Part shown: one piece after another, positions 1 to 64,000 of the stretch
Layout: each line of letters starts with the position of its first letter
Position numbering within the stretch: position 1 is the stretch's first letter
Notes under the pieces: model-generated
Told to the model about the DNA's origin: nothing
Seen by the model: the letters and a program-made list of their open reading frames with translations, nothing else
The model's database searches: none
Made by a program: the position numbers and the translations under genes
Assembly (NCBI RefSeq): GCF_003605195.1
Contig: NZ_QYOS01000025.1
Location: forward strand, 124,001-188,000
Direction: 5' to 3'
Source: Aurantiacibacter odishensis
Lineage (GTDB): Bacteria > Pseudomonadota > Alphaproteobacteria > Sphingomonadales > Sphingomonadaceae
Length of the DNA: 64,000 bases

Positions 1-676
1 CCGATCCGCTGTAGGCGCCGTGGTAGAGGTTCCCCAGCCACGGGTAGGCGGCGATATCGGCGATGGTCAGTTCGTCTCCTGCCAGGAAGTTCGTCTTCGT
101 CAGCTGGTTGTTCGCTACGTCGAAGATGCGCTTCGTTTCCATCGAATAGCGGTTGATAGGGTATTCGTATTTCTCGGGCGCATATTCGTAGAAGTGGCCG
201 AAGCCGCCCCCGATGAAGGGGGCGGTGCCCATCTGCCAGTTGAGCCAGCTAAGCGTTTCGGCGCGGGCCGGATTGGTCTTTGGCAGCAGGTAGTCGAACT
301 TCTCCGCCAGGTGCTGCAGGATCGCGCCGCTCTCGAAAACGCGGAAAGGCGTGTCGCCCGACCGGTCGAGAAGGGCGGGAATCTTGGAATTGGGATTGAG
401 ATCGACGAAACCCGACCAGAACTGCTCGCCTTCGAAGATCTTGATCATCCACGCATCGTATTCCGCCTCGGCATAGCCGCGTTCCAGCAGCTCCTCGAAC
501 ATGATGGTGACTTTCACGCCGTTGGGCGTGCCCAGCGAATAGAGCTGGAAGGGATGCTCGCCCACCGGCAGCTCCTTCTGCTCGCGCGCGCCGGCCGTGG
601 GGCGATTGATGCCGGAAAATTTCCCGCCGTTCTCCTCCGGCTGCCAGACTTCTGGCGGGGTGTAGACATCGGACAT
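1..676 (-). CDS. yghU: YghU-type glutathione S-transferase (3' end beyond window)
   Basis: Glutathione-dependent disulfide-bond oxidoreductase of the cytosolic GST superfamily. The visible 225 residues start MSDVYTPPEVW. They contain the thioredoxin-like N-terminal half (around TPNGVKVTIMFEELLE and the glutathione-site stretch FRVFESGAILQHLAEKF) and the start of the helical C-terminal half (LTIADIAAYPWLGNLYHG). Family members are about 280-290 residues, so roughly 60 are missing past position 1. The start is the ATG at 676. The gene is divergent from topIB. Confidence 0.9.
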   Translation of the reverse strand, partial: MSDVYTPPEVWQPEENGGKFSGINRPTAGAREQKELPVGEHPFQLYSLGTPNGVKVTIMFEELLERGYAEAEYDAWMIKIFEGEQFWSGFVDLNPNSKIPALLDRSGDTPFRVFESGAILQHLAEKFDYLLPKTNPARAETLSWLNWQMGTAPFIGGGFGHFYEYAPEKYEYPINRYSMETKRIFDVANNQLTKTNFLAGDELTIADIAAYPWLGNLYHGAYSGS

Positions 677-853
677 GGGCGTTCTCCTGCAATCGTGTGT
701 TGGCGCGCAACATGGGTCGTGGGCGCGGGCGCTGCAAGAAAGCTATCCTTGGGGAAGGGGCCAGTCGCGCTTTCTCGTCCGCGATGGCGGGGCACCCGGT
801 CTTTCGTCCAGCCTGCGGAACCGCCCGCCATATCAGGCCGTTATCCGCGCACC

Positions 854-1870
854 ATGGCAACGCGCCCTTCCAACCTCATCCATGTGGATGACAGCCTGCC
901 CGGCATCACCCGCAAGGGGGCAGGCAAGGGTTGGGCCTACTACGATCCCGACGGCACGCTGATCACCGACCGGGCGGAGAAGCAGCGCCTCAACGCCATC
1001 GCCCTGCCGCCCGCCTATATCGATGCGTGGTATTGCCCTGTCCCCAACGGCCATATCCTGGCAACCGGCGTGGATGCGCGCGGGCGCAAGCAGTATCGCT
1101 ACCACCCCGAATTCCGCATCTGGCGCGAGAGCGAGAAGTTCGACGGATGCGTCGCTTTCGGCGAAAGCCTGCCGCTGCTGCGCAAGCGCGTGGAACAGGA
1201 CATGCGCGCACGCGGCGTCCACCGGGAGCGGGCGATCGCCAGTGTCGTGCGCCTGCTGGACCTTGGCGCGATCCGCGTCGGCAACACCAGTTACGCCCGC
1301 GAGAACCGCAGCTTCGGCGCAACCACGCTGCGCCGCCGCCACGCCGAACTGACCGGGCGGACGCTGCGCCTGCGCTTTACCGGCAAGGGCGGCAAGGAGC
1401 GCGACATGGAACTGTCCGACGATGCGCTGGCCGCCTGCGTGCGCAAGATGCAGGACCTGCCCGGCCAGCACCTGTTCTGCTGGGTGGACGAGGACAGCGC
1501 CGTGCACGAAGTCAGTTCGGGCGACGTCAACGCCTACCTGGGCGAGACGACGGGCGAAGCTTTCACCGCCAAGAACTTCCGCACCTGGCACGCCAGCGTG
1601 ATGGCCCTGCGCCTGCTGGGAGAGGCGGACGAGGTGCTGACGATCAAGGCCGTGCTGGAACGGGTGGCGGAATACCTCGGCAACACGCCTGCCGTGACGC
1701 GCAAGAGCTATGTCCACCCGGCGGTGATAGACCTGATCGCGCGGCAGGAGGAATGGCGCGCGTCGCTGAAACTGCCGCGCCGCACGCAGTATCAGAACCG
1801 CTGGGAACGCGCCCTGCTGGAACTGCTGGAAGCCTCCCCCGCGGCGGAGGAACTGCTGGCGGCGGCCTGA
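854..1870 (+). CDS. DNA topoisomerase IB
   Basis: Type IB (poxvirus/eukaryotic-like) topoisomerase that relaxes supercoils through a 3'-phosphotyrosyl link. It has 338 residues. An N-terminal domain (about 1-90) precedes the catalytic core, where the expected residues are visible: R141 in IRVGNTSYA, K178 in FTGKGGKER, R243 in FRTWHAS and the nucleophile Y286 in TRKSYVHPAV. The start was set at ATG 854 because the family begins close to this point; the frame stays open far upstream but that part does not look like protein. Bacterial topoisomerase IB is an accessory enzyme, common in alphaproteobacteria. Confidence 0.93.
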   Translation: MATRPSNLIHVDDSLPGITRKGAGKGWAYYDPDGTLITDRAEKQRLNAIALPPAYIDAWYCPVPNGHILATGVDARGRKQYRYHPEFRIWRESEKFDGCVAFGESLPLLRKRVEQDMRARGVHRERAIASVVRLLDLGAIRVGNTSYARENRSFGATTLRRRHAELTGRTLRLRFTGKGGKERDMELSDDALAACVRKMQDLPGQHLFCWVDEDSAVHEVSSGDVNAYLGETTGEAFTAKNFRTWHASVMALRLLGEADEVLTIKAVLERVAEYLGNTPAVTRKSYVHPAVIDLIARQEEWRASLKLPRRTQYQNRWERALLELLEASPAAEELLAAA

Positions 1871-1936
1871 CCTTGCCACGCGCCTGTCACGAAAGAGTCG
1901 CCGTCTCGTAACAAAACTCGTGTCTTGCACGAGCGC

Positions 1937-2392
1937 ATGACCCGCATCGCCATCCTTGCCAGCGCCGCCGCTCTATTCGCCATGCCGAGCCTCGCCCATG
2001 CAGGCGACCTTTCCGGCACGGTGAACGATTCCACCGCGCGCCCGGTGGCAGGGGCGCAGGTGACGATCCCGGCGCTGGGCCTCTCCACCATCACCGACGC
2101 CAATGGCACCTATCGTTTCGAAGGGCTGGCAGCGGGCGAGCACCGCGTGGCCGTGGAACTTGCCAATGACGAGCGCCAGTTTGCCGAAGCCGAGGTTCCC
2201 GAAATGGGCGAGGCGACGCGCAACATCTTCCTCTATTCCAGCGCCTCGCTGGAGCAGGCGCGCAACGGCATCAACCCGGTGGAGGCCATGCTGGCCGAGG
2301 CGCTGATGGCGCAGGCGTGGGATGAAGCCCGCCGGATGACCGCGCAGGCCGAAACGCGCGAACCGCTCTCGCTGCCCGATTTCACCGGCTGA
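1937..2392 (+). CDS. exported carboxypeptidase-regulatory-like domain protein
   Basis: A 151-residue protein with a signal peptide (MTRIAILASAAALFAMPSLAHA). It has one carboxypeptidase-regulatory-like beta-sandwich (about residues 24-95: GTVNDSTARPVAGAQVTI, then TDANGTYRFEGLAAGEHRV), the fold often found at the N-terminus of TonB-dependent receptors. Here it stands alone and ends in an Ala/Glu-rich helix. ATG 1937 was chosen over an in-frame TTG at 1925 because it gives a clean signal peptide. It overlaps the convergent MEKHLA gene by 11 bp. The function is unknown; a periplasmic binding or scaffold role is a guess. Confidence 0.8.
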   Translation: MTRIAILASAAALFAMPSLAHAGDLSGTVNDSTARPVAGAQVTIPALGLSTITDANGTYRFEGLAAGEHRVAVELANDERQFAEAEVPEMGEATRNIFLYSSASLEQARNGINPVEAMLAEALMAQAWDEARRMTAQAETREPLSLPDFTG

Positions 2393-2867
2393 GCATCTCC
2401 ACCGCTTCGATCCGCGCCGCCTGCCCGTGCAGGGTGCCGCTCGCATCGCGCAGGTTCCAGATCGCCGCGTCCACGATGCGAAAGCGCGACCCGTCCGCCG
2501 CTACGCGAATGCCGGAGTAACCGGTCACGATGTCCTTCGCTTCCAGCTTGGCGAACATGGCCGCCCGCTCCTCGCGCGCATCCGGCTCGGCGGAAAGGTG
2601 CGAGGGGAGGCCGATCATCGTGTCGGCGGATCGCTTGAACAGCGAAAGCGTGCGAGCGTTGGCGTAGAAGAACTCAGGCGGAACCGAGCGATCGTGCGCC
2701 AGCACGGCACAGGTCGCGTTCCACAGGGCATCGGCGTCGGCGGCCAGAATCTCGCCCGTCAGCCTGTGATAGCATTCCAGCAGCAGCGCCAGCCGTTCGC
2801 CCGCGCTTTCCTGCATCCGTTTGAAATTCGCGCTCGTCACGGGCCGGGAATAGCCCGCTCCATCCAC
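2382..2867 (-). CDS. MEKHLA domain protein
   Basis: A stand-alone MEKHLA domain, a PAS-related fold, of 161 residues. Typical blocks are LLLECYHRLTG near the N-terminus, the ANARTLSLFKRS segment (about 70-80) and the closing strand pair around GSRFRIVDAAIWNLRD with GTLHGQAARI. Bacterial copies are of unknown function, perhaps small-molecule sensors. The start codon is GTG. There is no operon partner; the gene is tail-to-tail with the preceding plus-strand gene. Confidence 0.82.
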   Translation of the reverse strand: MDGAGYSRPVTSANFKRMQESAGERLALLLECYHRLTGEILAADADALWNATCAVLAHDRSVPPEFFYANARTLSLFKRSADTMIGLPSHLSAEPDAREERAAMFAKLEAKDIVTGYSGIRVAADGSRFRIVDAAIWNLRDASGTLHGQAARIEAVEMLSR

Positions 2868-2940
2868 AAGGCAAGCGCGTGACTCCGCGATGGCGCTCGG
2901 CTAGATGCTTGCGCCTGTTACCAGTTGGAGGATTCCCCGA

Positions 2941-4602
2941 ATGCGCCGCGCTCTCATCGCCCTATCACTCGCCACCGCGCCCGTTGCCTTGCTGGCGGCA
3001 TGCTCCCCCACCGCCGAGCAGGCCGAGATCGGCGGCTATGACATGGCCGCGAGCCGCGCGAGCATCGCCGACGTGGAGATGGCGCCCGACACCAGCTACC
3101 TCACCGACGAGGAGCGGCAGGTGGTGAACCTGCTGATCGAGGCCAGTGGTTACATGGACGAGATCTACCTGCGCCAGCGCGGCGGCGACCTGCCGGCCCT
3201 GCGCGAGGAGATCGAGGCCAGCGGCGATGCGGCCATGCTGGAAATGTTCGATCTGCACTACGGCCCGTGGGACACCGTGGCCGACAACCAGCCCTTCTAC
3301 GGCGAGAACGACTGGCCCGAGGGCGCGGGCTTCTACCCGGCAGACCTGACGCGCGAGGAATTCGACGCATACTTGGAGGCCAACCCGGACCAGCGCGAAG
3401 ACCTGATGAGCCCCTACACCGTGGTGAAGCGGGATGGCGAAGGCGGCTTCGTTGCCGTGCCGTACAGCGAGGAATACGCCGAATTCCTCCAGCCTGCCGC
3501 CGAACTGCTGCGCGAAGCGGCGAGCATCACCACCAACGAAAGCCTCAAGCGCTTCCTGAACCTGCGCGCCGACAGCTTCCTGTCCGACGACTATTTCGAA
3601 AGCGAAATGGCATGGATGGACCTGACCGATACGCCCATCGAAGTCGCGATCGGCCCCTACGAGGTCTATACCGACCGCCTCTACGGCACCAAGACCGCGT
3701 TCGAGAGCTTCGTGACGCTGAAGAACCCGGACGAGAGCGCCGCGCTGGATCGCTACGTGGGCTATCTGCGCGACATGGAGGGCAACCTGCCCATCGATCC
3801 GCAGTATCACAATTTCGCCCGCGGCTTCGAAAGCCCCATCGCGGTGGCCGACCAGGTCCACGGCGGCGGCGACAACGTGCCGGGCGTGCAGACCATCGCC
3901 TTCAACCTGCCCAATGACGAGCGCGTGCGCGAGGCCAAGGGCGCGAAGAAGGTGATCCTCTCCAACGTGCTGGGCGCGAAATTCGATCGCATCCTCGATC
4001 CCATCGCCGACGTTGTGTTGGCGCAGGAACAGGCCGCGCTGGTCAGCCGCCGCTACATGCAGCTGTTCACCCTGTTCCACGAACTCAGCCACTCGCTGGG
4101 GCCGGGCACGATCACGGTCGACGGGCAGCAGACCACCGTGAACGAGCAGCTGCGCGAGCAGTATTCCGCGCTGGAGGAGAGCAAGGCCGATGTCATGGGC
4201 ATCTACAACCTGCTCTACATGATGGAGCGCGGCGAACTGCCTGCCGCAGAGCGCAGCGAACTGCTCGCGACCTACGTCGCGGGCCTGTTCCGCTCCATGC
4301 GCTTCGGCATCGAGGAAGCCCACGGCAAGGGTGCAGCCGCGCAGTACGGCTACCTGCTGGACTACGGCGCCTACCGCTTCGACGAGGAAAACGGCCACTA
4401 CGTCATCGACGAGGCCAAGCTTGTCGAAGGCATTACCGAGCTGCTGCGCACCGAACTGATGCTGCAGGCCACCGGCGACTATGAAGGCACCAAGGCTTTC
4501 TTCGAGCAGTATGCGCGGCTCGACGAACACGCCGAGGCCGCGATTGCCGGAATGGGCGACATCCCGGTCGATATCCGCCCGATCTATCCCGACAGCGTTT
4601 GA
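2941..4602 (+). CDS. M49-like zinc peptidase, lipoprotein
   Basis: Putative zinc exopeptidase related to dipeptidyl-peptidase III (family M49), 553 residues. It has a lipoprotein signal peptide ending in the lipobox LLAAC (Cys21), so it should be anchored on the periplasmic side. The zinc motif is HELSH at residues 380-384 and the second metal motif is EESKAD at 412-417, which matches the M49 pattern EEC/SxAD. The classic M49 motif has six residues (HExxGH); this one has five. A ribosome site (GGAGG) lies about 10 nt before ATG 2941. Cleavage of short peptides taken up from outside is inferred from the family. Confidence 0.82.
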   Translation: MRRALIALSLATAPVALLAACSPTAEQAEIGGYDMAASRASIADVEMAPDTSYLTDEERQVVNLLIEASGYMDEIYLRQRGGDLPALREEIEASGDAAMLEMFDLHYGPWDTVADNQPFYGENDWPEGAGFYPADLTREEFDAYLEANPDQREDLMSPYTVVKRDGEGGFVAVPYSEEYAEFLQPAAELLREAASITTNESLKRFLNLRADSFLSDDYFESEMAWMDLTDTPIEVAIGPYEVYTDRLYGTKTAFESFVTLKNPDESAALDRYVGYLRDMEGNLPIDPQYHNFARGFESPIAVADQVHGGGDNVPGVQTIAFNLPNDERVREAKGAKKVILSNVLGAKFDRILDPIADVVLAQEQAALVSRRYMQLFTLFHELSHSLGPGTITVDGQQTTVNEQLREQYSALEESKADVMGIYNLLYMMERGELPAAERSELLATYVAGLFRSMRFGIEEAHGKGAAAQYGYLLDYGAYRFDEENGHYVIDEAKLVEGITELLRTELMLQATGDYEGTKAFFEQYARLDEHAEAAIAGMGDIPVDIRPIYPDSV

Positions 4603-4687
4603 CGAACAGGGAACATTGCCGTTTCCGGGGGTGTTGGTGGAGAAAGAGCGCAAGTCGCACTCACCACCAGACCCTCGGAGCGATCCC

Positions 4688-5695
4688 ATGAAAGCCTACA
4701 CCCTCACCGCATATGGTGACGCAAGCAAAGCGCAGATGCGCGAGGTCGAACGCCCGGTACCCGGTCCCGGCGAAGTGCTGGTGCGGGTGCGTGCGGCGGG
4801 CCTCAACCCGGTCGACTACAAGATCCGCGACGGCATGCTGAAGCCCATCCTGCGGCTCGACCTGCCCACCACGCTGGGCAACGAACTGGCCGGGATCGTG
4901 GAAGCGAACGGCAAGGGCGCGCGCCGCTTCCTGCCCGGCACCCGCGTGATGGCGCGCGTGGGCAAGGAACGGCTGGGCGCGTTTGCCGAATATGCCGTGG
5001 TGCGCGAGGAATTCCTCACCGCCATTCCCGAAAGCCTCGATTTCAAGACCGCCGCCGCCATCCCGCTGGCGGGCCTCACCGCTCTCCAGGCGCTGCGCGA
5101 CGAATTGCAGGTGAAGAGCGGTTTCCGCGTTCTCATCACCGGCGGCGCGGGCGGGGTGGGCACCTTCGCTATCCAGATCGCCAAGCACTTGGGCGCTGAA
5201 GTCGTCACCACCGCATCCCAGCGCGGGCGCGACCTGGTGAAGGACATGGGCGCGGACGTGGTGATCGATTACGAGCACGAGAAGTTCGAGGACGTGATCG
5301 ACCCCGTCGACGGCGCGTTCGACCTGATCGGCGGCGACACCCTGTCGCGCACTTTCGGCGTAGTGAAGAAGGGCGGCCGCGTCGTCTCCATCGCCGGAAT
5401 GCCCGAACCGCGCACCGCCACGAAGGACTTGGACGGACGCTACGGCCTTGCCGCGATGTTCTGGTTCGCCAGCTTGAAATTCCGCGCCCAGGCGGCGAAA
5501 GCGGGCGTCGACTACCGCTATCTGTTCATGCACCCCAGCGGCAGCGAACTCGCCTACCTCGCCGAAATGGCGCACCGCGGCCTGCTGACGCCGGTGATCG
5601 ACAGCACCTACCCGTTCGACAGGATCGACGAGGCGATGGCCGAACTGGAAGAAGGCCACGCCAAGGGCAAGATCGTGGTGACAAGGGACGGGTGA
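4688..5695 (+). CDS. NADP-dependent zinc-less alcohol dehydrogenase/quinone oxidoreductase family
   Basis: Medium-chain dehydrogenase/reductase of 335 residues. The GroES-like N-terminal domain includes PGPGEVLVRVRAAGLNPVDY. The Rossmann fold has the nucleotide loop GGAGGVGTFAIQIAK near residue 150. The structural- and catalytic-zinc cysteines are absent, which places it with quinone-oxidoreductase-type enzymes. It probably reduces a quinone or enone with NADPH in the cytosol; the substrate is unknown. The start is ATG 4688, and the gene stands alone. Confidence 0.88.
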   Translation: MKAYTLTAYGDASKAQMREVERPVPGPGEVLVRVRAAGLNPVDYKIRDGMLKPILRLDLPTTLGNELAGIVEANGKGARRFLPGTRVMARVGKERLGAFAEYAVVREEFLTAIPESLDFKTAAAIPLAGLTALQALRDELQVKSGFRVLITGGAGGVGTFAIQIAKHLGAEVVTTASQRGRDLVKDMGADVVIDYEHEKFEDVIDPVDGAFDLIGGDTLSRTFGVVKKGGRVVSIAGMPEPRTATKDLDGRYGLAAMFWFASLKFRAQAAKAGVDYRYLFMHPSGSELAYLAEMAHRGLLTPVIDSTYPFDRIDEAMAELEEGHAKGKIVVTRDG

Positions 5696-5733
5696 GGCGG
5701 GGCTTGGTCCGCTTCAGGGGGATCGTAGGCGCG

Positions 5734-5768
5734 AGCGGACATTCTGCTAACGACCCGATAGCGGACAT
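5734..5768. repeat. short intergenic repeats before the small gene cassette
   Basis: AGCGGACAT occurs at 5734-5742 and again at 5760-5768. Between them lies GCTAACGACCCGAT (5746-5759), which recurs with one mismatch (GCTAGCGACCCGAT) at 6249-6262 on the other side of the minus-strand gene 5768-6160. Confidence 0.6.
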
Positions 5769-6160
5769 CACAACTCGTGCACGATTTCTGCGATCTCAGG
5801 GTCAGTGTGAGTTTTCACCGGGTCATGAGGTGGCGAAGAAGGGTTAGCATACTCCCCAGCGTCAAACGCTTCATAGACCCGAAAAAACAGCTGGGGCCAC
5901 GGGGGCGGTGATTTCTGCGTCTGTTGAGCGATCATTACCCCGTATAATACATTCACTACTTCGTCGCAGAATGCGAACGAGAAGCGGCCTTCATGATAGC
6001 CAAGCGCCAAATGTGCACCAATGAGGTCGTAGAGCGCAGACTGCTTTTCGCCTGTCCGTCCTGACCACGCAATAATATCTTCTTGGGTTGGGGCTTGGCT
6101 CTCCCAATCGAGGGCATACCGGCGCTGAATGTCAGAGATGACTGAATGGGCGTCGACCAT
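5768..6160 (-). CDS. hypothetical protein
   Basis: A 130-residue soluble, acidic protein with no signal peptide or membrane segment. It is not recognised. It has a fairly amphipathic helical pattern and a Pro-rich C-terminal part (KSPPPWPQLFFRVYEAF, then SSPPHDPVKTH). Its base composition is clearly lower in GC than its neighbours, and it is bracketed by the repeated motif GCTA(A/G)CGACCCGAT, so it looks like acquired DNA. It starts at ATG 6160. Confidence 0.6.
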   Translation of the reverse strand: MVDAHSVISDIQRRYALDWESQAPTQEDIIAWSGRTGEKQSALYDLIGAHLALGYHEGRFSFAFCDEVVNVLYGVMIAQQTQKSPPPWPQLFFRVYEAFDAGEYANPSSPPHDPVKTHTDPEIAEIVHEL

Positions 6161-6187
6161 CGCATTAGAATGCCACGGTCTAAGTCA

Positions 6188-6262
6188 GCTTTCCACCCAC
6201 TCCGTGACTGATTTGGCGAGCTAGCGATGCGCCAAGAACGGACCAGCCGCTAGCGACCCGAT
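6188..6262. repeat. direct-repeat copies between two small cassettes
   Basis: GCTTTCCACCCA at 6188-6199 is repeated exactly at 6598-6609, so the pair flanks the small membrane-protein gene 6296-6592. GCTAGCGACCCGAT at 6249-6262 pairs with the copy at 5746-5759 around the minus-strand gene. Confidence 0.6.
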
Positions 6263-6295
6263 TGTGGTTGTGGGAAAGAAGCCTAATCTCTGCGA

Positions 6296-6592
6296 ATGTC
6301 TTCAAAACACACTGCCTTTTTCTGGCCTACAAACCGGCAAGCTAATTCAAGGCGAATGATGGCCTCGGGTCTGCTCGCTATCACAGGTGTCTGGGCTGTT
6401 CCTCCAGAGCACATCGCAGAGTTTGTCTGGCTAGCGATTGCGATTGCTTCGGCCCTGTATTGCTACAGTCTCGTATTTCGCTTGAGAAAGTGCGGCCACG
6501 GGCTCGTTTGCCAATCGGGCATTTTCTTTTTTCCATGGGTAATCGATCCGTGTCCGAAATGCGGTAGGGCGCACTTCGATTCCAAGCGTTGA
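6296..6592 (+). CDS. small membrane protein with C-terminal zinc-ribbon-like knuckles
   Basis: A 98-residue protein, not recognised. Two hydrophobic stretches (about 23-38 and 43-62) suggest a membrane hairpin. They are followed by RKCGHGLVC and then [10 protein letters not shown]; these CxxxxxC and CxxC knuckles could bind zinc. GC content is lower than in the surrounding genes, and the gene is flanked by exact 12-nt direct repeats (6188-6199 and 6598-6609). It may belong to an acquired cassette. Confidence 0.6.
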
Positions 6593-6962
6593 CGTCCGCT
6601 TTCCACCCAGTTTCGGTCGTTCACACTGTTCGCGGAACTGGACAATAGCTGACGCCAACCCGACCGGCAGAACCAACGGGCATAACTTTCCTACTGCCGG
6701 GTGTGCGTGGTCCGGTGGTTTCATCATGTGTAACGACAACCTCTCGACACCTGCCAACCATACCGCGCCGAAAGTGACACTTCGCCGTGCCCAGGGTGAC
6801 ACCTGCATGGCTCAGGGGCACACCTTGCGCGGCAAGGTTACGCATCGGGCACCCAGAGTGACACTCCGGGCGGTTTTTGCCCTTGGACAGTGTTCCATGT
6901 GTTCCAGGTTCGCCCGCTCGCGGCTCTGGCCTCGCTGCCACCGGGCGGCTAAGGGGCGGCGC
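6593..6962 (+). repeat. intergenic region with about 21-bp periodic repeats before trhO
   Basis: Non-coding stretch. Five degenerate copies of GTGACAC start at 6774, 6796, 6817, 6837 and 6858, giving a 20-22 bp period. Read as protein they make a seven-residue pattern ([35 protein letters not shown]). A direct repeat of TGTTCCA (6891-6908) follows. No clear gene is seen here; the promoter of trhO probably lies in it. Confidence 0.55.
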
Positions 6963-7961
6963 ATGGCCAGCCCGCTTCCCATCGACAATGCGCCCATCCG
7001 CGTCGCCGCGCTCTATCGCTTCGCCACGTTCGACGATCCCGCTGTGTTGCGCGAACCCTTGCTGGCGGCTTGCCGGGAGGGCGGCGTGCGCGGCACGCTG
7101 CTGCTGGCGAAGGAGGGGATCAACGGCACCATCGCGGGCGCTCCCGCAGCCATCGACGCGGTGCTGGATCACGTCCGCTCGCTGCCCGTCTGCGCCGATA
7201 TCGAGGTGAAGTTCTCGGGCGCCGTCACCATGCCCTTCCACCGGATGAAGGTGCGGCTGAAGCAGGAGATCGTCACCATGGGGCAGGGCGATCTGGACCC
7301 GGCCACCAATGCCGGCGTCTATGTCGATCCCGCGGACTGGAACGCGCTGATCGCCGACCCGGACACCATCGTGATCGACACGCGCAACGACTACGAAGTG
7401 GCCGTGGGCAAGTTCGAAGGTGCGATCGATCCGAAAACGCCCAGCTTCCGCGACTTTCCCGAATGGTTCCGGGCTGAGCGCGAGCGGCTGCTGGGGGAGG
7501 GGAAGCAGCCCAAGGTCGCAATGTACTGCACCGGCGGCATCCGCTGCGAGAAGTCCACCGCCTTCCTGAAGGCCGAGGGGGTGGAGGAAGTCTATCATCT
7601 CAACGGCGGCATCCTGAAATACCTCGAAACGGTGCCGGAGGAACTCAGCATGTGGCGCGGCGAGTGCTTCGTGTTCGACCAGCGCGTGACCGTTGGGCAC
7701 GGCCTTGCGCTGGGCAGCTATGGCCTGTGCTTCGCCTGCCGCCGCCCGGTGAGCGCGCAGGACATGCAATCGGAACACTACGAGGAAGGCGTAAGTTGCC
7801 CCGCCTGCTGGGACGAACGCACCGACGAACAGCGCGCGGCCTACCGCGAACGGCAGCGGCAGGAAGAGCTTGCGATGGCAGAGGGGCGTGCCCACGTCGG
7901 AGCAGTGCTGCCGAGCCAGCTCGTGAAGGACGATGAACCGGAGCCAGAAAACCATTCCTAA
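6963..7961 (+). CDS. trhO: tRNA uridine-34 hydroxylase, rhodanese family
   Basis: Oxygen-dependent enzyme that makes 5-hydroxyuridine at the tRNA wobble position. It has 332 residues. The N-terminal UPF0176-type domain ([24 protein letters not shown]) precedes a rhodanese domain with DTRNDYEV and the catalytic Cys in [13 protein letters not shown] Cys-rich C-terminal part ([18 protein letters not shown]) probably binds metal. ATG 6963 fits the family start. The downstream GST start lies inside this gene (29-bp overlap), so the two are probably co-translated. Confidence 0.93.
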
Positions 7962-8583
7962 CCGCATCCTCTACAGCTTCCGCCGTTGCCCGTACGCCAT
8001 GCGCGCGCGCCTCGCGCTGGTGGTGAGCGGCACGGCCTGCGAACTGCGCGAGGTTAAGCTGTCGGACAAGCCCGATGCCATGCTTGAAGCCTCGCCAAAG
8101 GGCACGGTGCCGGTGCTGGTGCTGCCCGATGGAACGGTGATCGAGGAAAGCATCGAGGTGATGCGCTGGGCGCTTGCCCGCTGCGATCCCGAAGGCTGGC
8201 TGGAGCGCGACGATCCGGACCTGATCGCCGAATGCGATGGCCCCTTCAAACACGCGCTCGACCGCTATAAATACCCCAACCGCTACGACGATTGCGACCC
8301 GCTCCCCCACCGCGCGCGGGGCTTAGAGTTTTTCGAAAAGCTGGATGCGCGGCTGGCCGAAGGCGGGCAGCTATGCGGCAGCAAGCGCGGCATCTCTGAC
8401 GCGGCAGTGTTCCCCTTCGTCCGACAGTTCGCCAACCACGACCGCGAGTGGTTCGATGCGGCAGACCTGCCGCATGTCCATCCCTGGCTGGAAGGGCATC
8501 TGCAATCGCCGCTGTTCAAGACGGTGATGCAGCGCGAGAAACCGTGGAAGCCCGGACAGGAGCCGGTGGCGCTGGCGCTCTAG
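7933..8583 (+). CDS. glutathione S-transferase family protein
   Basis: A 216-residue GST-like protein. The thioredoxin-like domain has the CPYAMRAR active-site segment, the cis-Pro motif GTVPVLVL and the glutathione-binding [10 protein letters not shown]. The helical C-terminal domain includes [14 protein letters not shown]. The role is unknown; it may act as a thiol-transferase. It overlaps trhO by 29 bp at its start and overlaps the convergent ilvE by 4 bp at its end. Confidence 0.88.
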
Positions 8584-9656
8584 TCCAGCTTCATCACCCA
8601 GCCGTGGGTGTCTTCCACGGTGCCGCGCTGGATACCGACAAGCTTCTCGCGAATGGTGGTGGTCAGCTGTCCCGGTCCGCCGCTGCCGATGGTGAATTCG
8701 CCATCGCGCCCGGCAACCTTGCCCACCGCGGTGACGACCGCAGCCGTGCCGCAGGCGAAGGTTTCCACCAGCTTGCCGCTCTGCGCATCCTCGCGCCACT
8801 GGTCGATGGAATACATCTCCTCGGCAACGTCGAGACCTTGCTCGCGCGCCAGCGTGATGATCGAATCGCGGGTTATGCCGGGCAGGATCGTGCCGCCGAG
8901 CGGCGGGGTAATCACGCGCCCGTCGTCGAACACGAAGAACAGGTTCATGCCGCCCAGTTCCTCCACCCACTTGTGCTCTGCCGCGTCAAGGAACACCGTC
9001 TGGTCGTGCCCCTTCGCAAATGCCTCTCCCGTCGGGACGAGGCTGGCCGCGTAGTTGCCGCCGCACTTGGCAGCGCCGGTGCCGCCGGGTGCGGCGCGGG
9101 TGTATTCGCTGATCCACACCGACACGGCCGGCGCGCCGGACTTGAAGTAGTTGCCGGCGGGCGAGAGGATCACGATGAACTTGTACTTCGTCGCCGGACG
9201 CACGCCCAGGAAATGCTCGTTGGCGAACATGAAGGGACGGATATAGAGCGAGCCGCCTTCGACGCCTGGAAACCAGTCGGCGTCCTTCTTCACCACCTGC
9301 TTCACCGACTCGATGAACACGTCCTCGGGCAATTCGGGCATGGCGAGGCGCTTGGCGCTCTCGTTGAACCGCTTTGCATTCGCCTCCGGCCTGAACAGCG
9401 CCATCGTGCCGTCGGCTTGCCTGTAGGCCTTCAGCCCCTCGAAGATTTCCTGCGCGTAGTGCAGCACGCTTGATGCCGGGTGCAGCGGGATCGGTTCGCA
9501 AGGGCCAAGGGTGGCGTTGTGCCAGCCTTCACCTTCATCGTAGTCTATCATCACCATGTGATCGGTGAAGACCTTGCCGAAACCGGGATCGGCAATGGCC
9601 TGCGCGCGGGTGGCACCGGGGACGGGAGCGGGATGCTGGATATGCTCGAACTTCAT
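8580..9656 (-). CDS. ilvE: branched-chain amino acid aminotransferase
   Basis: Class IV PLP aminotransferase that interconverts Leu/Ile/Val and their 2-oxo acids with glutamate. At 358 residues it is the long bacterial/eukaryotic-type IlvE. The PLP lysine is expected at K197 in GAAKCGGNYAASL. Other typical blocks are LHYAQEIFEGLKAYR, SLYIRPFMFA and ILPGITRDSIITLA. It is the terminal enzyme of branched-chain synthesis; leuB lies nearby on the other strand. Confidence 0.95.
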   Translation of the reverse strand: MKFEHIQHPAPVPGATRAQAIADPGFGKVFTDHMVMIDYDEGEGWHNATLGPCEPIPLHPASSVLHYAQEIFEGLKAYRQADGTMALFRPEANAKRFNESAKRLAMPELPEDVFIESVKQVVKKDADWFPGVEGGSLYIRPFMFANEHFLGVRPATKYKFIVILSPAGNYFKSGAPAVSVWISEYTRAAPGGTGAAKCGGNYAASLVPTGEAFAKGHDQTVFLDAAEHKWVEELGGMNLFFVFDDGRVITPPLGGTILPGITRDSIITLAREQGLDVAEEMYSIDQWREDAQSGKLVETFACGTAAVVTAVGKVAGRDGEFTIGSGGPGQLTTTIREKLVGIQRGTVEDTHGWVMKLD

Positions 9657-9722
9657 GGCACCGGCGATTAGTGGGCGGCGCGGGGAGAGGCAAGTGGGAC
9701 GTGGCCCGCAGTACCTTCGCTC

Positions 9723-10478
9723 TCAGGGCGCAATCGCTGCGCCAAGCTGTTCGCGCAACGAAACCAGAATCTCCTCACGCTCGGCATAGGCCTGGAGGAG
9801 GTAGCTGTTACGCCCCATGTTGTCGAAGGTCTCGTTGAGGAACTGCTGGTCTGTGCGCATGCGCGCGACATCGCAATCGGGTTGCCACTTGTATGCATCG
9901 TTGCTCATGACCGTGAAGAAGGGTGAGTAGTCGCTTTCGGCGGGCACCAGTCGAAGGGTAATCACATCGGAATGACGGCTGTAGAGACGGAACAGCTCGT
10001 TTACTCGCTCTTCATGGTTGGCGCGCTGGCGATCGCGGAACAGGATGTAGGATCGCAGCATGCGCCTGATCTCGTCGTTCCGCAGGCGATCGAAGCGTCC
10101 GGTACCTATCAGTTCGTCCATGACCGGCAGTTCGTCTGAGGGTTTGCGGTAGACGTGCGAGTAGGCGACCGCTTCGCATTCCATGCCTGTGAGCGGACGG
10201 CCCGGCTCCATCGAGAAGATAACCGGTTGCGCGCTATGCAGCGCGTCAACCCTGGTTTGCACTAGGGCGCGTTCGGCGCGCACGGCCTCGAGAAGATCGC
10301 CGGTTTCGTCGTGCAGGCGCTCGATGATTGCCTGTTCGTCCAGCCGCTCCCGTCGCGCCTCGTTCCAGTTGGACGCCTGCAACGCGAGAAACACGCCGAC
10401 CACAACCACGACAAGTTCCGTTGCCGCTGCAAACCAGTCCTGACGGCGCAGACTGTTGCCAAGTCGGCGCAGTAGCAT
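9723..10478 (-). CDS. DUF6090-like single-pass membrane protein
   Basis: A 251-residue protein with one transmembrane helix near residues 17-36 (AATELVVVVVGVFLALQASN). The following NWNEARRER signature is typical of DUF6090-like proteins. The long C-terminal part is helical and probably periplasmic. Function unknown. Starts exist at 10583, 10502 and 10478; the last was preferred because family members begin just before the helix. Confidence 0.72.
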   Translation of the reverse strand: MLLRRLGNSLRRQDWFAAATELVVVVVGVFLALQASNWNEARRERLDEQAIIERLHDETGDLLEAVRAERALVQTRVDALHSAQPVIFSMEPGRPLTGMECEAVAYSHVYRKPSDELPVMDELIGTGRFDRLRNDEIRRMLRSYILFRDRQRANHEERVNELFRLYSRHSDVITLRLVPAESDYSPFFTVMSNDAYKWQPDCDVARMRTDQQFLNETFDNMGRNSYLLQAYAEREEILVSLREQLGAAIAP

Positions 10479-10588
10479 CCTGTTTTGCTTCCCCCCGGTC
10501 ATGCCCGATCTAGGGAACACCAGCGCAAGACTGACTAGACATAATTGCCTGGCGCGCCCTGTGCCGCGTGTTCTAGGCCCCAAAATGA

Positions 10589-10623
10589 GAAGGCCAGCTA
10601 CGCTCGATGCGTAACTGGCCTTC
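10589..10623 (-). terminator. strong hairpin terminator of the small minus-strand unit
   Basis: GAAGGCCAG (10589-10597) pairs with CTGGCCTTC (10615-10623). After one mismatch, TACGC/GCGTA extends the stem around the loop TCGAT. On the minus strand it is followed by TCATTTT. A second hairpin (GCGGTC/GACCGC, 10633-10649, loop of five) sits just upstream of it. Confidence 0.75.
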
Positions 10624-10659
10624 GCATGGTCAGCGGTCAGTTAGACCGCCCACGAAACC

Positions 10660-10880
10660 TTACTCGGCGAGTAGGAAATTACCGAATATGCTCCGCATGG
10701 GTCATCACCGACCTCCCTGCTGAACCATGAGACATCGGATCACCTCCTTTCGCGCTTTTGAGCCAGAACCCTGCCGTATCACCGGGGGCCAAGACCGCGT
10801 GGTTTCGCAGGTCTTGAGTGCAGTTGTGAATCACTGAGTCGGCGAACGCAAGGCTTGTATTTTTCTTTTTCACAGTCAGA
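10660..10880 (-). ncRNA. unexplained small transcript candidate with extreme Shine-Dalgarno
   Basis: No gene family was recognised. On the minus strand the 14 nt at 10750-10737 (AAAGGAGGTGATCC) are a perfect complement of the usual 3' tail of 16S rRNA. Next comes an ATG at 10735 opening an 18-codon reading frame (MSHGSAGRSVMTHAEHIR, stop at 10679). A second, overlapping 12-codon frame runs from ATG 10698 to 10660 (MRSIFGNFLLAE). A longer GTG-started frame in phase with the first begins at 10873. Two hairpins and a terminator close the unit. It could encode a micro-protein, act as an sRNA, or titrate ribosomes. The 5' end is a guess. Confidence 0.45.
10737..10750 (-). promoter_or_regulatory. 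full-length anti-16S Shine-Dalgarno sequence
   Basis: On the plus strand this is GGATCACCTCCTTT, identical to the conserved end of bacterial 16S rRNA. The flanks are not 16S sequence. On the minus strand it is therefore a maximal ribosome-binding site, with the GGAGG core 7 nt before ATG 10735. Confidence 0.7.
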
Positions 10881-10921
10881 ATAGAGCGCCTGTTCGAGGA
10901 GGCCCTGGCGCCCCCGATTTC

Positions 10922-11497
10922 CTAACCCCTGCAATCCTCGATCACCCGCGTGATCTCCGGCCATGCTGGCGCGTAGACGGGGCTGGTGTCCGCCACGTCC
11001 ACGGCGAAGCGACCTTTCGAGAAAGCCACCGCGTCGAGCAGCGGATCGCTGGCGGCAAGCTGCGCCACGATCAGCCCGGTGCCGCCGCTCTGCATCGGGC
11101 TGGCGGTGAGTCGCCGGTCCTGTGTCTCGGTGCGCACCAGCATTTCCACCTGGCCGCTGGCAGTGCCAGCGCGGGCGATGCTGACGCGGCGCGAAGCGCG
11201 CTCGCAGCGGACGATAAGCTGCACGGTATCGGGCGTGCGCCCGGTGCCGAACACGGCCAGCGTGTCCCCGCCTTCTGCGACATAACGCCAGTCTCCCGGC
11301 GTCTGCGGCGCGTCCATCCAGTTGTCGAAGCTGGGCGTAACCACCTGCGGCGGGGCTGCTTCGGGCTGGGCCTGAGTCGGCGTAGGCGTCGGCGAAGGCG
11401 AGGGCACTGGCGTCGGTTCGGGCGAGGGCGGCACGCAGGCCGAAAGTGCCACCACGCCGAGAATGGCGGAGGTGGCGGCGAGGAGTCGTTTGTTCAT
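10922..11497 (-). CDS. lipoprotein of unknown function (second of a pair)
   Basis: A 191-residue lipoprotein. The signal peptide MNKRLLAATSAILGVVALSAC ends in a lipobox. A Pro/Ser/Thr linker (PSPEPTPVPSPSPTPTPT) leads to a compact beta-rich domain of about 130 residues that ends ITRVIEDCRG. That ending and the overall layout match the preceding gene, so the two look like diverged paralogs. Its start overlaps the neighbour's stop (TGATG at 11499-11495), implying coupled translation. Confidence 0.75.
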   Translation of the reverse strand: MNKRLLAATSAILGVVALSACVPPSPEPTPVPSPSPTPTPTQAQPEAAPPQVVTPSFDNWMDAPQTPGDWRYVAEGGDTLAVFGTGRTPDTVQLIVRCERASRRVSIARAGTASGQVEMLVRTETQDRRLTASPMQSGGTGLIVAQLAASDPLLDAVAFSKGRFAVDVADTSPVYAPAWPEITRVIEDCRG

Positions 11498-12015
11498 CAG
11501 CTGCATGCATCCAATACGCGCGAAATCCCCGGATGTGTCGGGAACTGCATCTTTTCTCCGGTGGCATTGGTCAGCGAGACGACCTGCCCGGTGGTGGAGA
11601 AGGCATGGAAAATCGCGAGGCCCGGCTCGATCTCGGCGGAAAGTCCGCCTTCGACCGGTGCCATATCGAGCCGCGCGGCTTCGCCGCCAGCGTCCACGCG
11701 CCATGCTTCCGGCGTTTGCGAACTGCTGGCGACGTCCAGCGTCACCGTGCCGCTCATCGCGTCGCAGTTGAACGAGAGTGCGGGCGCCGCGCCTTCCTCT
11801 CCGAACACGGCGCTGCCGCCTTCGGGCGTTTCGCGCACGTTCCAGGTGCCCACCACCAGCGCTGTGCCGTCTTCAGCGGCGGTGGCCACGGGGGCGGGCG
11901 TCAGCACCGGCTCGGGCACGGCCGCTTCCTCTGCGGGAGCGGCATCGTCGCTGTTGTTGCAGGCAGCCAGTGCGAGGGTGGCGAGGGGCAGGGTGAGAAC
12001 ATGGGCAAACTTCAT
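11497..12015 (-). CDS. lipoprotein of unknown function (first of a pair)
   Basis: A 172-residue lipoprotein with signal peptide MKFAHVLTLPLATLALAAC and an Ala/Pro/Glu-rich linker. The C-terminal domain begins GTWNVRETPEGGSAVFG and ends ISRVLDACS. The tail resembles the downstream lipoprotein, with a conserved Cys three or fewer residues from the end. Function unknown. The gene is divergent from the tlyA-type gene with only about 50 bp between starts. Confidence 0.75.
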   Translation of the reverse strand: MKFAHVLTLPLATLALAACNNSDDAAPAEEAAVPEPVLTPAPVATAAEDGTALVVGTWNVRETPEGGSAVFGEEGAAPALSFNCDAMSGTVTLDVASSSQTPEAWRVDAGGEAARLDMAPVEGGLSAEIEPGLAIFHAFSTTGQVVSLTNATGEKMQFPTHPGISRVLDACS

Positions 12016-12067
12016 CGCGGCGGTTCCTTCTGGACGGTTGGCCATGGTCGGCTCTATCGACTTCCCC

Positions 12068-12832
12068 ATGAGTGAGCGCAAGCCGTCCCGTAACCGAATT
12101 GACACATTGCTGGTGGAGCGCGGTGAGGCCGAGAGCCGTACCCGCGCGCAGGCGCTGATCATGGCGGGGCTGGTGTTCGCAGGGCCGCCGGGCAAGCTCA
12201 GCCGGATCGACAAGTCCGGGCAACAAGTGCCTGATAGCTGGGCAGTCGAAGTGCGCGGGCGCGACCATCCCTGGGTCGGGCGCGGCGGGATGAAGCTGGA
12301 TCATGCGATCAAGCACTTCGGCCTCGATCCCACGGGCGCGGTGGCGATGGATATCGGCAGCTCCACCGGCGGCTTTACCGAAGTGCTGCTGCACCACGGC
12401 GCCGCCCACGTCTTCGCGGTGGACGTGGGCACTAACCAACTCGCCTGGAAGCTGCGGCAGGACGAGCGCATCACCGTGCTGGAACAGACCAACGCCCGCG
12501 CCCTGACGCCGGAAATCATCGACCGGCCCTGCAACTGGGTTGTCTGCGACGCCAGCTTCATCGGCCTTGCCAAGGTGCTGGAAGTACCGCTGGCGCTGGC
12601 CGCGCCGCGATGCCAGCTTGTCGCTCTCATCAAGCCGCAGTTCGAAGTCGCCAAGGGCGAGGTGGGCAAGGGTGGCATCGTGCGCGACCCGGCGCTGCAC
12701 CAACGCGTGTGCGACGAGGTGCGCGCATGGCTGGAAAGCGGCGGCTGGCGCATACAGGGAATTATCGAGAGTCCCATAACGGGAACGGAGGGTAACGTGG
12801 AGTACCTCGTCTCCGCCTTGCGTGATAGCTGA
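12068..12832 (+). CDS. tlyA: TlyA-family rRNA 2'-O-methyltransferase / hemolysin A homolog
   Basis: SAM-dependent FtsJ-like methyltransferase that, in studied homologs, methylates cytidines in 16S/23S rRNA. It has 254 residues. The S4 RNA-binding domain (about 8-68: RIDTLLVERGEAESRTRAQ) is followed by the FtsJ domain with SAM motif AMDIGSSTGGFTEVLLHHGA, and by VCDASFIGLAKV and LIKPQFEVAKGEVGKGGIV. ATG 12068 matches the family start. Confidence 0.92.
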   Translation: MSERKPSRNRIDTLLVERGEAESRTRAQALIMAGLVFAGPPGKLSRIDKSGQQVPDSWAVEVRGRDHPWVGRGGMKLDHAIKHFGLDPTGAVAMDIGSSTGGFTEVLLHHGAAHVFAVDVGTNQLAWKLRQDERITVLEQTNARALTPEIIDRPCNWVVCDASFIGLAKVLEVPLALAAPRCQLVALIKPQFEVAKGEVGKGGIVRDPALHQRVCDEVRAWLESGGWRIQGIIESPITGTEGNVEYLVSALRDS

Positions 12833-12877
12833 CCGCCCGTCAGATTGACGCAACGAATCAGGGAGAGACCGATAACG

Positions 12878-13432
12878 ATGAACCGTCTTGCGTCCCCGTC
12901 GCAATTGCGCGCCAGCCTGATCCGCTGGGCCCTGTTCATCGTGCCCACGGTGATGCTGCTGGGCTTCCTCTCCGGCCAGGTTAGCGGCAGCAGTGCCGAC
13001 AGCCCGTGGTTCCAGTCGCTGGAAAAGCCCGCGCTTTTTCCGCCGCCCGCCACTTTCGGCATCGTATGGACCGTGCTCTACATCATGATGGGCCTCGCCT
13101 TCGCGATGGTCTGCGCAGCCTGGGGTTCGCGCCTGCGGAGATGGGCGATCATTGCCTTCATCGTGCAGCTTGCCATCAACCTTGCGTGGTCGCCGACGTT
13201 CTTCGCGGCCCGCCAGATAGAGCAAGCACTGTGGGTGATCGTGGCGCTCGACGTGGCGCTGATCGGCACCGTCGTGCTGTTTTTCAAGGTGCGCAAGTGG
13301 GCAGGCGTGCTGCTGCTGCCCTACCTCGCATGGGCGCTGTTCGCGACGGTGCTGAACTGGCAGTTCCTCGAAGCCAATCCCGAGGCGGGGCAGGAGGAGG
13401 GATCAGGCGCAGTCCAGAGGATGGAATTGTAG
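12878..13432 (+). CDS. tspO: TspO/MBR family membrane protein
   Basis: Five-helix membrane protein of the TspO/peripheral benzodiazepine receptor family, which binds porphyrins. It has 184 residues and begins with a 23-residue extension before the first helix. The family signature is visible as PPPATFGIVWTVLYIMMGLA, with NLAWSPTFF and LLPYLAWALFATVLNW further on. The C-terminal tail is acidic/Gly-rich. A GGGAGAG ribosome site precedes ATG 12878. It may help regulate tetrapyrrole or stress responses. Confidence 0.9.
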   Translation: MNRLASPSQLRASLIRWALFIVPTVMLLGFLSGQVSGSSADSPWFQSLEKPALFPPPATFGIVWTVLYIMMGLAFAMVCAAWGSRLRRWAIIAFIVQLAINLAWSPTFFAARQIEQALWVIVALDVALIGTVVLFFKVRKWAGVLLLPYLAWALFATVLNWQFLEANPEAGQEEGSGAVQRMEL

Positions 13433-13468
13433 GTTGCCATCGCGCGCGGCTGGTCCCAAATATACGTC

Positions 13469-13723
13469 ATGCAGAGCCAGAACCCCCTGATCGCCGACTT
13501 CGTCAAACTCGCCAACAGTGCGGCTGGCACCTTTGCCGGCATGAGCAGGGAAGCCCGCGATGCCGGGCGCGAGAAGCTGAAGGAAGCGATGGGCGGCCTC
13601 GATCTCGTCAGCCGCGAGGAATTCGACGCGGTGAAGGACATGGCGGCCATGGCCCGCGAAAGGGTTGACGTACTCGAAGCCAAGATCGCCGCACTCGAAG
13701 CGAAGCTGGCCGATAAGGGCTGA
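13469..13723 (+). CDS. ubiK: UbiK-type ubiquinone biosynthesis accessory factor
   Basis: An 84-residue BMFP-domain protein. The N-terminus is an amphipathic membrane-associating segment (PLIADFVKLANSAAGTF). The C-terminus is a coiled coil with heptads (MARERVDVLEAKIAALEAKL), as in UbiK/YqiC, which forms trimers and helps ubiquinone synthesis. It is encoded just upstream of an S9 peptidase, with no close operon partner. Confidence 0.87.
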   Translation: MQSQNPLIADFVKLANSAAGTFAGMSREARDAGREKLKEAMGGLDLVSREEFDAVKDMAAMARERVDVLEAKIAALEAKLADKG

Positions 13724-13798
13724 TCGCCCGATCGGACGCTTTTCCTTTACAAGGATTTGTGCTGTTTTCGGCCTTTCTGGAGAGAAGGGTCCGAATTC

Positions 13799-15769
13799 AT
13801 GCGTTTTGTCGCCAACCTGCTACTCGCCACCACCGCCATAGCCACGCCCGCCACCGCGCAGGACACCGCGGTCGGCGGCCAGTCCGGCCCGGACATGAGC
13901 ATCGAGGCGATGGAGCCTGACGATACCGCCGTCAACATCGGCCTTGCCGGTGAACAGCCGGTCGACATTGCCCGCTACCTGCTGGCGAGCGGCGCGGGCG
14001 GGGCAAGGCTCTCTCCCGATGGCGAGCTGGTGGCTTTTTCCTCCAGCGTCACCGGTCAGCCAGAGGTGTGGATCGTGCCTGTCACCGGCGGCCAGCCTCG
14101 CCAGCTGACGTTCCGCACCAACCCCAGCGAGTTTCACTGGACTCCGGACGGCAGCGGCCTGCTCTATTCGGCGGACCGCAACGGCAACGAACAGCCCGGC
14201 TATTTCTGGATCAGCCGCGACGGGACGCAGGAACGCGAAATCCTGCCTGCGGCGGAGGGCGATTTCCGCCGCTTCGGCGGGTTCGCCGACGATGGCAGCT
14301 TCGTCTTTTCCTCCACCGTCCGCAACGGTCGCGACTTCGATATCTGGCGCGCCGATCTTAACGGCAATGCCGAACTGATTTACGAGGGCACCTTCGGCTA
14401 CTACGCGCAGAGCCTCTCGCCCGATGGCCGTTATGCCGTGGTGACCGAAGGCGTGGGCGAGGATGCCGACAACCTCTACCTGCTCGATCTCGAAAGCCGC
14501 GAGCTCACCACGATCAGCGCCCCGCCGCTGGAGGACCGGGCCAGCCATTCGCTGGACGGGTTTGAATGGCTGGACGATTCCTCTGCTTTCATCTTCTCCA
14601 GCAATGCAGGCCGCGAATACGGGGCTAGCCAGACCTATTTCGTCAATGAAAGCAGGCTTGCCCCGATGGAGGCTTTTGAAGGGGATATCGGCGATGTCGC
14701 CTTGTGCGAAGGATCGCGCCCCGGCTTGGCCTACACGGTAAGCCGCGACGGATTCGAAACGCTGATGTTCGCCGATGGCGACAGCGGAGCGCCGCTGACT
14801 GGCCAGCTGCCGGAAGGCAACTTTTCGCTCGATTGCGCGGGCGGCACCCTCATGGTGGGCGTCAGCGGGTGGAACACGCCGGGCGATATCTACACGGTCG
14901 ATCCCGCCACCGGAGCGGCACGACAGGTCTATTCGTCGACCATGGCAGGCCTCGATCCCGAAAGCCTCGTGCGCCCGCAGGTGGTTCGCTACCAGGCGCG
15001 CGACAGGTTGGAACTGCAAGGGATGCTTTACCTGCCCGAGGGGGCTGGCACGGGCGAGGACGCGCCGCCCGTCGTCTTCAGCGTTCACGGTGGCCCCAGC
15101 GGCCAGTCCGGCCCGACGTGGGACCCTGTCACGCAGTATCACGTGGCGCGCGGTGTCGCCGTGTTCGAGCCGAACGTGCGCGGATCCACCGGCCTTGGAC
15201 GCACCTACTCCACGCTCGACGACCGCGAGGCGCGCCTCGATTCGGTCCGCGACCTCGTGGACCTGCTGGCGGCGCTCGATAATGACGGCCTTGTCGACGG
15301 AGAGCGCGCGGCGGTGATGGGCGGTTCCTACGGCGGGTATATGGTCAACGCCGTGCTGGCCGACTATCCCGATGCCTTTGCCGCCGGTGTCTCGCTGTTC
15401 GGCGTTGGCAACTGGATCACCGCGCTGGAAGTCGCCTCTCCCGGCCTCAAGGCTAGCGACCGGATCGAATACGGAGACATTACCGAAGACCGCTGGCGCG
15501 AATTCTACGGCGAGATCAGCCCCGTCTTCCGCGCCGACCAGATCCGCGTGCCGGTGCTCTACTCGCATGGCGCGATGGACCCGCGCATCGACATTTCCGA
15601 AACCGAGATCATGGTGAAGGCCCTGCGCGAGAACGGCGTTCGCGCCGATTTCGTGCGCATCCCCGACGAGGGACACGGCTGGCGCAAGTTGTCGAACCGG
15701 CTCTACTATTTCCGCAAGCAGGCCGAATTCCTCGAGGATGTTCTTGGGGAGGACGGCGCGGGCGACTAG
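13799..15769 (+). CDS. S9 family (acylaminoacyl-peptidase-like) exported peptidase
   Basis: Serine peptidase of 656 residues with an N-terminal signal peptide (MRFVANLLLATTAIATPATA). A beta-propeller made of WD40/PD40-like repeats (about 55-400; GGARLSPDGELVAFSS, SLSPDGRYAVV) caps the alpha/beta-hydrolase domain. The catalytic triad is S510 in GGSYGG, D594 in GAMDPRI and H626 in DEGHGW. It probably degrades peptides in the periplasm. ATG 13799 gives the signal peptide; the stop lies 10 nt before recO. Confidence 0.93.
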   Translation: MRFVANLLLATTAIATPATAQDTAVGGQSGPDMSIEAMEPDDTAVNIGLAGEQPVDIARYLLASGAGGARLSPDGELVAFSSSVTGQPEVWIVPVTGGQPRQLTFRTNPSEFHWTPDGSGLLYSADRNGNEQPGYFWISRDGTQEREILPAAEGDFRRFGGFADDGSFVFSSTVRNGRDFDIWRADLNGNAELIYEGTFGYYAQSLSPDGRYAVVTEGVGEDADNLYLLDLESRELTTISAPPLEDRASHSLDGFEWLDDSSAFIFSSNAGREYGASQTYFVNESRLAPMEAFEGDIGDVALCEGSRPGLAYTVSRDGFETLMFADGDSGAPLTGQLPEGNFSLDCAGGTLMVGVSGWNTPGDIYTVDPATGAARQVYSSTMAGLDPESLVRPQVVRYQARDRLELQGMLYLPEGAGTGEDAPPVVFSVHGGPSGQSGPTWDPVTQYHVARGVAVFEPNVRGSTGLGRTYSTLDDREARLDSVRDLVDLLAALDNDGLVDGERAAVMGGSYGGYMVNAVLADYPDAFAAGVSLFGVGNWITALEVASPGLKASDRIEYGDITEDRWREFYGEISPVFRADQIRVPVLYSHGAMDPRIDISETEIMVKALRENGVRADFVRIPDEGHGWRKLSNRLYYFRKQAEFLEDVLGEDGAGD

Positions 15770-15778
15770 GGGCAGCGG

Positions 15779-16378
15779 ATGCACCTCCGCGCGCCCGCCA
15801 TCCTCGTTGCCGCCCGCCAGCACGGCGAGACGGCCGTCGTGGCGCGGTTCTTTACAGAGGAATTTGGCATTGTCGCTGGCTACGTCGCGGGCGGGCGCGG
15901 GCGGACGCTGCGGCCCGTGATGATCCCCGGCAATCTGGTGGACCTGCAACTCAGCGCCCGCTCGGCCAGCCAGCTGCCGTTTGCCAAGGTGGAACTGACC
16001 GAGAGCCGCGGGCCGTGGCTGGCCGAGCCGCTGCCTGCCGCGGCCATCGGCTGGATCACCGCGCTCACCGCCTCCGCCCTGCCGGAGCGGGAGCCATATC
16101 CCCCGCTTTTCAGCGCCCTGGAAGGCACGCTTTCCGCCATCTGTCACGCGCCCAGCGCGCGCGGCTGGGCGAGCGCGCTGGTGGGCTACGAAGTGCTGTT
16201 GTTGCGCGAACTGGGCTATGGCGGCGCGGGGGAGCGGCCGCAGGGCGACATGGCACAGGTGCTGGAGGCTATGGACGCGCTCGGCCCCGCGCTCGATCAC
16301 TACCTGCTTGCCGACAGGCGTGCAGACGTTATGGCGGCGCGAAATCGCTTGAGAGAATTGCTGGGACGGATTGCCTGA
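15779..16378 (+). CDS. recO: DNA repair protein RecO
   Basis: Recombination mediator that works with RecR to load RecA on SSB-coated single strands. At 199 residues it is somewhat short for the family. The N-terminal OB-fold starts [23 protein letters not shown], with [14 protein letters not shown] next, and a helical C-terminal domain follows. No zinc-finger cysteines are visible, unlike in some RecO proteins. The stop codon overlaps the region just before leuB. Confidence 0.88.
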
Positions 16379-16379
16379 C

Positions 16380-17438
16380 ATGAAAATTGCCCTTCTTGCC
16401 GGTGACGGTATCGGCCCTGAAATCATGGCGCAGGCGCGCCGCGTGCTTGATGCGCTGGACCTGCCGGGTCTCGACCTTGCCGAAGCCGACGTTGGCGGCG
16501 CGGCCTATCGCAAGCACGGCCACCCGCTCCCCGACGAGACGCTGGCCATTGCCCGCGATGCCGATGCCGTGCTGTTCGGCGCGGTCGGCGATCCCGAGTG
16601 CGACAACCTGGAGCGACACCTGCGCCCGGAACAGGCGATCCTCGGCCTGCGCTCCAACCTCGGCCTGTTCGCCAACCTGCGCCCCGCCACGATGTTTCCG
16701 GGGCTGGAGGACATGTCCGGCCTGAAACCCGAAATCGCCCGCGAGATCGACGTGCTGATCGTGCGCGAGCTGAACGGCGATGTGTATTTCGGCGAGAAAG
16801 CCATGCGCGTGCTGGATGACGGCAGGCGGCAGGGCTACGATTTCATGTCCTACGCCGAGGACGAGGTGCGCCGCATTGCCCACGTCGCTTTCCGCGCGGC
16901 GCAGGGAAGGGGCGGCAAGCTGTGCAGCGTGGACAAGGCCAACGTGCTGGAAACCAGCCAGCTCTGGCGCGACGTGGTGATCGAGACGCATGCGGACTAT
17001 CCCGATGTCGAGCTGACCCACATGTATGTCGACAACGCCGCCATGCAGATGGTGCGCAACCCCGGCCAGTTTGACGTGATCGTGACCGGCAACCTGTTCG
17101 GCGATATCCTGTCCGACCAGGCGAGCATGTGCGTCGGCTCCATCGGCCTGCTTGCCAGCGCATCGCTGGGCGAGAGGCAGACCCAATATGGCACCTTCGG
17201 CATGTACGAACCGATCCACGGTTCCGCGCCCGATATTGCCGGGCAGGGCAAGGCCAACCCGATGGCCATGATCCTCAGCCTCGCCATGCTGCTGCGCCAT
17301 TCTTTGGGACTGGACAACAAGGCTGCGCAGGTGGAGGCGGCAGTGGCCAAGGCGCTGGACGACGGCGTGCTGGGCGGCGACCTTGGCGGCACGGCGGGAA
17401 CTTCCGAGATCGGCGATGCGGTGCTCGCACGCCTCTGA
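16380..17438 (+). CDS. leuB: 3-isopropylmalate dehydrogenase
   Basis: NAD-dependent oxidative decarboxylation step of leucine synthesis, cytosolic. It has 352 residues. Diagnostic blocks are [12 protein letters not shown] at the start, substrate-binding [28 protein letters not shown], the metal/substrate motif [16 protein letters not shown] and the NAD loop [22 protein letters not shown] 16380 lies one base after the recO stop, so the two are probably one transcription unit. Confidence 0.96.
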
Positions 17439-17493
17439 GCCAAATCGGTCCCGCAGTAACCTTATGGTTAACAATTTGCCGTAACGCGGGCAC

Positions 17494-18660
17494 ATGAAGA
17501 TGGTGACCGAGCAATTCCAGCAGCAGATCGAGACCGCCGCCCGGCTGGCGAAGGCCAGTACCTCGCGCCCGCTTGAACTTGCGGTCGTGCTGCCGACGCT
17601 GAACGAGCGGGGCAATATCGCCCCGATGGTGGAGCGGCTGGAAAAGGCCCTTGGCCCGTCTGGCTGGGAAGCGGTTTTCGTCGATGACAATTCGCACGAC
17701 GGCACAGCGGAGGAAGCGCGCCGCATCGGCCAGACCGATCCGCGCATCCGCGTTATCCAGCGCATCGGCAGGCGCGGCCTCGCCAGCGCCGCGATCGAGG
17801 GCATGTGCGCAACCGCCGCGCCTTTCGTCGCCGTAATGGACGCCGATCACCAGCACGACCCTGCTCTGCTGAACGAAATGCTGGAAGCGGTGAAGTCGGG
17901 GGAATACGATCTCGCCTATGCCAGCCGCTTCGCCGTTGGCGGCAATGCCGACGGCCTGTCGAGCAAGGGCCGGGAGACGGGCAGCCGCCTCGCCAACGCG
18001 CTCGCTCGCAAGCTGACCGGCACCGAACTGACCGACGCGATGAGCGGCTTTTTCCTCCTGCGCACCGAGCAGTTGCGCAAGCAGGCAGCGGGCCTTTCGG
18101 GCATCGGTTTCAAGATCATGCTGGATATCCTCGCGACCGCCCAGCCACGGCTGAAAGTAAAGGAATTCCCGTTGAAATTCGCCGAACGCCTGAGTGGAGA
18201 GAGCAAGCTGGACAACGGCGTGGTCGTGGATTTCGTCGCCGGACTGCTCGATCGCTACCTCGGTCGCTGGATCCCCGTCCGCTTCGCCCTGTTCGGCATG
18301 GTCGGCGGGCTGGGCGTATTCGTGCACATGGCCGTCCTCGCGGTGCTCTACTGGCCGGACGAGATCGGCTTCGGCTGGGCGCAGGCGATTGCCACGATGG
18401 TGGCGATGACGTTCAACTTCTGGCTCAACAACCAGCTCACCTACCGCGACAAGAAGCTTGGCGGGCCGAGCGATATGTTCTGGGGTTGGGTGAAGTTCTG
18501 CGGGGCCTGCGCGGTAGGCGCCTTTGCCAACGTGGCCGTCGCCACCGTGCTGAACGACGAGGGGCTGGTCTGGTGGGCCGCCGCGCTTGTCGGCGTGGCG
18601 ATCGCATCGGTCTGGAACTATGCGCTATCGAGCAAGTTCGTCTGGGGCCGTTTCCGCTAG
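17494..18660 (+). CDS. polyprenyl-phosphate glycosyltransferase (DPM-synthase-like GT2) fused to GtrA-like membrane domain
   Basis: A 388-residue two-part protein. Residues about 28-240 form a GT2 dolichyl-phosphate-mannose-synthase-like domain (LAVVLPTLNERGNI, the DxD region VMDADHQHDP at 114-123, then the GFFLLR segment). Residues about 255-388 form a GtrA-like domain with four membrane helices and NNQLTYRDKK between them. It probably makes polyprenyl-phosphate-mannose or -glucose and flips or presents it. A PMT-type glycosyltransferase encoded close by could use this donor. Confidence 0.9.
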   Translation: MKMVTEQFQQQIETAARLAKASTSRPLELAVVLPTLNERGNIAPMVERLEKALGPSGWEAVFVDDNSHDGTAEEARRIGQTDPRIRVIQRIGRRGLASAAIEGMCATAAPFVAVMDADHQHDPALLNEMLEAVKSGEYDLAYASRFAVGGNADGLSSKGRETGSRLANALARKLTGTELTDAMSGFFLLRTEQLRKQAAGLSGIGFKIMLDILATAQPRLKVKEFPLKFAERLSGESKLDNGVVVDFVAGLLDRYLGRWIPVRFALFGMVGGLGVFVHMAVLAVLYWPDEIGFGWAQAIATMVAMTFNFWLNNQLTYRDKKLGGPSDMFWGWVKFCGACAVGAFANVAVATVLNDEGLVWWAAALVGVAIASVWNYALSSKFVWGRFR

Positions 18661-18794
18661 GATTGGCCCGCGCGCATCAAGTCATTTTGTTGCCAGAACG
18701 TATGCGAGAAAGCTTAGTCCCAAGCAATAAATGTGAACACTTTGTTGCGTGAAGAAAAGGCCGGAGCAGGTTTAACCATATACTTGGCCATTCC

Positions 18795-18823
18795 TTGCTT
18801 AACACCGGGTTTCACTGTATCTT
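18795..18823 (+). promoter_or_regulatory. predicted sigma-70-type promoter of the 95-residue gene
   Basis: TTGCTT (18795-18800), a 17-nt spacer and TATCTT (18818-18823), in a visibly AT-rich 187-bp gap. The palindrome TTGCA-G-TGCAA follows where transcription should start, and the GTG start is at 18848. Confidence 0.5.
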
Positions 18824-18847
18824 TTGCAGTGCAACAAGAGGGAATCA

Positions 18848-19135
18848 GTGGCCTTGGCCAAGTCTATCGAAGCCTACGTCGACAATCGGGGTCATCTGCA
18901 CATGACGCCGAAGAGCGCGGTGATCGGCGATATTGCCGCCGCGCTCGGCCGCGTGGGTGACGAAGGTGGCCTGACCGAGGGCGTTGCCCGGCTGATCCTG
19001 GAAAAGCGCGCGGAGATCGAGCAGGCCTTTGCCGATCTCGACACGATGGACGAACGCGAGCCTGTGCGTATTGACCAGAGCGAGGCCGGCACCGTCGAAG
19101 TGTTCGACCTCGAAGACCGCCGCAAGAAGGGCTAG
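18848..19135 (+). CDS. conserved hypothetical protein
   Basis: A 95-residue soluble, acidic, mostly helical protein without signal or membrane segment (SAVIGDIAAALGRVGDEGGL, LILEKRAEIEQAF). The GTG start at 18848 was preferred because GAGGG lies just upstream and the sequence before it looks like promoter. Function unknown. It sits between two genes for polyprenyl-phosphate sugar use and overlaps the convergent PMT gene by 4 bp. Confidence 0.65.
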   Translation: MALAKSIEAYVDNRGHLHMTPKSAVIGDIAAALGRVGDEGGLTEGVARLILEKRAEIEQAFADLDTMDEREPVRIDQSEAGTVEVFDLEDRRKKG

Positions 19136-20418
19136 CGCCAGCCTTCGGTCCAAGCCCATTTCAGGAAGTCCTGCGGGTCTTCCAGCGGGGCCGCTGTCAG
19201 GATTGGGAACCAGTAGAGGAAGAACCCCAGCGCGCCCAGCGTCAGCACCGCCGGGACGAGCCGCTCGCCACGCTGCCAAAGGCGTTCCACGCCCAGCGCC
19301 AGCGCTGCGCTGACCGCCATTCCGGCGAGGAAATAGTGGAAATAGAACTGCACCGCCTTGGGTGCGACGATCCACAGGCCGAGGCTCGCCACGTAAACCA
19401 CCACCAGCGCAATGCAGTCCCATCGCGAAGCTTCGGCGCGGCTGACCCAGGCGGTCCACGCGCACCACGCCATCGCGATCAGGCCGAACCACATCGTCAC
19501 CGGGTTGCCGATCAGCATGACGCCGCGCATCGCGCCGTCCACCGGTTCGTAGAGATACCAGATCGCCCGGCGGTTTATCACCCAGTCCCACCACTGGCTC
19601 TGGTAGGGGTGGGCCTCTGGCACCTGCGTTTGCAGGGCCAGCATGTGTCGGTGCAGTTCGACCAGGCCGGAGGGATCGCCGCCCGGCGTGCTCCAGTAGA
19701 GGAACGGCCAGAACGACGCGGCATAGACCAGCAGCGGCACGAGGCCGAGCCACACGCCCGCTTCCCACAGCGTCATCCCCCGGACGGGCGCGCCGCGTGC
19801 CGACATCACCAGCCGTCGCCGCCCCGCTGTCCAGCGCGCGGCGAGGAAGGCGAGGCCGGGCAGCACTGCGAGCGGGATGGCGTTCCATTTGGATGCCATA
19901 GCGCAGCCCAGCGCCACCCCGGCGATCGCGAGGCGCCAGCGGGCGGTCTCGTTCTCTCGCAAGGCCCCTGCAAACATCCACGCCGCCAGCATCAGGAAGG
20001 CGACCATGAACACGTCCAGCATGGCGATGCGCGCATGGATGAAGAGGACGAAGTTGGTGGCGACGAACAGCCCGGTCAGCACGCTGGCCGCTCGCGAACA
20101 ACCGGCAAACCACATCGCGCGCATCGATGCGAACAGCGCCAGTGTGCCCGCCACCACGCTGAAGATGCGCCAGCCGAAAGGCTCGTCCCCGAACAGGGCG
20201 ATGCCGGCGGCGATGATCTGCTTCGCCAGCGGCGGATGCTCGACATTGGTGGCCTGCGCCAGTTCCAGTACGGCGCGGGCGGCGGGCAGGTAGTGCACCT
20301 CGTCGAAATAGGGCGTGGTCGGAATGCCGAGCCGCACGAGGCAGGCGAGCAGGAAGGCCAGCGCTATCGCGCCGTTCCAGAAGATCGGATCTCGGGGATG
20401 GCTGGGCACGGCGCTCAT
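19132..20418 (-). CDS. PMT/GT39-family phospholipid carrier-dependent glycosyltransferase
   Basis: Multi-pass membrane glycosyltransferase of 428 residues, related to dolichyl-phosphate-mannose-protein mannosyltransferases. The first external loop has the acidic signature TPYFDEVHYLPAARA with NVEHPPLAKQ downstream, which fits the GT39 catalytic Asp-Glu. About ten helices follow. It should transfer a sugar from a polyprenyl-phosphate carrier to protein or lipid outside the membrane. The likely donor-making enzyme is encoded on the opposite strand at 17494-18660. Confidence 0.87.
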   Translation of the reverse strand: MSAVPSHPRDPIFWNGAIALAFLLACLVRLGIPTTPYFDEVHYLPAARAVLELAQATNVEHPPLAKQIIAAGIALFGDEPFGWRIFSVVAGTLALFASMRAMWFAGCSRAASVLTGLFVATNFVLFIHARIAMLDVFMVAFLMLAAWMFAGALRENETARWRLAIAGVALGCAMASKWNAIPLAVLPGLAFLAARWTAGRRRLVMSARGAPVRGMTLWEAGVWLGLVPLLVYAASFWPFLYWSTPGGDPSGLVELHRHMLALQTQVPEAHPYQSQWWDWVINRRAIWYLYEPVDGAMRGVMLIGNPVTMWFGLIAMAWCAWTAWVSRAEASRWDCIALVVVYVASLGLWIVAPKAVQFYFHYFLAGMAVSAALALGVERLWQRGERLVPAVLTLGALGFFLYWFPILTAAPLEDPQDFLKWAWTEGWR

Positions 20419-20495
20419 TGCTTCGGAGGGTTAATGACCCATTCCGCCAAGAGCAATTGGCAAATGGCTGCTGTCCCCCTAAACGCACAGCCGCA

Positions 20496-21716
20496 ATGAA
20501 AAAGACGACCGGAACAGACCCCGCCATCACCGCCAAGTGGCGTCCCGCGACGCAGGCCGTGCGCGCCGGCACGCACCGCAGCGAGCATGGCGAGACGAGC
20601 GAGGCGCTCTACCTCACCAGCGGCTTCACCTTCGACAGCGCGCAGGAAGTGGCCGCGCGTTTCGCGGGCGAGGCGCAGGGGATGCAGTACTCGCGCTTCA
20701 AGAACCCCACGGTGGAGATGCTGCAAAGCCGCATCGCCGCGATGGAGGGGGCGGAGGCGTGCCTGGTGCAGGCAAGCGGCATGGCCGCGATGACGAGTTC
20801 GCTCCTGTGCATGCTTTCCGCGGGCGATCACGTGGTGGCGGGCCGCGCGGCCTTCGGTTCGTGTCGGTGGATCCTCGACAACGTGCTGAACCGTTTCGGC
20901 ATCACCCACACTGCGATCGACGGGACGGACAACGCCGCCTGGGAAGCCGCCGTGCAGCCCAACACCAAGGCGTTCTTCTTCGAAACGCCGGCCAATCCGA
21001 CGATGGACCTGGTGGATCTGGAATTCGTCTGCGGCCTCGCGAAGTCGAAGGGTATCACCACCATCGTCGACAATGCCTTTGCCACGCCCATCCTCCAGCG
21101 CCCGATGGATTTCGGCGCGGACGTGGTGGCCTATTCGGCAACCAAGCTGATGGACGGGCAGGGCCGCGTTATGGCGGGCGCGGTGTGCGCAAGCCGGGAA
21201 TGGATCGAGGAGAAGCTCTCCCCGTTCCAGCGCAACACCGGGCCAATCTGCGCGCCGTTCAACGCCTGGGTGGTGATGAAGGGGCTGGAAACCCTGCCGC
21301 TGCGCGCGCCTGCACAAAGCGCCAATGCGCTGCAGGTGGCACAATTCATTGAAGATCGCGGCCTGCGCGTGCTGCATCCGTGGCTCCCCAGCCACCCGCA
21401 GCACGAACTGGCCAGGCGCCAGATGGTGGCGGCAGGTCCGATCTTCGCTTTCTTCGCGCCCGGTTCGGGAGATCAGGCGAAGGAAAAGGCCATGGCCATC
21501 TGCAACGCGCTGGAGCTGGTCGATATCTCCAACAACATCGGCGATGCGAAAAGCCTGATGTGCCACCCGGCCACCACCACGCATCACAACATGGGCGCAG
21601 AAGGGCGCGCAGCCGCAGGTATCGAGGACGGGATGCTGCGGATCAACGTGGGACTGGAAGATCCGCTGGACCTGATCGAGGATATCGGTCAGGCGCTCGA
21701 CAAGGCTGGGGTTTAG
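20496..21716 (+). CDS. metZ: O-succinylhomoserine sulfhydrylase
   Basis: PLP enzyme of the Cys/Met metabolism family, 406 residues, that joins sulfide to O-succinylhomoserine to make homocysteine. The PLP lysine is K217 in DVVAYSATKLMDGQG. Other family blocks are MQYSRFKNPTVEMLQ, FFETPANPTMDLVD and the C-terminal CHPATTTHHNM. The start is ATG 20496, divergent from the PMT gene with 77 bp between. No SAM-riboswitch consensus was found in that gap. Confidence 0.93.
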   Translation: MKKTTGTDPAITAKWRPATQAVRAGTHRSEHGETSEALYLTSGFTFDSAQEVAARFAGEAQGMQYSRFKNPTVEMLQSRIAAMEGAEACLVQASGMAAMTSSLLCMLSAGDHVVAGRAAFGSCRWILDNVLNRFGITHTAIDGTDNAAWEAAVQPNTKAFFFETPANPTMDLVDLEFVCGLAKSKGITTIVDNAFATPILQRPMDFGADVVAYSATKLMDGQGRVMAGAVCASREWIEEKLSPFQRNTGPICAPFNAWVVMKGLETLPLRAPAQSANALQVAQFIEDRGLRVLHPWLPSHPQHELARRQMVAAGPIFAFFAPGSGDQAKEKAMAICNALELVDISNNIGDAKSLMCHPATTTHHNMGAEGRAAAGIEDGMLRINVGLEDPLDLIEDIGQALDKAGV

Positions 21717-21779
21717 TTCGGGGGTTTAGGACGAAAGTCCCCTTGTAGCGACCTGCAAAGGCGCTACCTTGTGGGCGTA

Positions 21780-22196
21780 ATGACTGACTCCGCCCTCTCC
21801 TCGCTTTTCCAGCACACGGCCATCACGGCGGGCATTACCGTTCGCGTCGCCGTCAGCTTCATGCCGGAGCAGTCGCGCGTGGGCGCGGGCCGCTGGTTCT
21901 GGGTCTATCACATCCGCATCGAGAACGGCAGGGACGAGACCGTGCAGCTCAAGAGCCGCCACTGGCGCATTACCGACTCGAACGGCATGGTGAACATCGT
22001 CGACGGCGAGGGCGTGGTGGGGGAAACCCCGGTGCTGGCCCCCGGCGAAACGCACGATTACGTGTCCGGCTGCGAACTGGCGACCAACATGGGCGCGATG
22101 GAAGGACATTACACCTTCATCCACACAGACGGTTCGCAGTTCGAAGTCGCGATCCCGTACTTCCCGCTCGCTGCGCCTGCGGATAGCAGTGTGTAG
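21780..22196 (+). CDS. apaG: ApaG domain protein
   Basis: A 138-residue ApaG fold (immunoglobulin/fibronectin III-like). Signature blocks are RWFWVYHIRIENGRDETVQL, SRHWRITDSNG, VVGETPVLAPGETHDYVSGC and MEGHYTFI. In enterobacteria ApaG is linked to cobalt/magnesium resistance; its molecular role is unsettled. ATG 21780 lies 63 bp after metZ, so co-transcription is possible. A mosaic palindromic repeat follows its stop. Confidence 0.92.
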   Translation: MTDSALSSLFQHTAITAGITVRVAVSFMPEQSRVGAGRWFWVYHIRIENGRDETVQLKSRHWRITDSNGMVNIVDGEGVVGETPVLAPGETHDYVSGCELATNMGAMEGHYTFIHTDGSQFEVAIPYFPLAAPADSSV

Positions 22197-22197
22197 C

Positions 22198-22456
22198 TTG
22201 TTTTTCGATTGCGCCTCCGCGCAATCGTCCTCGCTAGACGCGCTCCGCTACGCTGCGCGCCCGCTGCGGGCGGGCGTTCGCCCTTGCGACGCGCTAGTCG
22301 CGCGCCGTACCTCGAAAAACCTCTGACCGCTGGAGCTGGCTCGGTCTGCGACTAGCAGACCGCAAGCCCGAACGGGCGCCCGCAGGTGCCGCGCAGTCCG
22401 TAGGACGGAGCGAATAGCACCGAGGACGATCCGGCGGAGGCCGGATCGAAAAACAA
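22198..22456. repeat. mosaic palindromic intergenic element
   Basis: About 260 bp bounded by a perfect 12-nt inverted repeat: TTGTTTTTCGAT (22198-22209) and ATCGAAAAACAA (22445-22456). Inside are perfect hairpins: CGATTGCGC/GCGCAATCG (22206-22227), CGGTCTGC/GCAGACCG (22342-22362) and CGATCCGGC/GCCGGATCG (22427-22448). A further TCGAAAAAC copy lies at 22312-22320. No gene is credible here. It resembles a REP/MITE-like unit and may also serve as terminator for apaG and the convergent M14 gene. Confidence 0.7.
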
Positions 22457-22473
22457 ACAATCCCGCGAACTCC

Positions 22474-25074
22474 TTACCTCACCCTGCTCGGCGCCACGAT
22501 CACCGCGTTGGCCAGCAGCATGTCCAGCCCGTCCATGTAGCCGCGCACGGTCGGATCGTGGGCGAAGCCGATGGCTAGGCCGCGGCCGCTGGGCTGGGCG
22601 AGCATGTAGGGCTTGAACGCCATCTGGCGGCGGTTCTCGTCCCACACGTAGCCCGACGCGACGAGTTCGTCGGCCGCGGCATAGCGGACCACGTTCACCC
22701 CGTCCGTCAGGCTGAGCGGGGTAAGGATCAGCGAGCCGTCGGCGAACACCGTGGGGGCGCTGCCGTCATACCCTGCGGCGAGGAAGTTCTCCGGGTCCAC
22801 TTCGGTGTTGAGCAGCGCGCCCGGCAGCGTGTCCGGGCGGCGCGTTGGGTCGGCGATGGCGTTGCGGTAGTCGTCCACGCTCTCGATCGCGGTGCCGGGA
22901 GCGGTTTCGCCCTCGGCCTCCTCCTCTTCCGGGTCGCCGCCCAGCACGGTTTCCGCGCGGGTGGAGAACAGGGCGTCGTCGCCGCCGGCAAAACTGCCAA
23001 GCGCGCCGCCGAAAGCCACCAGCACGCCGCCGTCGCTGACATAGTCGGCAAGGGCCGAGCGGGCGGCGGAAGGCAGGTCATAGCTGTCCGCCACCACGAT
23101 CACGTCCCAGTCGGAAAGGTCGGCGCGGGCGATGGAGCCGCTGCGGATGGGCGCGACCGGCAGGCCGAAGCGCTGCTCTATCACGTAGCGGGCCGAGCCT
23201 GTGGAAAGCGGCGAGACGCCGTCGTCCCACACCATCGCGATGGTGGGCGCGGAAAGGCGCACGAAGCTGTCGCTGCCAAGGTTCGGACCGGTGTCCACCC
23301 AGCCCGATTCAAGCGCCACGGTCTCGGCCCCGATTGCGTTCGCCAGCGTCAGGAGGCCGTCCAGAGAGCCATCATTGTCGGCCAGCGTGAAGACCACGGT
23401 GCCGCGCGGAAAATCCCGCCCGCCGACGGCAAAGGCGGTGTCGGTTGACCGGCCCACGATGCCTGCCTTCATCGCTTCGCCCACCAGCCGCACCTGGCCG
23501 CTGTCGGTCCACGGCACGGCGACGCCGAAGGCACCCGGCGCGCTGGCGAGGGCGGGGATGGGGCTGTCCGCCACCACCGCAGTTCCGGCAGACGCGCTGG
23601 AACACTGCGCCACGTCCAGTCCGCTCATCTGCCCGACGGACCATGCGGTCGTGTCGTAGATTTCGTGCGGCAGATCGATGGCGCGGCGGTCCTCCTGCCC
23701 CTCGATGAAGTCGGCGGGCAGGGCGATATCCTCGTCCAGCAGGCTGCGGATCAGCCGCGCGGTGGGCTGGCGCATCGATACAGAGAGGTAGCCTTGCGGG
23801 TAGGAGCGGCCGCAGGCGCTTGCGGGGCCGTTCACGCGGCCCACGGCAATGCCCTGGTGCGCCAGCCTGCGGGCCAGCGCCTCGGCGTTCCAGCGGCGAT
23901 CCGCCAGGTCGATCACGAACCAGCCGCTTCCTGCCGCCCCATCAGCCGCGCTGCGGCGGTAGCTGGCATAGTCGGCAAGGAACATCGACGGGTTGCGGGC
24001 CACGGTTTCCGCCGTTGCCAGCGTGGTGACGAAGTGGTTGCGCACGCCTTCCGCGTAGGTCAGCAATTCGCCGTTGCGGCGTTCCCATACGAGGCCGCGC
24101 GAGCTCGCCTGCTCGAACGTCATGGCGATGGAGCCGTTCAGCGTCGGCCAGGTGTCGCCGTAGCCGGGGTAGAACGCGTCGAACACCTCGCGGGTAAAAT
24201 AGGGCACGCCCAGCCGGTCCAGCCAGCTTGCGATATTGCGGCCCAGAACCACCTGCTTCTGCCGCTGGTCGGCGGTGATGTAGGGGTTGAAGGGATCGGC
24301 GCTGGGCGGGAAGAAGTAGGTCTCGTCGCCGCCCATCTCGTGCGCGTCAACCAGCACCACGGGCTGCCAGTCGCGCACGGCGGCGATTTTGCCCTGCGTT
24401 TCGGGCTGGGTCAGCGCGAACCAGTCACGGTTGAGGTCGAACAGGTAGTGGTTGAACCGCCCGCCGGGCCACGGTTCGTCATGGCCTGCCGTTGCGCGGT
24501 TGGGGGAGGGGGCGATGCCCAGCTGCTGGTAATAGCTGTTCGTGAAACGCGCACGCCCGTCCGGGTTTTGCATCGGGTCGATGATGACGACGGTTTGGGA
24601 AAGGATCGTCTCGACCAGTTCGTCGCCCTGTGCTGCCAGCAGGTGATAGGCCAGCGCCAGCGCCGCATCCGAACTGCTGATCTCGTTGCCGTGCACGCCG
24701 TAGCTGAGCCACGTCACCGGAACGCTGTCCGGCCCCGGCGCGCCGCCACTGGCAATACGCTGCATGTCGGCCTGGATCGCGTCGATCCGCGCCATGTTCT
24801 CCCGGCTGGAGATGACCGCGTAGACGAGCGGGCGGCCTTCCCAGCTGGTGGCATATTGCACCAGCCGCATCCTGTCGGGCGCGGCTTCGGCCAGTTCTTC
24901 CATGTAGCCTGTCACCACGTCGGGCCGGGTGATCTGCTCTCCCGAACGGTGCCCCGCCACCTGTTCCAGCGTGGGAATGTCGGCATCGAACGTGCCTTCG
25001 AGGAAGCTCTGCGCAGAGGCAGGCGCGGCAGGCATCAGTGCGGCGGCTAAGAGGCCGAGCAAGTGGCGGATCAT
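22474..25074 (-). CDS. M14 family zinc carboxypeptidase, exported
   Basis: Large M14 metallopeptidase of 866 residues with signal peptide MIRHLLGLLAAALMPAAPASA. The zinc ligands are H128 and E131 in GVHGNEISSSDAA and H245 in VLVDAHEMGG; substrate-binding FDLNRDWF is also present. A long C-terminal region includes a glutamine-amidotransferase-like segment (ADSYDLPSAARSALADYVSD). It probably trims peptides in the periplasm. ATG 25074, with GGGAG upstream, was chosen over an earlier in-frame start. Confidence 0.9.
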   Translation of the reverse strand: MIRHLLGLLAAALMPAAPASAQSFLEGTFDADIPTLEQVAGHRSGEQITRPDVVTGYMEELAEAAPDRMRLVQYATSWEGRPLVYAVISSRENMARIDAIQADMQRIASGGAPGPDSVPVTWLSYGVHGNEISSSDAALALAYHLLAAQGDELVETILSQTVVIIDPMQNPDGRARFTNSYYQQLGIAPSPNRATAGHDEPWPGGRFNHYLFDLNRDWFALTQPETQGKIAAVRDWQPVVLVDAHEMGGDETYFFPPSADPFNPYITADQRQKQVVLGRNIASWLDRLGVPYFTREVFDAFYPGYGDTWPTLNGSIAMTFEQASSRGLVWERRNGELLTYAEGVRNHFVTTLATAETVARNPSMFLADYASYRRSAADGAAGSGWFVIDLADRRWNAEALARRLAHQGIAVGRVNGPASACGRSYPQGYLSVSMRQPTARLIRSLLDEDIALPADFIEGQEDRRAIDLPHEIYDTTAWSVGQMSGLDVAQCSSASAGTAVVADSPIPALASAPGAFGVAVPWTDSGQVRLVGEAMKAGIVGRSTDTAFAVGGRDFPRGTVVFTLADNDGSLDGLLTLANAIGAETVALESGWVDTGPNLGSDSFVRLSAPTIAMVWDDGVSPLSTGSARYVIEQRFGLPVAPIRSGSIARADLSDWDVIVVADSYDLPSAARSALADYVSDGGVLVAFGGALGSFAGGDDALFSTRAETVLGGDPEEEEAEGETAPGTAIESVDDYRNAIADPTRRPDTLPGALLNTEVDPENFLAAGYDGSAPTVFADGSLILTPLSLTDGVNVVRYAAADELVASGYVWDENRRQMAFKPYMLAQPSGRGLAIGFAHDPTVRGYMDGLDMLLANAVIVAPSRVR

Positions 25075-25178
25075 GATAACTCCCGGAAATCCCTGATGCG
25101 GGAGCATTGTGACCAAGCACGTCCCCGGTCAAGCCGCTTGCGGCGCACTGTCACCATGGCTTAGAGGCAGCTTCACCG

Positions 25179-25970
25179 ATGAAACGCACACACCTGCCCC
25201 TGAACGCCCTGCGCGTTTTCGATGCCGCTGCCCGGCACCTGTCGTTCACCCGCGCGGCGGACGAGCTTGCGGTGACGCCGGCGGCCGTCGGCCAGCAGAT
25301 CCGCGCGCTGGAAGATGTGCTGGGGGTGGTCCTGTTCCGCCGCACGTCGAAGGGGCTGGAACTGACGGACGAGGCCGAGGCCGGTCTCGATTCGCTGCGT
25401 GACGGATTCCTGAAGTTCGAGGAAAGCGTGCAGGCGATGCAGGCGGGGCAAAGCTCCTCCAACTACGCGATAGCCTGCCCGCGCGAATTCTTTGCCCAGT
25501 GGCTCGCCCCGCGGCTGGCGGCTTTCCGCAAGGCCAACCCGGAAATCACCGTGCAGCTGACAGCAGATGAGAACGCCGACTTCACCGAGGCCAATCTCGA
25601 CCTTGCCATCCGGCTGGTGGAAGGGCCGGGCGAACTCGAAGGCGCGCAACTGGTAAACGGCTGCAAGGTCATGGTGGCAGCACCGGGCGCGCCCGATGCG
25701 TGGATCAGCTGGCCCACCTACGAAGCGCCCGAAGGCGCTGAGGTCGCGCTGCAAGTCGGCAATGCCGGACAGGTTTTGTCCTCCGCCATCGCCGGGATCG
25801 GCCGCGCCTGGTTGCCCCTGCCGCTGGTGGAGGAAGCCCTGGCCGACGGCAGGCTGGAAGCCTTGCAGGAACAGGAAGACTGCCGCCGCGCCTACTGGCT
25901 GGTCGCCCCGCGTCCCCAGTGGCGGCAGAAGAAAGTTAAGGCGCTCGTGGAGTTTCTGACGGGCGGCTGA
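25179..25970 (+). CDS. LysR family transcriptional regulator (GcvA-like)
   Basis: A 263-residue regulator. The winged helix-turn-helix spans about 8-66 (LNALRVFDAAARHLSFTRAA, LAVTPAAVGQQIRALED, FRRTSKGLELTDE), followed by a periplasmic-binding-protein-like effector domain. The N-terminus is closest in style to GcvA. It is divergent from the M14 peptidase gene with 104 bp between starts; LysR proteins often control the divergent neighbour, so the peptidase is a possible target. The effector is unknown. Confidence 0.9.
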   Translation: MKRTHLPLNALRVFDAAARHLSFTRAADELAVTPAAVGQQIRALEDVLGVVLFRRTSKGLELTDEAEAGLDSLRDGFLKFEESVQAMQAGQSSSNYAIACPREFFAQWLAPRLAAFRKANPEITVQLTADENADFTEANLDLAIRLVEGPGELEGAQLVNGCKVMVAAPGAPDAWISWPTYEAPEGAEVALQVGNAGQVLSSAIAGIGRAWLPLPLVEEALADGRLEALQEQEDCRRAYWLVAPRPQWRQKKVKALVEFLTGG

Positions 25971-26020
25971 GCGCGCCGCTTGGGAAGCGGGTCATTCGCC
26001 GCCGCCAGCGTAATTTGCTG

Positions 26021-26800
26021 CTACTGCGCCTTCCGTGCATTCGCGGATTGACTGATCGCGCGGTTTAACAGCGATTGGGATATGAGAGGGCGGATCACCA
26101 GCGCGACGATGTCGATCAGTATGTGCGCGGCCATCGGTTTCACAATGGAGCCGCTCGACAGGTAGAGCCATGCCATCAATGCGCCCACTCCGGTGGTTGC
26201 CAGCACGCCTTTCCAGCCCTGATACCAGTGCGCAATCCCGAAGGCGGCCGTCGAAATAACGAGAGAGGCGGAGACGCTGCCGGTCGCTTCCAGCGCCAGC
26301 AAGGGCAGCGCGGCGCGGTAGAAAATTTCTTCGCTGATACCGGCGTTCACCGCCAGCGGAATGCACCAGGCCAGCTCCTTTCGGTTGCGCGGCAGAAGGG
26401 CCTCTATGTCTCCGGTCACAGGCTGGCTCGCTTTCTTCAAGCGGTACCGCCAGACGATCGCCGAGATAGTAAGGCCCAGGGCTATGCCAGCCGCCATGCC
26501 AAGGGACTTTTCGAGGCTGGAGCTTTCCGATGATGGTTCGGGCAAGACGCGTTCGATAGATCCTGCGAATTCGGCGGGCAGAATCCACAGGGCATCGAGC
26601 TTTCCAAGGGCAAGCAAGATCGCCACGCCGCCGATGCCGAACAGCACGAATGGCACGAGCGTCCACTGGCGATAGAAGCGGATGCGATGGGCGCTGTCGT
26701 CCAGCTGCCTGAAAGCTGCGTAGTCGTGCGAATCCCGCCAGGACATCCACGTCAGACCGGCAAGGGCGGCCAACAGAACAAGGCTTGCGGGATGGTTCAT
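26021..26800 (-). CDS. CPBP family intramembrane glutamic protease
   Basis: A 259-residue polytopic membrane protein. The CAAX-protease/bacteriocin-processing signature is present: SEEIFYRAALPLL (EExxxR) around residue 168, then FGIAHWYQGWKG and a terminal segment AHILIDIVALV with the third conserved His. It may process peptides or act in bacteriocin self-immunity; the substrate is unknown. ATG 26800 was chosen because GGAGAG lies 5-10 nt upstream. The frame continues upstream through three palindromes, which read more naturally as operators. Confidence 0.85.
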   Translation of the reverse strand: MNHPASLVLLAALAGLTWMSWRDSHDYAAFRQLDDSAHRIRFYRQWTLVPFVLFGIGGVAILLALGKLDALWILPAEFAGSIERVLPEPSSESSSLEKSLGMAAGIALGLTISAIVWRYRLKKASQPVTGDIEALLPRNRKELAWCIPLAVNAGISEEIFYRAALPLLALEATGSVSASLVISTAAFGIAHWYQGWKGVLATTGVGALMAWLYLSSGSIVKPMAAHILIDIVALVIRPLISQSLLNRAISQSANARKAQ

Positions 26801-26810
26801 GCGGCTCTCC

Positions 26811-26882
26811 ACTTTCCAAAATGGAAAGTTGATATCCTCGAGTTTCCAATCTGGCAAGTGATAGTTTTCCATTCTGGAAAGT
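26811..26882 (-). promoter_or_regulatory. three operator-like palindromes upstream of the CPBP gene
   Basis: Related 19-nt sites: ACTTTCCAAAATGGAAAGT (26811-26829, perfect palindrome arms), AGTTTCCAATCTGGCAAGT (26841-26859) and GTTTTCCATTCTGGAAAGT (26864-26882). Centres are 30 and 23 bp apart. The consensus TTTCCAnnnTGGAAAGT suggests binding of a dimeric regulator, possibly encoded elsewhere because no small regulator is adjacent. Confidence 0.6.
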
Positions 26883-27000
26883 CGCGGGGGCGCGGTGGCG
26901 AAGGAGCAGGCCCCGGCGTGTTGTAGGCCGGTCATCCGCCCGCCGTGCGGCTTCGCGCAATGGCATAGCGATTCCGCGCGGCGCTGCTATGGCTCCTCGC

Positions 27001-27534
27001 ATGACTGCCACGCCCATTCTCACCACGCCGCGCTTCACCTGCCGCCCCCTGCAACAGGGGGACGAGCGCGCCCTGTGGCCAGCGTTCTCCAGCGACGATG
27101 CCATGCGGTACTGGGGCCGCGGCCCGTTCGACGATCGCGACGAATTTCGCGACTACCTGTTCGACAAGGGCGGCACCTGGGGCGGACGCACCTGGGTGTG
27201 CGAGCCGAGAGAAGGCGGCGCCCCCGTATTCCGCATGGTCGCCAGCAGCGACGTGGAGCAGGTGGCGGAGATCGGCTACATCCTCGTGCCCGGTAACGAG
27301 GGGCGGGGCATCGCGCGCGAGTGCCTCACAGCCCTCATCTCCCACCTTTTCCGCACAGAGGGCTATCACCGCATCTTCGCCGACGTCGACCCGCGCAATA
27401 TTCGCTCCAACGCGCTGCTGGAGCGGCTGGGCTTCACGCGCGAGGGGCACCTGCGGCACACGATGAAGACTCACATCGGCTGGTGCGACACCTCGCTCTG
27501 GGGCCTGCTGAGCGACGAATGGAACGAGCCATAG
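27001..27534 (+). CDS. GNAT family N-acetyltransferase (RimJ/RimL-like)
   Basis: A 177-residue acetyltransferase. It has the RimJ/RimL-type opening TTPRFTCRPLQQGDERAL, the acetyl-CoA loop region VPGNEGRGIARECLTALISH and the closing block DVDPRNIRSNALLERLGFTREG. It may acetylate a protein N-terminus or a small amine; the substrate is unknown. A second in-frame ATG lies at 26989; 27001 fits the usual domain start better. Confidence 0.9.
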   Translation: MTATPILTTPRFTCRPLQQGDERALWPAFSSDDAMRYWGRGPFDDRDEFRDYLFDKGGTWGGRTWVCEPREGGAPVFRMVASSDVEQVAEIGYILVPGNEGRGIARECLTALISHLFRTEGYHRIFADVDPRNIRSNALLERLGFTREGHLRHTMKTHIGWCDTSLWGLLSDEWNEP

Positions 27535-27629
27535 GGGCGGAAAACTTCGATTAAGCTTTGACGGTTTATCGTGGATATGCTGCCTGATCGGCAACACCCG
27601 GAAACGGGCCACAAGGGGGAACATTCTCG

Positions 27630-28886
27630 ATGCTGAAGACCATTCGCCACGCTGCCTTGATTGCAGGTGCGGCACTTATCGCCACGACCGCACAGGCGCA
27701 GGTGCGCGACCTTGACGGTGAGCAGAGCGACGTGCGCGTGTTCCAGGGCCGCGTTGCCGGGGAGGCCGCGGTTTTCACCCTCACGCTGCCCGCCGATACC
27801 GGGCTGCAGGTGGACGCGATTGCGACGGGCGATCTCGACCCCGTGCTGCGGGTGAAGGACGCGAGCGGCGAACTGTTGGCCGAGAACGACGACTTCGGCG
27901 ACGAGTTGAATTCCCGCGTGATGATCGGCGCGAGCGACCGTAGCCGCCGCCTCACCATCGAGGTCGACAGCTTCGACGCCGATTGGGCGGAGGAGGGCGA
28001 AAGCTACGGCGGCACGTTCGACCTGCGCCTCGCCACCAGCGACTATGTGGACGTCGGCACCAGGGCCGTCTCCTACGGCGCGCGCGAAACCGGCACCCTG
28101 ATGGGCGGAGAACACCTCTTCACGATCCGCGGCAAGGCCGGGGAATCGGTAGAAGTGGCGCTGATCGCCACCGACGACAGCCTCGATCCCTATCTCGAAC
28201 TGCGCGATCCCGCGGGCGAGAGCGTCGCTTCCGACGACGATGGCGGCGGTGACCTCAATTCACTGCTGCGCCACACCTTTACGCAGGACGGTACATACAC
28301 CATCGTCGCCACCGGATTTGGCGAGAGCACCGGGGCCTATCGCCTGCGCGTGCGCGAACAGCGCGAGGTGCCCGCGCAACTGCCCTTGCAGGTGATCGGC
28401 ATCGACGACGAGGCGACAGGCGTGCTGGCCGGGGGCTGGGACGAGGCGGGCGATGCCACGCTCACGCCGAGCTATATCGACTACCAGTTGAGCGAAGAGG
28501 CCAAGGCGACGATTCGCTCCGGCAACGGAGAGCTCTCCATTCGCATGAGCGGTGGCGGGGAAAGCGACCCCGATTTCGGCGACACCATCGATCCATACAT
28601 CGAACTCGGCTTCGACACGCCGCTGGGTTTTGCCGTGGTGGAGAGCGACGACGATGGCGCCGGTGATCTGGACGCCCTGCTGCCGGTGGACCTCGGCCTG
28701 CTGGCCGCCGAGCCGGGCCTGCTCGACAAGCTGCGTATTCGCGCGCAGGGCTATGGCGGATCAGACGGCGAGTACACCCTCGTCGTCACGCCCGGCATGG
28801 CAGAGCGCGTGGAGCAGCCGTGGGACGATGCCGAAGCTGCAGTGGAGGCTGCCGCGGAAGCCATAGAGGACGCCGCGGGCGACTGA
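27630..28886 (+). CDS. exported protein with tandem PPC-like domains
   Basis: A 418-residue secreted protein with signal peptide MLKTIRHAALIAGAALIATTAQA. It has three bacterial pre-peptidase C-terminal (PPC)-like beta-sandwiches: about 35-145, 155-245 and 265-395. They repeat the motif LDPxLxLxDxxGxxxxxxDDxGxDLNS (for example DPYLELRDPAGES followed by DDDGGGDLNS). The tail is Ala/Glu-rich. No catalytic domain is present, so it may be a binding protein or stress-exposed envelope component. Confidence 0.8.
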   Translation: MLKTIRHAALIAGAALIATTAQAQVRDLDGEQSDVRVFQGRVAGEAAVFTLTLPADTGLQVDAIATGDLDPVLRVKDASGELLAENDDFGDELNSRVMIGASDRSRRLTIEVDSFDADWAEEGESYGGTFDLRLATSDYVDVGTRAVSYGARETGTLMGGEHLFTIRGKAGESVEVALIATDDSLDPYLELRDPAGESVASDDDGGGDLNSLLRHTFTQDGTYTIVATGFGESTGAYRLRVREQREVPAQLPLQVIGIDDEATGVLAGGWDEAGDATLTPSYIDYQLSEEAKATIRSGNGELSIRMSGGGESDPDFGDTIDPYIELGFDTPLGFAVVESDDDGAGDLDALLPVDLGLLAAEPGLLDKLRIRAQGYGGSDGEYTLVVTPGMAERVEQPWDDAEAAVEAAAEAIEDAAGD

Positions 28887-29071
28887 TCCGTCCTTCGGGC
28901 TTCTGTCCGAAATGACGGAATCGCGTCAGGTACAATCCCCGATTGTTATCGATCATAATTTGGTAGTGATTGTTTTATTTAAAGCTGTTAGCGACGTCAT
29001 GATGTCTGAACGCTAATTCGGATGTCCGGCCTTCATGGCCGAGGGGAACACATATTCGAGGGGCACGTCGA

Positions 29072-29956
29072 ATGCATGACGTCCGCAAGAATCACGTTAC
29101 GTCCGCCGAGCTGGTCCGCTCTTTCGCCAAATGGCGCGACGCATCGCAGACGACACCGATTTTCGTCACGACGCACGGAAGACCGTCGCACGTTCTTACC
29201 AGCGCCCGGCTTTTCCAGCAGCTCACCCAGAATTCAGGCAGGGAGAACACGCTTCTTGCAGAGGAACAGCTGACGGGCCTTGCCGACTGGCTGGGCGAAA
29301 GCATCATTCTGTGCACGGCAGATGAAGAGATCATCTACGCCAACGCGCGGGCGCGGCAGTATTGCCGTCTGCCAGCACTCCGGCCCGGGATTACGCTAGC
29401 AGAGGCCATGCCGGCGCTGGAGGGAAGCGTTATCCAGGTGCAATACCGCCGCACGATGGCGACAGGAGAAGCGCTGCAGGCGGATATCCCTTCCGTTTTC
29501 GCGAAGGATTGCTGGACACACCTGCAGTCCATCCCCCTGGGCGATCGGCTCGTCCTGATGATGCGCGACATTACTGACGAGGTGGAGCATTACCGGATGG
29601 CCGATGCGAAGCACGCCATGCTGGATGCCATAAGCCTGCACCCCGACGTGAGCTACGTGCACATCACCTTGCGCGGTCTGATCGAAGCGACGGATCCATC
29701 GTTCCGCAAGTGGATGGACGTCTCGGACGAGAAATTGTGCGGCGTGCGGCTGGGGGATCTGGTGGTGCGCAAGCAGCGCCTGGCTTTCCGCAACGCGCTG
29801 GACCGGGTCTACGAGGACAACGAGCGGCAACAGATCGAGATCGAACTGATGCCCAACAAGGCGGCCTCTCTGCGAGTGAAGCTTGCGATCGTGCCGCTTC
29901 AGGGTGCCTACGGGCTGGAAGGTGCTTCGGTCATCATGACCCGCGTGCCCGACTGA
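29072..29956 (+). CDS. PAS-domain protein with Phd/YefM-like N-terminus
   Basis: A 294-residue cytosolic protein. Residues about 10-52 read like a Phd/YefM antitoxin fold (SAELVRSFAKWRDASQTTPI, then VTTHGRPSHVLTSARLFQQL), a DNA-binding module. Residues about 62-170 look like a PAS domain (LADWLGESIILCTADEEIIY, VLMMRDITDEVEHYRM), and a second PAS-like region spans about 175-292 (FRKWMDVSDEKLCGVRLGDL). No kinase, cyclase or toxin is attached. A sensor-controlled DNA-binding regulator is inferred. An AT-rich promoter-like region lies at 28935-28995. Confidence 0.72.
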   Translation: MHDVRKNHVTSAELVRSFAKWRDASQTTPIFVTTHGRPSHVLTSARLFQQLTQNSGRENTLLAEEQLTGLADWLGESIILCTADEEIIYANARARQYCRLPALRPGITLAEAMPALEGSVIQVQYRRTMATGEALQADIPSVFAKDCWTHLQSIPLGDRLVLMMRDITDEVEHYRMADAKHAMLDAISLHPDVSYVHITLRGLIEATDPSFRKWMDVSDEKLCGVRLGDLVVRKQRLAFRNALDRVYEDNERQQIEIELMPNKAASLRVKLAIVPLQGAYGLEGASVIMTRVPD

Positions 29957-29963
29957 TAACGAA

Positions 29964-29988
29964 AGGGCGGGGAATTGCTCCCCGCCCT
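29964..29988. terminator. bidirectional intrinsic terminator
   Basis: AGGGCGGGGA (29964-29973), loop ATTGC and TCCCCGCCCT (29979-29988) form a perfect 10-bp stem. It lies in the 39-bp gap between the convergent PAS gene and the exported hypothetical gene and can serve both. The flanking T-tract is weak. Confidence 0.7.
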
Positions 29989-29995
29989 GTTCATG

Positions 29996-31249
29996 TCAGC
30001 CCTCGGCTTCGTCCTCGTCATCGCTTTCGCTGCCGCCCACCGGGGGCGGGCCGGGGCGCGGGCCGACGCCGGGATCCCAGTCGAAGGGCCGCGCGAAGCG
30101 GCTGCGATCGTCGTTCTCGGCGGTGACGGGCTCTTCCTCGCCCGCGGCAATGCGGGCCTGCTGCGCGCGGCTGGCGCTGATGTAGTCGCGCGGCATGTAG
30201 TTGCCTTCATGACAGGCGTATTCGAAGAACTGGTAGTCCTCGTCCCGGCTCCAGGCGATGCGCGTGGTCCACGGCTCTTCGTAAACCTGCGGGTCGGAAT
30301 AGGTGAGTTCGTGGATGATGGTGTCCGGCCCGGTCATGGTCAGGCGTTCCACCGTCATCGCCTCGGTACTCATGGGCACGGTGTTGAAGGCGGGCACCTC
30401 CAGCGTGCCAGTGAACTGGGTGGCCATGTTGAGCGGCGCGGCGGAGCGTTCGTAGACGTTCTCGGTGGCGCTGTCGCCGCTGACGATGTTGGTCGTCTCG
30501 ATCACCAGCGTCTTGCCTTCCCACCAGCCGCGTGAGTTGCCCATCCAGGCTTCCACCGGCTCCGCCCACTTGGCGGCGCGCGCGTCCTCTTCGCTGTCGT
30601 AGAGCTTCACCACGCGGGTGCCGAGCATCTCCAGCATGATGGTGATCTGACCGGGCGACTGGAACACGCGGATGCCGTTGTTGTAGCGGAAGGGGTACAT
30701 CGAGGCGGGGAAGCCGCGGCTGACGCAGCGATCCCAGCTGTCGAAATCGTCCACCCAGTCGTAACCCTGTCCCGGCACCCAGCCGCTACGGCCCTGCCGG
30801 AACAGCTCCATCGCCTGCGGGGTGAGGTCGGGCAGTTGTCCGTCGGCGGGGGAGACCAGCATGGAAGTGGACTTTGCCCAGTCCGTGTCGAGGAACCACT
30901 GCTCCAGCCCGGTGGTGCCGCTGGCGCCGATGCCGCTCTCGTTCGCCTGCGTGAAGCTGGCATCGTCCCCGCGCGCGGAGGCGAGGCGGCGCTCGAACTC
31001 CTCGTCGTTCACCCAGAAGCGGTTCCCGTACTGCTCGGGCCGCTGGAACAGGATGTGCCCCTGGTTGACGTTCTCGATCGGCCAGGTGCCGGTGAAATCG
31101 TAGTCGCCCCAGGGCAGGCGCTCGGGCGTGTAGTCGGTGGGGACGGGCGGCAGCTCGGTGAGGTCCGCCGGGCGTTCCTGCGACACGGCAGGCGCGGCGG
31201 CGAGCGCGAGGGTAGAGGCGGCAAAAGCAAGGGTAATGCGGCGGATCAT
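29996..31249 (-). CDS. exported hypothetical protein
   Basis: A 417-residue protein with signal peptide MIRRITLAFAASTLALAAAPAVS. It is rich in Trp and Tyr. Recurrent family-like phrases include YDFTGTWPIENVNQGHILFQ and GNSRGWWEGKTLVIETTNI. The C-terminal tail is acidic (GGSESDDEDEAEG) after a Pro/Gly stretch. Homologous proteins are common in sphingomonads, but no function is known to me. It starts at ATG 31249. Confidence 0.75.
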   Translation of the reverse strand: MIRRITLAFAASTLALAAAPAVSQERPADLTELPPVPTDYTPERLPWGDYDFTGTWPIENVNQGHILFQRPEQYGNRFWVNDEEFERRLASARGDDASFTQANESGIGASGTTGLEQWFLDTDWAKSTSMLVSPADGQLPDLTPQAMELFRQGRSGWVPGQGYDWVDDFDSWDRCVSRGFPASMYPFRYNNGIRVFQSPGQITIMLEMLGTRVVKLYDSEEDARAAKWAEPVEAWMGNSRGWWEGKTLVIETTNIVSGDSATENVYERSAAPLNMATQFTGTLEVPAFNTVPMSTEAMTVERLTMTGPDTIIHELTYSDPQVYEEPWTTRIAWSRDEDYQFFEYACHEGNYMPRDYISASRAQQARIAAGEEEPVTAENDDRSRFARPFDWDPGVGPRPGPPPVGGSESDDEDEAEG

Positions 31250-31321
31250 GCAAGGTTCTCCCGGTAAGGCTCTTCGGCCAAATTGATTTTGTCCGGGTTG
31301 TAGGAGAGAAACGCCCAGCCT

Positions 31322-31966
31322 TCAATCCTCCTTATCCCCCGCAAACAGCGCCTCTGCCGCCGCGCGGCGTTCGCGCATCTTGTCGAGCTTGGCGTTGAGG
31401 CGGGCGAGCGTCTCTTCCTTGCTGGGGCGACTGGCGTGGTATTCGGCCAGCACCTGCGCCTTGATCGTCTCGTAGAGCGGGCTGCCGGGCAGCACCTGCC
31501 TGCCATAACGGTCCGCCCGGCGGCTGCGCAGGAAGAACATCACCAGCGCCTCGTTATGCCGCCGCTCGGTGCCCAGCACCTTGCCGGAGGAGACGACCAT
31601 GCGCTCCTCCCCCTCTATCGCGCGGGCTAGCGCGCAGTCCTCCAGCCGGGAGACGCCGCGATCCACCGCCATGTCCCACGCAAGCCGGAACTCCTCCGCG
31701 CCGGGCCGCTGGCGAAGCTTGTAAAGCGCCTCCAGGCTGGCCCCGATGTGGAGCGCGGCCTGCTTGACGATGCCGGTGGCGGCAAGATGGGCGATGAAGC
31801 GGCGCTGGCGATCGGGCGTGATGGAATTCCTGCGCGGAGCCGTGTGCGGCACCGGCGCGAAATCGAGCAGCGGATCACACGGCTCGACCGGCGAGGGCGG
31901 GGCGGTGACGTAGGATGTGGCTTGCGAGGGGGTGGCGCGAGGACGCCGTGGGAGATTCTTCGTCAT
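31322..31966 (-). CDS. hypothetical protein with HTH-like segment
   Basis: A 214-residue basic protein. After a Pro-rich N-terminus, residues about 50-85 look like a helix-turn-helix (PDRQRRFIAHLAATGIVKQA, then GASLEALYKLRQRPG), as in phage terminase small subunits or similar DNA-binding proteins. A charged helical C-terminus follows (KEETLARLNAKLDKMRERR). No other phage genes are nearby. Function unknown. Confidence 0.7.
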   Translation of the reverse strand: MTKNLPRRPRATPSQATSYVTAPPSPVEPCDPLLDFAPVPHTAPRRNSITPDRQRRFIAHLAATGIVKQAALHIGASLEALYKLRQRPGAEEFRLAWDMAVDRGVSRLEDCALARAIEGEERMVVSSGKVLGTERRHNEALVMFFLRSRRADRYGRQVLPGSPLYETIKAQVLAEYHASRPSKEETLARLNAKLDKMRERRAAAEALFAGDKED

Positions 31967-32342
31967 GCTCGGCGGTGGAGCAACTTACCCGCAGCGTAGG
32001 AAAGGGTTTTCTGGCTGGCGATGCTCGGCGCGCGTCAGCGCGCCGCAAGCGCGGAATCGGAGCCGAAGGCGGAGATGGCCAAAGGCCAACTGCCCGCGCG
32101 CCCGGAGCGAAGCGGAGGAAAGCCAAGTGAGCGGACGCGAACGCCGGCGCTTGAGACTAGACAAATTGATGGGTTCTTGGTCATGCGCCGGTGTGGAGCA
32201 TGGACGCTAAGTTGTAGGGAAGGGCAAAGTGATCACGCCGTATGCTTGCGCTACTTGCAATCTCGAAAGCGGCCGATGATTATGGCGACGACAGCGACGC
32301 AGATCTGGCTAGCGCACGCACTAGTTTATCACAGGAAATTAT
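31967..32342 (+). other. intergenic region: palindromic repeats, then AT-richer island edge and promoter
   Basis: The left part is GC-rich repeat DNA with hairpins CGGCGCGC/GCGCGCCG (32026-32045) and TGGCC/GGCCA (32076-32088), in the style of the element at 22198-22456. From about 32150 the composition shifts to lower GC. A likely promoter (TTGCAA, 17 nt, GATTAT, at 32255-32283) precedes the ParB-like gene. No convincing reading frame was seen. Confidence 0.5.
32255..32283 (+). promoter_or_regulatory. predicted promoter of the ParB/Mrr-like pair
   Basis: TTGCAA (32255-32260), a 17-nt spacer and GATTAT (32278-32283). This would give a leader of about 55 nt. An AGGAA ribosome site lies just before ATG 32343. 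Confidence 0.45.
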
Positions 32343-33422
32343 ATGCAAATTAAGGAACTCCCACTCGACGATTTGCTTTTGGATCCGAATAACTATCGGT
32401 TACAAGATACTGGCGGTTTCTATACAATTCCCATTGAAAAATATGCTCTTGAGCAAATTCAAAAAAACACCCGGCAAAAGCTGAAGGATGAAGGTCTTGA
32501 TTCATTAACCGACTCGATTCGTTCGAATGGCTTCCTGCCGATCGAAAGAATTGTGGTCACGCCTTACGACTATGATGACGGAAAGTATTTGGTTGTTGAG
32601 GGAAATCGTCGCGTTGCGGCTCTTATGGGATTGAGAGAGCAAGCGCGTGTCGGTGTGGACATGCATGAAGGGTTGAGCCGCGTATTCGGAGCCGTACCTT
32701 GTGTCGTATTCGAGGAAGGAGAGTATCCGCACTTCCGAGAAACTCTCATGGGAGTCCGCCACGTTGGTGGCATTAGAGAATGGGGTGGATACCAAAGGGC
32801 CAAACTGATCGCTGACCTGATTGATAAGCATGGCGTCGAGACTAATGAAGTGTCATCCCAGCTTGGTCTTCGATTGAGTGAAGTAAATCGTCGTTACAGA
32901 GCTTTCAAAGCTCTTGAACAGATGGAGGAAAGTGAGGAGTTCGGAGAGTTCGCTGATCCTTCTCAGTATCCATTATTCCACGAATTAATGTCGTCACCGA
33001 TTACGAGGAATTGGGTTGGTTGGAACGATCAAACCCTTTCATTTGACAAGTCGGAACAAGCCGAACAGTTCTTTATGCTCATTTCTCCGAGAGAGATTGA
33101 AGGGCAAAAGGCGAAAAAACCTAAGGTTCGCACCTATGGCGACGTTCGAGAGATGAAAAAGATCATTCCGAACAGCAGCGCGCTCACCATGTTGCTGGAT
33201 GAAAGTCGTACGTTCTTGGACGCTCTCACCGTTGCCCGCAAAGACGAGCTTTCAAGCAAGTGGAGAAGCGAAATTGCTGAAGCCGCGACTGCACTCGAAA
33301 AGATTGGAGCGCTCGAAGTGAAGTCATTCAAAGATGAAGACGTCGAAGCACTCGAAAACATTCGCGATATGGCCGAACAGGTACTGAATATTTATAATAC
33401 GGTAACCGCCGCCGATGGTTGA
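32343..33422 (+). CDS. ParB/sulfiredoxin-fold domain protein of a two-gene island
   Basis: A 359-residue protein in low-GC DNA. The ParB N-terminal-type domain (about 1-130) is clear: SLTDSIRSNGFLPIERIVV is the box I region, and VVEGNRRVAAL at 84-94 is the nucleotide-binding box II (GxRR). A helix-turn-helix follows at about 168-192 (NEVSSQLGLRLSEVNRRYRA). The helical C-terminus has no recognised domain. It is not chromosomal ParB: there is no ParA beside it and the layout differs. ParB-fold proteins can hydrolyse nucleotides or nick DNA. The stop overlaps the next gene by 8 bp, so the two are translationally coupled. Confidence 0.82.
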   Translation: MQIKELPLDDLLLDPNNYRLQDTGGFYTIPIEKYALEQIQKNTRQKLKDEGLDSLTDSIRSNGFLPIERIVVTPYDYDDGKYLVVEGNRRVAALMGLREQARVGVDMHEGLSRVFGAVPCVVFEEGEYPHFRETLMGVRHVGGIREWGGYQRAKLIADLIDKHGVETNEVSSQLGLRLSEVNRRYRAFKALEQMEESEEFGEFADPSQYPLFHELMSSPITRNWVGWNDQTLSFDKSEQAEQFFMLISPREIEGQKAKKPKVRTYGDVREMKKIIPNSSALTMLLDESRTFLDALTVARKDELSSKWRSEIAEAATALEKIGALEVKSFKDEDVEALENIRDMAEQVLNIYNTVTAADG

Positions 33423-34317
33423 CAATTTTGGCCGGTTGGCGGCCGAAAAGTTGGATCAATATATTGACCCTTTAGACGCTCCCCAACGTACGATTAAACT
33501 TCTTGAACGCGTCATCGTGGGCGAGGGGTGGGCCCAAGGGGTGAATGCCAAAACATTGGCTGCAGAAAGTCACTCCACCTTCGAGCGTTTCCTTCTAAAG
33601 CGGATCAGTGCGGCTGCCGAGAGCCGCAGATTATTGTCCTTCGAATTTAGCTCTGAGACCACTACAGTAGTCCAAGGCTCTTGCTTCATTTTCGAAAGCG
33701 ATGGCCAAGAAATCGCGGAATATAAGAGGCAGCGTTCAAACGCGTTGCCAATGCTTCAGACGGTTCAAGACTTATCGCCAAGAGAATTCGAGTTTTTATG
33801 CGGAGTAATTCTCGCCAAACTGGGAGTAGAAGAACCCTTCATAAGTCCGAGTAGTAATGACCAAGGAGTTGATTTTTTCGGCAAAGCGGCGTTCGGGGAC
33901 TTGGTAAAGAAGACCGTTTTGCCTGATGCCGTCGAAGAAAATTTGAAAATTTGGATTGTCGGGCAAGCAAAGAGAAAAAATGATACGAAGGTAGGAACTT
34001 CTGATTTGCGAGAGTTGGTGGGCTCCGTTGAACTTGCCAGAAGTAAAATATACTCAAGTGATAGTGAGGTGTTAGAAGGGCTTTCGCTAAGGTTATGCGA
34101 TCCGGTTTTTAGTATAATCGTCTGTTCAGGGCGTTTTACCAAGGGTAGCGAGACTCTTCTTGGTAAGGCCGGGATTATCGGTCTCGATGGAATCCAACTC
34201 TGTCAGTTTCTGTCAGATCATGGAGTTGGGAATGGAGATGATGGGTTTGAGCGCGAACTTTTGCTGTCTGAAATCAGAAGTATGGAGCAACGCGTGCAAT
34301 TCATAAAGTCTGAGTAG
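33415..34317 (+). CDS. Mrr-like restriction endonuclease domain protein
   Basis: A 300-residue protein in low-GC DNA. Residues about 1-110 are an unrecognised N-terminal domain. Residues about 118-250 match an Mrr-type PD-(D/E)xK nuclease: LSPREFEFLCGVILAKLG (E125), NDQGVDFFGKA (D153) and IVGQAKRKND (Q184, K186), the QxK form of the active site. Mrr enzymes usually cut modified or foreign DNA. With the overlapping ParB-like gene it forms a compact two-gene unit with no methyltransferase. A phage- or plasmid-defence role is inferred, not shown. Confidence 0.82.
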   Translation: MVDNFGRLAAEKLDQYIDPLDAPQRTIKLLERVIVGEGWAQGVNAKTLAAESHSTFERFLLKRISAAAESRRLLSFEFSSETTTVVQGSCFIFESDGQEIAEYKRQRSNALPMLQTVQDLSPREFEFLCGVILAKLGVEEPFISPSSNDQGVDFFGKAAFGDLVKKTVLPDAVEENLKIWIVGQAKRKNDTKVGTSDLRELVGSVELARSKIYSSDSEVLEGLSLRLCDPVFSIIVCSGRFTKGSETLLGKAGIIGLDGIQLCQFLSDHGVGNGDDGFERELLLSEIRSMEQRVQFIKSE

Positions 34318-34338
34318 GCGTTCGAGATATTGCCACCC

Positions 34339-34367
34339 TTGACCCCCCGCCCAAATCCAACTATCTG
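34339..34367 (+). promoter_or_regulatory. predicted promoter of the str operon
   Basis: TTGACC (34339-34344), a 17-nt spacer and TATCTG (34362-34367), just after the nuclease gene. If used, the rpsL leader would be about 430 nt and contain an intrinsic terminator. Confidence 0.5.
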
Positions 34368-34440
34368 CGCGCCCATCCGAGGCCGCTCTCGTAGCGAGTC
34401 CCCGGCCAGATAGAGCTGAACATTGCCGGTCATGTCCCGG

Positions 34441-34466
34441 GGCTCCCCGACAGGTGGAGCCTTTTT
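34441..34466 (+). terminator. leader terminator/attenuator upstream of rpsL
   Basis: GGCTCC (34441-34446), nine-nt loop and GGAGCC (34456-34461), followed directly by five T. It lies about 70 nt after the predicted promoter start and 330 nt before rpsL. It could end the island transcript or attenuate the str operon. Confidence 0.55.
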
Positions 34467-34548
34467 CTATTGGAGCGGAAACGCTCGGGGCAGCCGTCAA
34501 AGTAACCCGGTGCTTGCAGCGTCCGGGTGGAGCGTTTCAGGCTCGCGC

Positions 34549-34750
34549 GATGCTTCGACGCAGCTCAGGATGAGCGGTCGTATGGCGTCGCACGAACCCG
34601 ATACATTCCATCCGGTCTGCCGATGGTGCCATCCACGGGTGAAGGGTTTCTCCCTTTTTCCCGATTGTGCTGAGCTTGTCGAAGCACTGCCTTTTCTTCC
34701 TGGCTTGCGCGGGAAAGGGAAGGGCAGCCCTTCGACAAGCTCAGGGCACT
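34549..34750. repeat. sphingomonad-type interspersed repeats upstream of rpsL
   Basis: CTGAGCTTGTCGAAG (34670-34684) and its inverse CTTCGACAAGCTCAG (34730-34744) bracket an imperfect hairpin with a partly paired, GC-rich interior. A related unit GCTTCGACGCAGCTCAGGAT lies at about 34552-34571. The rest of 34318-34799 has no gene. These motifs are common intergenic repeats in sphingomonads. Confidence 0.7.
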
Positions 34751-34799
34751 CGGAAAACGGGAAGCGAAACCTCAACCCACAAAACGGTGAAGAGATTTT

Positions 34800-35171
34800 A
34801 TGCCGACTATTAACCAGCTGGTCCGCAAGCCGCGCCAGCCCATCGTCAAGAAGAGCAAGTCTGCGGCGATGGAATCCAGCCCGCAGAAGCGCGGGGTTTG
34901 CACCCGCGTCTACACGACGACCCCGAAGAAGCCGAACTCGGCGCTGCGCAAGGTTGCCAAGATCCGTCTGACCAACCAGCGCGAGATCATCGCCTACATT
35001 CCCGGCGAAGGTCACAACCTGCAGGAACACTCCGTGGTGCTGATCCGCGGCGGCCGTGTGCGCGACCTTCCCGGCGTGCGTTACCACGTGCTGCGCGGCG
35101 TGCTCGACACGCAGGGCGTGAAGGATCGCAAGCAGTCCCGTTCGAAGTACGGCGCCAAGCGTCCGAAGTAA
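34800..35171 (+). CDS. rpsL: 30S ribosomal protein S12
   Basis: Decoding-centre protein of the small subunit, 123 residues. Universal blocks are present: [39 protein letters not shown] and [18 protein letters not shown]. Residue 88 (codon 35061-35063, CGC) is Arg in [11 protein letters not shown], where E. coli has Lys; K43 is unchanged. K88R is a classic streptomycin-resistance change. It is the first gene of the str operon, with a long repeat-containing leader. Confidence 0.98.
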
Positions 35172-35201
35172 TCGGGTATGCGGTCGCGGCCTGCGTCCGT
35201 C

Positions 35202-35303
35202 ATCCCAGCGCAAGCTGGGATCCGGTGCATCCCGCTCCACCGCCCGAAGACAAGTCTAATAGGCCGAGTGCCAGTGGCTAAAGATCCCAGCTTTCGCTGG
35301 GAT
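35202..35303. repeat. paired ATCCCAGC hairpin repeats between rpsL and rpsG
   Basis: ATCCCAGC-GCAA-GCTGGGAT (35202-35221) and ATCCCAGC-TTTC-GCTGGGAT (35284-35303) are two units in opposite orientation, with GTC before the first and GAC after the second. They sit inside the str operon. Repeats of this kind are common between sphingomonad genes and may affect mRNA processing. Confidence 0.75.
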
Positions 35304-35348
35304 GACGTTTGAAGAGTTCGCTGCGCTCACGAGTCTGGAGTAACTGAA

Positions 35349-35819
35349 ATGAGTCGTCGTCGTCGTCCCGAGAAGCGGGAAATCCTGCCCGATCCCAAGT
35401 TTGGTGATCAGGTGCTGTCGAAGTTCATGAACAACCTCATGCTGGACGGCAAGAAGGCCGTGGCCGAAGGTATCGTCTACACCGCGCTCGACACTGTCGA
35501 GAGCCGTGCCAAGAGCGATCCCGTCGCGCTGTTCCATGAAGCGCTGAACAATGTGAAGCCGCAGGTCGAAGTGCGCAGCCGCCGTGTCGGTGGTGCCACC
35601 TACCAGGTGCCGGTCGAGGTGCGCCCCGAGCGTGCCCAGGCGCTGGCCATCCGCTGGCTGATCAACGCGGCGCGCGGCCGTGCCGAAACCACCATGAGCG
35701 CACGCCTCTCGGCAGAGCTGATGGATGCCGCCAACAACCGCGGCAATGCCGTGAAGAAGCGCGAGGACACGCACCGCATGGCGGACGCGAACCGCGCCTT
35801 CTCGCACTACCGCTGGTAA
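35349..35819 (+). CDS. rpsG: 30S ribosomal protein S7
   Basis: Primary 16S rRNA-binding protein of the 30S head and part of the E site, 156 residues, normal length. Typical blocks are [55 protein letters not shown] and the C-terminal [21 protein letters not shown]. In E. coli S7 is the translational repressor of the str operon; whether that holds here is not known. Confidence 0.98.
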
Positions 35820-35833
35820 AGTGTGCTGCTTGT

Positions 35834-35907
35834 GAGACCGGGGCTGCGGCCTCGGTCTTCAAGCGGTCACATTCGAGACTATATGGGGCGCGATCCTTTT
35901 CCGCCCC
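35834..35907 (+). other. two hairpins in the rpsG-fusA spacer
   Basis: An 11-bp stem (35834-35844 with 35849-35859, two G-U pairs, loop TGCG) and a second hairpin GGGGCG/CGCCCC (35885-35907) occupy the 109-bp gap. The first resembles a terminator stem without a T-tract. They may tune relative fusA expression or protect mRNA ends. Confidence 0.45.
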
Positions 35908-35928
35908 GAACCTTTTGAGGAATTCAAC

Positions 35929-38025
<2,097 letters not shown>

Positions 38026-38045
38026 GCATGGGCAAGCGTCTAGGG

Positions 38046-38071
38046 GCGGCGCCTTATTCAACGGGTGCCGC
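38046..38071 (+). other. hairpin in the fusA-tuf spacer
   Basis: GCGGCGCC (38046-38053) pairs with GGTGCCGC (38064-38071), with one G-U pair and a 10-nt loop. A pyrimidine-rich stretch follows, but no strict T-tract. It could be a partial terminator or RNA-processing site that lets tuf be expressed at a level different from fusA. Confidence 0.4.
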
Positions 38072-38121
38072 TTCCTCTCCCGGTGAAATTCAACTTTTGA
38101 CTAACAGAGGTTATTAGAAAA

Positions 38122-39312
38122 ATGGCGAAGGAAAAATTCGAGCGGAACAAGCCGCACTGCAACATCGGCACCATCGGTCACGTTGACCACGGCAAGACCA
38201 CGCTGACGGCTGCTATCACCAAGGTGATGGCTGAAACCTACGGCGGTGCTGCTGTCGATTTCGCAAACATCGACAAGGCTCCGGAAGAGCGCGAGCGCGG
38301 CATCACCATCTCGACCGCACACGTCGAGTACGAAACCGAAGCTCGTCACTATGCTCACGTCGACTGCCCGGGTCACGCTGACTACGTGAAGAACATGATT
38401 ACCGGTGCGGCCCAGATGGACGGCGCTATCCTGGTTGTGAACGCTGCTGACGGCCCCATGCCGCAGACCCGCGAGCACATCCTGCTGTCGCGTCAGGTCG
38501 GCGTGCCGGCTCTGGTCGTGTACCTGAACAAGGTCGACCAGGTTGACGACGAAGAACTGCTCGAGCTGGTCGAACTGGAAGTTCGCGAACTGCTGAGCGA
38601 CTACGACTTCGACGGCGACAACATTCCGATCGTCAAGGGTTCGGCTCTGGCCGCTCTTGAAGGTCGTGACGACGAAATCGGCAAGAACTCCATCATCGAA
38701 CTGATGAAGGCTGTCGACGAGCACATCCCGCAGCCCGACCGTCCGGTCGACCAGGCCTTCCTGATGCCGATCGAAGACGTGTTCTCGATCTCGGGTCGTG
38801 GTACGGTTGTCACCGGCCGTGTCGAAACCGGCGTTGTGAACGTTGGCGACGAAGTCGAAATCGTCGGCATCAAGGACACCGCCAAGACGACCGTGACCGG
38901 CGTCGAAATGTTCCGCAAGCTGCTCGATCGCGGCGAAGCCGGCGACAACATCGGTGCCCTGATCCGCGGCGTTGGCCGTGACGAAGTGGAGCGTGGCCAG
39001 GTTCTCGCGAAGCCGGGTTCCGTGACCCCGCACACCGAGTTCTCGGCTGAAGTCTACGTCCTGTCGAAGGACGAAGGCGGTCGTCACACTCCGTTCTTCG
39101 CCAACTACCGTCCGCAGTTCTACTTCCGCACGACCGACGTGACGGGCGAAGTGATCCTGCCGGAAGGCACCGAAATGGTGATGCCGGGCGACAACGTGAC
39201 GATCAGCGTCAAGTTGATCGCTCCGATCGCCATGGACGAAGGCCTGCGCTTCGCTATCCGCGAAGGCGGCCGCACGGTTGGCTCGGGCGTCGTCTCGAAG
39301 ATCACCAAGTAA
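38122..39312 (+). CDS. tuf: translation elongation factor Tu
   Basis: GTPase that delivers aminoacyl-tRNA; 396 residues, full length. Motifs are [35 protein letters not shown] and [10 protein letters not shown], then domain II ([17 protein letters not shown]) and domain III ([21 protein letters not shown]). Codon usage is visibly biased to a small set (GCT, GGT, GTC), as expected for a very highly expressed gene. It is the last str-operon gene, followed by a strong terminator. No second tuf copy is present in the window. Confidence 0.98.
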
Positions 39313-39343
39313 TCCGGCCCGCGCTTCCAGGCGCGACGGAATG

Positions 39344-39382
39344 AAGGGGCCCGGCACTCACATCGAGTGCCGGGCCCTTTTT
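39344..39382 (+). terminator. intrinsic terminator of the str operon
   Basis: GGGCCCGGCACTC (39347-39359), loop ACATC and GAGTGCCGGGCCC (39365-39377) form a perfect 13-bp stem. It can be extended by AAG/CTT pairs and is followed by five T. Confidence 0.95.
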
Positions 39383-39457
39383 ATGTAGGCGCCCTCCTGT
39401 TTGCTCGCTCTTTTGGCAGGGGAGGGGAGGTGTCCGAAAAATGACGCATTTCGGGGG

Positions 39458-39486
39458 TTGTCAGTTCACCCTCTCCCCCGTATATG
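39458..39486 (+). promoter_or_regulatory. predicted promoter of the S10 operon
   Basis: TTGTCA (39458-39463), an exactly 17-nt spacer and TATATG (39481-39486), between the tuf terminator and rpsJ. This gives a leader of about 155 nt. Confidence 0.65.
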
Positions 39487-39496
39487 CGCGCCAACA

Positions 39497-39586
39497 GAAA
39501 GAGATTCGTCTCTTTCAAAACGAATTTACGGGAAGGCCGCCCGTTCCGGGAAACCGGGTCAGAGCGGGGCGGGCCTTTTTATTTTT
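39497..39586 (+). promoter_or_regulatory. S10-operon leader: UUCG hairpin plus attenuator-like terminator
   Basis: GAAAGAGA-TTCG-TCTCTTTC (39497-39516) is a perfect stem with a UUCG tetraloop, right at the start of the predicted transcript. A second, longer imperfect stem (39533-39576: AAGGCCgCCCG paired with GGGGCGGGCCTT around CCGG-GAAA-CCGG) is followed by TTTTTATTTTT. The tuf terminator is already upstream, so this one most likely attenuates rpsJ. Confidence 0.65.
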
Positions 39587-39649
39587 GGCGGGCCGGAGAC
39601 GGCAACTGTTGATGGCTCGCTTGGCTCTTTCGCATCGGTAGACGGAATT

Positions 39650-39961
39650 ATGGACGCACAGAATATTCGTATTCGCCTCAAGGCTTTCGATCACCGCGTG
39701 CTCGACCAGGCAACTGGCGAAATCGCGGATACGGCACGTCGCACTGGCGCGCTTATTCGTGGTCCGATTCCGATGCCGACGCGTATCGAGAAGTTCACCG
39801 TGAACCGCGGCCCGCACATCGACAAGAAGTCGCGCGAGCAGTTCGAGGTGCGCACGTACAAGCGGCTGCTCGACATCGTGCAACCCAACGCCCAGACGGT
39901 CGACGCGCTGATGAAGCTGGACCTCGCCGCGGGTGTGAACGTGGAAATCAAGCTGGCCTGA
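39650..39961 (+). CDS. rpsJ: 30S ribosomal protein S10
   Basis: 30S head protein, also the NusE partner of NusB in antitermination; 103 residues. Typical blocks are [39 protein letters not shown] and [16 protein letters not shown]. It is the first gene of the S10 operon, with a structured leader. The following rplC is unusually distant (273 bp). Confidence 0.97.
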
Positions 39962-40182
39962 GCCAGCAACCGCTTCGGTCCCGCCGGAGCCTACCGATCT
40001 CCGCACAAGGGGGATCGCGAAGACAGCGCCCGGTGACACATCATCGGGACACAAGGAATACCGCCGGACCTTCCCTCGGGAAAATCATGGTCCGGGCTGC
40101 GTTCCCCGTCTCGCCCGATCGGCCAAGGCCGTGAAAGCAGTTCAGCCCGGACGGGGCTCGCAGCATAAAAATCGATGGGTTG

Positions 40183-40226
40183 GGCACGCACCTGGGGATG
40201 GTCCCCTTGTGCCTCTGTTTAAGGAG
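40183..40226 (+). other. hairpin and ribosome site in the long rpsJ-rplC gap
   Basis: GGCAC/GTGCC (40183-40187, 40209-40213) and GGGG/CCCC (40194-40197, 40203-40206) form a two-part hairpin. AAGGAG (40221-40226) follows, 8 nt before rplC. The rest of the 273-bp gap (39962-40234) has no gene; an internal promoter or regulatory leader may lie there. Confidence 0.45.
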
Positions 40227-40234
40227 TTTAGATC

Positions 40235-41092
40235 ATGCGCACTGGCGTGATCGCGAAGAAAGTCGGGATGACCCGCCTGTTCCAGGAGGACGGACGTCAC
40301 GTACCCGTGACTGTTCTGTCGCTGGAAGGGTGCCAGGTCACCGGGCAGCGTACGGCCGACCGCGACGGCTATTTCTCGGTGCAGCTCGGCGCCGGCGATG
40401 CGAAGCAGAAGAACGTCAACAAGCCGCAGCGTGAGGCCTTTGCGAAGGCTAACGTCGGCCTGAAGATGAAGGTTGCCGAGTTCCGTGTGGAAAACGAGGA
40501 AGGTCTCCTTCCCGTTGGTGCCACCATCACCGCTGACCACTTCGTCGCTGGACAGAAGGTCGACATCACGGGTCACACCGTGGGTAAGGGCTTTGCCGGC
40601 GCCATGAAGCGTTGGGGTTTCGGCGGTCTTCGTGCAACGCACGGCGTCTCGATCTCCCACCGTTCGCACGGTTCGACGGGTAACCGCCAGGATCCGGGCA
40701 AGGTCTTCAAGAACAAGAAGATGGCCGGTCACATGGGCGACCGTCAGCGCACCCAACAGAACCTGGAAGTCGTGCGCACCGATGCAGAGCGCGGCCTGAT
40801 CTTCGTGCGCGGCTCCGTGCCGGGCGCCAAGAATGGCTGGCTGCTGGTTCGCGACGCCGTGAAGCTGCCGCTTCCCGAAGGTCTGCCGTTCCCCGGCGCC
40901 ATGCGTCGCAACGCCGATGAATTCTCTTCCGAAGAGGCTGATGCCGGCCTGGTCGAGAGCGCGGCAGAACACGCTGTGAACCCCGAAGTCACGCCCGAGC
41001 AGCAGGAGAAGCTGGCTCAGCAGCAGGACGCGGGTGTCGGCACCGAGAGCGGAACGCCCGAGGCCGAACCTAACGACAAGAAGGAGTCCTGA
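40235..41092 (+). CDS. rplC: 50S ribosomal protein L3 with acidic C-terminal extension
   Basis: Early-assembly 23S rRNA-binding protein near the peptidyl-transferase centre. The core (about 1-225) is typical: [37 protein letters not shown] and [22 protein letters not shown]. At 285 residues it is longer than the usual 205-220 because of a Glu/Gln/Ala-rich tail ([19 protein letters not shown]). Such tails occur in sphingomonad L3. It is followed directly by rplD. Confidence 0.97.
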
Positions 41093-41094
41093 TC

Positions 41095-41730
41095 GTGAAG
41101 GTCAAGGTCCAGAAAATTGACGGCAAGGCCGCCGGCGACGTCGAATTGAACGACGCTGTCTTCGGTGTCGAGCCGCGTGCCGATATCCTGCACCGCGTGG
41201 TTACCTGGCAGCTGGAAAACCGCCGCGCCACGGCTCGCCCGACGCGTGAGCGTTCGGACGTTGCCCGCACCGGCAAGAAGTGGGGTCGCCAGAAGGGTTC
41301 CGGCGGCGCTCGTCACGGTGACCGCGGTGCCCCGATCTTCATCGGCGGCGGCAAGGCTCACGGTGCCCGCAAGCGTGACTTCGAGCAGCAGCTCAACAAG
41401 AAAGTGCGCGCGCTCGGCCTGAAAATGGCTCTGTCCAGCAAGGCCCAGGATGCTTCGGGGAATGGTCTCATCATCCTCGACAGCCTGGAACTGAAGGATG
41501 CCAAGACGAAGGCCCTGAAGGGTCACTTCGACAAGAATGGCTGGAACGGCAAGGTGCTGGTGATCGGCGGCGAAAGCGTCGACGATGGCTTCGCCAAGGC
41601 TGCCCGCAACCTGCCGGGTGTGGATGTTCTGCCGGCTGTCGGCGCGAACGTCTACGACATCCTCAACCACGACACGCTGGTCCTCACCAAGGATGCGGTC
41701 GAGAAGCTGGAGGCGCGTTTCAATGGCTAA
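41095..41730 (+). CDS. rplD: 50S ribosomal protein L4
   Basis: L4 lines the exit tunnel and in E. coli also regulates the S10 operon. It has 211 residues and a GTG start. Blocks: [20 protein letters not shown], the long-loop [20 protein letters not shown] and a C-terminal [20 protein letters not shown]. It overlaps rplW by 8 bp. Confidence 0.97.
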
Positions 41731-42037
41731 GAAAGATGCAATCGACGCGCGTCACTACGACGTGATTCTTGCTCCGCACATCACGGAGAAGGCAACGCTC
41801 CTGTCGGAAGACAATGCAGTTGTGTTCAAGGTGGCGAACGATGCGACGAAGCCGCAGATCAAGGAAGCCATCGAGGCTCTCTTCGATCGCAAGGTGAAGA
41901 GCGTGAACACGATCGTTTCCAAGGGCAAGAGCAAGCGCTGGAAGGGCAAGCCCTACAAGCGCACCGACGAAAAGAAGGCGATCGTGACTCTCGCAGAGGG
42001 TCAGGATCCGATCGACATCACGGAAGGCGTGGGCTGA
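41723..42037 (+). CDS. rplW: 50S ribosomal protein L23
   Basis: L23 sits at the tunnel exit and docks trigger factor and SRP. It has 104 residues. Blocks: [39 protein letters not shown] and [19 protein letters not shown]. The start at 41723 lies inside the end of rplD, indicating coupled translation. Confidence 0.97.
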
Positions 42038-42041
42038 TCCG

Positions 42042-42878
42042 ATGGCACTGAAAACATACAATCCGACAAGCCCGGCGCGCCGCGGCCTCGTCCTGGTCGA
42101 CAAGACCGGCCTCCACCGCGGTGGTCCGGTTAAGTCGCTCACCGAGGGCAAGCGCAAGACCGGTGGCCGCAACAACAAGGGCCATGTTACCTCGCGCGGC
42201 AAGGGCGGCGGTAACAAGCAGAAGTACCGCTTCATCGACTTTAAGCGTCGCAAGTGGGACATGGAAGCGACCGTGGAGCGGATCGAATACGATCCCAACC
42301 GCACCGCATTCATCGCGCTGGTGAAATACGAGGACGGCGAGCTGTCCTACATCATCGCGCCCAACCGTCTCGCGCCGGGTGACAAGATCATCGCCGGCGA
42401 GAAGGTCGACACGAAGCCGGGCAACGCAATGCTGCTGGGCCAGATGCCGGTCGGCACTATCATCCACAACGTGGAGATGAAGCCGGGCAAGGGCGGGCAG
42501 ATCGCCCGTTCGGCAGGCACCTATGTTCAGCTGGTCGGTCGTGACCGCGGCATGGTTATCGTGCGCCTGAACAGCGGCGAGCAGCGTTACCTGCGCGCCG
42601 ATTGCATGGGCACCGTGGGTTCGGTCTCGAACCCCGACAACCAGAACCAGAACCTGGGCAAGGCCGGTCGTCGCCGTCACATGGGTGTGAAGCCCCTGAC
42701 GCGCGGTGTCGCCAAGAACCCGGTCGACCACCCGCACGGTGGTGGTGAAGGCCGCACCAGCGGTGGCCGTCATCCGGTTACTCCGTGGGGCAAGCCGACC
42801 AAGGGCGCCCGTACCCGCAAGAACAAGCAGACGGACAAGATGATTATCCGTTCGCGTCACGCGAAGAAGAAGAGGTAA
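42042..42878 (+). CDS. rplB: 50S ribosomal protein L2
   Basis: L2 supports subunit joining and the peptidyl-transferase centre. It has 278 residues. The strongly conserved C-terminus carries [17 protein letters not shown] with the essential His residues. Other blocks: [20 protein letters not shown] and [17 protein letters not shown]. It starts 4 nt after rplW. Confidence 0.98.
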
Positions 42879-42884
42879 GCACCA

Positions 42885-43160
42885 ATGGCACGTTCCGTCT
42901 GGAAAGGTCCGTTTGTCGAGCTGAGCCTTCTGAAGAAGGCGCAGGAAGCGCAGGAAGCGAACAACACCAAGCCGATCAAGACCTGGTCGCGCCGTTCGAC
43001 GATCCTGCCCGATTTTGTCGGCCTGACGTTCAACGTCTACAATGGGCACAAGTTCGTGCCCGTCTCGGTCAACGAGGAAATGGTCGGTCACAAGCTTGGC
43101 GAGTTCGCGCCCACGCGCAGCTTCCCCGGCCACGCTGCCGACAAGAAGGGTAAGCGCTAA
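42885..43160 (+). CDS. rpsS: 30S ribosomal protein S19
   Basis: 30S head protein forming a complex with S13. It has 91 residues, including the signature [20 protein letters not shown] and [17 protein letters not shown]. Its stop overlaps the rplV start by one base (TAATG). Confidence 0.97.
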
Positions 43161-43537
43161 TGGCAAAGGCTAAGTCTCCCCGCCGCGTGGCGGACAACGA
43201 GGCGCTGGCTGTCGGCACCACCATCCGTGGTTCCGCGCAGAAGCTGAACCTCGTGGCCGCCCTCATCCGTGGCAAGAAGGCCGAGGAAGCGATGAACATC
43301 CTCTCCTTCTCCAAGCGCGCGATGGCCCGCGATGCACAGAAGGTGCTCGCATCGGCAATCGCCAACGCCGAGAACAACCACGATCTCGACGTCGACTCCC
43401 TGGTCGTCGCCGAGGCGTCGGTCGGCAAGTCGATCACCATGAAGCGGTTCGCAACGCGCGGCCGTGGCAAGTCCACGCGGATCCTGAAGCCGTTCAGCCG
43501 GCTGCGGATCGTCGTACGCGAAGCAGAAGAGGCGTAA
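43160..43537 (+). CDS. rplV: 50S ribosomal protein L22
   Basis: Globular domain plus tunnel-reaching hairpin, 125 residues. Blocks: [40 protein letters not shown] and the hairpin/closing [19 protein letters not shown]. It ends one base before the rpsC start region. Confidence 0.97.
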
Positions 43538-43538
43538 G

Positions 43539-44234
43539 ATGGGTCACAAGAGCAATCCGATCGGTCTGCGCCTGCAGATCAACCGCACCTGGGACAGCCG
43601 CTGGTACGCCGAAGGTGGCGACTATGCCAAGCTGCTCAAGGAAGACATCGAGATCCGCAAGTACATCATCGATACCCTGCCGCAGGCAGCGATTTCGAAG
43701 GTGGTGATCGAGCGTCCGGCCAAGCTGTGCCGCATCTCTATCTATGCTGCGCGTCCCGGCGTCATCATCGGCAAGAAGGGCGCCGACATCGAGAAGCTGC
43801 GCGCCAAGCTGTCGACCATGACCGAAAGCGAAGTGAAGCTGAACATCGTCGAGATCCGCAAGCCGGAAATCGACGCCAAGCTCGTCGCCCAGGGCATTGC
43901 CGACCAGCTGGTTCGCCGTGTCGCCTTCCGTCGTGCCATGAAGCGCGCGATGCAGTCGGCCATGCGTCTTGGTGCCGAAGGCATCAAGATCATGTGCGGC
44001 GGCCGTCTGGGTGGTGCCGAAATCGCCCGCGTCGAACAGTACCGCGAAGGCCGCGTGCCGCTGCACACGCTGCGCGCCAACATCGACTATGCCGAAGCCG
44101 AGGCGCTGACCGCCTATGGCATCATCGGCATCAAGGTGTGGGTCTTCAAGGGCGAGATCCTGGGTCACGATCCGACCTCGCAGGACCGCCTGATGATGGA
44201 ATCGCAGACGTCCGGCGTCCGCCCGGCTCGTTGA
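43539..44234 (+). CDS. rpsC: 30S ribosomal protein S3
   Basis: mRNA-entry-site protein with a KH domain, 231 residues. Blocks: [20 protein letters not shown], the KH loop [18 protein letters not shown] and the C-terminal domain [20 protein letters not shown]. It is followed by rplP after 11 nt. Confidence 0.98.
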
Positions 44235-44245
44235 GGTAAAGAACC

Positions 44246-44680
44246 ATGCTGCAACCGAAAAAGACCAAGTATCGCAAGGCCTTCAAGGGCAAGATCCATG
44301 GCACCGCCAAGGGTGGCACCACCCTCAACTTCGGCGCCTATGGTCTCAAGGCTCTCGAGCCCGAGCGTCTGACCGCTCGCCAGATCGAGGCTGCCCGTCG
44401 TGCCATTACCCGTGCGATGAAGCGCCAGGGTCGCCTGTGGATCCGCGTGTTCCCCGACGTTCCCGTTTCGAAGAAGCCTGCCGAAGTCCGTCAGGGTAAG
44501 GGCAAAGGTTCCGTCGAATACTGGGCCGCTCGCGTGAAGCCGGGCCGCGTCCTGTTCGAACTCGACGGCGTTCCCGGCCCCGTGGCCGCGCTCGCTTTCG
44601 AACGCGCTGCCATGAAGCTGCCCATCAAGACCAAGGTCATCGCCCGCTTCGGCGACACCTCGCACCTGGGAGGCGAATAA
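44246..44680 (+). CDS. rplP: 50S ribosomal protein L16
   Basis: L16 helps position A- and P-site tRNA. It has 144 residues and starts [19 protein letters not shown]. It contains [20 protein letters not shown] and the MGKGKG-equivalent loop as [19 protein letters not shown]. The stop overlaps rpmC by one base. Confidence 0.97.
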
Positions 44681-44895
44681 TGGCTGACAAGAGCAACACC
44701 GAAGACCTGCGCACGAAGACCGACGACCAACTGAACGAAGCGCTGACCATGCTCAAGAAAGAGCAGTTCAACCTGCGTTTCCAGGCTGCGACCAACCAGC
44801 TGGAAGGTCCGGCCCGCGTCAAGGAAGTCCGTCGCCAGATCGCGCGCATCAAGACGCTTCAGGGCGAACGCGCCCGCGAAGCAGCGAAAGCGTAA
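44680..44895 (+). CDS. rpmC: 50S ribosomal protein L29
   Basis: Small helical protein near the tunnel exit, 71 residues. It contains [20 protein letters not shown] and [18 protein letters not shown]. It starts within the rplP stop (TAATG). Confidence 0.95.
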
Positions 44896-44905
44896 GGAGT
44901 AGACA

Positions 44906-45208
44906 ATGCCCAAGCGTATCCTGACCGGGACTGTCACCTCCGACAAGACCGACAAGACCGTGACCGTGCTCGTCGAACGCCGCGTGAAGCACCCGCTTTA
45001 CGGCAAGATCATCAAGCGTTCGAAGAAGTATCACGCTCACGACGAGAAGAACGAATATGTCGTAGGCGACAAGGTTCGTATCGAGGAGACCAGACCGATC
45101 TCCAAGACCAAGACCTGGGCGGTGAAGGATCGCCTGGTCGCGAGCCGAGGCCAGGCCGTGGAAGCGGATCTGGAAGTCGCCGAAGCCACCCCCGGTGGCG
45201 CTGAGTAA
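44906..45208 (+). CDS. rpsQ: 30S ribosomal protein S17
   Basis: Primary 16S rRNA-binding OB-fold protein. At 100 residues it is slightly longer than E. coli S17 because of an acidic C-terminal tail ([16 protein letters not shown]). Blocks: [20 protein letters not shown] and the [20 protein letters not shown] signature. Confidence 0.97.
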
Positions 45209-45278
45209 TTAGACGTAGGAACTGCCGGGCACCGAATGATCGGACCGTCCCGGCAAGCCAAGAGAAGGAACCGGATCG

Positions 45279-45647
45279 ATGATCCAGATGCAATCCAATC
45301 TCGACGTCGCGGACAACAGCGGCGCAAAGCGCGTCCAGTGCATCAAGGTGCTGGGCGGGTCTAAGCGTCGTACCGCGTCTGTCGGCGATGTGATCGTGGT
45401 TTCCGTGAAGGAAGCCCAGCCGCGCGCCCGCGTTAAGAAGGGCGACGTGCACCGTGCGGTTATCGTGCGTACCAAGAAGGACGTTCGTCGTCCCGATGGC
45501 ACCGTGATCCGCTTCGACAGCAACGCCGCGGTGCTCGTGAACAAGAACGAGGAGCCGCTCGGCACCCGTATCTTCGGCCCCGTCGTGCGCGAACTTCGCG
45601 GCAAGGGCTTCATGAAGATCATCTCGCTCGCTCCGGAGGTGCTCTGA
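45279..45647 (+). CDS. rplN: 50S ribosomal protein L14
   Basis: Subunit-interface protein, 122 residues. Blocks: [40 protein letters not shown] and [21 protein letters not shown] 70-bp gap separates it from rpsQ; the stop overlaps rplX by one base. Confidence 0.98.
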
Positions 45648-45967
45648 TGGCATCCGCTAAGATCAAGAAGGGCGACACGGTCGTCGTGCTCTCGGGCAAG
45701 GACAAGGGCCAGACCGGCACCGTCCAGAAGGTCATGCCGAAGGAAGGCAAGATCCTCGTCGAGGGCGTCAACGTGATGACCCGTCACCGCAAGCCTTCGC
45801 AGGCTAATCCGCAGGGCGGCATCGACCGTGTGCCCGCCCCGATGGCAATCGCCAAGGTTGCCGTTGCAGATCCCAAGGATGGCAAGCCCACCCGCGTCCG
45901 TTTCGAAGAAAAGGACGGCAAGAAGGTGCGCGTCGCCGTCAAGTCCGGGGAGACCATCGATGGCTGA
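45647..45967 (+). CDS. rplX: 50S ribosomal protein L24
   Basis: Assembly-initiating 50S protein with a KOW motif, 106 residues. The KOW region is [20 protein letters not shown], followed by [20 protein letters not shown]. It overlaps rplE by 8 bp. In E. coli L14-L24 start the spc operon. Confidence 0.97.
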
Positions 45968-46538
45968 TTACACACCCCGCCTGAAGAAGAAGTACCAGGA
46001 CGAGATCGCGAAAGCGATGACCGAGAAGTTCGGTTACAAGAACCACATGGAGGTTCCTCGTCTGGAAAAGATCACGCTCAACATGGGCGTGGGCGAAGCG
46101 AGCCAGGACAAGAAGAAGGTCCAGACCGCTGCCGAGGAAATGGAACGTATCGCTGGCCAGAAGCCGGTGATCACCAAGGCCAAGAAGTCGATCGCACAGT
46201 TCAAGCTGCGCGACGGCATGCCCATCGGCTGCAAGGTGAACCTGCGTCGCGATCGCATGTACGAATTCCTCGACCGCCTGGTGACGATCGCAATGCCCCG
46301 CATCCGCGACTTCCGTGGCCTGAATCCGAAGAGCTTCGATGGCAATGGCAACTACGCCATGGGCATCAAGGAGCAGATCATCTTCCCGGAGATCAGCTAC
46401 GACAAGATCGAAAAGGTGCGCGGCATGGACATCATCGTCACCACCTCCGCCAAGACCGACGAAGAAGCGCGCGAACTGCTGCGCCTGTTCGGTTTCCCGT
46501 TCCCGGCCGAAAGCGCCGAAGAGAAGGAAGCGGCGTGA
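45960..46538 (+). CDS. rplE: 50S ribosomal protein L5
   Basis: 5S rRNA-binding protein of the central protuberance, 192 residues. Blocks: [40 protein letters not shown] and [21 protein letters not shown] short Glu/Ala tail follows. The start lies within the end of rplX. Confidence 0.98.
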
Positions 46539-46581
46539 GCCGTTTCCTTGAACTGAAGAAGCAAGAGAGAGCTTAAGTCCA

Positions 46582-46887
46582 ATGGCGAAACTGAGTTCCA
46601 TCAACAAGAACGAGAAGCGCAAAGCACTCGTCAAGAAGTACGCGGAAAAGTACGCGAAGCTGAAGGCAATTGCCGACGATGAGTCGCTCGACGATACCGA
46701 GCGCCTCATGGCCCGCCTGAAGATGGCTGAGCTGCCGCGTAATGCGAACCCCACTCGTGTGCGCAACCGCTGCACCACCACCGGCCGCCCGCGTGGCTAC
46801 TACCGCAAGTTCGGGCTTAACCGCATCGAACTCCGGAACCTGGCCAACAAGGGCCTGATTCCGGGCGTGACCAAGTCGAGCTGGTGA
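46582..46887 (+). CDS. rpsN: 30S ribosomal protein S14 (zinc-free type)
   Basis: 30S head protein, 101 residues. It is the long form without the CxxC zinc knuckles. The C-terminal signature [20 protein letters not shown] is clear and [10 protein letters not shown] precedes it. Confidence 0.97.
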
Positions 46888-46898
46888 GGAAACGATAG

Positions 46899-47294
46899 AT
46901 GGCTATGACCGATCCCCTGGGTGATATGCTCACCCGTATCCGCAACGGCCAGCAGGCGAAGAAGGACTCCGTCCTGTCTCCCGCTTCCAAGCTGCGTGCG
47001 AACGTGCTCGAAGTGCTTCAGCGCGAAGGCTACATCCGTGGCTACAGCGAAGACAGCAGCGGCAAGCACCCCGCACTGCGGATCGAACTGAAGTATTTCG
47101 AGGGCGAACCTGCGATCAAGCACGTTGCCCGTGTCTCCAAGCCGGGCCGCCGCATCTACTCGGGTAGCAAAGAGCTGCCGGCAGTGCGTAACGGCCTCGG
47201 CATCACCATCGTCTCGACGCCCAAGGGCGTGCTTTCGGACAACGAAGCGCGCATCGAGAACGTCGGCGGCGAAGTGCTGGCGGAGGTGTTCTGA
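46899..47294 (+). CDS. rpsH: 30S ribosomal protein S8
   Basis: 16S rRNA central-domain protein, and the spc-operon translational repressor in E. coli. It has 131 residues. Blocks: [30 protein letters not shown] [20 protein letters not shown] and [16 protein letters not shown]. The stop overlaps rplF by one base. Confidence 0.97.
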
Positions 47295-47827
47295 TGAGCC
47301 GCATTGGCAAACGTCCGGTAGCGCTCCCCAGCGGGGTGACTGCCAAGATCGAGAACGGCACGTTGACCGTGAAGGGCCCCAAGGGAGAGCTCTCCATGTC
47401 CACGATCGATCTGATCGATTACAAGATCGAGAATGAGGAAATTTCGGTGCAGCCCGCGAACAAGACGCAGAAGGCGCGTCAGTTCTGGGGCATGCAGCGC
47501 ACCCTCGTTCAGAACCTGGTCGACGGTGTCACCGAAGGTTTCACAAAGGTGCTGGAAATCACCGGCGTCGGCTATCGTGCATCGGCGCAGGGCAAGAAGC
47601 TCAAGCTGCAGCTTGGTTTCAGCCACGACGTCGACCTGGATGTTCCGGAAGGTGTCGAAGTGAAGACGCCCGACCAGACCACGGTCGAGATTTCGGGCAT
47701 CGACAAGCAGAAGGTCGGTCAGTTCGCTGCCGAGATCCGCGAATGGCGCAAGCCGGAGCCCTACAAGGGCAAGGGCGTGAAGTATCGCGGTGAGTATATC
47801 TTCCGCAAGGAAGGGAAGAAGAAGTAA
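47294..47827 (+). CDS. rplF: 50S ribosomal protein L6
   Basis: Two-domain protein near the GTPase-associated centre, 177 residues. Blocks: [40 protein letters not shown] and the C-terminal signature [20 protein letters not shown]. It is followed after 1 nt by rplR. Confidence 0.98.
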
Positions 47828-47828
47828 G

Positions 47829-48173
47829 ATGGCAAAGCTTTCTCTCTTTGAACGTCGCCGCCGCCGCGTGCGCACCGCGCTTCGCAAGCGCTCGGGCGAC
47901 AAGCCGCGCCTGTCCGTGCACCGCACCGGCCAGCACATCTACGCGCAGATCATCGACGACAAGGACGGCCGTACCGTCGCCGCCGCCAGCACGCTGGGTG
48001 GCAAGGGCTCGGGCGCCAATGTCGATGCTGCCAAGAAGGTCGGCAGCGATATCGCCGCCGCCGCAAAGAAGGCTGGCGTGACGACTGTCGTGTTCGATCG
48101 CGGCGGGTTCCTGTTCCATGGCCGCGTCAAGGCGCTGGCTGATGCCGCTCGTGAAGGCGGGCTGGAGTTCTGA
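47829..48173 (+). CDS. rplR: 50S ribosomal protein L18
   Basis: 5S rRNA-binding protein, 114 residues. Blocks: [40 protein letters not shown] and the C-terminal [20 protein letters not shown]. The stop overlaps the rpsE start (TGATG). Confidence 0.97.
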
Positions 48174-48973
48174 TGATGGCTGACGAAAACAAGAACGAAG
48201 AAACCGGCGCCGAGGCGCAGGTCGAGCAGAACATCGAAGGTTCGACTCCGACCCCGACGCTGGAAACCACCGAAGCGGCTGAGAACCAGTCGCCCGCGCA
48301 GGCCGACGAAGGCCGCCCGCGTCAGCGTGGTGGCCGGGGCGGCAACCGTGATGACAATCGTGGCGGTGGCGGTGGCCGTGGCCGTGGTCGCGGTGGCCGT
48401 GACGATCGCCGTGGCAACCGTGGCGACGATGATGGCGAGGAGCTGATTGAAAAGCTCGTCCACATCAACCGCGTCGCCAAGGTGGTGAAGGGCGGTAAGC
48501 GCTTCGGTTTCGCCGCGCTCGTCGTGGTGGGTGACGGCAAGGGCCGCGTTGGCTTCGGCCACGGCAAGGCCCGCGAAGTGCCGGAAGCCATCAACAAGGC
48601 GACCGCCGCTGCCAAGAAGAAGATGATCCGTGTTCCGCTGAAGGAAGGTCGCACCCTCCATCACGACGGCAAGGGTCACTTCGGCGCAGGCAAGGTGAAC
48701 GTGCGTTCGGCTCCGGCCGGTACGGGTATCATCGCCGGTGGCCCGATGCGTGCCGTGTTCGAAAGCCTTGGCGTTGCCGACGTGGTGACCAAGTCGATCG
48801 GCACGTCCAACCCCTACAACATGATCCGCGCCACCTTCGACGCGCTGGTGAACCAGTCTTCGCCGAAGTCGGTTGCCCAGCGTCGTGGCAAGAAGGTTGC
48901 CGACCTGCTGGGTCGCGGTGGCCAGGTGAGCGAAGCCGAGGCCCAGGCCGAAGCTGAAGCGATCACGGAGTAA
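48173..48973 (+). CDS. rpsE: 30S ribosomal protein S5 with RGG-rich N-terminal extension
   Basis: Decoding-fidelity and mRNA-helicase-site protein. The core (about 90-255) is typical: [40 protein letters not shown] and [20 protein letters not shown]. At 266 residues it exceeds the common 165-200 because residues about 1-88 are an added tail. The tail is first acidic ([19 protein letters not shown]) and then RGG-type (about 45-85; [25 protein letters not shown]). Such low-complexity RGG segments can bind RNA. ATG 48173 or 48176 may be the start. Confidence 0.97.
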
Positions 48974-48979
48974 TTCAAG

Positions 48980-49159
48980 ATGGCTACCATCAAGATAAAG
49001 CAGATCGGTTCGCCGATCCGTCGTCCCGAAAGCCAGCGCAAGATCCTGATCGGCCTCGGGCTGAACAAGATGCACAAGGTTGTCGAACTGAAGGACACCC
49101 CGGAAGTGCGCGGCGCCATCGCAAAGGTGCCGCACATGGTGGAGATCGTGGAGGGCTGA
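48980..49159 (+). CDS. rpmD: 50S ribosomal protein L30
   Basis: A 59-residue protein starting [20 protein letters not shown], with [20 protein letters not shown] and the closing [11 protein letters not shown]. It matches the short bacterial L30 family in length and sequence. It lies 6 nt after rpsE and is followed by a terminator-like hairpin before rplO. Confidence 0.96.
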
Positions 49160-49195
49160 GGCCCTTTGCGACCCGCGAAACAATTTGACGGTCGT

Positions 49196-49228
49196 GGCCC
49201 GCTCGCGTAGCGGGCCGCTTCCATTTTT
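49196..49228 (+). terminator. terminator-like hairpin between rpmD and rplO
   Basis: GGCCCGCT (49196-49203), loop CGCGT and AGCGGGCC (49209-49216), then GCTTCCATTTTT. The stem is perfect, but the T-tract starts 7 nt after it. It lies inside the spc operon, so it is likely partial, or it may be an mRNA-stability element. Confidence 0.55.
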
Positions 49229-49259
49229 AGCGCGAACAGAGCGAAAGCGAGTGCAGACT

Positions 49260-49787
49260 ATGAAACTTAACGACATCCGTGACAATGAAGGCGCCCGTAA
49301 GGGTCGCATCCGCGTGGGCCGTGGCATCGGCTCGGGCAAGGGCAAGACCGCCGGTCGTGGCCAAAAGGGCCAGAAGAGCCGCTCGGGCGTTGCCGTCAAG
49401 GGCTTCGAAGGGGGCCAGATGCCCCTTCACATGCGCCTGCCGAAGCGCGGCTTCAACAATCCATTCGGCAAGGACTATGCCGAAGTAAACATCGGCCAGG
49501 TCCAGAAGCTTGTCGACAACGGCAAGCTCGACGCCAAGAACACCATCGATCACGCCGCGCTCAAGGCCGCCGGAGTGGCTCGCGGTGGCAAGGACGGCGT
49601 GCGCCTGCTTGCCAAGGGCGAACTGACCGCCAAACTTACCTTCAACGTTGCCGGTGCTTCCAAGGGCGCCATCGCAGCTGTCGAGAAGGCTGGTGGCAAG
49701 GTCGACGTGATCGATCCTGGCAAGCCCGAGCATGAGAAGAAGGCTGCTCGCCGCGACGCCAACAAGGCTGCCAAGGAAGCCAAGTAA
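49260..49787 (+). CDS. rplO: 50S ribosomal protein L15
   Basis: Late-assembly 50S protein, 175 residues, with a Lys/Ala-rich tail ([19 protein letters not shown]). Blocks: [38 protein letters not shown] and [19 protein letters not shown]. The first 40 residues form the usual basic extended arm. Confidence 0.97.
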
Positions 49788-49892
49788 CCAGAAAATGGGG
49801 TGCGCGGGTTCGACATCGGGCCCGCGCATCCCTATCTAGCCTTCCTGAGCCGGGAGGGTCCGGCGCCCAATACCAGGATTCAGATATTTCCC

Positions 49893-51257
49893 ATGGCATC
49901 TCGCGCCGATAATCTCGCAAGCTCGCTGAGTTTCTCCAACTTCAGCAAGGCTACCGAACTCAAGCAGCGCATCTGGTTCACCATCGGTGCGCTCATCGTC
50001 TTCCGTTTCCTCAGCTTTGTGCCGCTGCCCGGCGTGAATCCGCTGATCCTGGAAACGCTGTACGACCAGACGCGCGGCGGCATCCTCGACATGTTCAACA
50101 TGTTCTCCGGCGGTTCGCTGGAGCGTATGAGCCTGATTGCGCTGGGTGTGATGCCGTACATCACCGCCTCCATCGTGATCCAGCTGGCAGCCTCGCTGCA
50201 TCCCAGCCTGATGGCGCTGAAGAAGGAAGGCGAGGCCGGGCGCAAGAAACTGAACCAGTACACCCGTTACGGCACGGTTTTCCTGTGCGCGATCCAGGGC
50301 TGGTTCCTGGCCAGTGGTCTCGAAGCCTACGGCGCATCCAGCGGCCTGCAGGCGGTCGTCGACCCCGGCATCATGTTCAAGGTCGTGGCCGTCATCAACC
50401 TGGTTGGCGGCACCATGTTCCTGCTGTGGCTGGGTGAGCAGATCACCGCGCGCGGCATCGGCAACGGTGTGTCTCTGATCATCATGGCCGGCATCGTCGC
50501 CCAGTTCCCGACCTTCACCGCCAACCTTTTCGAAGGCGGTCGCACCGGCTCGATCAGTGGGGTGCTGATCGGCGGGCTTGTCGTGATGGTCGTCGTGCTG
50601 ATCCTCGTGATCTGTTTCTTCGAGCGCGCCCAGCGGCGGCTCCTGATCCAGTATCCCAAGCGCGCGACGCAGCGCGGCGGGATGCAGGCGGACCGTTCGC
50701 ACCTGCCGCTGAAGCTCAACACCGCAGGCGTCATTCCGCCGATCTTTGCCAGCTCACTGCTGCTGCTGCCGCTGACGATCACGCAATTTGCCGGCAACTC
50801 GGTCGATACCGACAGCGCATGGGGCAGCACCATCGTGACGCTGAACCAGTACCTGGCGCACGGGCAGCCGCTCTACATGCTGCTCTATGGCCTCGGCATC
50901 ATGTTCTTCTGCTTCTTCTACACCGCGGTTGTCTTCAACCCGGAAGACACGGCGGAGAACCTGAAGAAGAATGGCGGCTTCATTCCCGGCATCCGTCCGG
51001 GCAAGCGCACCGCCGACTACCTCGACTACGTGCTCACGCGCATCACCGTGGTTGGCGCCATCTATCTCACCGCTGTCTGCATCATTCCCGAATGGGGTAT
51101 CGCGCAGACCGGCCTGCCGCTGTTCCTTGGCGGCACCAGCCTGCTGATCGTCGTCAACGTGACCGTCGACACCATCAGCCAGATCCAGTCGCACCTGCTG
51201 GCTCACCAGTATGGCGACCTCATCAAGAAGGCGAAGTTGAAGGGGCGGATGCGCTAG
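49893..51257 (+). CDS. secY: Sec translocase subunit SecY
   Basis: Channel-forming subunit of SecYEG, 454 residues, ten membrane helices. Blocks: FRFLSFVPLPGVNPLILE at helix 1, SLERMSLIALGVMPYITASI in the plug/helix 2 area, GEQITARGIGNGVSLIIMAG, the cytoplasmic loop QRRLLIQYPKRATQRGG and NPEDTAENLKKNGGFIPGIR. ATG 49893 was chosen since conserved sequence starts there; the upstream part of the frame is not SecY-like. It is in the spc operon, followed by adk. Confidence 0.97.
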   Translation: MASRADNLASSLSFSNFSKATELKQRIWFTIGALIVFRFLSFVPLPGVNPLILETLYDQTRGGILDMFNMFSGGSLERMSLIALGVMPYITASIVIQLAASLHPSLMALKKEGEAGRKKLNQYTRYGTVFLCAIQGWFLASGLEAYGASSGLQAVVDPGIMFKVVAVINLVGGTMFLLWLGEQITARGIGNGVSLIIMAGIVAQFPTFTANLFEGGRTGSISGVLIGGLVVMVVVLILVICFFERAQRRLLIQYPKRATQRGGMQADRSHLPLKLNTAGVIPPIFASSLLLLPLTITQFAGNSVDTDSAWGSTIVTLNQYLAHGQPLYMLLYGLGIMFFCFFYTAVVFNPEDTAENLKKNGGFIPGIRPGKRTADYLDYVLTRITVVGAIYLTAVCIIPEWGIAQTGLPLFLGGTSLLIVVNVTVDTISQIQSHLLAHQYGDLIKKAKLKGRMR

Positions 51258-51298
51258 TCTAGCGTCCGACGCTTCTTCACTCGGGGGAATCGCGTTTC

Positions 51299-51949
51299 AT
51301 GAATATCATCCTTCTCGGCCCTCCGGGCGCAGGCAAGGGCACCCAGGCAAACCTGCTGGTCGAACATCACGGCATGAAGCAGCTTTCCACGGGCGATATG
51401 CTACGCGCCGCCGTAAAGGCGCAGACACCGGTCGGCGTCGAGGCCAAGGCGGTGATGGATCGCGGCGAACTGGTCTCCGACGATATCGTGTCCGCGCTGA
51501 TCGATGCCGAACTGGCCGCGATGGGCGAGGATGTGGGCGCGATATTCGACGGCTATCCCCGCACCGAGGCACAGGCTGTCGCGCTGGACGAATTGCTCGC
51601 CAAGCATGGGCGCAAGCTCGCCCACGTGATCGAACTGGTGGTCGACGAGGAGGCTTTGGTCGACCGCGTGGAGGGTCGCTACACCTGCGCGAATTGCGGC
51701 GAGGGCTATCACGATCGCCACAAGCAGCCCGAGATCGAGGGCGTGTGCGACAAGTGCGGTTCCACCGAATTCAAGCGTCGTCCCGATGACAATGCGGAAA
51801 CGGTGCGTACGCGCATGAAGGAATACCGCGCCAAGACCGCGCCGATCCTTCCTTACTATGAGCAGCGCGGCATCGTGCAGCGGGTGGATGGCATGGCTTC
51901 GATCGACGAGGTAACGACCGCCATCGAGAAGGTCTTGGCCTCCGCCTGA
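51299..51949 (+). CDS. adk: adenylate kinase
   Basis: Converts AMP and ATP to two ADP; cytosolic, 216 residues. The P-loop is GPPGAGKGT (7-15) and the AMP site includes STGDMLRAAV and IFDGYPRTEAQA. The lid is the zinc-binding long form with Cys at 130, 133, 150 and 153 (CANCGEGYH, CDKCGS). The secY-adk order is the classic one. Confidence 0.97.
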   Translation: MNIILLGPPGAGKGTQANLLVEHHGMKQLSTGDMLRAAVKAQTPVGVEAKAVMDRGELVSDDIVSALIDAELAAMGEDVGAIFDGYPRTEAQAVALDELLAKHGRKLAHVIELVVDEEALVDRVEGRYTCANCGEGYHDRHKQPEIEGVCDKCGSTEFKRRPDDNAETVRTRMKEYRAKTAPILPYYEQRGIVQRVDGMASIDEVTTAIEKVLASA

Positions 51950-51975
51950 CCTGCGCGCTATCCTTCCGTCATTGG

Positions 51976-52539
51976 ATGGAGGGATTCTTGCGCAATCTAG
52001 CTACAGCACTGGTTCTCGGCCTGGTGGCCGTGCCCGCTTCTGCCGAAGTGGTCGAATCGTCCACCGGTGGATTTGCCACGCACGACAGCGCAGTGGTCGC
52101 TGCGGATCGCCAGGCAGTCTGGGAAGCACTTGTCCACCCGGAAGACTGGTGGAGCCACACCTGGTCGAACGACTCGACCAACCTTTCGCTGGATCCCCGC
52201 GCTGGCGGCTGTTTCTGCGAGGCCCTGCCCGCCGCCGATGGCTGGGGGGAGGGTTCGGTCGAGCACATGCGCGTCATCATGGTCATGCCGGGAAGCACGC
52301 TACGCATGTCCGGATCGCTCGGGCCGCTGCAGGCGGAAGGGCTGGCCGGTACGCTGACCGTGACGCTGGAGGATGTCGAGAAGGGCACGCGCATCAACTG
52401 GGATTACGTAACCGGCGGCGAGGCGCGCTTCCCGGCTGCGCAATTTGCGCCGGTGGTGGATTCGGTCCAGACAGAATTCCTGACCGCGCTGGTCGACCGT
52501 CTCGGCGGAGCTGTGGAAGAAGCGGGGCAGGGCGAGTGA
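51976..52539 (+). CDS. exported SRPBCC-fold protein
   Basis: A 187-residue protein with a signal peptide (NLATALVLGLVAVPASA) and a START/SRPBCC-like domain: VVAADRQAVWEALVHPEDWW, LDPRAGGCFCEALP, MLGSTLRMSG-like MVMPGSTLRMSGSLGPLQ and GTRINWDYV. Periplasmic members of this fold are unusual; they probably bind a hydrophobic ligand. It lies between adk and rpsM, breaking the usual order, and may ride on the spc transcript. Confidence 0.8.
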   Translation: MEGFLRNLATALVLGLVAVPASAEVVESSTGGFATHDSAVVAADRQAVWEALVHPEDWWSHTWSNDSTNLSLDPRAGGCFCEALPAADGWGEGSVEHMRVIMVMPGSTLRMSGSLGPLQAEGLAGTLTVTLEDVEKGTRINWDYVTGGEARFPAAQFAPVVDSVQTEFLTALVDRLGGAVEEAGQGE

Positions 52540-52548
52540 TGCGGGGTT

Positions 52549-52577
52549 TTGACTAGGTCGCTGAGACGGGTTATATA
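52549..52577 (+). promoter_or_regulatory. predicted strong promoter of the alpha operon
   Basis: TTGACT (52549-52554), a 17-nt spacer and TATATA (52572-52577), close to the sigma-70 consensus. The predicted RNA starts with the hairpin GAAACC/GGTTTC (52587-52602). A second weaker promoter-like pair, TTGACG-17-TATCTG (52643-52671), follows. No gene lies in 52540-52827. Confidence 0.7.
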
Positions 52578-52827
52578 GCCTCCATCGAAACCGAGGGGTT
52601 TCAGCAGCGCAGCGGAAGATTCCGTATGCGCCCTTTCGCCTGTTGACGAACAGGCAGAATCACCCTATCTGCGCCCTCTATTCGTCCATTGGTATCGATA
52701 GTCACTATCAGGCGGCAGCCATCGGCAAGCCCCCTGTTTTTGCTTTCGAGGCGGGCGGATAGGTTTTTGTAGCGATGAGATAGGGGCATCCCCAGTGATG
52801 AAACCCCTGTGGAGCATGGAGAATTAA

Positions 52828-53196
52828 GTGGCTCGTATTGCCGGGGTGAACATCCCCACCAACAAGCGCGTTATCGTCGCGCTCACCTACATTCACGGTA
52901 TCGGTCCCACCACTGCGAAGAAGATCGCCGACAAGCTCGGCATCGATCACTCGCGCCGCGTGCAGGACCTGACGGACGCCGAAGTCCTGCAGATCCGTGA
53001 AACCATCGACGCCGAATTCACCGTGGAAGGCGACCTGCGTCGCGAAACCGCGATGAACATCAAGCGCCTGATGGACCTCGCCTGCTATCGTGGCCTGCGT
53101 CACCGCAAGGGCCTGCCCGTCCGCGGTCAGCGCACCCACACCAACGCCCGCACCCGCAAGGGCAAGGCCAAGCCGATCGCCGGCAAGAAGAAGTAA
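52828..53196 (+). CDS. rpsM: 30S ribosomal protein S13
   Basis: 30S head protein contacting P-site tRNA and 50S, 122 residues, GTG start. Blocks: [38 protein letters not shown] and the closing [18 protein letters not shown]. It is the first gene of the alpha operon and has a roughly 245-nt leader from the predicted promoter. Confidence 0.98.
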
Positions 53197-53247
53197 GCGC
53201 GGTCCTCCGCAGCTTTTCCTTCTGACTAGATACGAGGAACACGAACA

Positions 53248-53637
53248 ATGGCACGCGAACCAGGCCGTATTCGGCGCCGTGACAAGAAGAACATTTCCAG
53301 CGGTGTTGCCCACGTCAACGCCAGCTTCAACAACACCATGATCACCATCACCGATGCGCAGGGCAATGCGATCAGCTGGTCCAGCGCCGGCATGATGGGC
53401 TTCAAGGGCAGCCGCAAGTCGACTCCTTACGCAGCGCAGGTTGCTGCTGATGATGCGGGCAAGAAGGCCGCCGAACACGGCGTCCGCACGCTCGAGGTGG
53501 AAATCAAGGGTCCGGGTTCGGGCCGTGAAAGCGCGCTGCGGGCGCTGCAGGCGGTGGGCTTCACCATCACCAGCATCCGCGACGTGACGCCGATCCCGCA
53601 CAACGGTGTGCGGCCTTCCAAGCGTCGCCGCGTCTGA
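53248..53637 (+). CDS. rpsK: 30S ribosomal protein S11
   Basis: Platform protein contacting mRNA, 129 residues. Blocks: [40 protein letters not shown] and [18 protein letters not shown]. It lies 51 nt after rpsM. Confidence 0.98.
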
Positions 53638-53694
53638 TCGAAGCCTGCCGCGGGGCCTTGTAGTTCAGGGCTCCCGCACCAAGTCACTCGCATC

Positions 53695-53725
53695 GGCCGC
53701 GGCGCTCCAGCGCTCCGCGGCCTTT
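53695..53725 (+). other. terminator-like hairpin between rpsK and rpoA
   Basis: GGCCGCGG (53695-53702) pairs with CCGCGGCC (53715-53722), with an inner CGCT/AGCG pair and only TTT after. It is too weak in T for full termination and more likely modulates rpoA expression or mRNA stability. Confidence 0.5.
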
Positions 53726-53754
53726 GCGCCACGAAATACCTTTAGGGGAAGTCC

Positions 53755-54810
53755 ATGTCCGTCAATACGAAGAACTGGCAGGAACTGAAGAAGCCCAACA
53801 CCCTCGAGATCAAGGAAGGCTCCGACAAGAAGCGCAAGGCTACTTTCGTCGCCGAACCGCTCGAGCGTGGCTACGGCCTGACGCTCGGCAACGCCCTGCG
53901 CCGCGTCCTGCTTGCCAGCCTTCAGGGTGCCGCCATCACCTCGATCAAGATCGAGAACGTGCTGCACGAATTCTCGTCTCTCGCCGGTGTGCGTGAAGAC
54001 GTTACCGACATCGTCCTCAATGTGAAGCAGATTGCGCTGAAGATGGAAGGTGAAGGTCCCAAGCGCCTGCAGCTTTCCGCAACCGGCCCCGGCGAAGTGA
54101 AGGCCGGCGACATTGCCGTTTCCGGCGATATCGAAGTGCTGAACAAGGACCTGGTGCTGTGCCACCTGGACGAAGGCGCCACGCTCAACATGGAGCTGAC
54201 CGCTGACACCGGCAAGGGCTACTCGCCCGCCGTGCAGAACCGTCCGGCCGATGCGCCGATCGGCCTGATCCCGGTCGACAGCCTGTACTCGCCGATCAAG
54301 CAGGTGAGCTACAAGGTCGAGAATGCCCGCGTTGGCCAGGAACTGGACTTCGACAAGCTTTCGCTGACCATCGAGACCGACGGCACCGTCACCCCTGAAG
54401 ATGCCATCGCCTACGCCGCGCGCATCCTGCAGGACCAGCTGACGCTGTTCGTCCACTTCGAGGACGGCATCCCGCAGCCCTCCAGCGCCATGATCGGCGT
54501 TGCCGCAGAGCCGCAGGAAAGCGACACCAACCAGCTCAACCGCTACCTCCTGAAGAAGGTCGACGAGCTGGAACTGTCGGTGCGTTCGGCCAACTGCCTG
54601 AAGAACGACAACATTATCTACATCGGCGACCTGGTCCAGAAGACCGAGGCTGAGATGCTCCGCACGCCGAACTTCGGTCGCAAGTCGCTCAACGAGATCA
54701 AGGAAGTACTTTCCTCGATGGGCCTGCGCCTCGGCATGGACATTCCGGGCTGGCCGCCCGAGAACATCGAGGAAATGGCCAAGAAGCTGGAGCAGGAACT
54801 GCTCGGCTAA
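53755..54810 (+). CDS. rpoA: RNA polymerase alpha subunit
   Basis: Assembly platform and activator-contact subunit of RNA polymerase, 351 residues. The N-terminal domain (about 1-235) has [20 protein letters not shown] and [20 protein letters not shown]. After a linker the C-terminal domain (about 270-335) has [20 protein letters not shown] and [20 protein letters not shown]. Start ATG 53755. Confidence 0.98.
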
Positions 54811-54902
54811 TTGCCACCACAGGGGCTTGGGCCGGACCCCGTTTTCCGGCCTGCACTGGGCTTTTCCGTAAAACGGGCCCTTTTCGAACTGGAGTAAAGA
54901 AT

Positions 54903-55322
54903 ATGCGTCACGGTATTTCCGGCCGTAAGCTCAGCCGCAAGAGCCAGCACCGCACTGCCATGTTCCGCAACATGGCTGCTGCGCTGATCAAGCACGAGCA
55001 GATCCTCACCACCACGGCCAAGGCCAAGGAACTGCGTCCCTATGTCGAGAAGCTGATCACGCTGGCAAAGCGTGGCGGCCTTTCCAACCGTCGCCTGGCG
55101 CACAGCCGCCTGATGGACGAAGCGCAGGAAAAGAAGCTGTTCGAAGTGCTGGCCGAGCGTTACGCCGACCGCAACGGCGGCTACACCCGCATCATCAAGG
55201 CCGGCTACCGTGCGTCTGACGCCGCTGCCATCGCCTACATCGAACTCGTCGACCGCGACGAAGATGCCAAGGGCCAGGACAGCGGCCCGGTGATGACCGA
55301 GGATGAATACGAAGACGCGTAA
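54903..55322 (+). CDS. rplQ: 50S ribosomal protein L17
   Basis: 139 residues. Blocks: [40 protein letters not shown] and [20 protein letters not shown]. The tail is acidic (TEDEYEDA). It is the last gene of the alpha operon, followed by a strong terminator. Confidence 0.98.
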
Positions 55323-55349
55323 GCGCCTCGTAGAAGCGAACAAGAGGAG

Positions 55350-55382
55350 GGTCGTCGGAGCAATCCGGCGGCCCTTTTCTTA
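55350..55382 (+). terminator. intrinsic terminator of the alpha operon
   Basis: GGGTCGTCGGA (55350-55360) pairs over 11 bp (two G-U) with TCCGGCGGCCC (55365-55375) around a GCAA tetraloop, then TTTTCTT. It ends the ribosomal supercluster. Confidence 0.92.
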
Positions 55383-55483
55383 TGCGCTCCCGATGGATTT
55401 GCCAGAGTAGTCCAAAGGACCGCCTTGCATCCGCAGAGGCAATGGTTACATCGTCAACCAATTGCCTATCACGCGGAGATTCC

Positions 55484-57613
<2,130 letters not shown>

Positions 57614-57743
57614 GGCGTTCAGGTAGGAGGTCACTTTCCTGAATATTCGCTAACACGTGGGTTCAGCGAGACCTCACGCCGACTCGGGTAGAACCCTACT
57701 CAACGATGGCGATCCCGTCATCGGCACGAGAAGGAGAAACCTC

Positions 57744-58316
57744 ATGCAGTCCATTACCAAGGCTATCGCCAAGGGCACGCTCGGAACCGTCGCGGCTGGC
57801 GCGATGGTGATGGGCATGGCCACTCCCGCCATGGCGGATGATCACCGTTATCGTGATCGCGATCGCGGTGGCATTTCTGCCGGTGAAGTGATTGCCGGTG
57901 CTGTGGTTCTGGGTGGCCTTGCCGCCATCCTGTCCTCCGGCAACAACGATCGCTACGACCGCGACTACCGCTATGATCGCCGGCACTACCGTGGCAGCTA
58001 TCGCGGCGCCTACGACAATGGCCGCTATGCCGTCGAGCAGTGCGTCCGCGAAGTGGAACGCTATGCGCAGCGCCGAACCGGAAGCCGCGCCGAAGTTTAC
58101 GAAATTCGCGATGTCGACCGTGAACGTCGCGGCTACGAGGTCGAAGGCCGGATCGCTGTGCGCGACGACTATCGCTATCGCGACCGTCGCGGGTGGGGCC
58201 GGAATGACTACCGCCGCGGATATCGCAACGATGGCTGGGACGAGGGCCGCTTCAAGTGTGAGATCGACCGTGGCCGGGTGAGGGATATCGACATCGACGG
58301 TATCCGCGGCCTTTGA
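57744..58316 (+). CDS. exported Arg/Tyr-rich protein, first paralog
   Basis: A 190-residue protein. Signal peptide MQSITKAIAKGTLGTVAAGAMV continues to an AMA cleavage site. Next come a glycine-zipper-like hydrophobic segment (GEVIAGAVVLGGLAAILSS), a long DRYDRDYRYDRRHYRG low-complexity region and a C-terminal domain with conserved Cys (EQCVREVERYA, FKCEIDRGRVRDIDIDG). AAGGAG precedes ATG 57744. The next gene has the same layout. An envelope role is inferred. Confidence 0.78.
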   Translation: MQSITKAIAKGTLGTVAAGAMVMGMATPAMADDHRYRDRDRGGISAGEVIAGAVVLGGLAAILSSGNNDRYDRDYRYDRRHYRGSYRGAYDNGRYAVEQCVREVERYAQRRTGSRAEVYEIRDVDRERRGYEVEGRIAVRDDYRYRDRRGWGRNDYRRGYRNDGWDEGRFKCEIDRGRVRDIDIDGIRGL

Positions 58317-58413
58317 TCGCCGATCCTCTAACATGACTGCCGGGCGGTTCAGGCTGAAGTCAGTCTGGACCGCCTAGCCATATCCGCAATCCGTATTCCC
58401 AGGGGAACCGACC

Positions 58414-59265
58414 ATGACATTCCGTCCATCACGTCTCGCAGGCGCCACTGCGCTTGCTGCAGCCATGTCCATGGCCGCAACGCCTGCGGTCGCGCTGGAC
58501 ATGCCGCTGGCCGCTGTTCCCGCGAGTGTAGCCCCGCAGGCAGAGGTTCTCCCGGTCGGCGCGGGTGAAGCGAACCAGTGGCGCCGCTATCGCCCCTATC
58601 GCCACCGCCATAACCGCGGAGTGGATGCAGGCGACGTGATCGCAGGCGTCGCCGTGGTGGGCGTGCTGGCCGCCATTCTCAGTTCCTCGAACCGCAACCG
58701 GGACCGGGATCGCTACGACGATCGCCGAGAGCGCGTGCGCTACGACGATCGCCGCGATCGCTATGACAGCCGCGGTATCGAGAGCGCTGTCGACATGTGC
58801 GTCGACCAGGTCGAGTATCGCAACAACCGGGTCGAGAACGTCGACCGGGCGGACCGCAACGCCGGTGGGTGGAACGTGTCCGGCTCGCTGGAAAACGGCG
58901 AGCGCTGGACCTGCTTCATCGACAATTCGGGCGAAGTGCGCAGCATCGATTACGGCGGTGTCGCCTATTCCTGGCAGGCACCTGCCGCTTCCGCCACCGG
59001 CCAGTTGAGCGATGCGGCCTATTCCCGCGCCCGCGCCACCACGCGCACGGCGGCGGATGAAGCCTATTCCTACGATGAGGCCCCCGTCAGCGATGTTCCC
59101 GGTGCCGACGATCCGCGCCCGGCCTATCCCGGCGGTCCGCTGCCGGGCGAGGAAGGCTACGACGAAGACTGGCAGGTCGACGGCGACATCGAGGACGGCG
59201 AATGGGAAGGCGATGGCCGCTACACCACGGCGCATGCTCCCGATTTCGAGCAACCTGCCCGCTAG
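58414..59265 (+). CDS. exported Arg/Tyr-rich protein, second paralog
   Basis: A 283-residue paralog of the preceding gene. It has a signal peptide, the segment GDVIAGVAVVGVLAAILSSS, DRDRYDDRRERVRYDDRRDR, then VDMCVDQVEYRNN and RWTCFIDNSGEVRSIDYGGV in matching positions. It adds an acidic C-terminal tail of about 90 residues (YDEAPVSDVPGADDP, DGDIEDGEWEGDGR). It overlaps the convergent TRIC-family gene by 4 bp. Function unknown. Confidence 0.78.
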   Translation: MTFRPSRLAGATALAAAMSMAATPAVALDMPLAAVPASVAPQAEVLPVGAGEANQWRRYRPYRHRHNRGVDAGDVIAGVAVVGVLAAILSSSNRNRDRDRYDDRRERVRYDDRRDRYDSRGIESAVDMCVDQVEYRNNRVENVDRADRNAGGWNVSGSLENGERWTCFIDNSGEVRSIDYGGVAYSWQAPAASATGQLSDAAYSRARATTRTAADEAYSYDEAPVSDVPGADDPRPAYPGGPLPGEEGYDEDWQVDGDIEDGEWEGDGRYTTAHAPDFEQPAR

Positions 59266-59888
59266 TCGGGCACTTCCTTCGAATAGGCGGGTAGTTCGAT
59301 CCGCCACACCATCGCCGCGCCGCGCAGCACGAACCCTGCCAGCGCGGCGATTGCCATGGCCCAGCCTTGCTGCATCCCCAGCAGCAGCATGATCCCGCAC
59401 AGCGAGGAGGCGAGGGCGGCTGCCGTCACGTAGAGCTCGGGCCGCATCAGGATGCTGGGCACGCCCGCGATAACGTCGCGCACGATGCCGCCCACGCATC
59501 CCGTCACTACACCTAGGATAATGGCGGGGAAGGGCGCGACATCGAAGGCGAGCGCTTTGGCGACACCAAGCGTGCTGAACAGCGCCAGACCCATCGCGTC
59601 GGCCCATTCGAGCCAGCTGTCCCTGCCTTGCCACCACTTGCGCGGGATGAACCACGCGATCAGCGCGGTGATCAGAATGACCGGGGCAACCCAGAAATCG
59701 CGCAGCCAGAAAGCGGGCACGCCCAGCAGCGCGTCGCGCACCGACCCGCCGCCAACACCCGTCAGCAAAGCGAAGAAGGCGCAGGTCACGAAGGTCTGAT
59801 TAAGCCGCGCCGCCAGCAATGCGCCCGATAGCGCGAAGACGGCTGTTCCGCCCAGATCGAGGAACGGGGGCAGGACGGGGGCGATCAT
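59262..59888 (-). CDS. trimeric intracellular cation (TRIC)-like channel family / UPF0126
   Basis: A 208-residue, seven-helix membrane protein made of two similar halves: LDLGGTAVFALSGALLAARL with GGGSVRDALLG, and WADAMGLALFSTLGVAKALA with GGIVRDVIAG. This repeated Gly-rich pattern is that of the bacterial TRIC/YadS family, which conducts monovalent cations in tested members. The start overlaps the PepSY gene by 4 bp (ATGA). Confidence 0.9.
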   Translation of the reverse strand: MIAPVLPPFLDLGGTAVFALSGALLAARLNQTFVTCAFFALLTGVGGGSVRDALLGVPAFWLRDFWVAPVILITALIAWFIPRKWWQGRDSWLEWADAMGLALFSTLGVAKALAFDVAPFPAIILGVVTGCVGGIVRDVIAGVPSILMRPELYVTAAALASSLCGIMLLLGMQQGWAMAIAALAGFVLRGAAMVWRIELPAYSKEVPD

Positions 59889-60586
59889 GCCGTTACCTCA
59901 TTTGGCACCTTCACGCGCGCCTTGCGGCGGCGGAACATCAGCACGCAGCCCAGCAGCGATCCTGCCACGCCCAGCGCGGCGAAGACGATCAGGATCGGAT
60001 GGCTGGTATCCTCGCGTTCCTGCAGGTCCATGATGTGCAGGCCCCACACGAAATCGAACACGCGCCACCATCCGCTGCGCACCGCGAGAATTTCCCCGGT
60101 CTGCGAGTGGATGTAGATATGCGTGTCGTCGGCAAAGCGCGCCTGCCATGCGTTCGTGCCTGCGCGCAGGTCCATCGGGGTGGCGTCGCCGGGGAAATAG
60201 GTGAGCGCTTCCAATGCGGCATCTCCTGCATAGGCCGCCTTGGCAATGGCGCGCGCGTCCCGTTCCAGCACCGGATTGTAGAGCCGCCCGTCCGTGGGCG
60301 AGTAGCGGTAGCGGCCACCGTCCTCCTCCACCACGATCCAGCCCGCACCATCGGGGAAGCTATCCAGCGTCATGCTCCGCACCGGGCCACTGAGTTGCGG
60401 CATGACCAGCGTGGCCGTCTCGACAGGCGGCAATTCGGCGCGCAGGTGGTTGCCGCGCACGTATTCAATGGGATGCCACACCATGATGAGCCCGGTGACG
60501 GTCCACATCAGCACGGGCACGCCCACCAGCCATCCCAGCCAGATGTGCCACTTGGCGAACCGCCGCATGATTGTCTGCTTTGCCAT
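59885..60586 (-). CDS. PepSY-domain membrane protein
   Basis: A 233-residue protein with an N-terminal helix (WHIWLGWLVGVPVLMWTVTG), a periplasmic PepSY-type region including ARFADDTHIYIHSQTGEILA and a second helix near the C-terminus (ILIVFAALGVAGSLLGCVLM). The WRVFDFVWGLHIMDL pattern is typical of PepSY-associated proteins linked to iron uptake or envelope electron transfer. It is translationally coupled to the TRIC-like gene. Confidence 0.85.
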   Translation of the reverse strand: MAKQTIMRRFAKWHIWLGWLVGVPVLMWTVTGLIMVWHPIEYVRGNHLRAELPPVETATLVMPQLSGPVRSMTLDSFPDGAGWIVVEEDGGRYRYSPTDGRLYNPVLERDARAIAKAAYAGDAALEALTYFPGDATPMDLRAGTNAWQARFADDTHIYIHSQTGEILAVRSGWWRVFDFVWGLHIMDLQEREDTSHPILIVFAALGVAGSLLGCVLMFRRRKARVKVPNEVTA

Positions 60587-60618
60587 GTGCGCCCGATAGT
60601 CCCTCCGGCGGCGCGCCG

Positions 60619-61050
60619 CTAGTGCGTGGCGAACAGTTTGGAGCGGTCGGCGAAGGCCTTCATCTCGATGGCGTTGCCTGCGGGATCGCGGAAGAACATC
60701 GTCGCCTGCGCCCCCGGTTCACCTTGGAAGCGGATGCGCGGGGCGATGTCGAACTCAACGCCTTTTTCGATCAGCCGTTCGGCCAGCGCCTTCCATTCTT
60801 CCATCTCCAGCACGATGCCGAAATGCGGCACCGGCACCTCGTCGCCGTTCACGGGATTGGTGCCGTGACCCGCCTTGGCGACGATGGAAGGCGCCTGGTG
60901 CGCCACGATCTGGTGACCGTAGAAATCGAAGTCGCACCAGTCCTTGCTGGAGCGACCTTCCTTGCAGCCCATCACGTCGCCCCAGAAGTCGCGCGCGGCC
61001 TCCAAGTTGTCGACGGGGAAGGCGAGGTGGAAGGGGGAAAGCTGGGTCAT
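60619..61050 (-). CDS. VOC family (glyoxalase/dioxygenase superfamily) protein
   Basis: A 143-residue single VOC unit. Likely metal ligands are H8 in SPFHLAFPV, H76 or a nearby His in VPHFGIVL, and the Glu in FRDPAGNAIEMKAF. The overall layout is like small glyoxalase/dioxygenase-type proteins; the substrate is unknown. It is followed on the minus strand by PepSY and overlaps the membrane-protein gene upstream by 4 bp. Confidence 0.88.
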   Translation of the reverse strand: MTQLSPFHLAFPVDNLEAARDFWGDVMGCKEGRSSKDWCDFDFYGHQIVAHQAPSIVAKAGHGTNPVNGDEVPVPHFGIVLEMEEWKALAERLIEKGVEFDIAPRIRFQGEPGAQATMFFRDPAGNAIEMKAFADRSKLFATH

Positions 61051-61865
61051 CTCTTGGGTATCCTGTGCAGTCCGAGGGCGAGGCCGAAGCCGAGTATGGG
61101 GGAGGCGCCGTAGCCGATCAACGGGGTGGGGTAGGTCGACATGAGGGCGAGCACGGCAAAGCCGAACAGAAGCCCGGCGAGGGCGAAGCGCTTCTCACGG
61201 TCGAACGGTATCGCGAACAGCACCAGCGCGAACGCTACGGCCAGAGCGAGCCCAAGGGCGATAGCGAGAAAAATGCTTATACCGGCGGCCTCGACCAGCA
61301 CTCGCTCGACGAAGGGTTGCGGCGGCAGTTCACCGCGCAGCGCCATGTTGATCGAGGCAAAGAACCCGATGATTGCGACCGCGCCGACCTTCCAGTCGCG
61401 GGTGACATGGTGCAGGCCAACGGCGGCAAAGGTCAGGGCAAATCCCGTCGCCGCATCCGGCTGGAACCAGACGCAAGCGATGGCCGCCAGAAGAATCGGG
61501 GCACCGAGGGTGCGGTGCCTTGCGGCCAGCACGCACAGAGCGGGTGCGACCAGCATCCCCGTGTGCAAGTTCAGCGAGCCGAACGGGAACCAGCGCATCA
61601 CCCGGTCGCCCGTAACGGATGTCGTCTCCGGGCTGACAGCAAGCGGGGTGAGCAGGCTGAACAGGAGCACGCCGGTCATCAGGTGGCGACTGAGCGAAGT
61701 GTGTGGGCCGCGCCCGGCGAGGATCCACAGGCAAGCCAGCACCAGCGCGCCGAGGTTGTTCAGCGCGTAGTGCGAGGGCGCTCCGGCAAGCGCCATGTAC
61801 AGCGCACCCGCCAGCACCGGGATCGCGAGCGCAAAAAGCGCGGGGACGCGATCCCGGAAAGGCAC
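61047..61865 (-). CDS. polytopic membrane protein of unknown function
   Basis: A 272-residue protein with about eight hydrophobic helices. The start is GTG, placed 1 nt after the lpdA stop. The segment WFQPDAATGFALTFAAVG recalls the QPDxGTA loop of FtsW/RodA, but the rest of the sequence does not match that family, so no function is assigned. It overlaps the VOC gene by 4 bp and may share the sucB-lpdA transcript. Confidence 0.7.
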   Translation of the reverse strand: MPFRDRVPALFALAIPVLAGALYMALAGAPSHYALNNLGALVLACLWILAGRGPHTSLSRHLMTGVLLFSLLTPLAVSPETTSVTGDRVMRWFPFGSLNLHTGMLVAPALCVLAARHRTLGAPILLAAIACVWFQPDAATGFALTFAAVGLHHVTRDWKVGAVAIIGFFASINMALRGELPPQPFVERVLVEAAGISIFLAIALGLALAVAFALVLFAIPFDREKRFALAGLLFGFAVLALMSTYPTPLIGYGASPILGFGLALGLHRIPKR

Positions 61866-61866
61866 C

Positions 61867-63282
61867 TCAGATGTGGATCGGCTTGCCCTGCACGCCCATC
61901 GCGGCCTCTTTCAGGGCCTCGGCATGGGTGGGGTGGGCATGGCAGGTGTAGGCGATGTCCTCGCTCGTTGCGCCGAATTCCATGGCCAGCGCGGCTTCGG
62001 CGATCATCGTTCCGGCGACAGAGGCAATGGCCCAGACGCCCAGCACGCGGTCGCTCTCGGCTTCCGCGATCACTTTCACGAAGCCGTCCGGCTCGTGGTT
62101 GGTCTTGGCGCGGGAGTTGGCCATCATCGGGAACTTGGACGTCTTCACGGCTTTCTTGTCGCCGCCCATCTTCTCGACAGCCTGCTCCTCGGTCAGGCCA
62201 ACGCCGGCGATTTCGGGCCAGGTGTAGACGACCGACGGAATCACATCGTGATTCACGATGCCGGTCTCGCCCGCAATCCATTCGGCAACGGCGATGCCTT
62301 CATCCTCGGCCTTGTGAGCGAGCATCGGGCCAGGCGCCACGTCACCGATGGCGCGCACGCCCTCGACCGAGGTGCGGAATTCGCCGTCCACCTCGATCTG
62401 GCCGCGATCGTTGGTTTCGAGGCCGATGTTCTCAAGACCAAGGCCCTCGGTATTAGGCTTACGGCCAATAGATACCAGCACACAGTCGGCGGTCATCGTT
62501 TCCTCGTCACCACCCTTGGCAGGCTCGAGTGTCAGCGTGGCCTTCTTGCCTTTCACCGATACGCCGGTGACCTTGGTGGAAAGCTTGAATTCGATGCCCT
62601 GCTTCTTGAAAATCTTACGCGATTCCTTGCGTACGTCGCCGTCCATGCCGGGCAGCACCTCGTCGAGGAATTCGACGCAGGTGACTTTCGCGCCCAGACG
62701 GCGCCAGACGCTGCCGAGTTCGAGGCCGATCACGCCCGCACCGATCACCACCATGTGTTCCGGCACCTTGGGCAGTTCCAGAGCTCCGGTGGAATCGACC
62801 ACCACGTGCTTGGAGTTGTCGACTTCGACATTGGGGAGCGGCGTGACGCTGGAACCGGTGGCTATCACCACTTCCTTTGCCGTCACTGTCTCGCCGCCCA
62901 CGTCCACGGTGTGCGCGTCCACGAACTTCGCGTGGCCCTTCTTCCAGTCGACCTTGTTCTTCTTGAACAGGAACTCGATGCCCTTGGTGAGCCCGTCGAC
63001 GGCCTCGATCCGCTGGCCGTGCAGCTTGTCCATGTTCAGCTTGGGCGTCACCTCGATACCCATGTGCTCCATCGCGCCATTGGCGGCAGCGTCGTAGAAC
63101 TCGGACGCGTGCAGCATGGCCTTGGAGGGAATGCAGCCGACATTGAGGCAGGTCCCGCCCAGCGTCTCGCGGCTTTCGGCGCAGGCGGTTTTCAGCCCGA
63201 GCTGCGCGGCGCGAATGGCCGCGACATAGCCGCCGGGACCGGCACCGATAACAAGGACGTCATAATCGTAATTCTCAGCCAC
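61867..63282 (-). CDS. lpdA: dihydrolipoyl dehydrogenase (E3)
   Basis: FAD- and NAD-dependent E3 subunit that reoxidises dihydrolipoamide in 2-oxoacid dehydrogenase complexes. It has 471 residues and a GTG start. The FAD loop is DVLVIGAGPGGYVAAIRAAQ; the redox disulfide is C45/C50 in GGTCLNVGCIPSK; the NAD loop is VVIGAGVIGLELGSVWRRLG; the catalytic His-Glu pair is in CHAHPTHAEA. It overlaps the small lipoprotein gene by 8 bp, and sucB lies just before that. Confidence 0.97.
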   Translation of the reverse strand: MAENYDYDVLVIGAGPGGYVAAIRAAQLGLKTACAESRETLGGTCLNVGCIPSKAMLHASEFYDAAANGAMEHMGIEVTPKLNMDKLHGQRIEAVDGLTKGIEFLFKKNKVDWKKGHAKFVDAHTVDVGGETVTAKEVVIATGSSVTPLPNVEVDNSKHVVVDSTGALELPKVPEHMVVIGAGVIGLELGSVWRRLGAKVTCVEFLDEVLPGMDGDVRKESRKIFKKQGIEFKLSTKVTGVSVKGKKATLTLEPAKGGDEETMTADCVLVSIGRKPNTEGLGLENIGLETNDRGQIEVDGEFRTSVEGVRAIGDVAPGPMLAHKAEDEGIAVAEWIAGETGIVNHDVIPSVVYTWPEIAGVGLTEEQAVEKMGGDKKAVKTSKFPMMANSRAKTNHEPDGFVKVIAEAESDRVLGVWAIASVAGTMIAEAALAMEFGATSEDIAYTCHAHPTHAEALKEAAMGVQGKPIHI

Positions 63283-63613
63283 CTGCTTCCTCCGCTGGTG
63301 TCGTTTGGTTCGTTTCGAGATCGGGGTCCGTGGAGGCCGCGCAATCGTTGACGATGGATGTAACCCGCTCCTGGCTTATGTCTTCCAGGGTAAGGTCGGA
63401 GTCCTCGATATAGGTATCGGCAACGCATTCGCACACCTGGCTGATGCGCGGGCCTGCGATGCTTGCACCTTCGGCAACCTGCTCGCACTGTGCCGTGACG
63501 CTGTTGCGCAGTTCGCCTTCGAACGCATCGCCGGCGATATCGGTCGCAGCATCGCATCCACCCAGGGACGCGGCACCTGCCAACAACAAGAGGGGGCGTT
63601 TGATGCGCATCAT
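63275..63613 (-). CDS. small lipoprotein between sucB and lpdA
   Basis: A 112-residue protein with a short lipoprotein signal (MMRIKRPLLLLAGAASLGGC). The mature part holds three more Cys (AQCEQVAEG, QVCECVADTY, NDCAAS) and an acidic tail. It could also start at GTG 63619 or ATG 63610. It overlaps lpdA by 8 bp and begins 2 nt after sucB, so it is in the same operon. Function unknown; an envelope protein within a TCA-cycle operon is odd. Confidence 0.7.
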   Translation of the reverse strand: MMRIKRPLLLLAGAASLGGCDAATDIAGDAFEGELRNSVTAQCEQVAEGASIAGPRISQVCECVADTYIEDSDLTLEDISQERVTSIVNDCAASTDPDLETNQTTPAEEAGG

Positions 63614-63615
63614 CC

Positions 63616-64000
63616 TCACAGGTCGATCAGCATCCGCATGGGATCCTCGATCGCTTCCTTCATGATCTTGAGCGCGGTCACGGCCTCGCGGCCGTCGATG
63701 ATGCGGTGGTCGTAGCTGAGAGCCAGGTACATCATCGGGCGGATCACCACTTCGCCGTTTACGGCGACGGGGCGGTCCTCGATGCGGTGGAGGCCCAGCA
63801 CGGCAGACTGCGGGGGATTGATGATCGGAGTCGACATCAGCGAACCGAACACACCGCCGTTCGAGATGGTGAAGGTGCCGCCGCGCATGTCTTCCATGGT
63901 CAGGGCGCCTTCCTTAGCGCGCTTGCCGAAGTCGGCGATGGCGAGTTCGATCTCGGCAAAGCTCATCTGGTCGATCGAGCGGACCACCGGCACGACCAGG
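63616..64000 (-). CDS. sucB: dihydrolipoamide succinyltransferase (E2 of 2-oxoglutarate dehydrogenase), C-terminal part
   Basis: The last roughly 128 residues of the E2 catalytic domain. They include [40 protein letters not shown] and the active-site motif [13 protein letters not shown] with the catalytic His. The tail DPMRMLIDL is typical for SucB rather than AceF. The 5' part lies beyond position 64000. The order sucB, lipoprotein, lpdA suggests a sucAB-lpd operon. Confidence 0.93.

Follow-up and report, generated by a model that had tools for sequence, protein, structure and literature searches.

SspE and BrxU each combine a ParB/Srx-type NTPase domain (DUF262) with an HNH nuclease, and the pairing of ParB/Srx-fold NTPase domains with nucleases is well represented among phage defense systems. 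In the available text of the sources, this role in defense is established (PMC4619093, PMC11662687, PMC12373910), with GmrS being assigned a ParB/Srx fold in which DGQQR is the likely NTP motif (PMC4619093). In DndI, the arginine of DGQQR is required for ATPase activity and full protection, and ATP turnover alters the hold of the protein on DNA (PMC11662687), and in the two-gene GmrS/GmrSD system both genes are required (PMC12373910). GmrSD and DndI are modular, with ParB/Srx-type NTPase and nuclease halves carried by one or two genes (PMC12373910, PMC11662687, PMC4619093; available text); SspE and BrxU follow the same plan. The gene pair described here would be built alike, but it has EGNRR in place of DGQQR and a PD-(D/E)XK nuclease of the Mrr type in place of HNH.

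Mrr-family restriction enzymes share with the second gene of this pair an Mrr_cat core with D...QxK, although this gene adds an uncharacterized N-terminal domain and a near-constant ParB-like neighbor. In PDC-M38, a two-gene phage-defense candidate of PADLOC, the ParB module of component A (M38A) aligns with nearly all of the first gene, and EGNRR is constant in both; however, in M38A an AAA ATPase is fused behind the ParB module, whereas the first gene stops before it (359 aa), and the downstream gene is M38B there and an Mrr_cat nuclease without an M38B match here. Component A of PD-Lambda-5 is matched by the N-terminal ~100–190 residues of the first gene, but that system is labeled as a methyltransferase and is RM+Abi-like according to its authors (available text of PMC9519451), while our pair has no methyltransferase part. 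The location of the pair also recalls the core defense hotspots of P. aeruginosa and E. coli, in which fixed flanks enclose swapped defense cargo, albeit in other taxa (available text of PMC10250203 and PMC10121019).

PADLOC has no model for the ParB–Mrr pair, in agreement with the original prediction, which did not recognize this exact pair as a named system, and we recognized no published description of it among the matches listed in our literature searches. Text searches of the available papers found neither PDC-M38 by name nor PD-lambda-5 together with ParB. To our knowledge, no activity has been reported for any member of the pair family. The general design, a ParB/Srx sensor with a nuclease, is known; what seems to be new is an Mrr nuclease encoded in trans, together with the swap of effectors described below.

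The exchanged cassette and its two genes

The window, i.e. the whole stretch of 64,000 nucleotides that was analyzed, carries both genes on the forward strand. Gene 1 (32343..33422) encodes a ParB/Srx-type protein of 359 aa, with EGNRR at residues 86–90 and a probable helix-turn-helix behind it. Gene 2 (33415..34317) encodes an Mrr-type PD-(D/E)XK nuclease of 300 aa, in which an uncharacterized N-terminal domain (residues 1–115) lies ahead of an Mrr core formed by D153 and Q184-x-K186. The 8-bp overlap between them (33415..33422, forward strand) suggests coupled translation, and the coordinates, lengths, and overlap first described for both genes are all correct. The AT-richer island noted in the original prediction is also real, with both genes at 0.47 GC and the 1-kb windows outside 32–35 kb at 0.57–0.70, but it is narrower and more sharply edged than was thought. 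Specifically, the exchanged cassette extends from approximately 32229 to 34332 and has no blastn match (E 1e-3) in any relative (35 slot or upstream regions compared). On the left, homology extends at most to 32222 or 32228 (L082 and L086); on the right, it restarts at 34333–34339 in 19 of the 35 relatives. Gene 1 and gene 2 are the entire content of the cassette, and its upstream part (32229..32342, forward strand), also unmatched in the 35 relatives, presumably includes a promoter; a promoter and terminator scan found no more of either than in shuffled sequence.

The conserved right flank identified by blastn to relatives is the rpsL leader (34333..34799), followed by the right border of the slot, rpsL itself (ribosomal protein S12; 34800..35171, forward strand). 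One stretch of this leader (34660–34755), which contains CTTCGACAAGCTCAG, matches relatives in reverse orientation too and is thus an inverted repeat. On the other side, the slot is flanked by a gene on the reverse strand (31322..31966) whose family is labeled as terminase-small-subunit-like by its source; at the cut-offs applied (E 0.1 for the PDB), the family matches nothing in Pfam, NCBIfam, or the PDB. The pair had been described as having no methyltransferase, ParA, or phage gene beside it. The five neighbors scanned are indeed without a modification enzyme, but because close relatives of 31322–31966 are labeled "Terminase" or "Terminase small subunit" by some sources, a label that is unconfirmed, the part about phage genes is only roughly right. 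An integrase-bearing element, or one inserted at a tRNA, was also considered and rejected, as the window is tRNA-free and has no Rfam match at gathering scores, and the cassette holds two genes.

Gene 1 matches Pfam ParB_N slightly below the curated cut-off (E 1.7e-5, 25.2 bits; cut-off 26.3) and TIGR00180 likewise below its cut-off (E 1.2e-7), and both matches agree with the ParB-type N-terminal domain that had been read from the sequence. No helix-turn-helix is scored in gene 1 itself; a relative (L043) gives a weak match to HTH_ParB (E 0.014). A PDB profile search aligns GNRR of gene 1 weakly (E 0.08–0.11) onto GERR of solved Noc/ParB chains, GERR being the CTP-binding motif in ParB; neither gene 1 nor gene 2 gives a match below E 0.07 in these searches. 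The score against GmrSD_N is low (E 0.06, 13.9 bits; cut-off 33.2), with DGQQR absent and EGNRR in its place, and no HNH/DUF1524 nuclease domain is found in either gene at E 1 (Pfam). Among PADLOC models, gene 1 matches PDC-M38A best (E 2.1e-60), with residues 6–352 aligned on 12–363 of 715, and its N-terminal ~100–190 residues match 21 PD-Lambda-5_A models (best E 3.3e-15). A protein search at E 1e-3 returns 1093 homologs, query included.

Gene 2 matches Pfam Mrr_cat above the cut-off (E 6.4e-8, 33.2 bits; cut-off 21) and has 32 homologs at E 1e-3, query included. Its only PADLOC match is PDC-S02 (E 6e-6), and M38B is not matched. An alignment of 30 nucleases, including the query, shows D149, D153, Q184, K186, E126, and R107 to be invariant. 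In the wider set of 38 nucleases derived from the loci described below, R107 varies, and the other five residues are constant wherever they are covered (36–37 of the 38 sequences for D153, Q184, and K186). The Mrr-type QxK core proposed for gene 2 (D153, Q184, K186) is thus confirmed by the domain match and by its unchanging residues; free variation of these residues among homologs, which had been named as an argument against the proposal, is not observed.

Conservation of the pair and a second effector

A scan of genome contigs using an alignment of 46 ParB relatives yields 57 loci, to which we added the locus studied here, a further genome (L006), and two contigs from a viral collection for a total of 61. 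With phyla placed by hand, the 57 loci span Alpha-, Beta-, Gamma-, and Deltaproteobacteria, Actinobacteria, Chloroflexi, Acidobacteria, Verrucomicrobia, Bacillota, and Bacteroidota; the genome-contig scan with the single gene 2 sequence as query gives no matches. An Mrr gene comes directly after ParB in 38 of 40 unfused loci, our own included, so the two genes are conserved as neighbors, a point on which the original prediction could have failed. The spacing is −53 to +59 bp in 37 of the 38 pairs, and the reading frames overlap in 23 of 38 by their listed starts; these take the earliest potential start codon of a frame and may therefore be placed too far upstream. Near-identical loci (L024–L026; L049, L051, and L056–L058) are each counted singly, and therefore 38/40, and 21/21 for the fused form below, are not fully independent counts.

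The two exceptions are L061, which is cut by a contig end, and L039. The latter (466–2204) is the sole complete unfused ParB relative without Mrr next to it; there, a protein of 233 aa with hydrophobic C-terminal stretches comes next, and a PbeC-type gene adjoins. Some pairs look decayed, with split nuclease frames (L030 and L042), a split ParB (L037), or short nucleases (L020 and L036). ParB and Mrr distances correlate significantly (mirror-tree r = 0.876, a value reached by 0 of 2000 permutations; n = 30, with L020, L030, L036, L042, L037, L023, L025, and L026 omitted from the 38 as fragments or near duplicates), and EGNRR is invariant in all 39 readable unfused ParB proteins and in all 21 fused ones. 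Homologs, conservation, and co-variation exclude a chance pair of open reading frames.

Few genomes carry the pair. In a set of 61 near relatives, strong matches are present in our genome and G027 and weak ones in two more. At E 1e-20, the ParB gene is found in 2 genomes out of 396 from the order and in 1 out of 385 from the class, and each count includes our own. For the annotated collections, a home on plasmids or phages was also considered and rejected, with 2 of 72,556 plasmid records and 5 of 50,697 phage records matching in part and none of either covering 80% of the query. Two candidate viral contigs in IMG/VR carry the ParB–Mrr pair (L064, identical to L066, and L065). Elsewhere, unfused pairs occur beside known defense genes; these include type I RM subunits with a type IV enzyme (L018), Vsr with a C5 methylase (L028), and SIR2-type proteins (L022 and L035), although these neighbors were selected by eye and attest to presence rather than enrichment.

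A second form is found in 21 Bacteroidota loci, where the ParB gene encodes ~700 aa. The three fused proteins that were checked all run on into an AAA_15/AAA_21 ATPase, and a DUF3226/TOPRIM-like gene comes next in 21 of 21 loci, two of these downstream proteins being confirmed as PDC-M38B by PADLOC models. Seven of the 21 fused loci sit within a type I RM operon (hsdM-hsdS-hsdR), between hsdS and hsdR, and in one the neighbors are BrxC and a methylase of the BREX type. In a tree of 58 of the 61 loci (L061, L037, and L042 omitted), all fused proteins group in one clade (support 1.0), which is placed next to Bacillota proteins paired with Mrr (support 0.998). Fused and unfused forms have in common EGNRR, DPNN, and an M-x-x-x-H-x-x-G-x-x-x-W stretch. 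Given that the same ParB module occurs either with Mrr or with an OLD-like ATPase and a TOPRIM-like gene, we see it as one sensor module with two unrelated effectors. Such a natural swap on one conserved ParB-like sensor makes the question of what ParB/Srx NTPases sense in phage defense testable by effector exchange.

The slot beside rpsL and the probable role of the pair

We searched for both flanks of the slot in 40 genomes of the genus and read 36 slot or upstream regions, our own included; the remaining four genomes have no slot region (the flank genes are on separate contigs in G015, rpsL is unmatched in G023 and G006, and G028 has an rpsL fragment only). The terminase-like gene adjoins the slot in 30 of the 36 regions, where it and rpsL enclose a gap of 1.6–4.7 kb, and is not found at the slot in the other 6. 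Cargo genes, called by the longest-ORF rule with at least 80 aa, differ between genomes across the 30 slots compared. For example, the slot of G013, the closest relative by the terminase-like gene (92% identity), holds a 5'-nucleotidase and a P63C protein. A total of 11 slots, our own included, match a defense or candidate-defense family: PDC-S20/KAP (L071), AbiU (L073), ThsB-TIR (L075), PDC-M36A (L078), reverse transcriptases of which two members match DRT models (L079 and L092), PDC-M66A/HipA_2 (L084), AriA and AriB (PARIS-like; L086), bSEFIR (L095), and a C5 methylase with NotI (L099). Another 14 have no clear defense match; these include HATPase (twice), DUF6119, SLFN_AlbA_2, PRTase-CE, a pentapeptide protein with a nucleotidyltransferase, and L093, the shortest gap. 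A small gene set with a LuxR-type HTH recurs in the remaining 5 (L074, L076, L080, L081, and L087) and is possibly an older resident of the slot.

Single-protein PADLOC matches were obtained for L071 and ten further slot proteins. PADLOC was also run on 40 slot proteins as one alignment, where the best 25 of 210 matched families are mostly reverse-transcriptase models; as these are the best 25 only, a missing match in that scan is uninformative. The slot behaves as a defense hotspot, i.e. foreign DNA is exchanged between fixed flanks, with defense genes in sister genomes, and no hotspot map for this group was present among the matches listed in our hotspot literature searches. With cargo that differs in most genomes of the genus, it offers a ready place to search for unknown defense genes. 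As a control, we compared 36 intervals between genes of the window, all to the right of rpsL, and recorded for each the greatest length difference across six relatives wherever it could be measured; this is at most 100 bp in 25 intervals, 101–200 bp in 6, and more than 200 bp in 5 (beginning at 47156, 47939, 54903, 57657, and 58414). Left of the slot, lengths differ by kilobases among the six relatives at 8.6–10.9 kb, 13.5–13.8 kb, and 20.4–21.8 kb of the window, and the slot is therefore not its sole variable place.

Since the slot holds other genes in related bacteria, several of them known defense genes, the ParB–Mrr pair is probably an anti-phage defense system. The compact two-gene defense system that was originally proposed is upheld by the conserved neighbors, the fixed residues, the PDC-M38A match, and the defense genes in the same slot of sister genomes, while the results speak neither for nor against the plasmid exclusion offered as its alternative. 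We consider it fairly probable that this is a two-gene system against invaders, in which an NTP-driven ParB/Srx sensor works with a dedicated Mrr nuclease. By analogy with the systems above, gene 1 would do the sensing and gene 2 the cutting. Specifically, the ParB/Srx-fold protein would bind nucleotide and inspect or clamp DNA through its helix-turn-helix and C-terminal part, while the Mrr-type endonuclease would be produced in step with it by coupled translation. On meeting a feature of invading DNA, the NTP state of the sensor would change, and the nuclease would be recruited or released and cut the DNA. Defense is strongly indicated, with further backing from the co-variation of the two proteins and from the pairing of one sensor module with two effectors, while the mechanism is what we infer, including the fold, the binding of NTP, a complex of both proteins, the DNA that is targeted, and the fate of the cell. 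Several observations count against this reading: 14 of the 30 slots are without clear defense cargo and five carry the LuxR-type set, the slot is one of several variable places in the window, and the five scanned neighbors are without a modification enzyme, unlike those of several relatives. The same applies to the sequence of gene 1, with its sub-cut-off ParB_N score, its marginal E-values to Noc/ParB chains, and EGNRR instead of DGQQR.

The pair could instead be of type IV, with the N-terminal domain of the Mrr protein recognizing modified phage DNA and the ParB-like protein acting as a regulator or loader. This is unlikely in our view, though it would suit the Mrr_cat domain and the one fitting PDB similarity of the nuclease profile, 4f0p ("Restriction endonuclease"), which we take to be MspJI, a modified-cytosine enzyme. 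That similarity is weak (E 0.12, around the DxGVDFxG motif) and is equaled by an unrelated chain, STAT-4 (E 0.11); moreover, the ParB half matches the nuclease in its degree of conservation, and it is this half that recurs in the PDC-M38 form.

Rather less likely is a toxin–antitoxin-like abortive system, where the ParB-like protein would restrain a self-toxic nuclease and free it upon infection or when host restriction is blocked. The overlapping genes with the sensor first are consistent with such a system, and so is the position of the fused relatives between hsdS and hsdR (7 of 21), a place that would suit an RM guard, but no RM gene is present among the neighbors scanned in our own genome. 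A plasmid or partition device, in which the ParB-like protein would bind incoming plasmid sites for cutting or be a partition relic, draws on the ParB_N similarity and is very improbable, given the chromosomal slot, the near absence from plasmid records noted above, and a constant partner that is Mrr and not ParA, which together with the sub-cut-off ParB_N score also sets the pair apart from ParABS.

The ~50-bp element and paralogous slots

An element of ~50 bp is present in two copies at the left of the slot, one in the 5' region of the terminase-like gene (31956..32006, including the start codon and upstream sequence) and the other at the left edge of the cassette (32174..32224). In L071, L094, and L096, a further copy separates one cargo frame from the next (E 5e-8 to 4e-4), and L097, L098, and L090 have marginal extra copies (E 0.016–0.042); these are blastn E-values per region, scored without a shuffled control.

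Paralogs of the terminase-like gene also adjoin AT-rich variable cargo at a second slot in 14 genomes (L108–L121), where lepA forms the opposite border in 12 of 14 and is not present within the stretch read in the other two (L109 and L112). Read by eye, the cargo of this slot includes SIR2-like, TIR-like, and dGTPase-like proteins. Of three proteins compared with the PDB, one matches a DUF262 chain (7p9k, E 2e-6), one matches C5 methylases, and the TIR-like protein has no chain match. ParB–Mrr pairs adjoin uvrA in L106, L037, and L011; the terminase-like paralog lies opposite uvrA in the first two and is not found in L011, and L029, which has no uvrA at this position, carries a paralog after its pair. 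The link between paralogs and cargo is partial, because those of L122, L124, L125, and L126 have no long AT-rich neighbor.

More speculatively, the ParB module might be a general invader-sensor chassis with swapped, unrelated effectors, and the terminase-like genes of this bacterial family might mark the rpsL, lepA, and uvrA slots. The ~50-bp element at the 5' end of one of these genes might then act as a pac-like signal or a recombination site that lets phages or gene transfer agents (GTAs) move defense cassettes from cell to cell; we regard this combined idea as quite improbable. In our own genome, an AT-rich stretch follows uvrA (L123), and beyond it lies a weak member of the terminase-like family that tblastn did not recover. 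In the lepA slot of G024 (L110, ~1834–2430), a ParB-like frame matches gene 1 at E 2.6e-7 and, by eye, lies near a Dam-type methylase.
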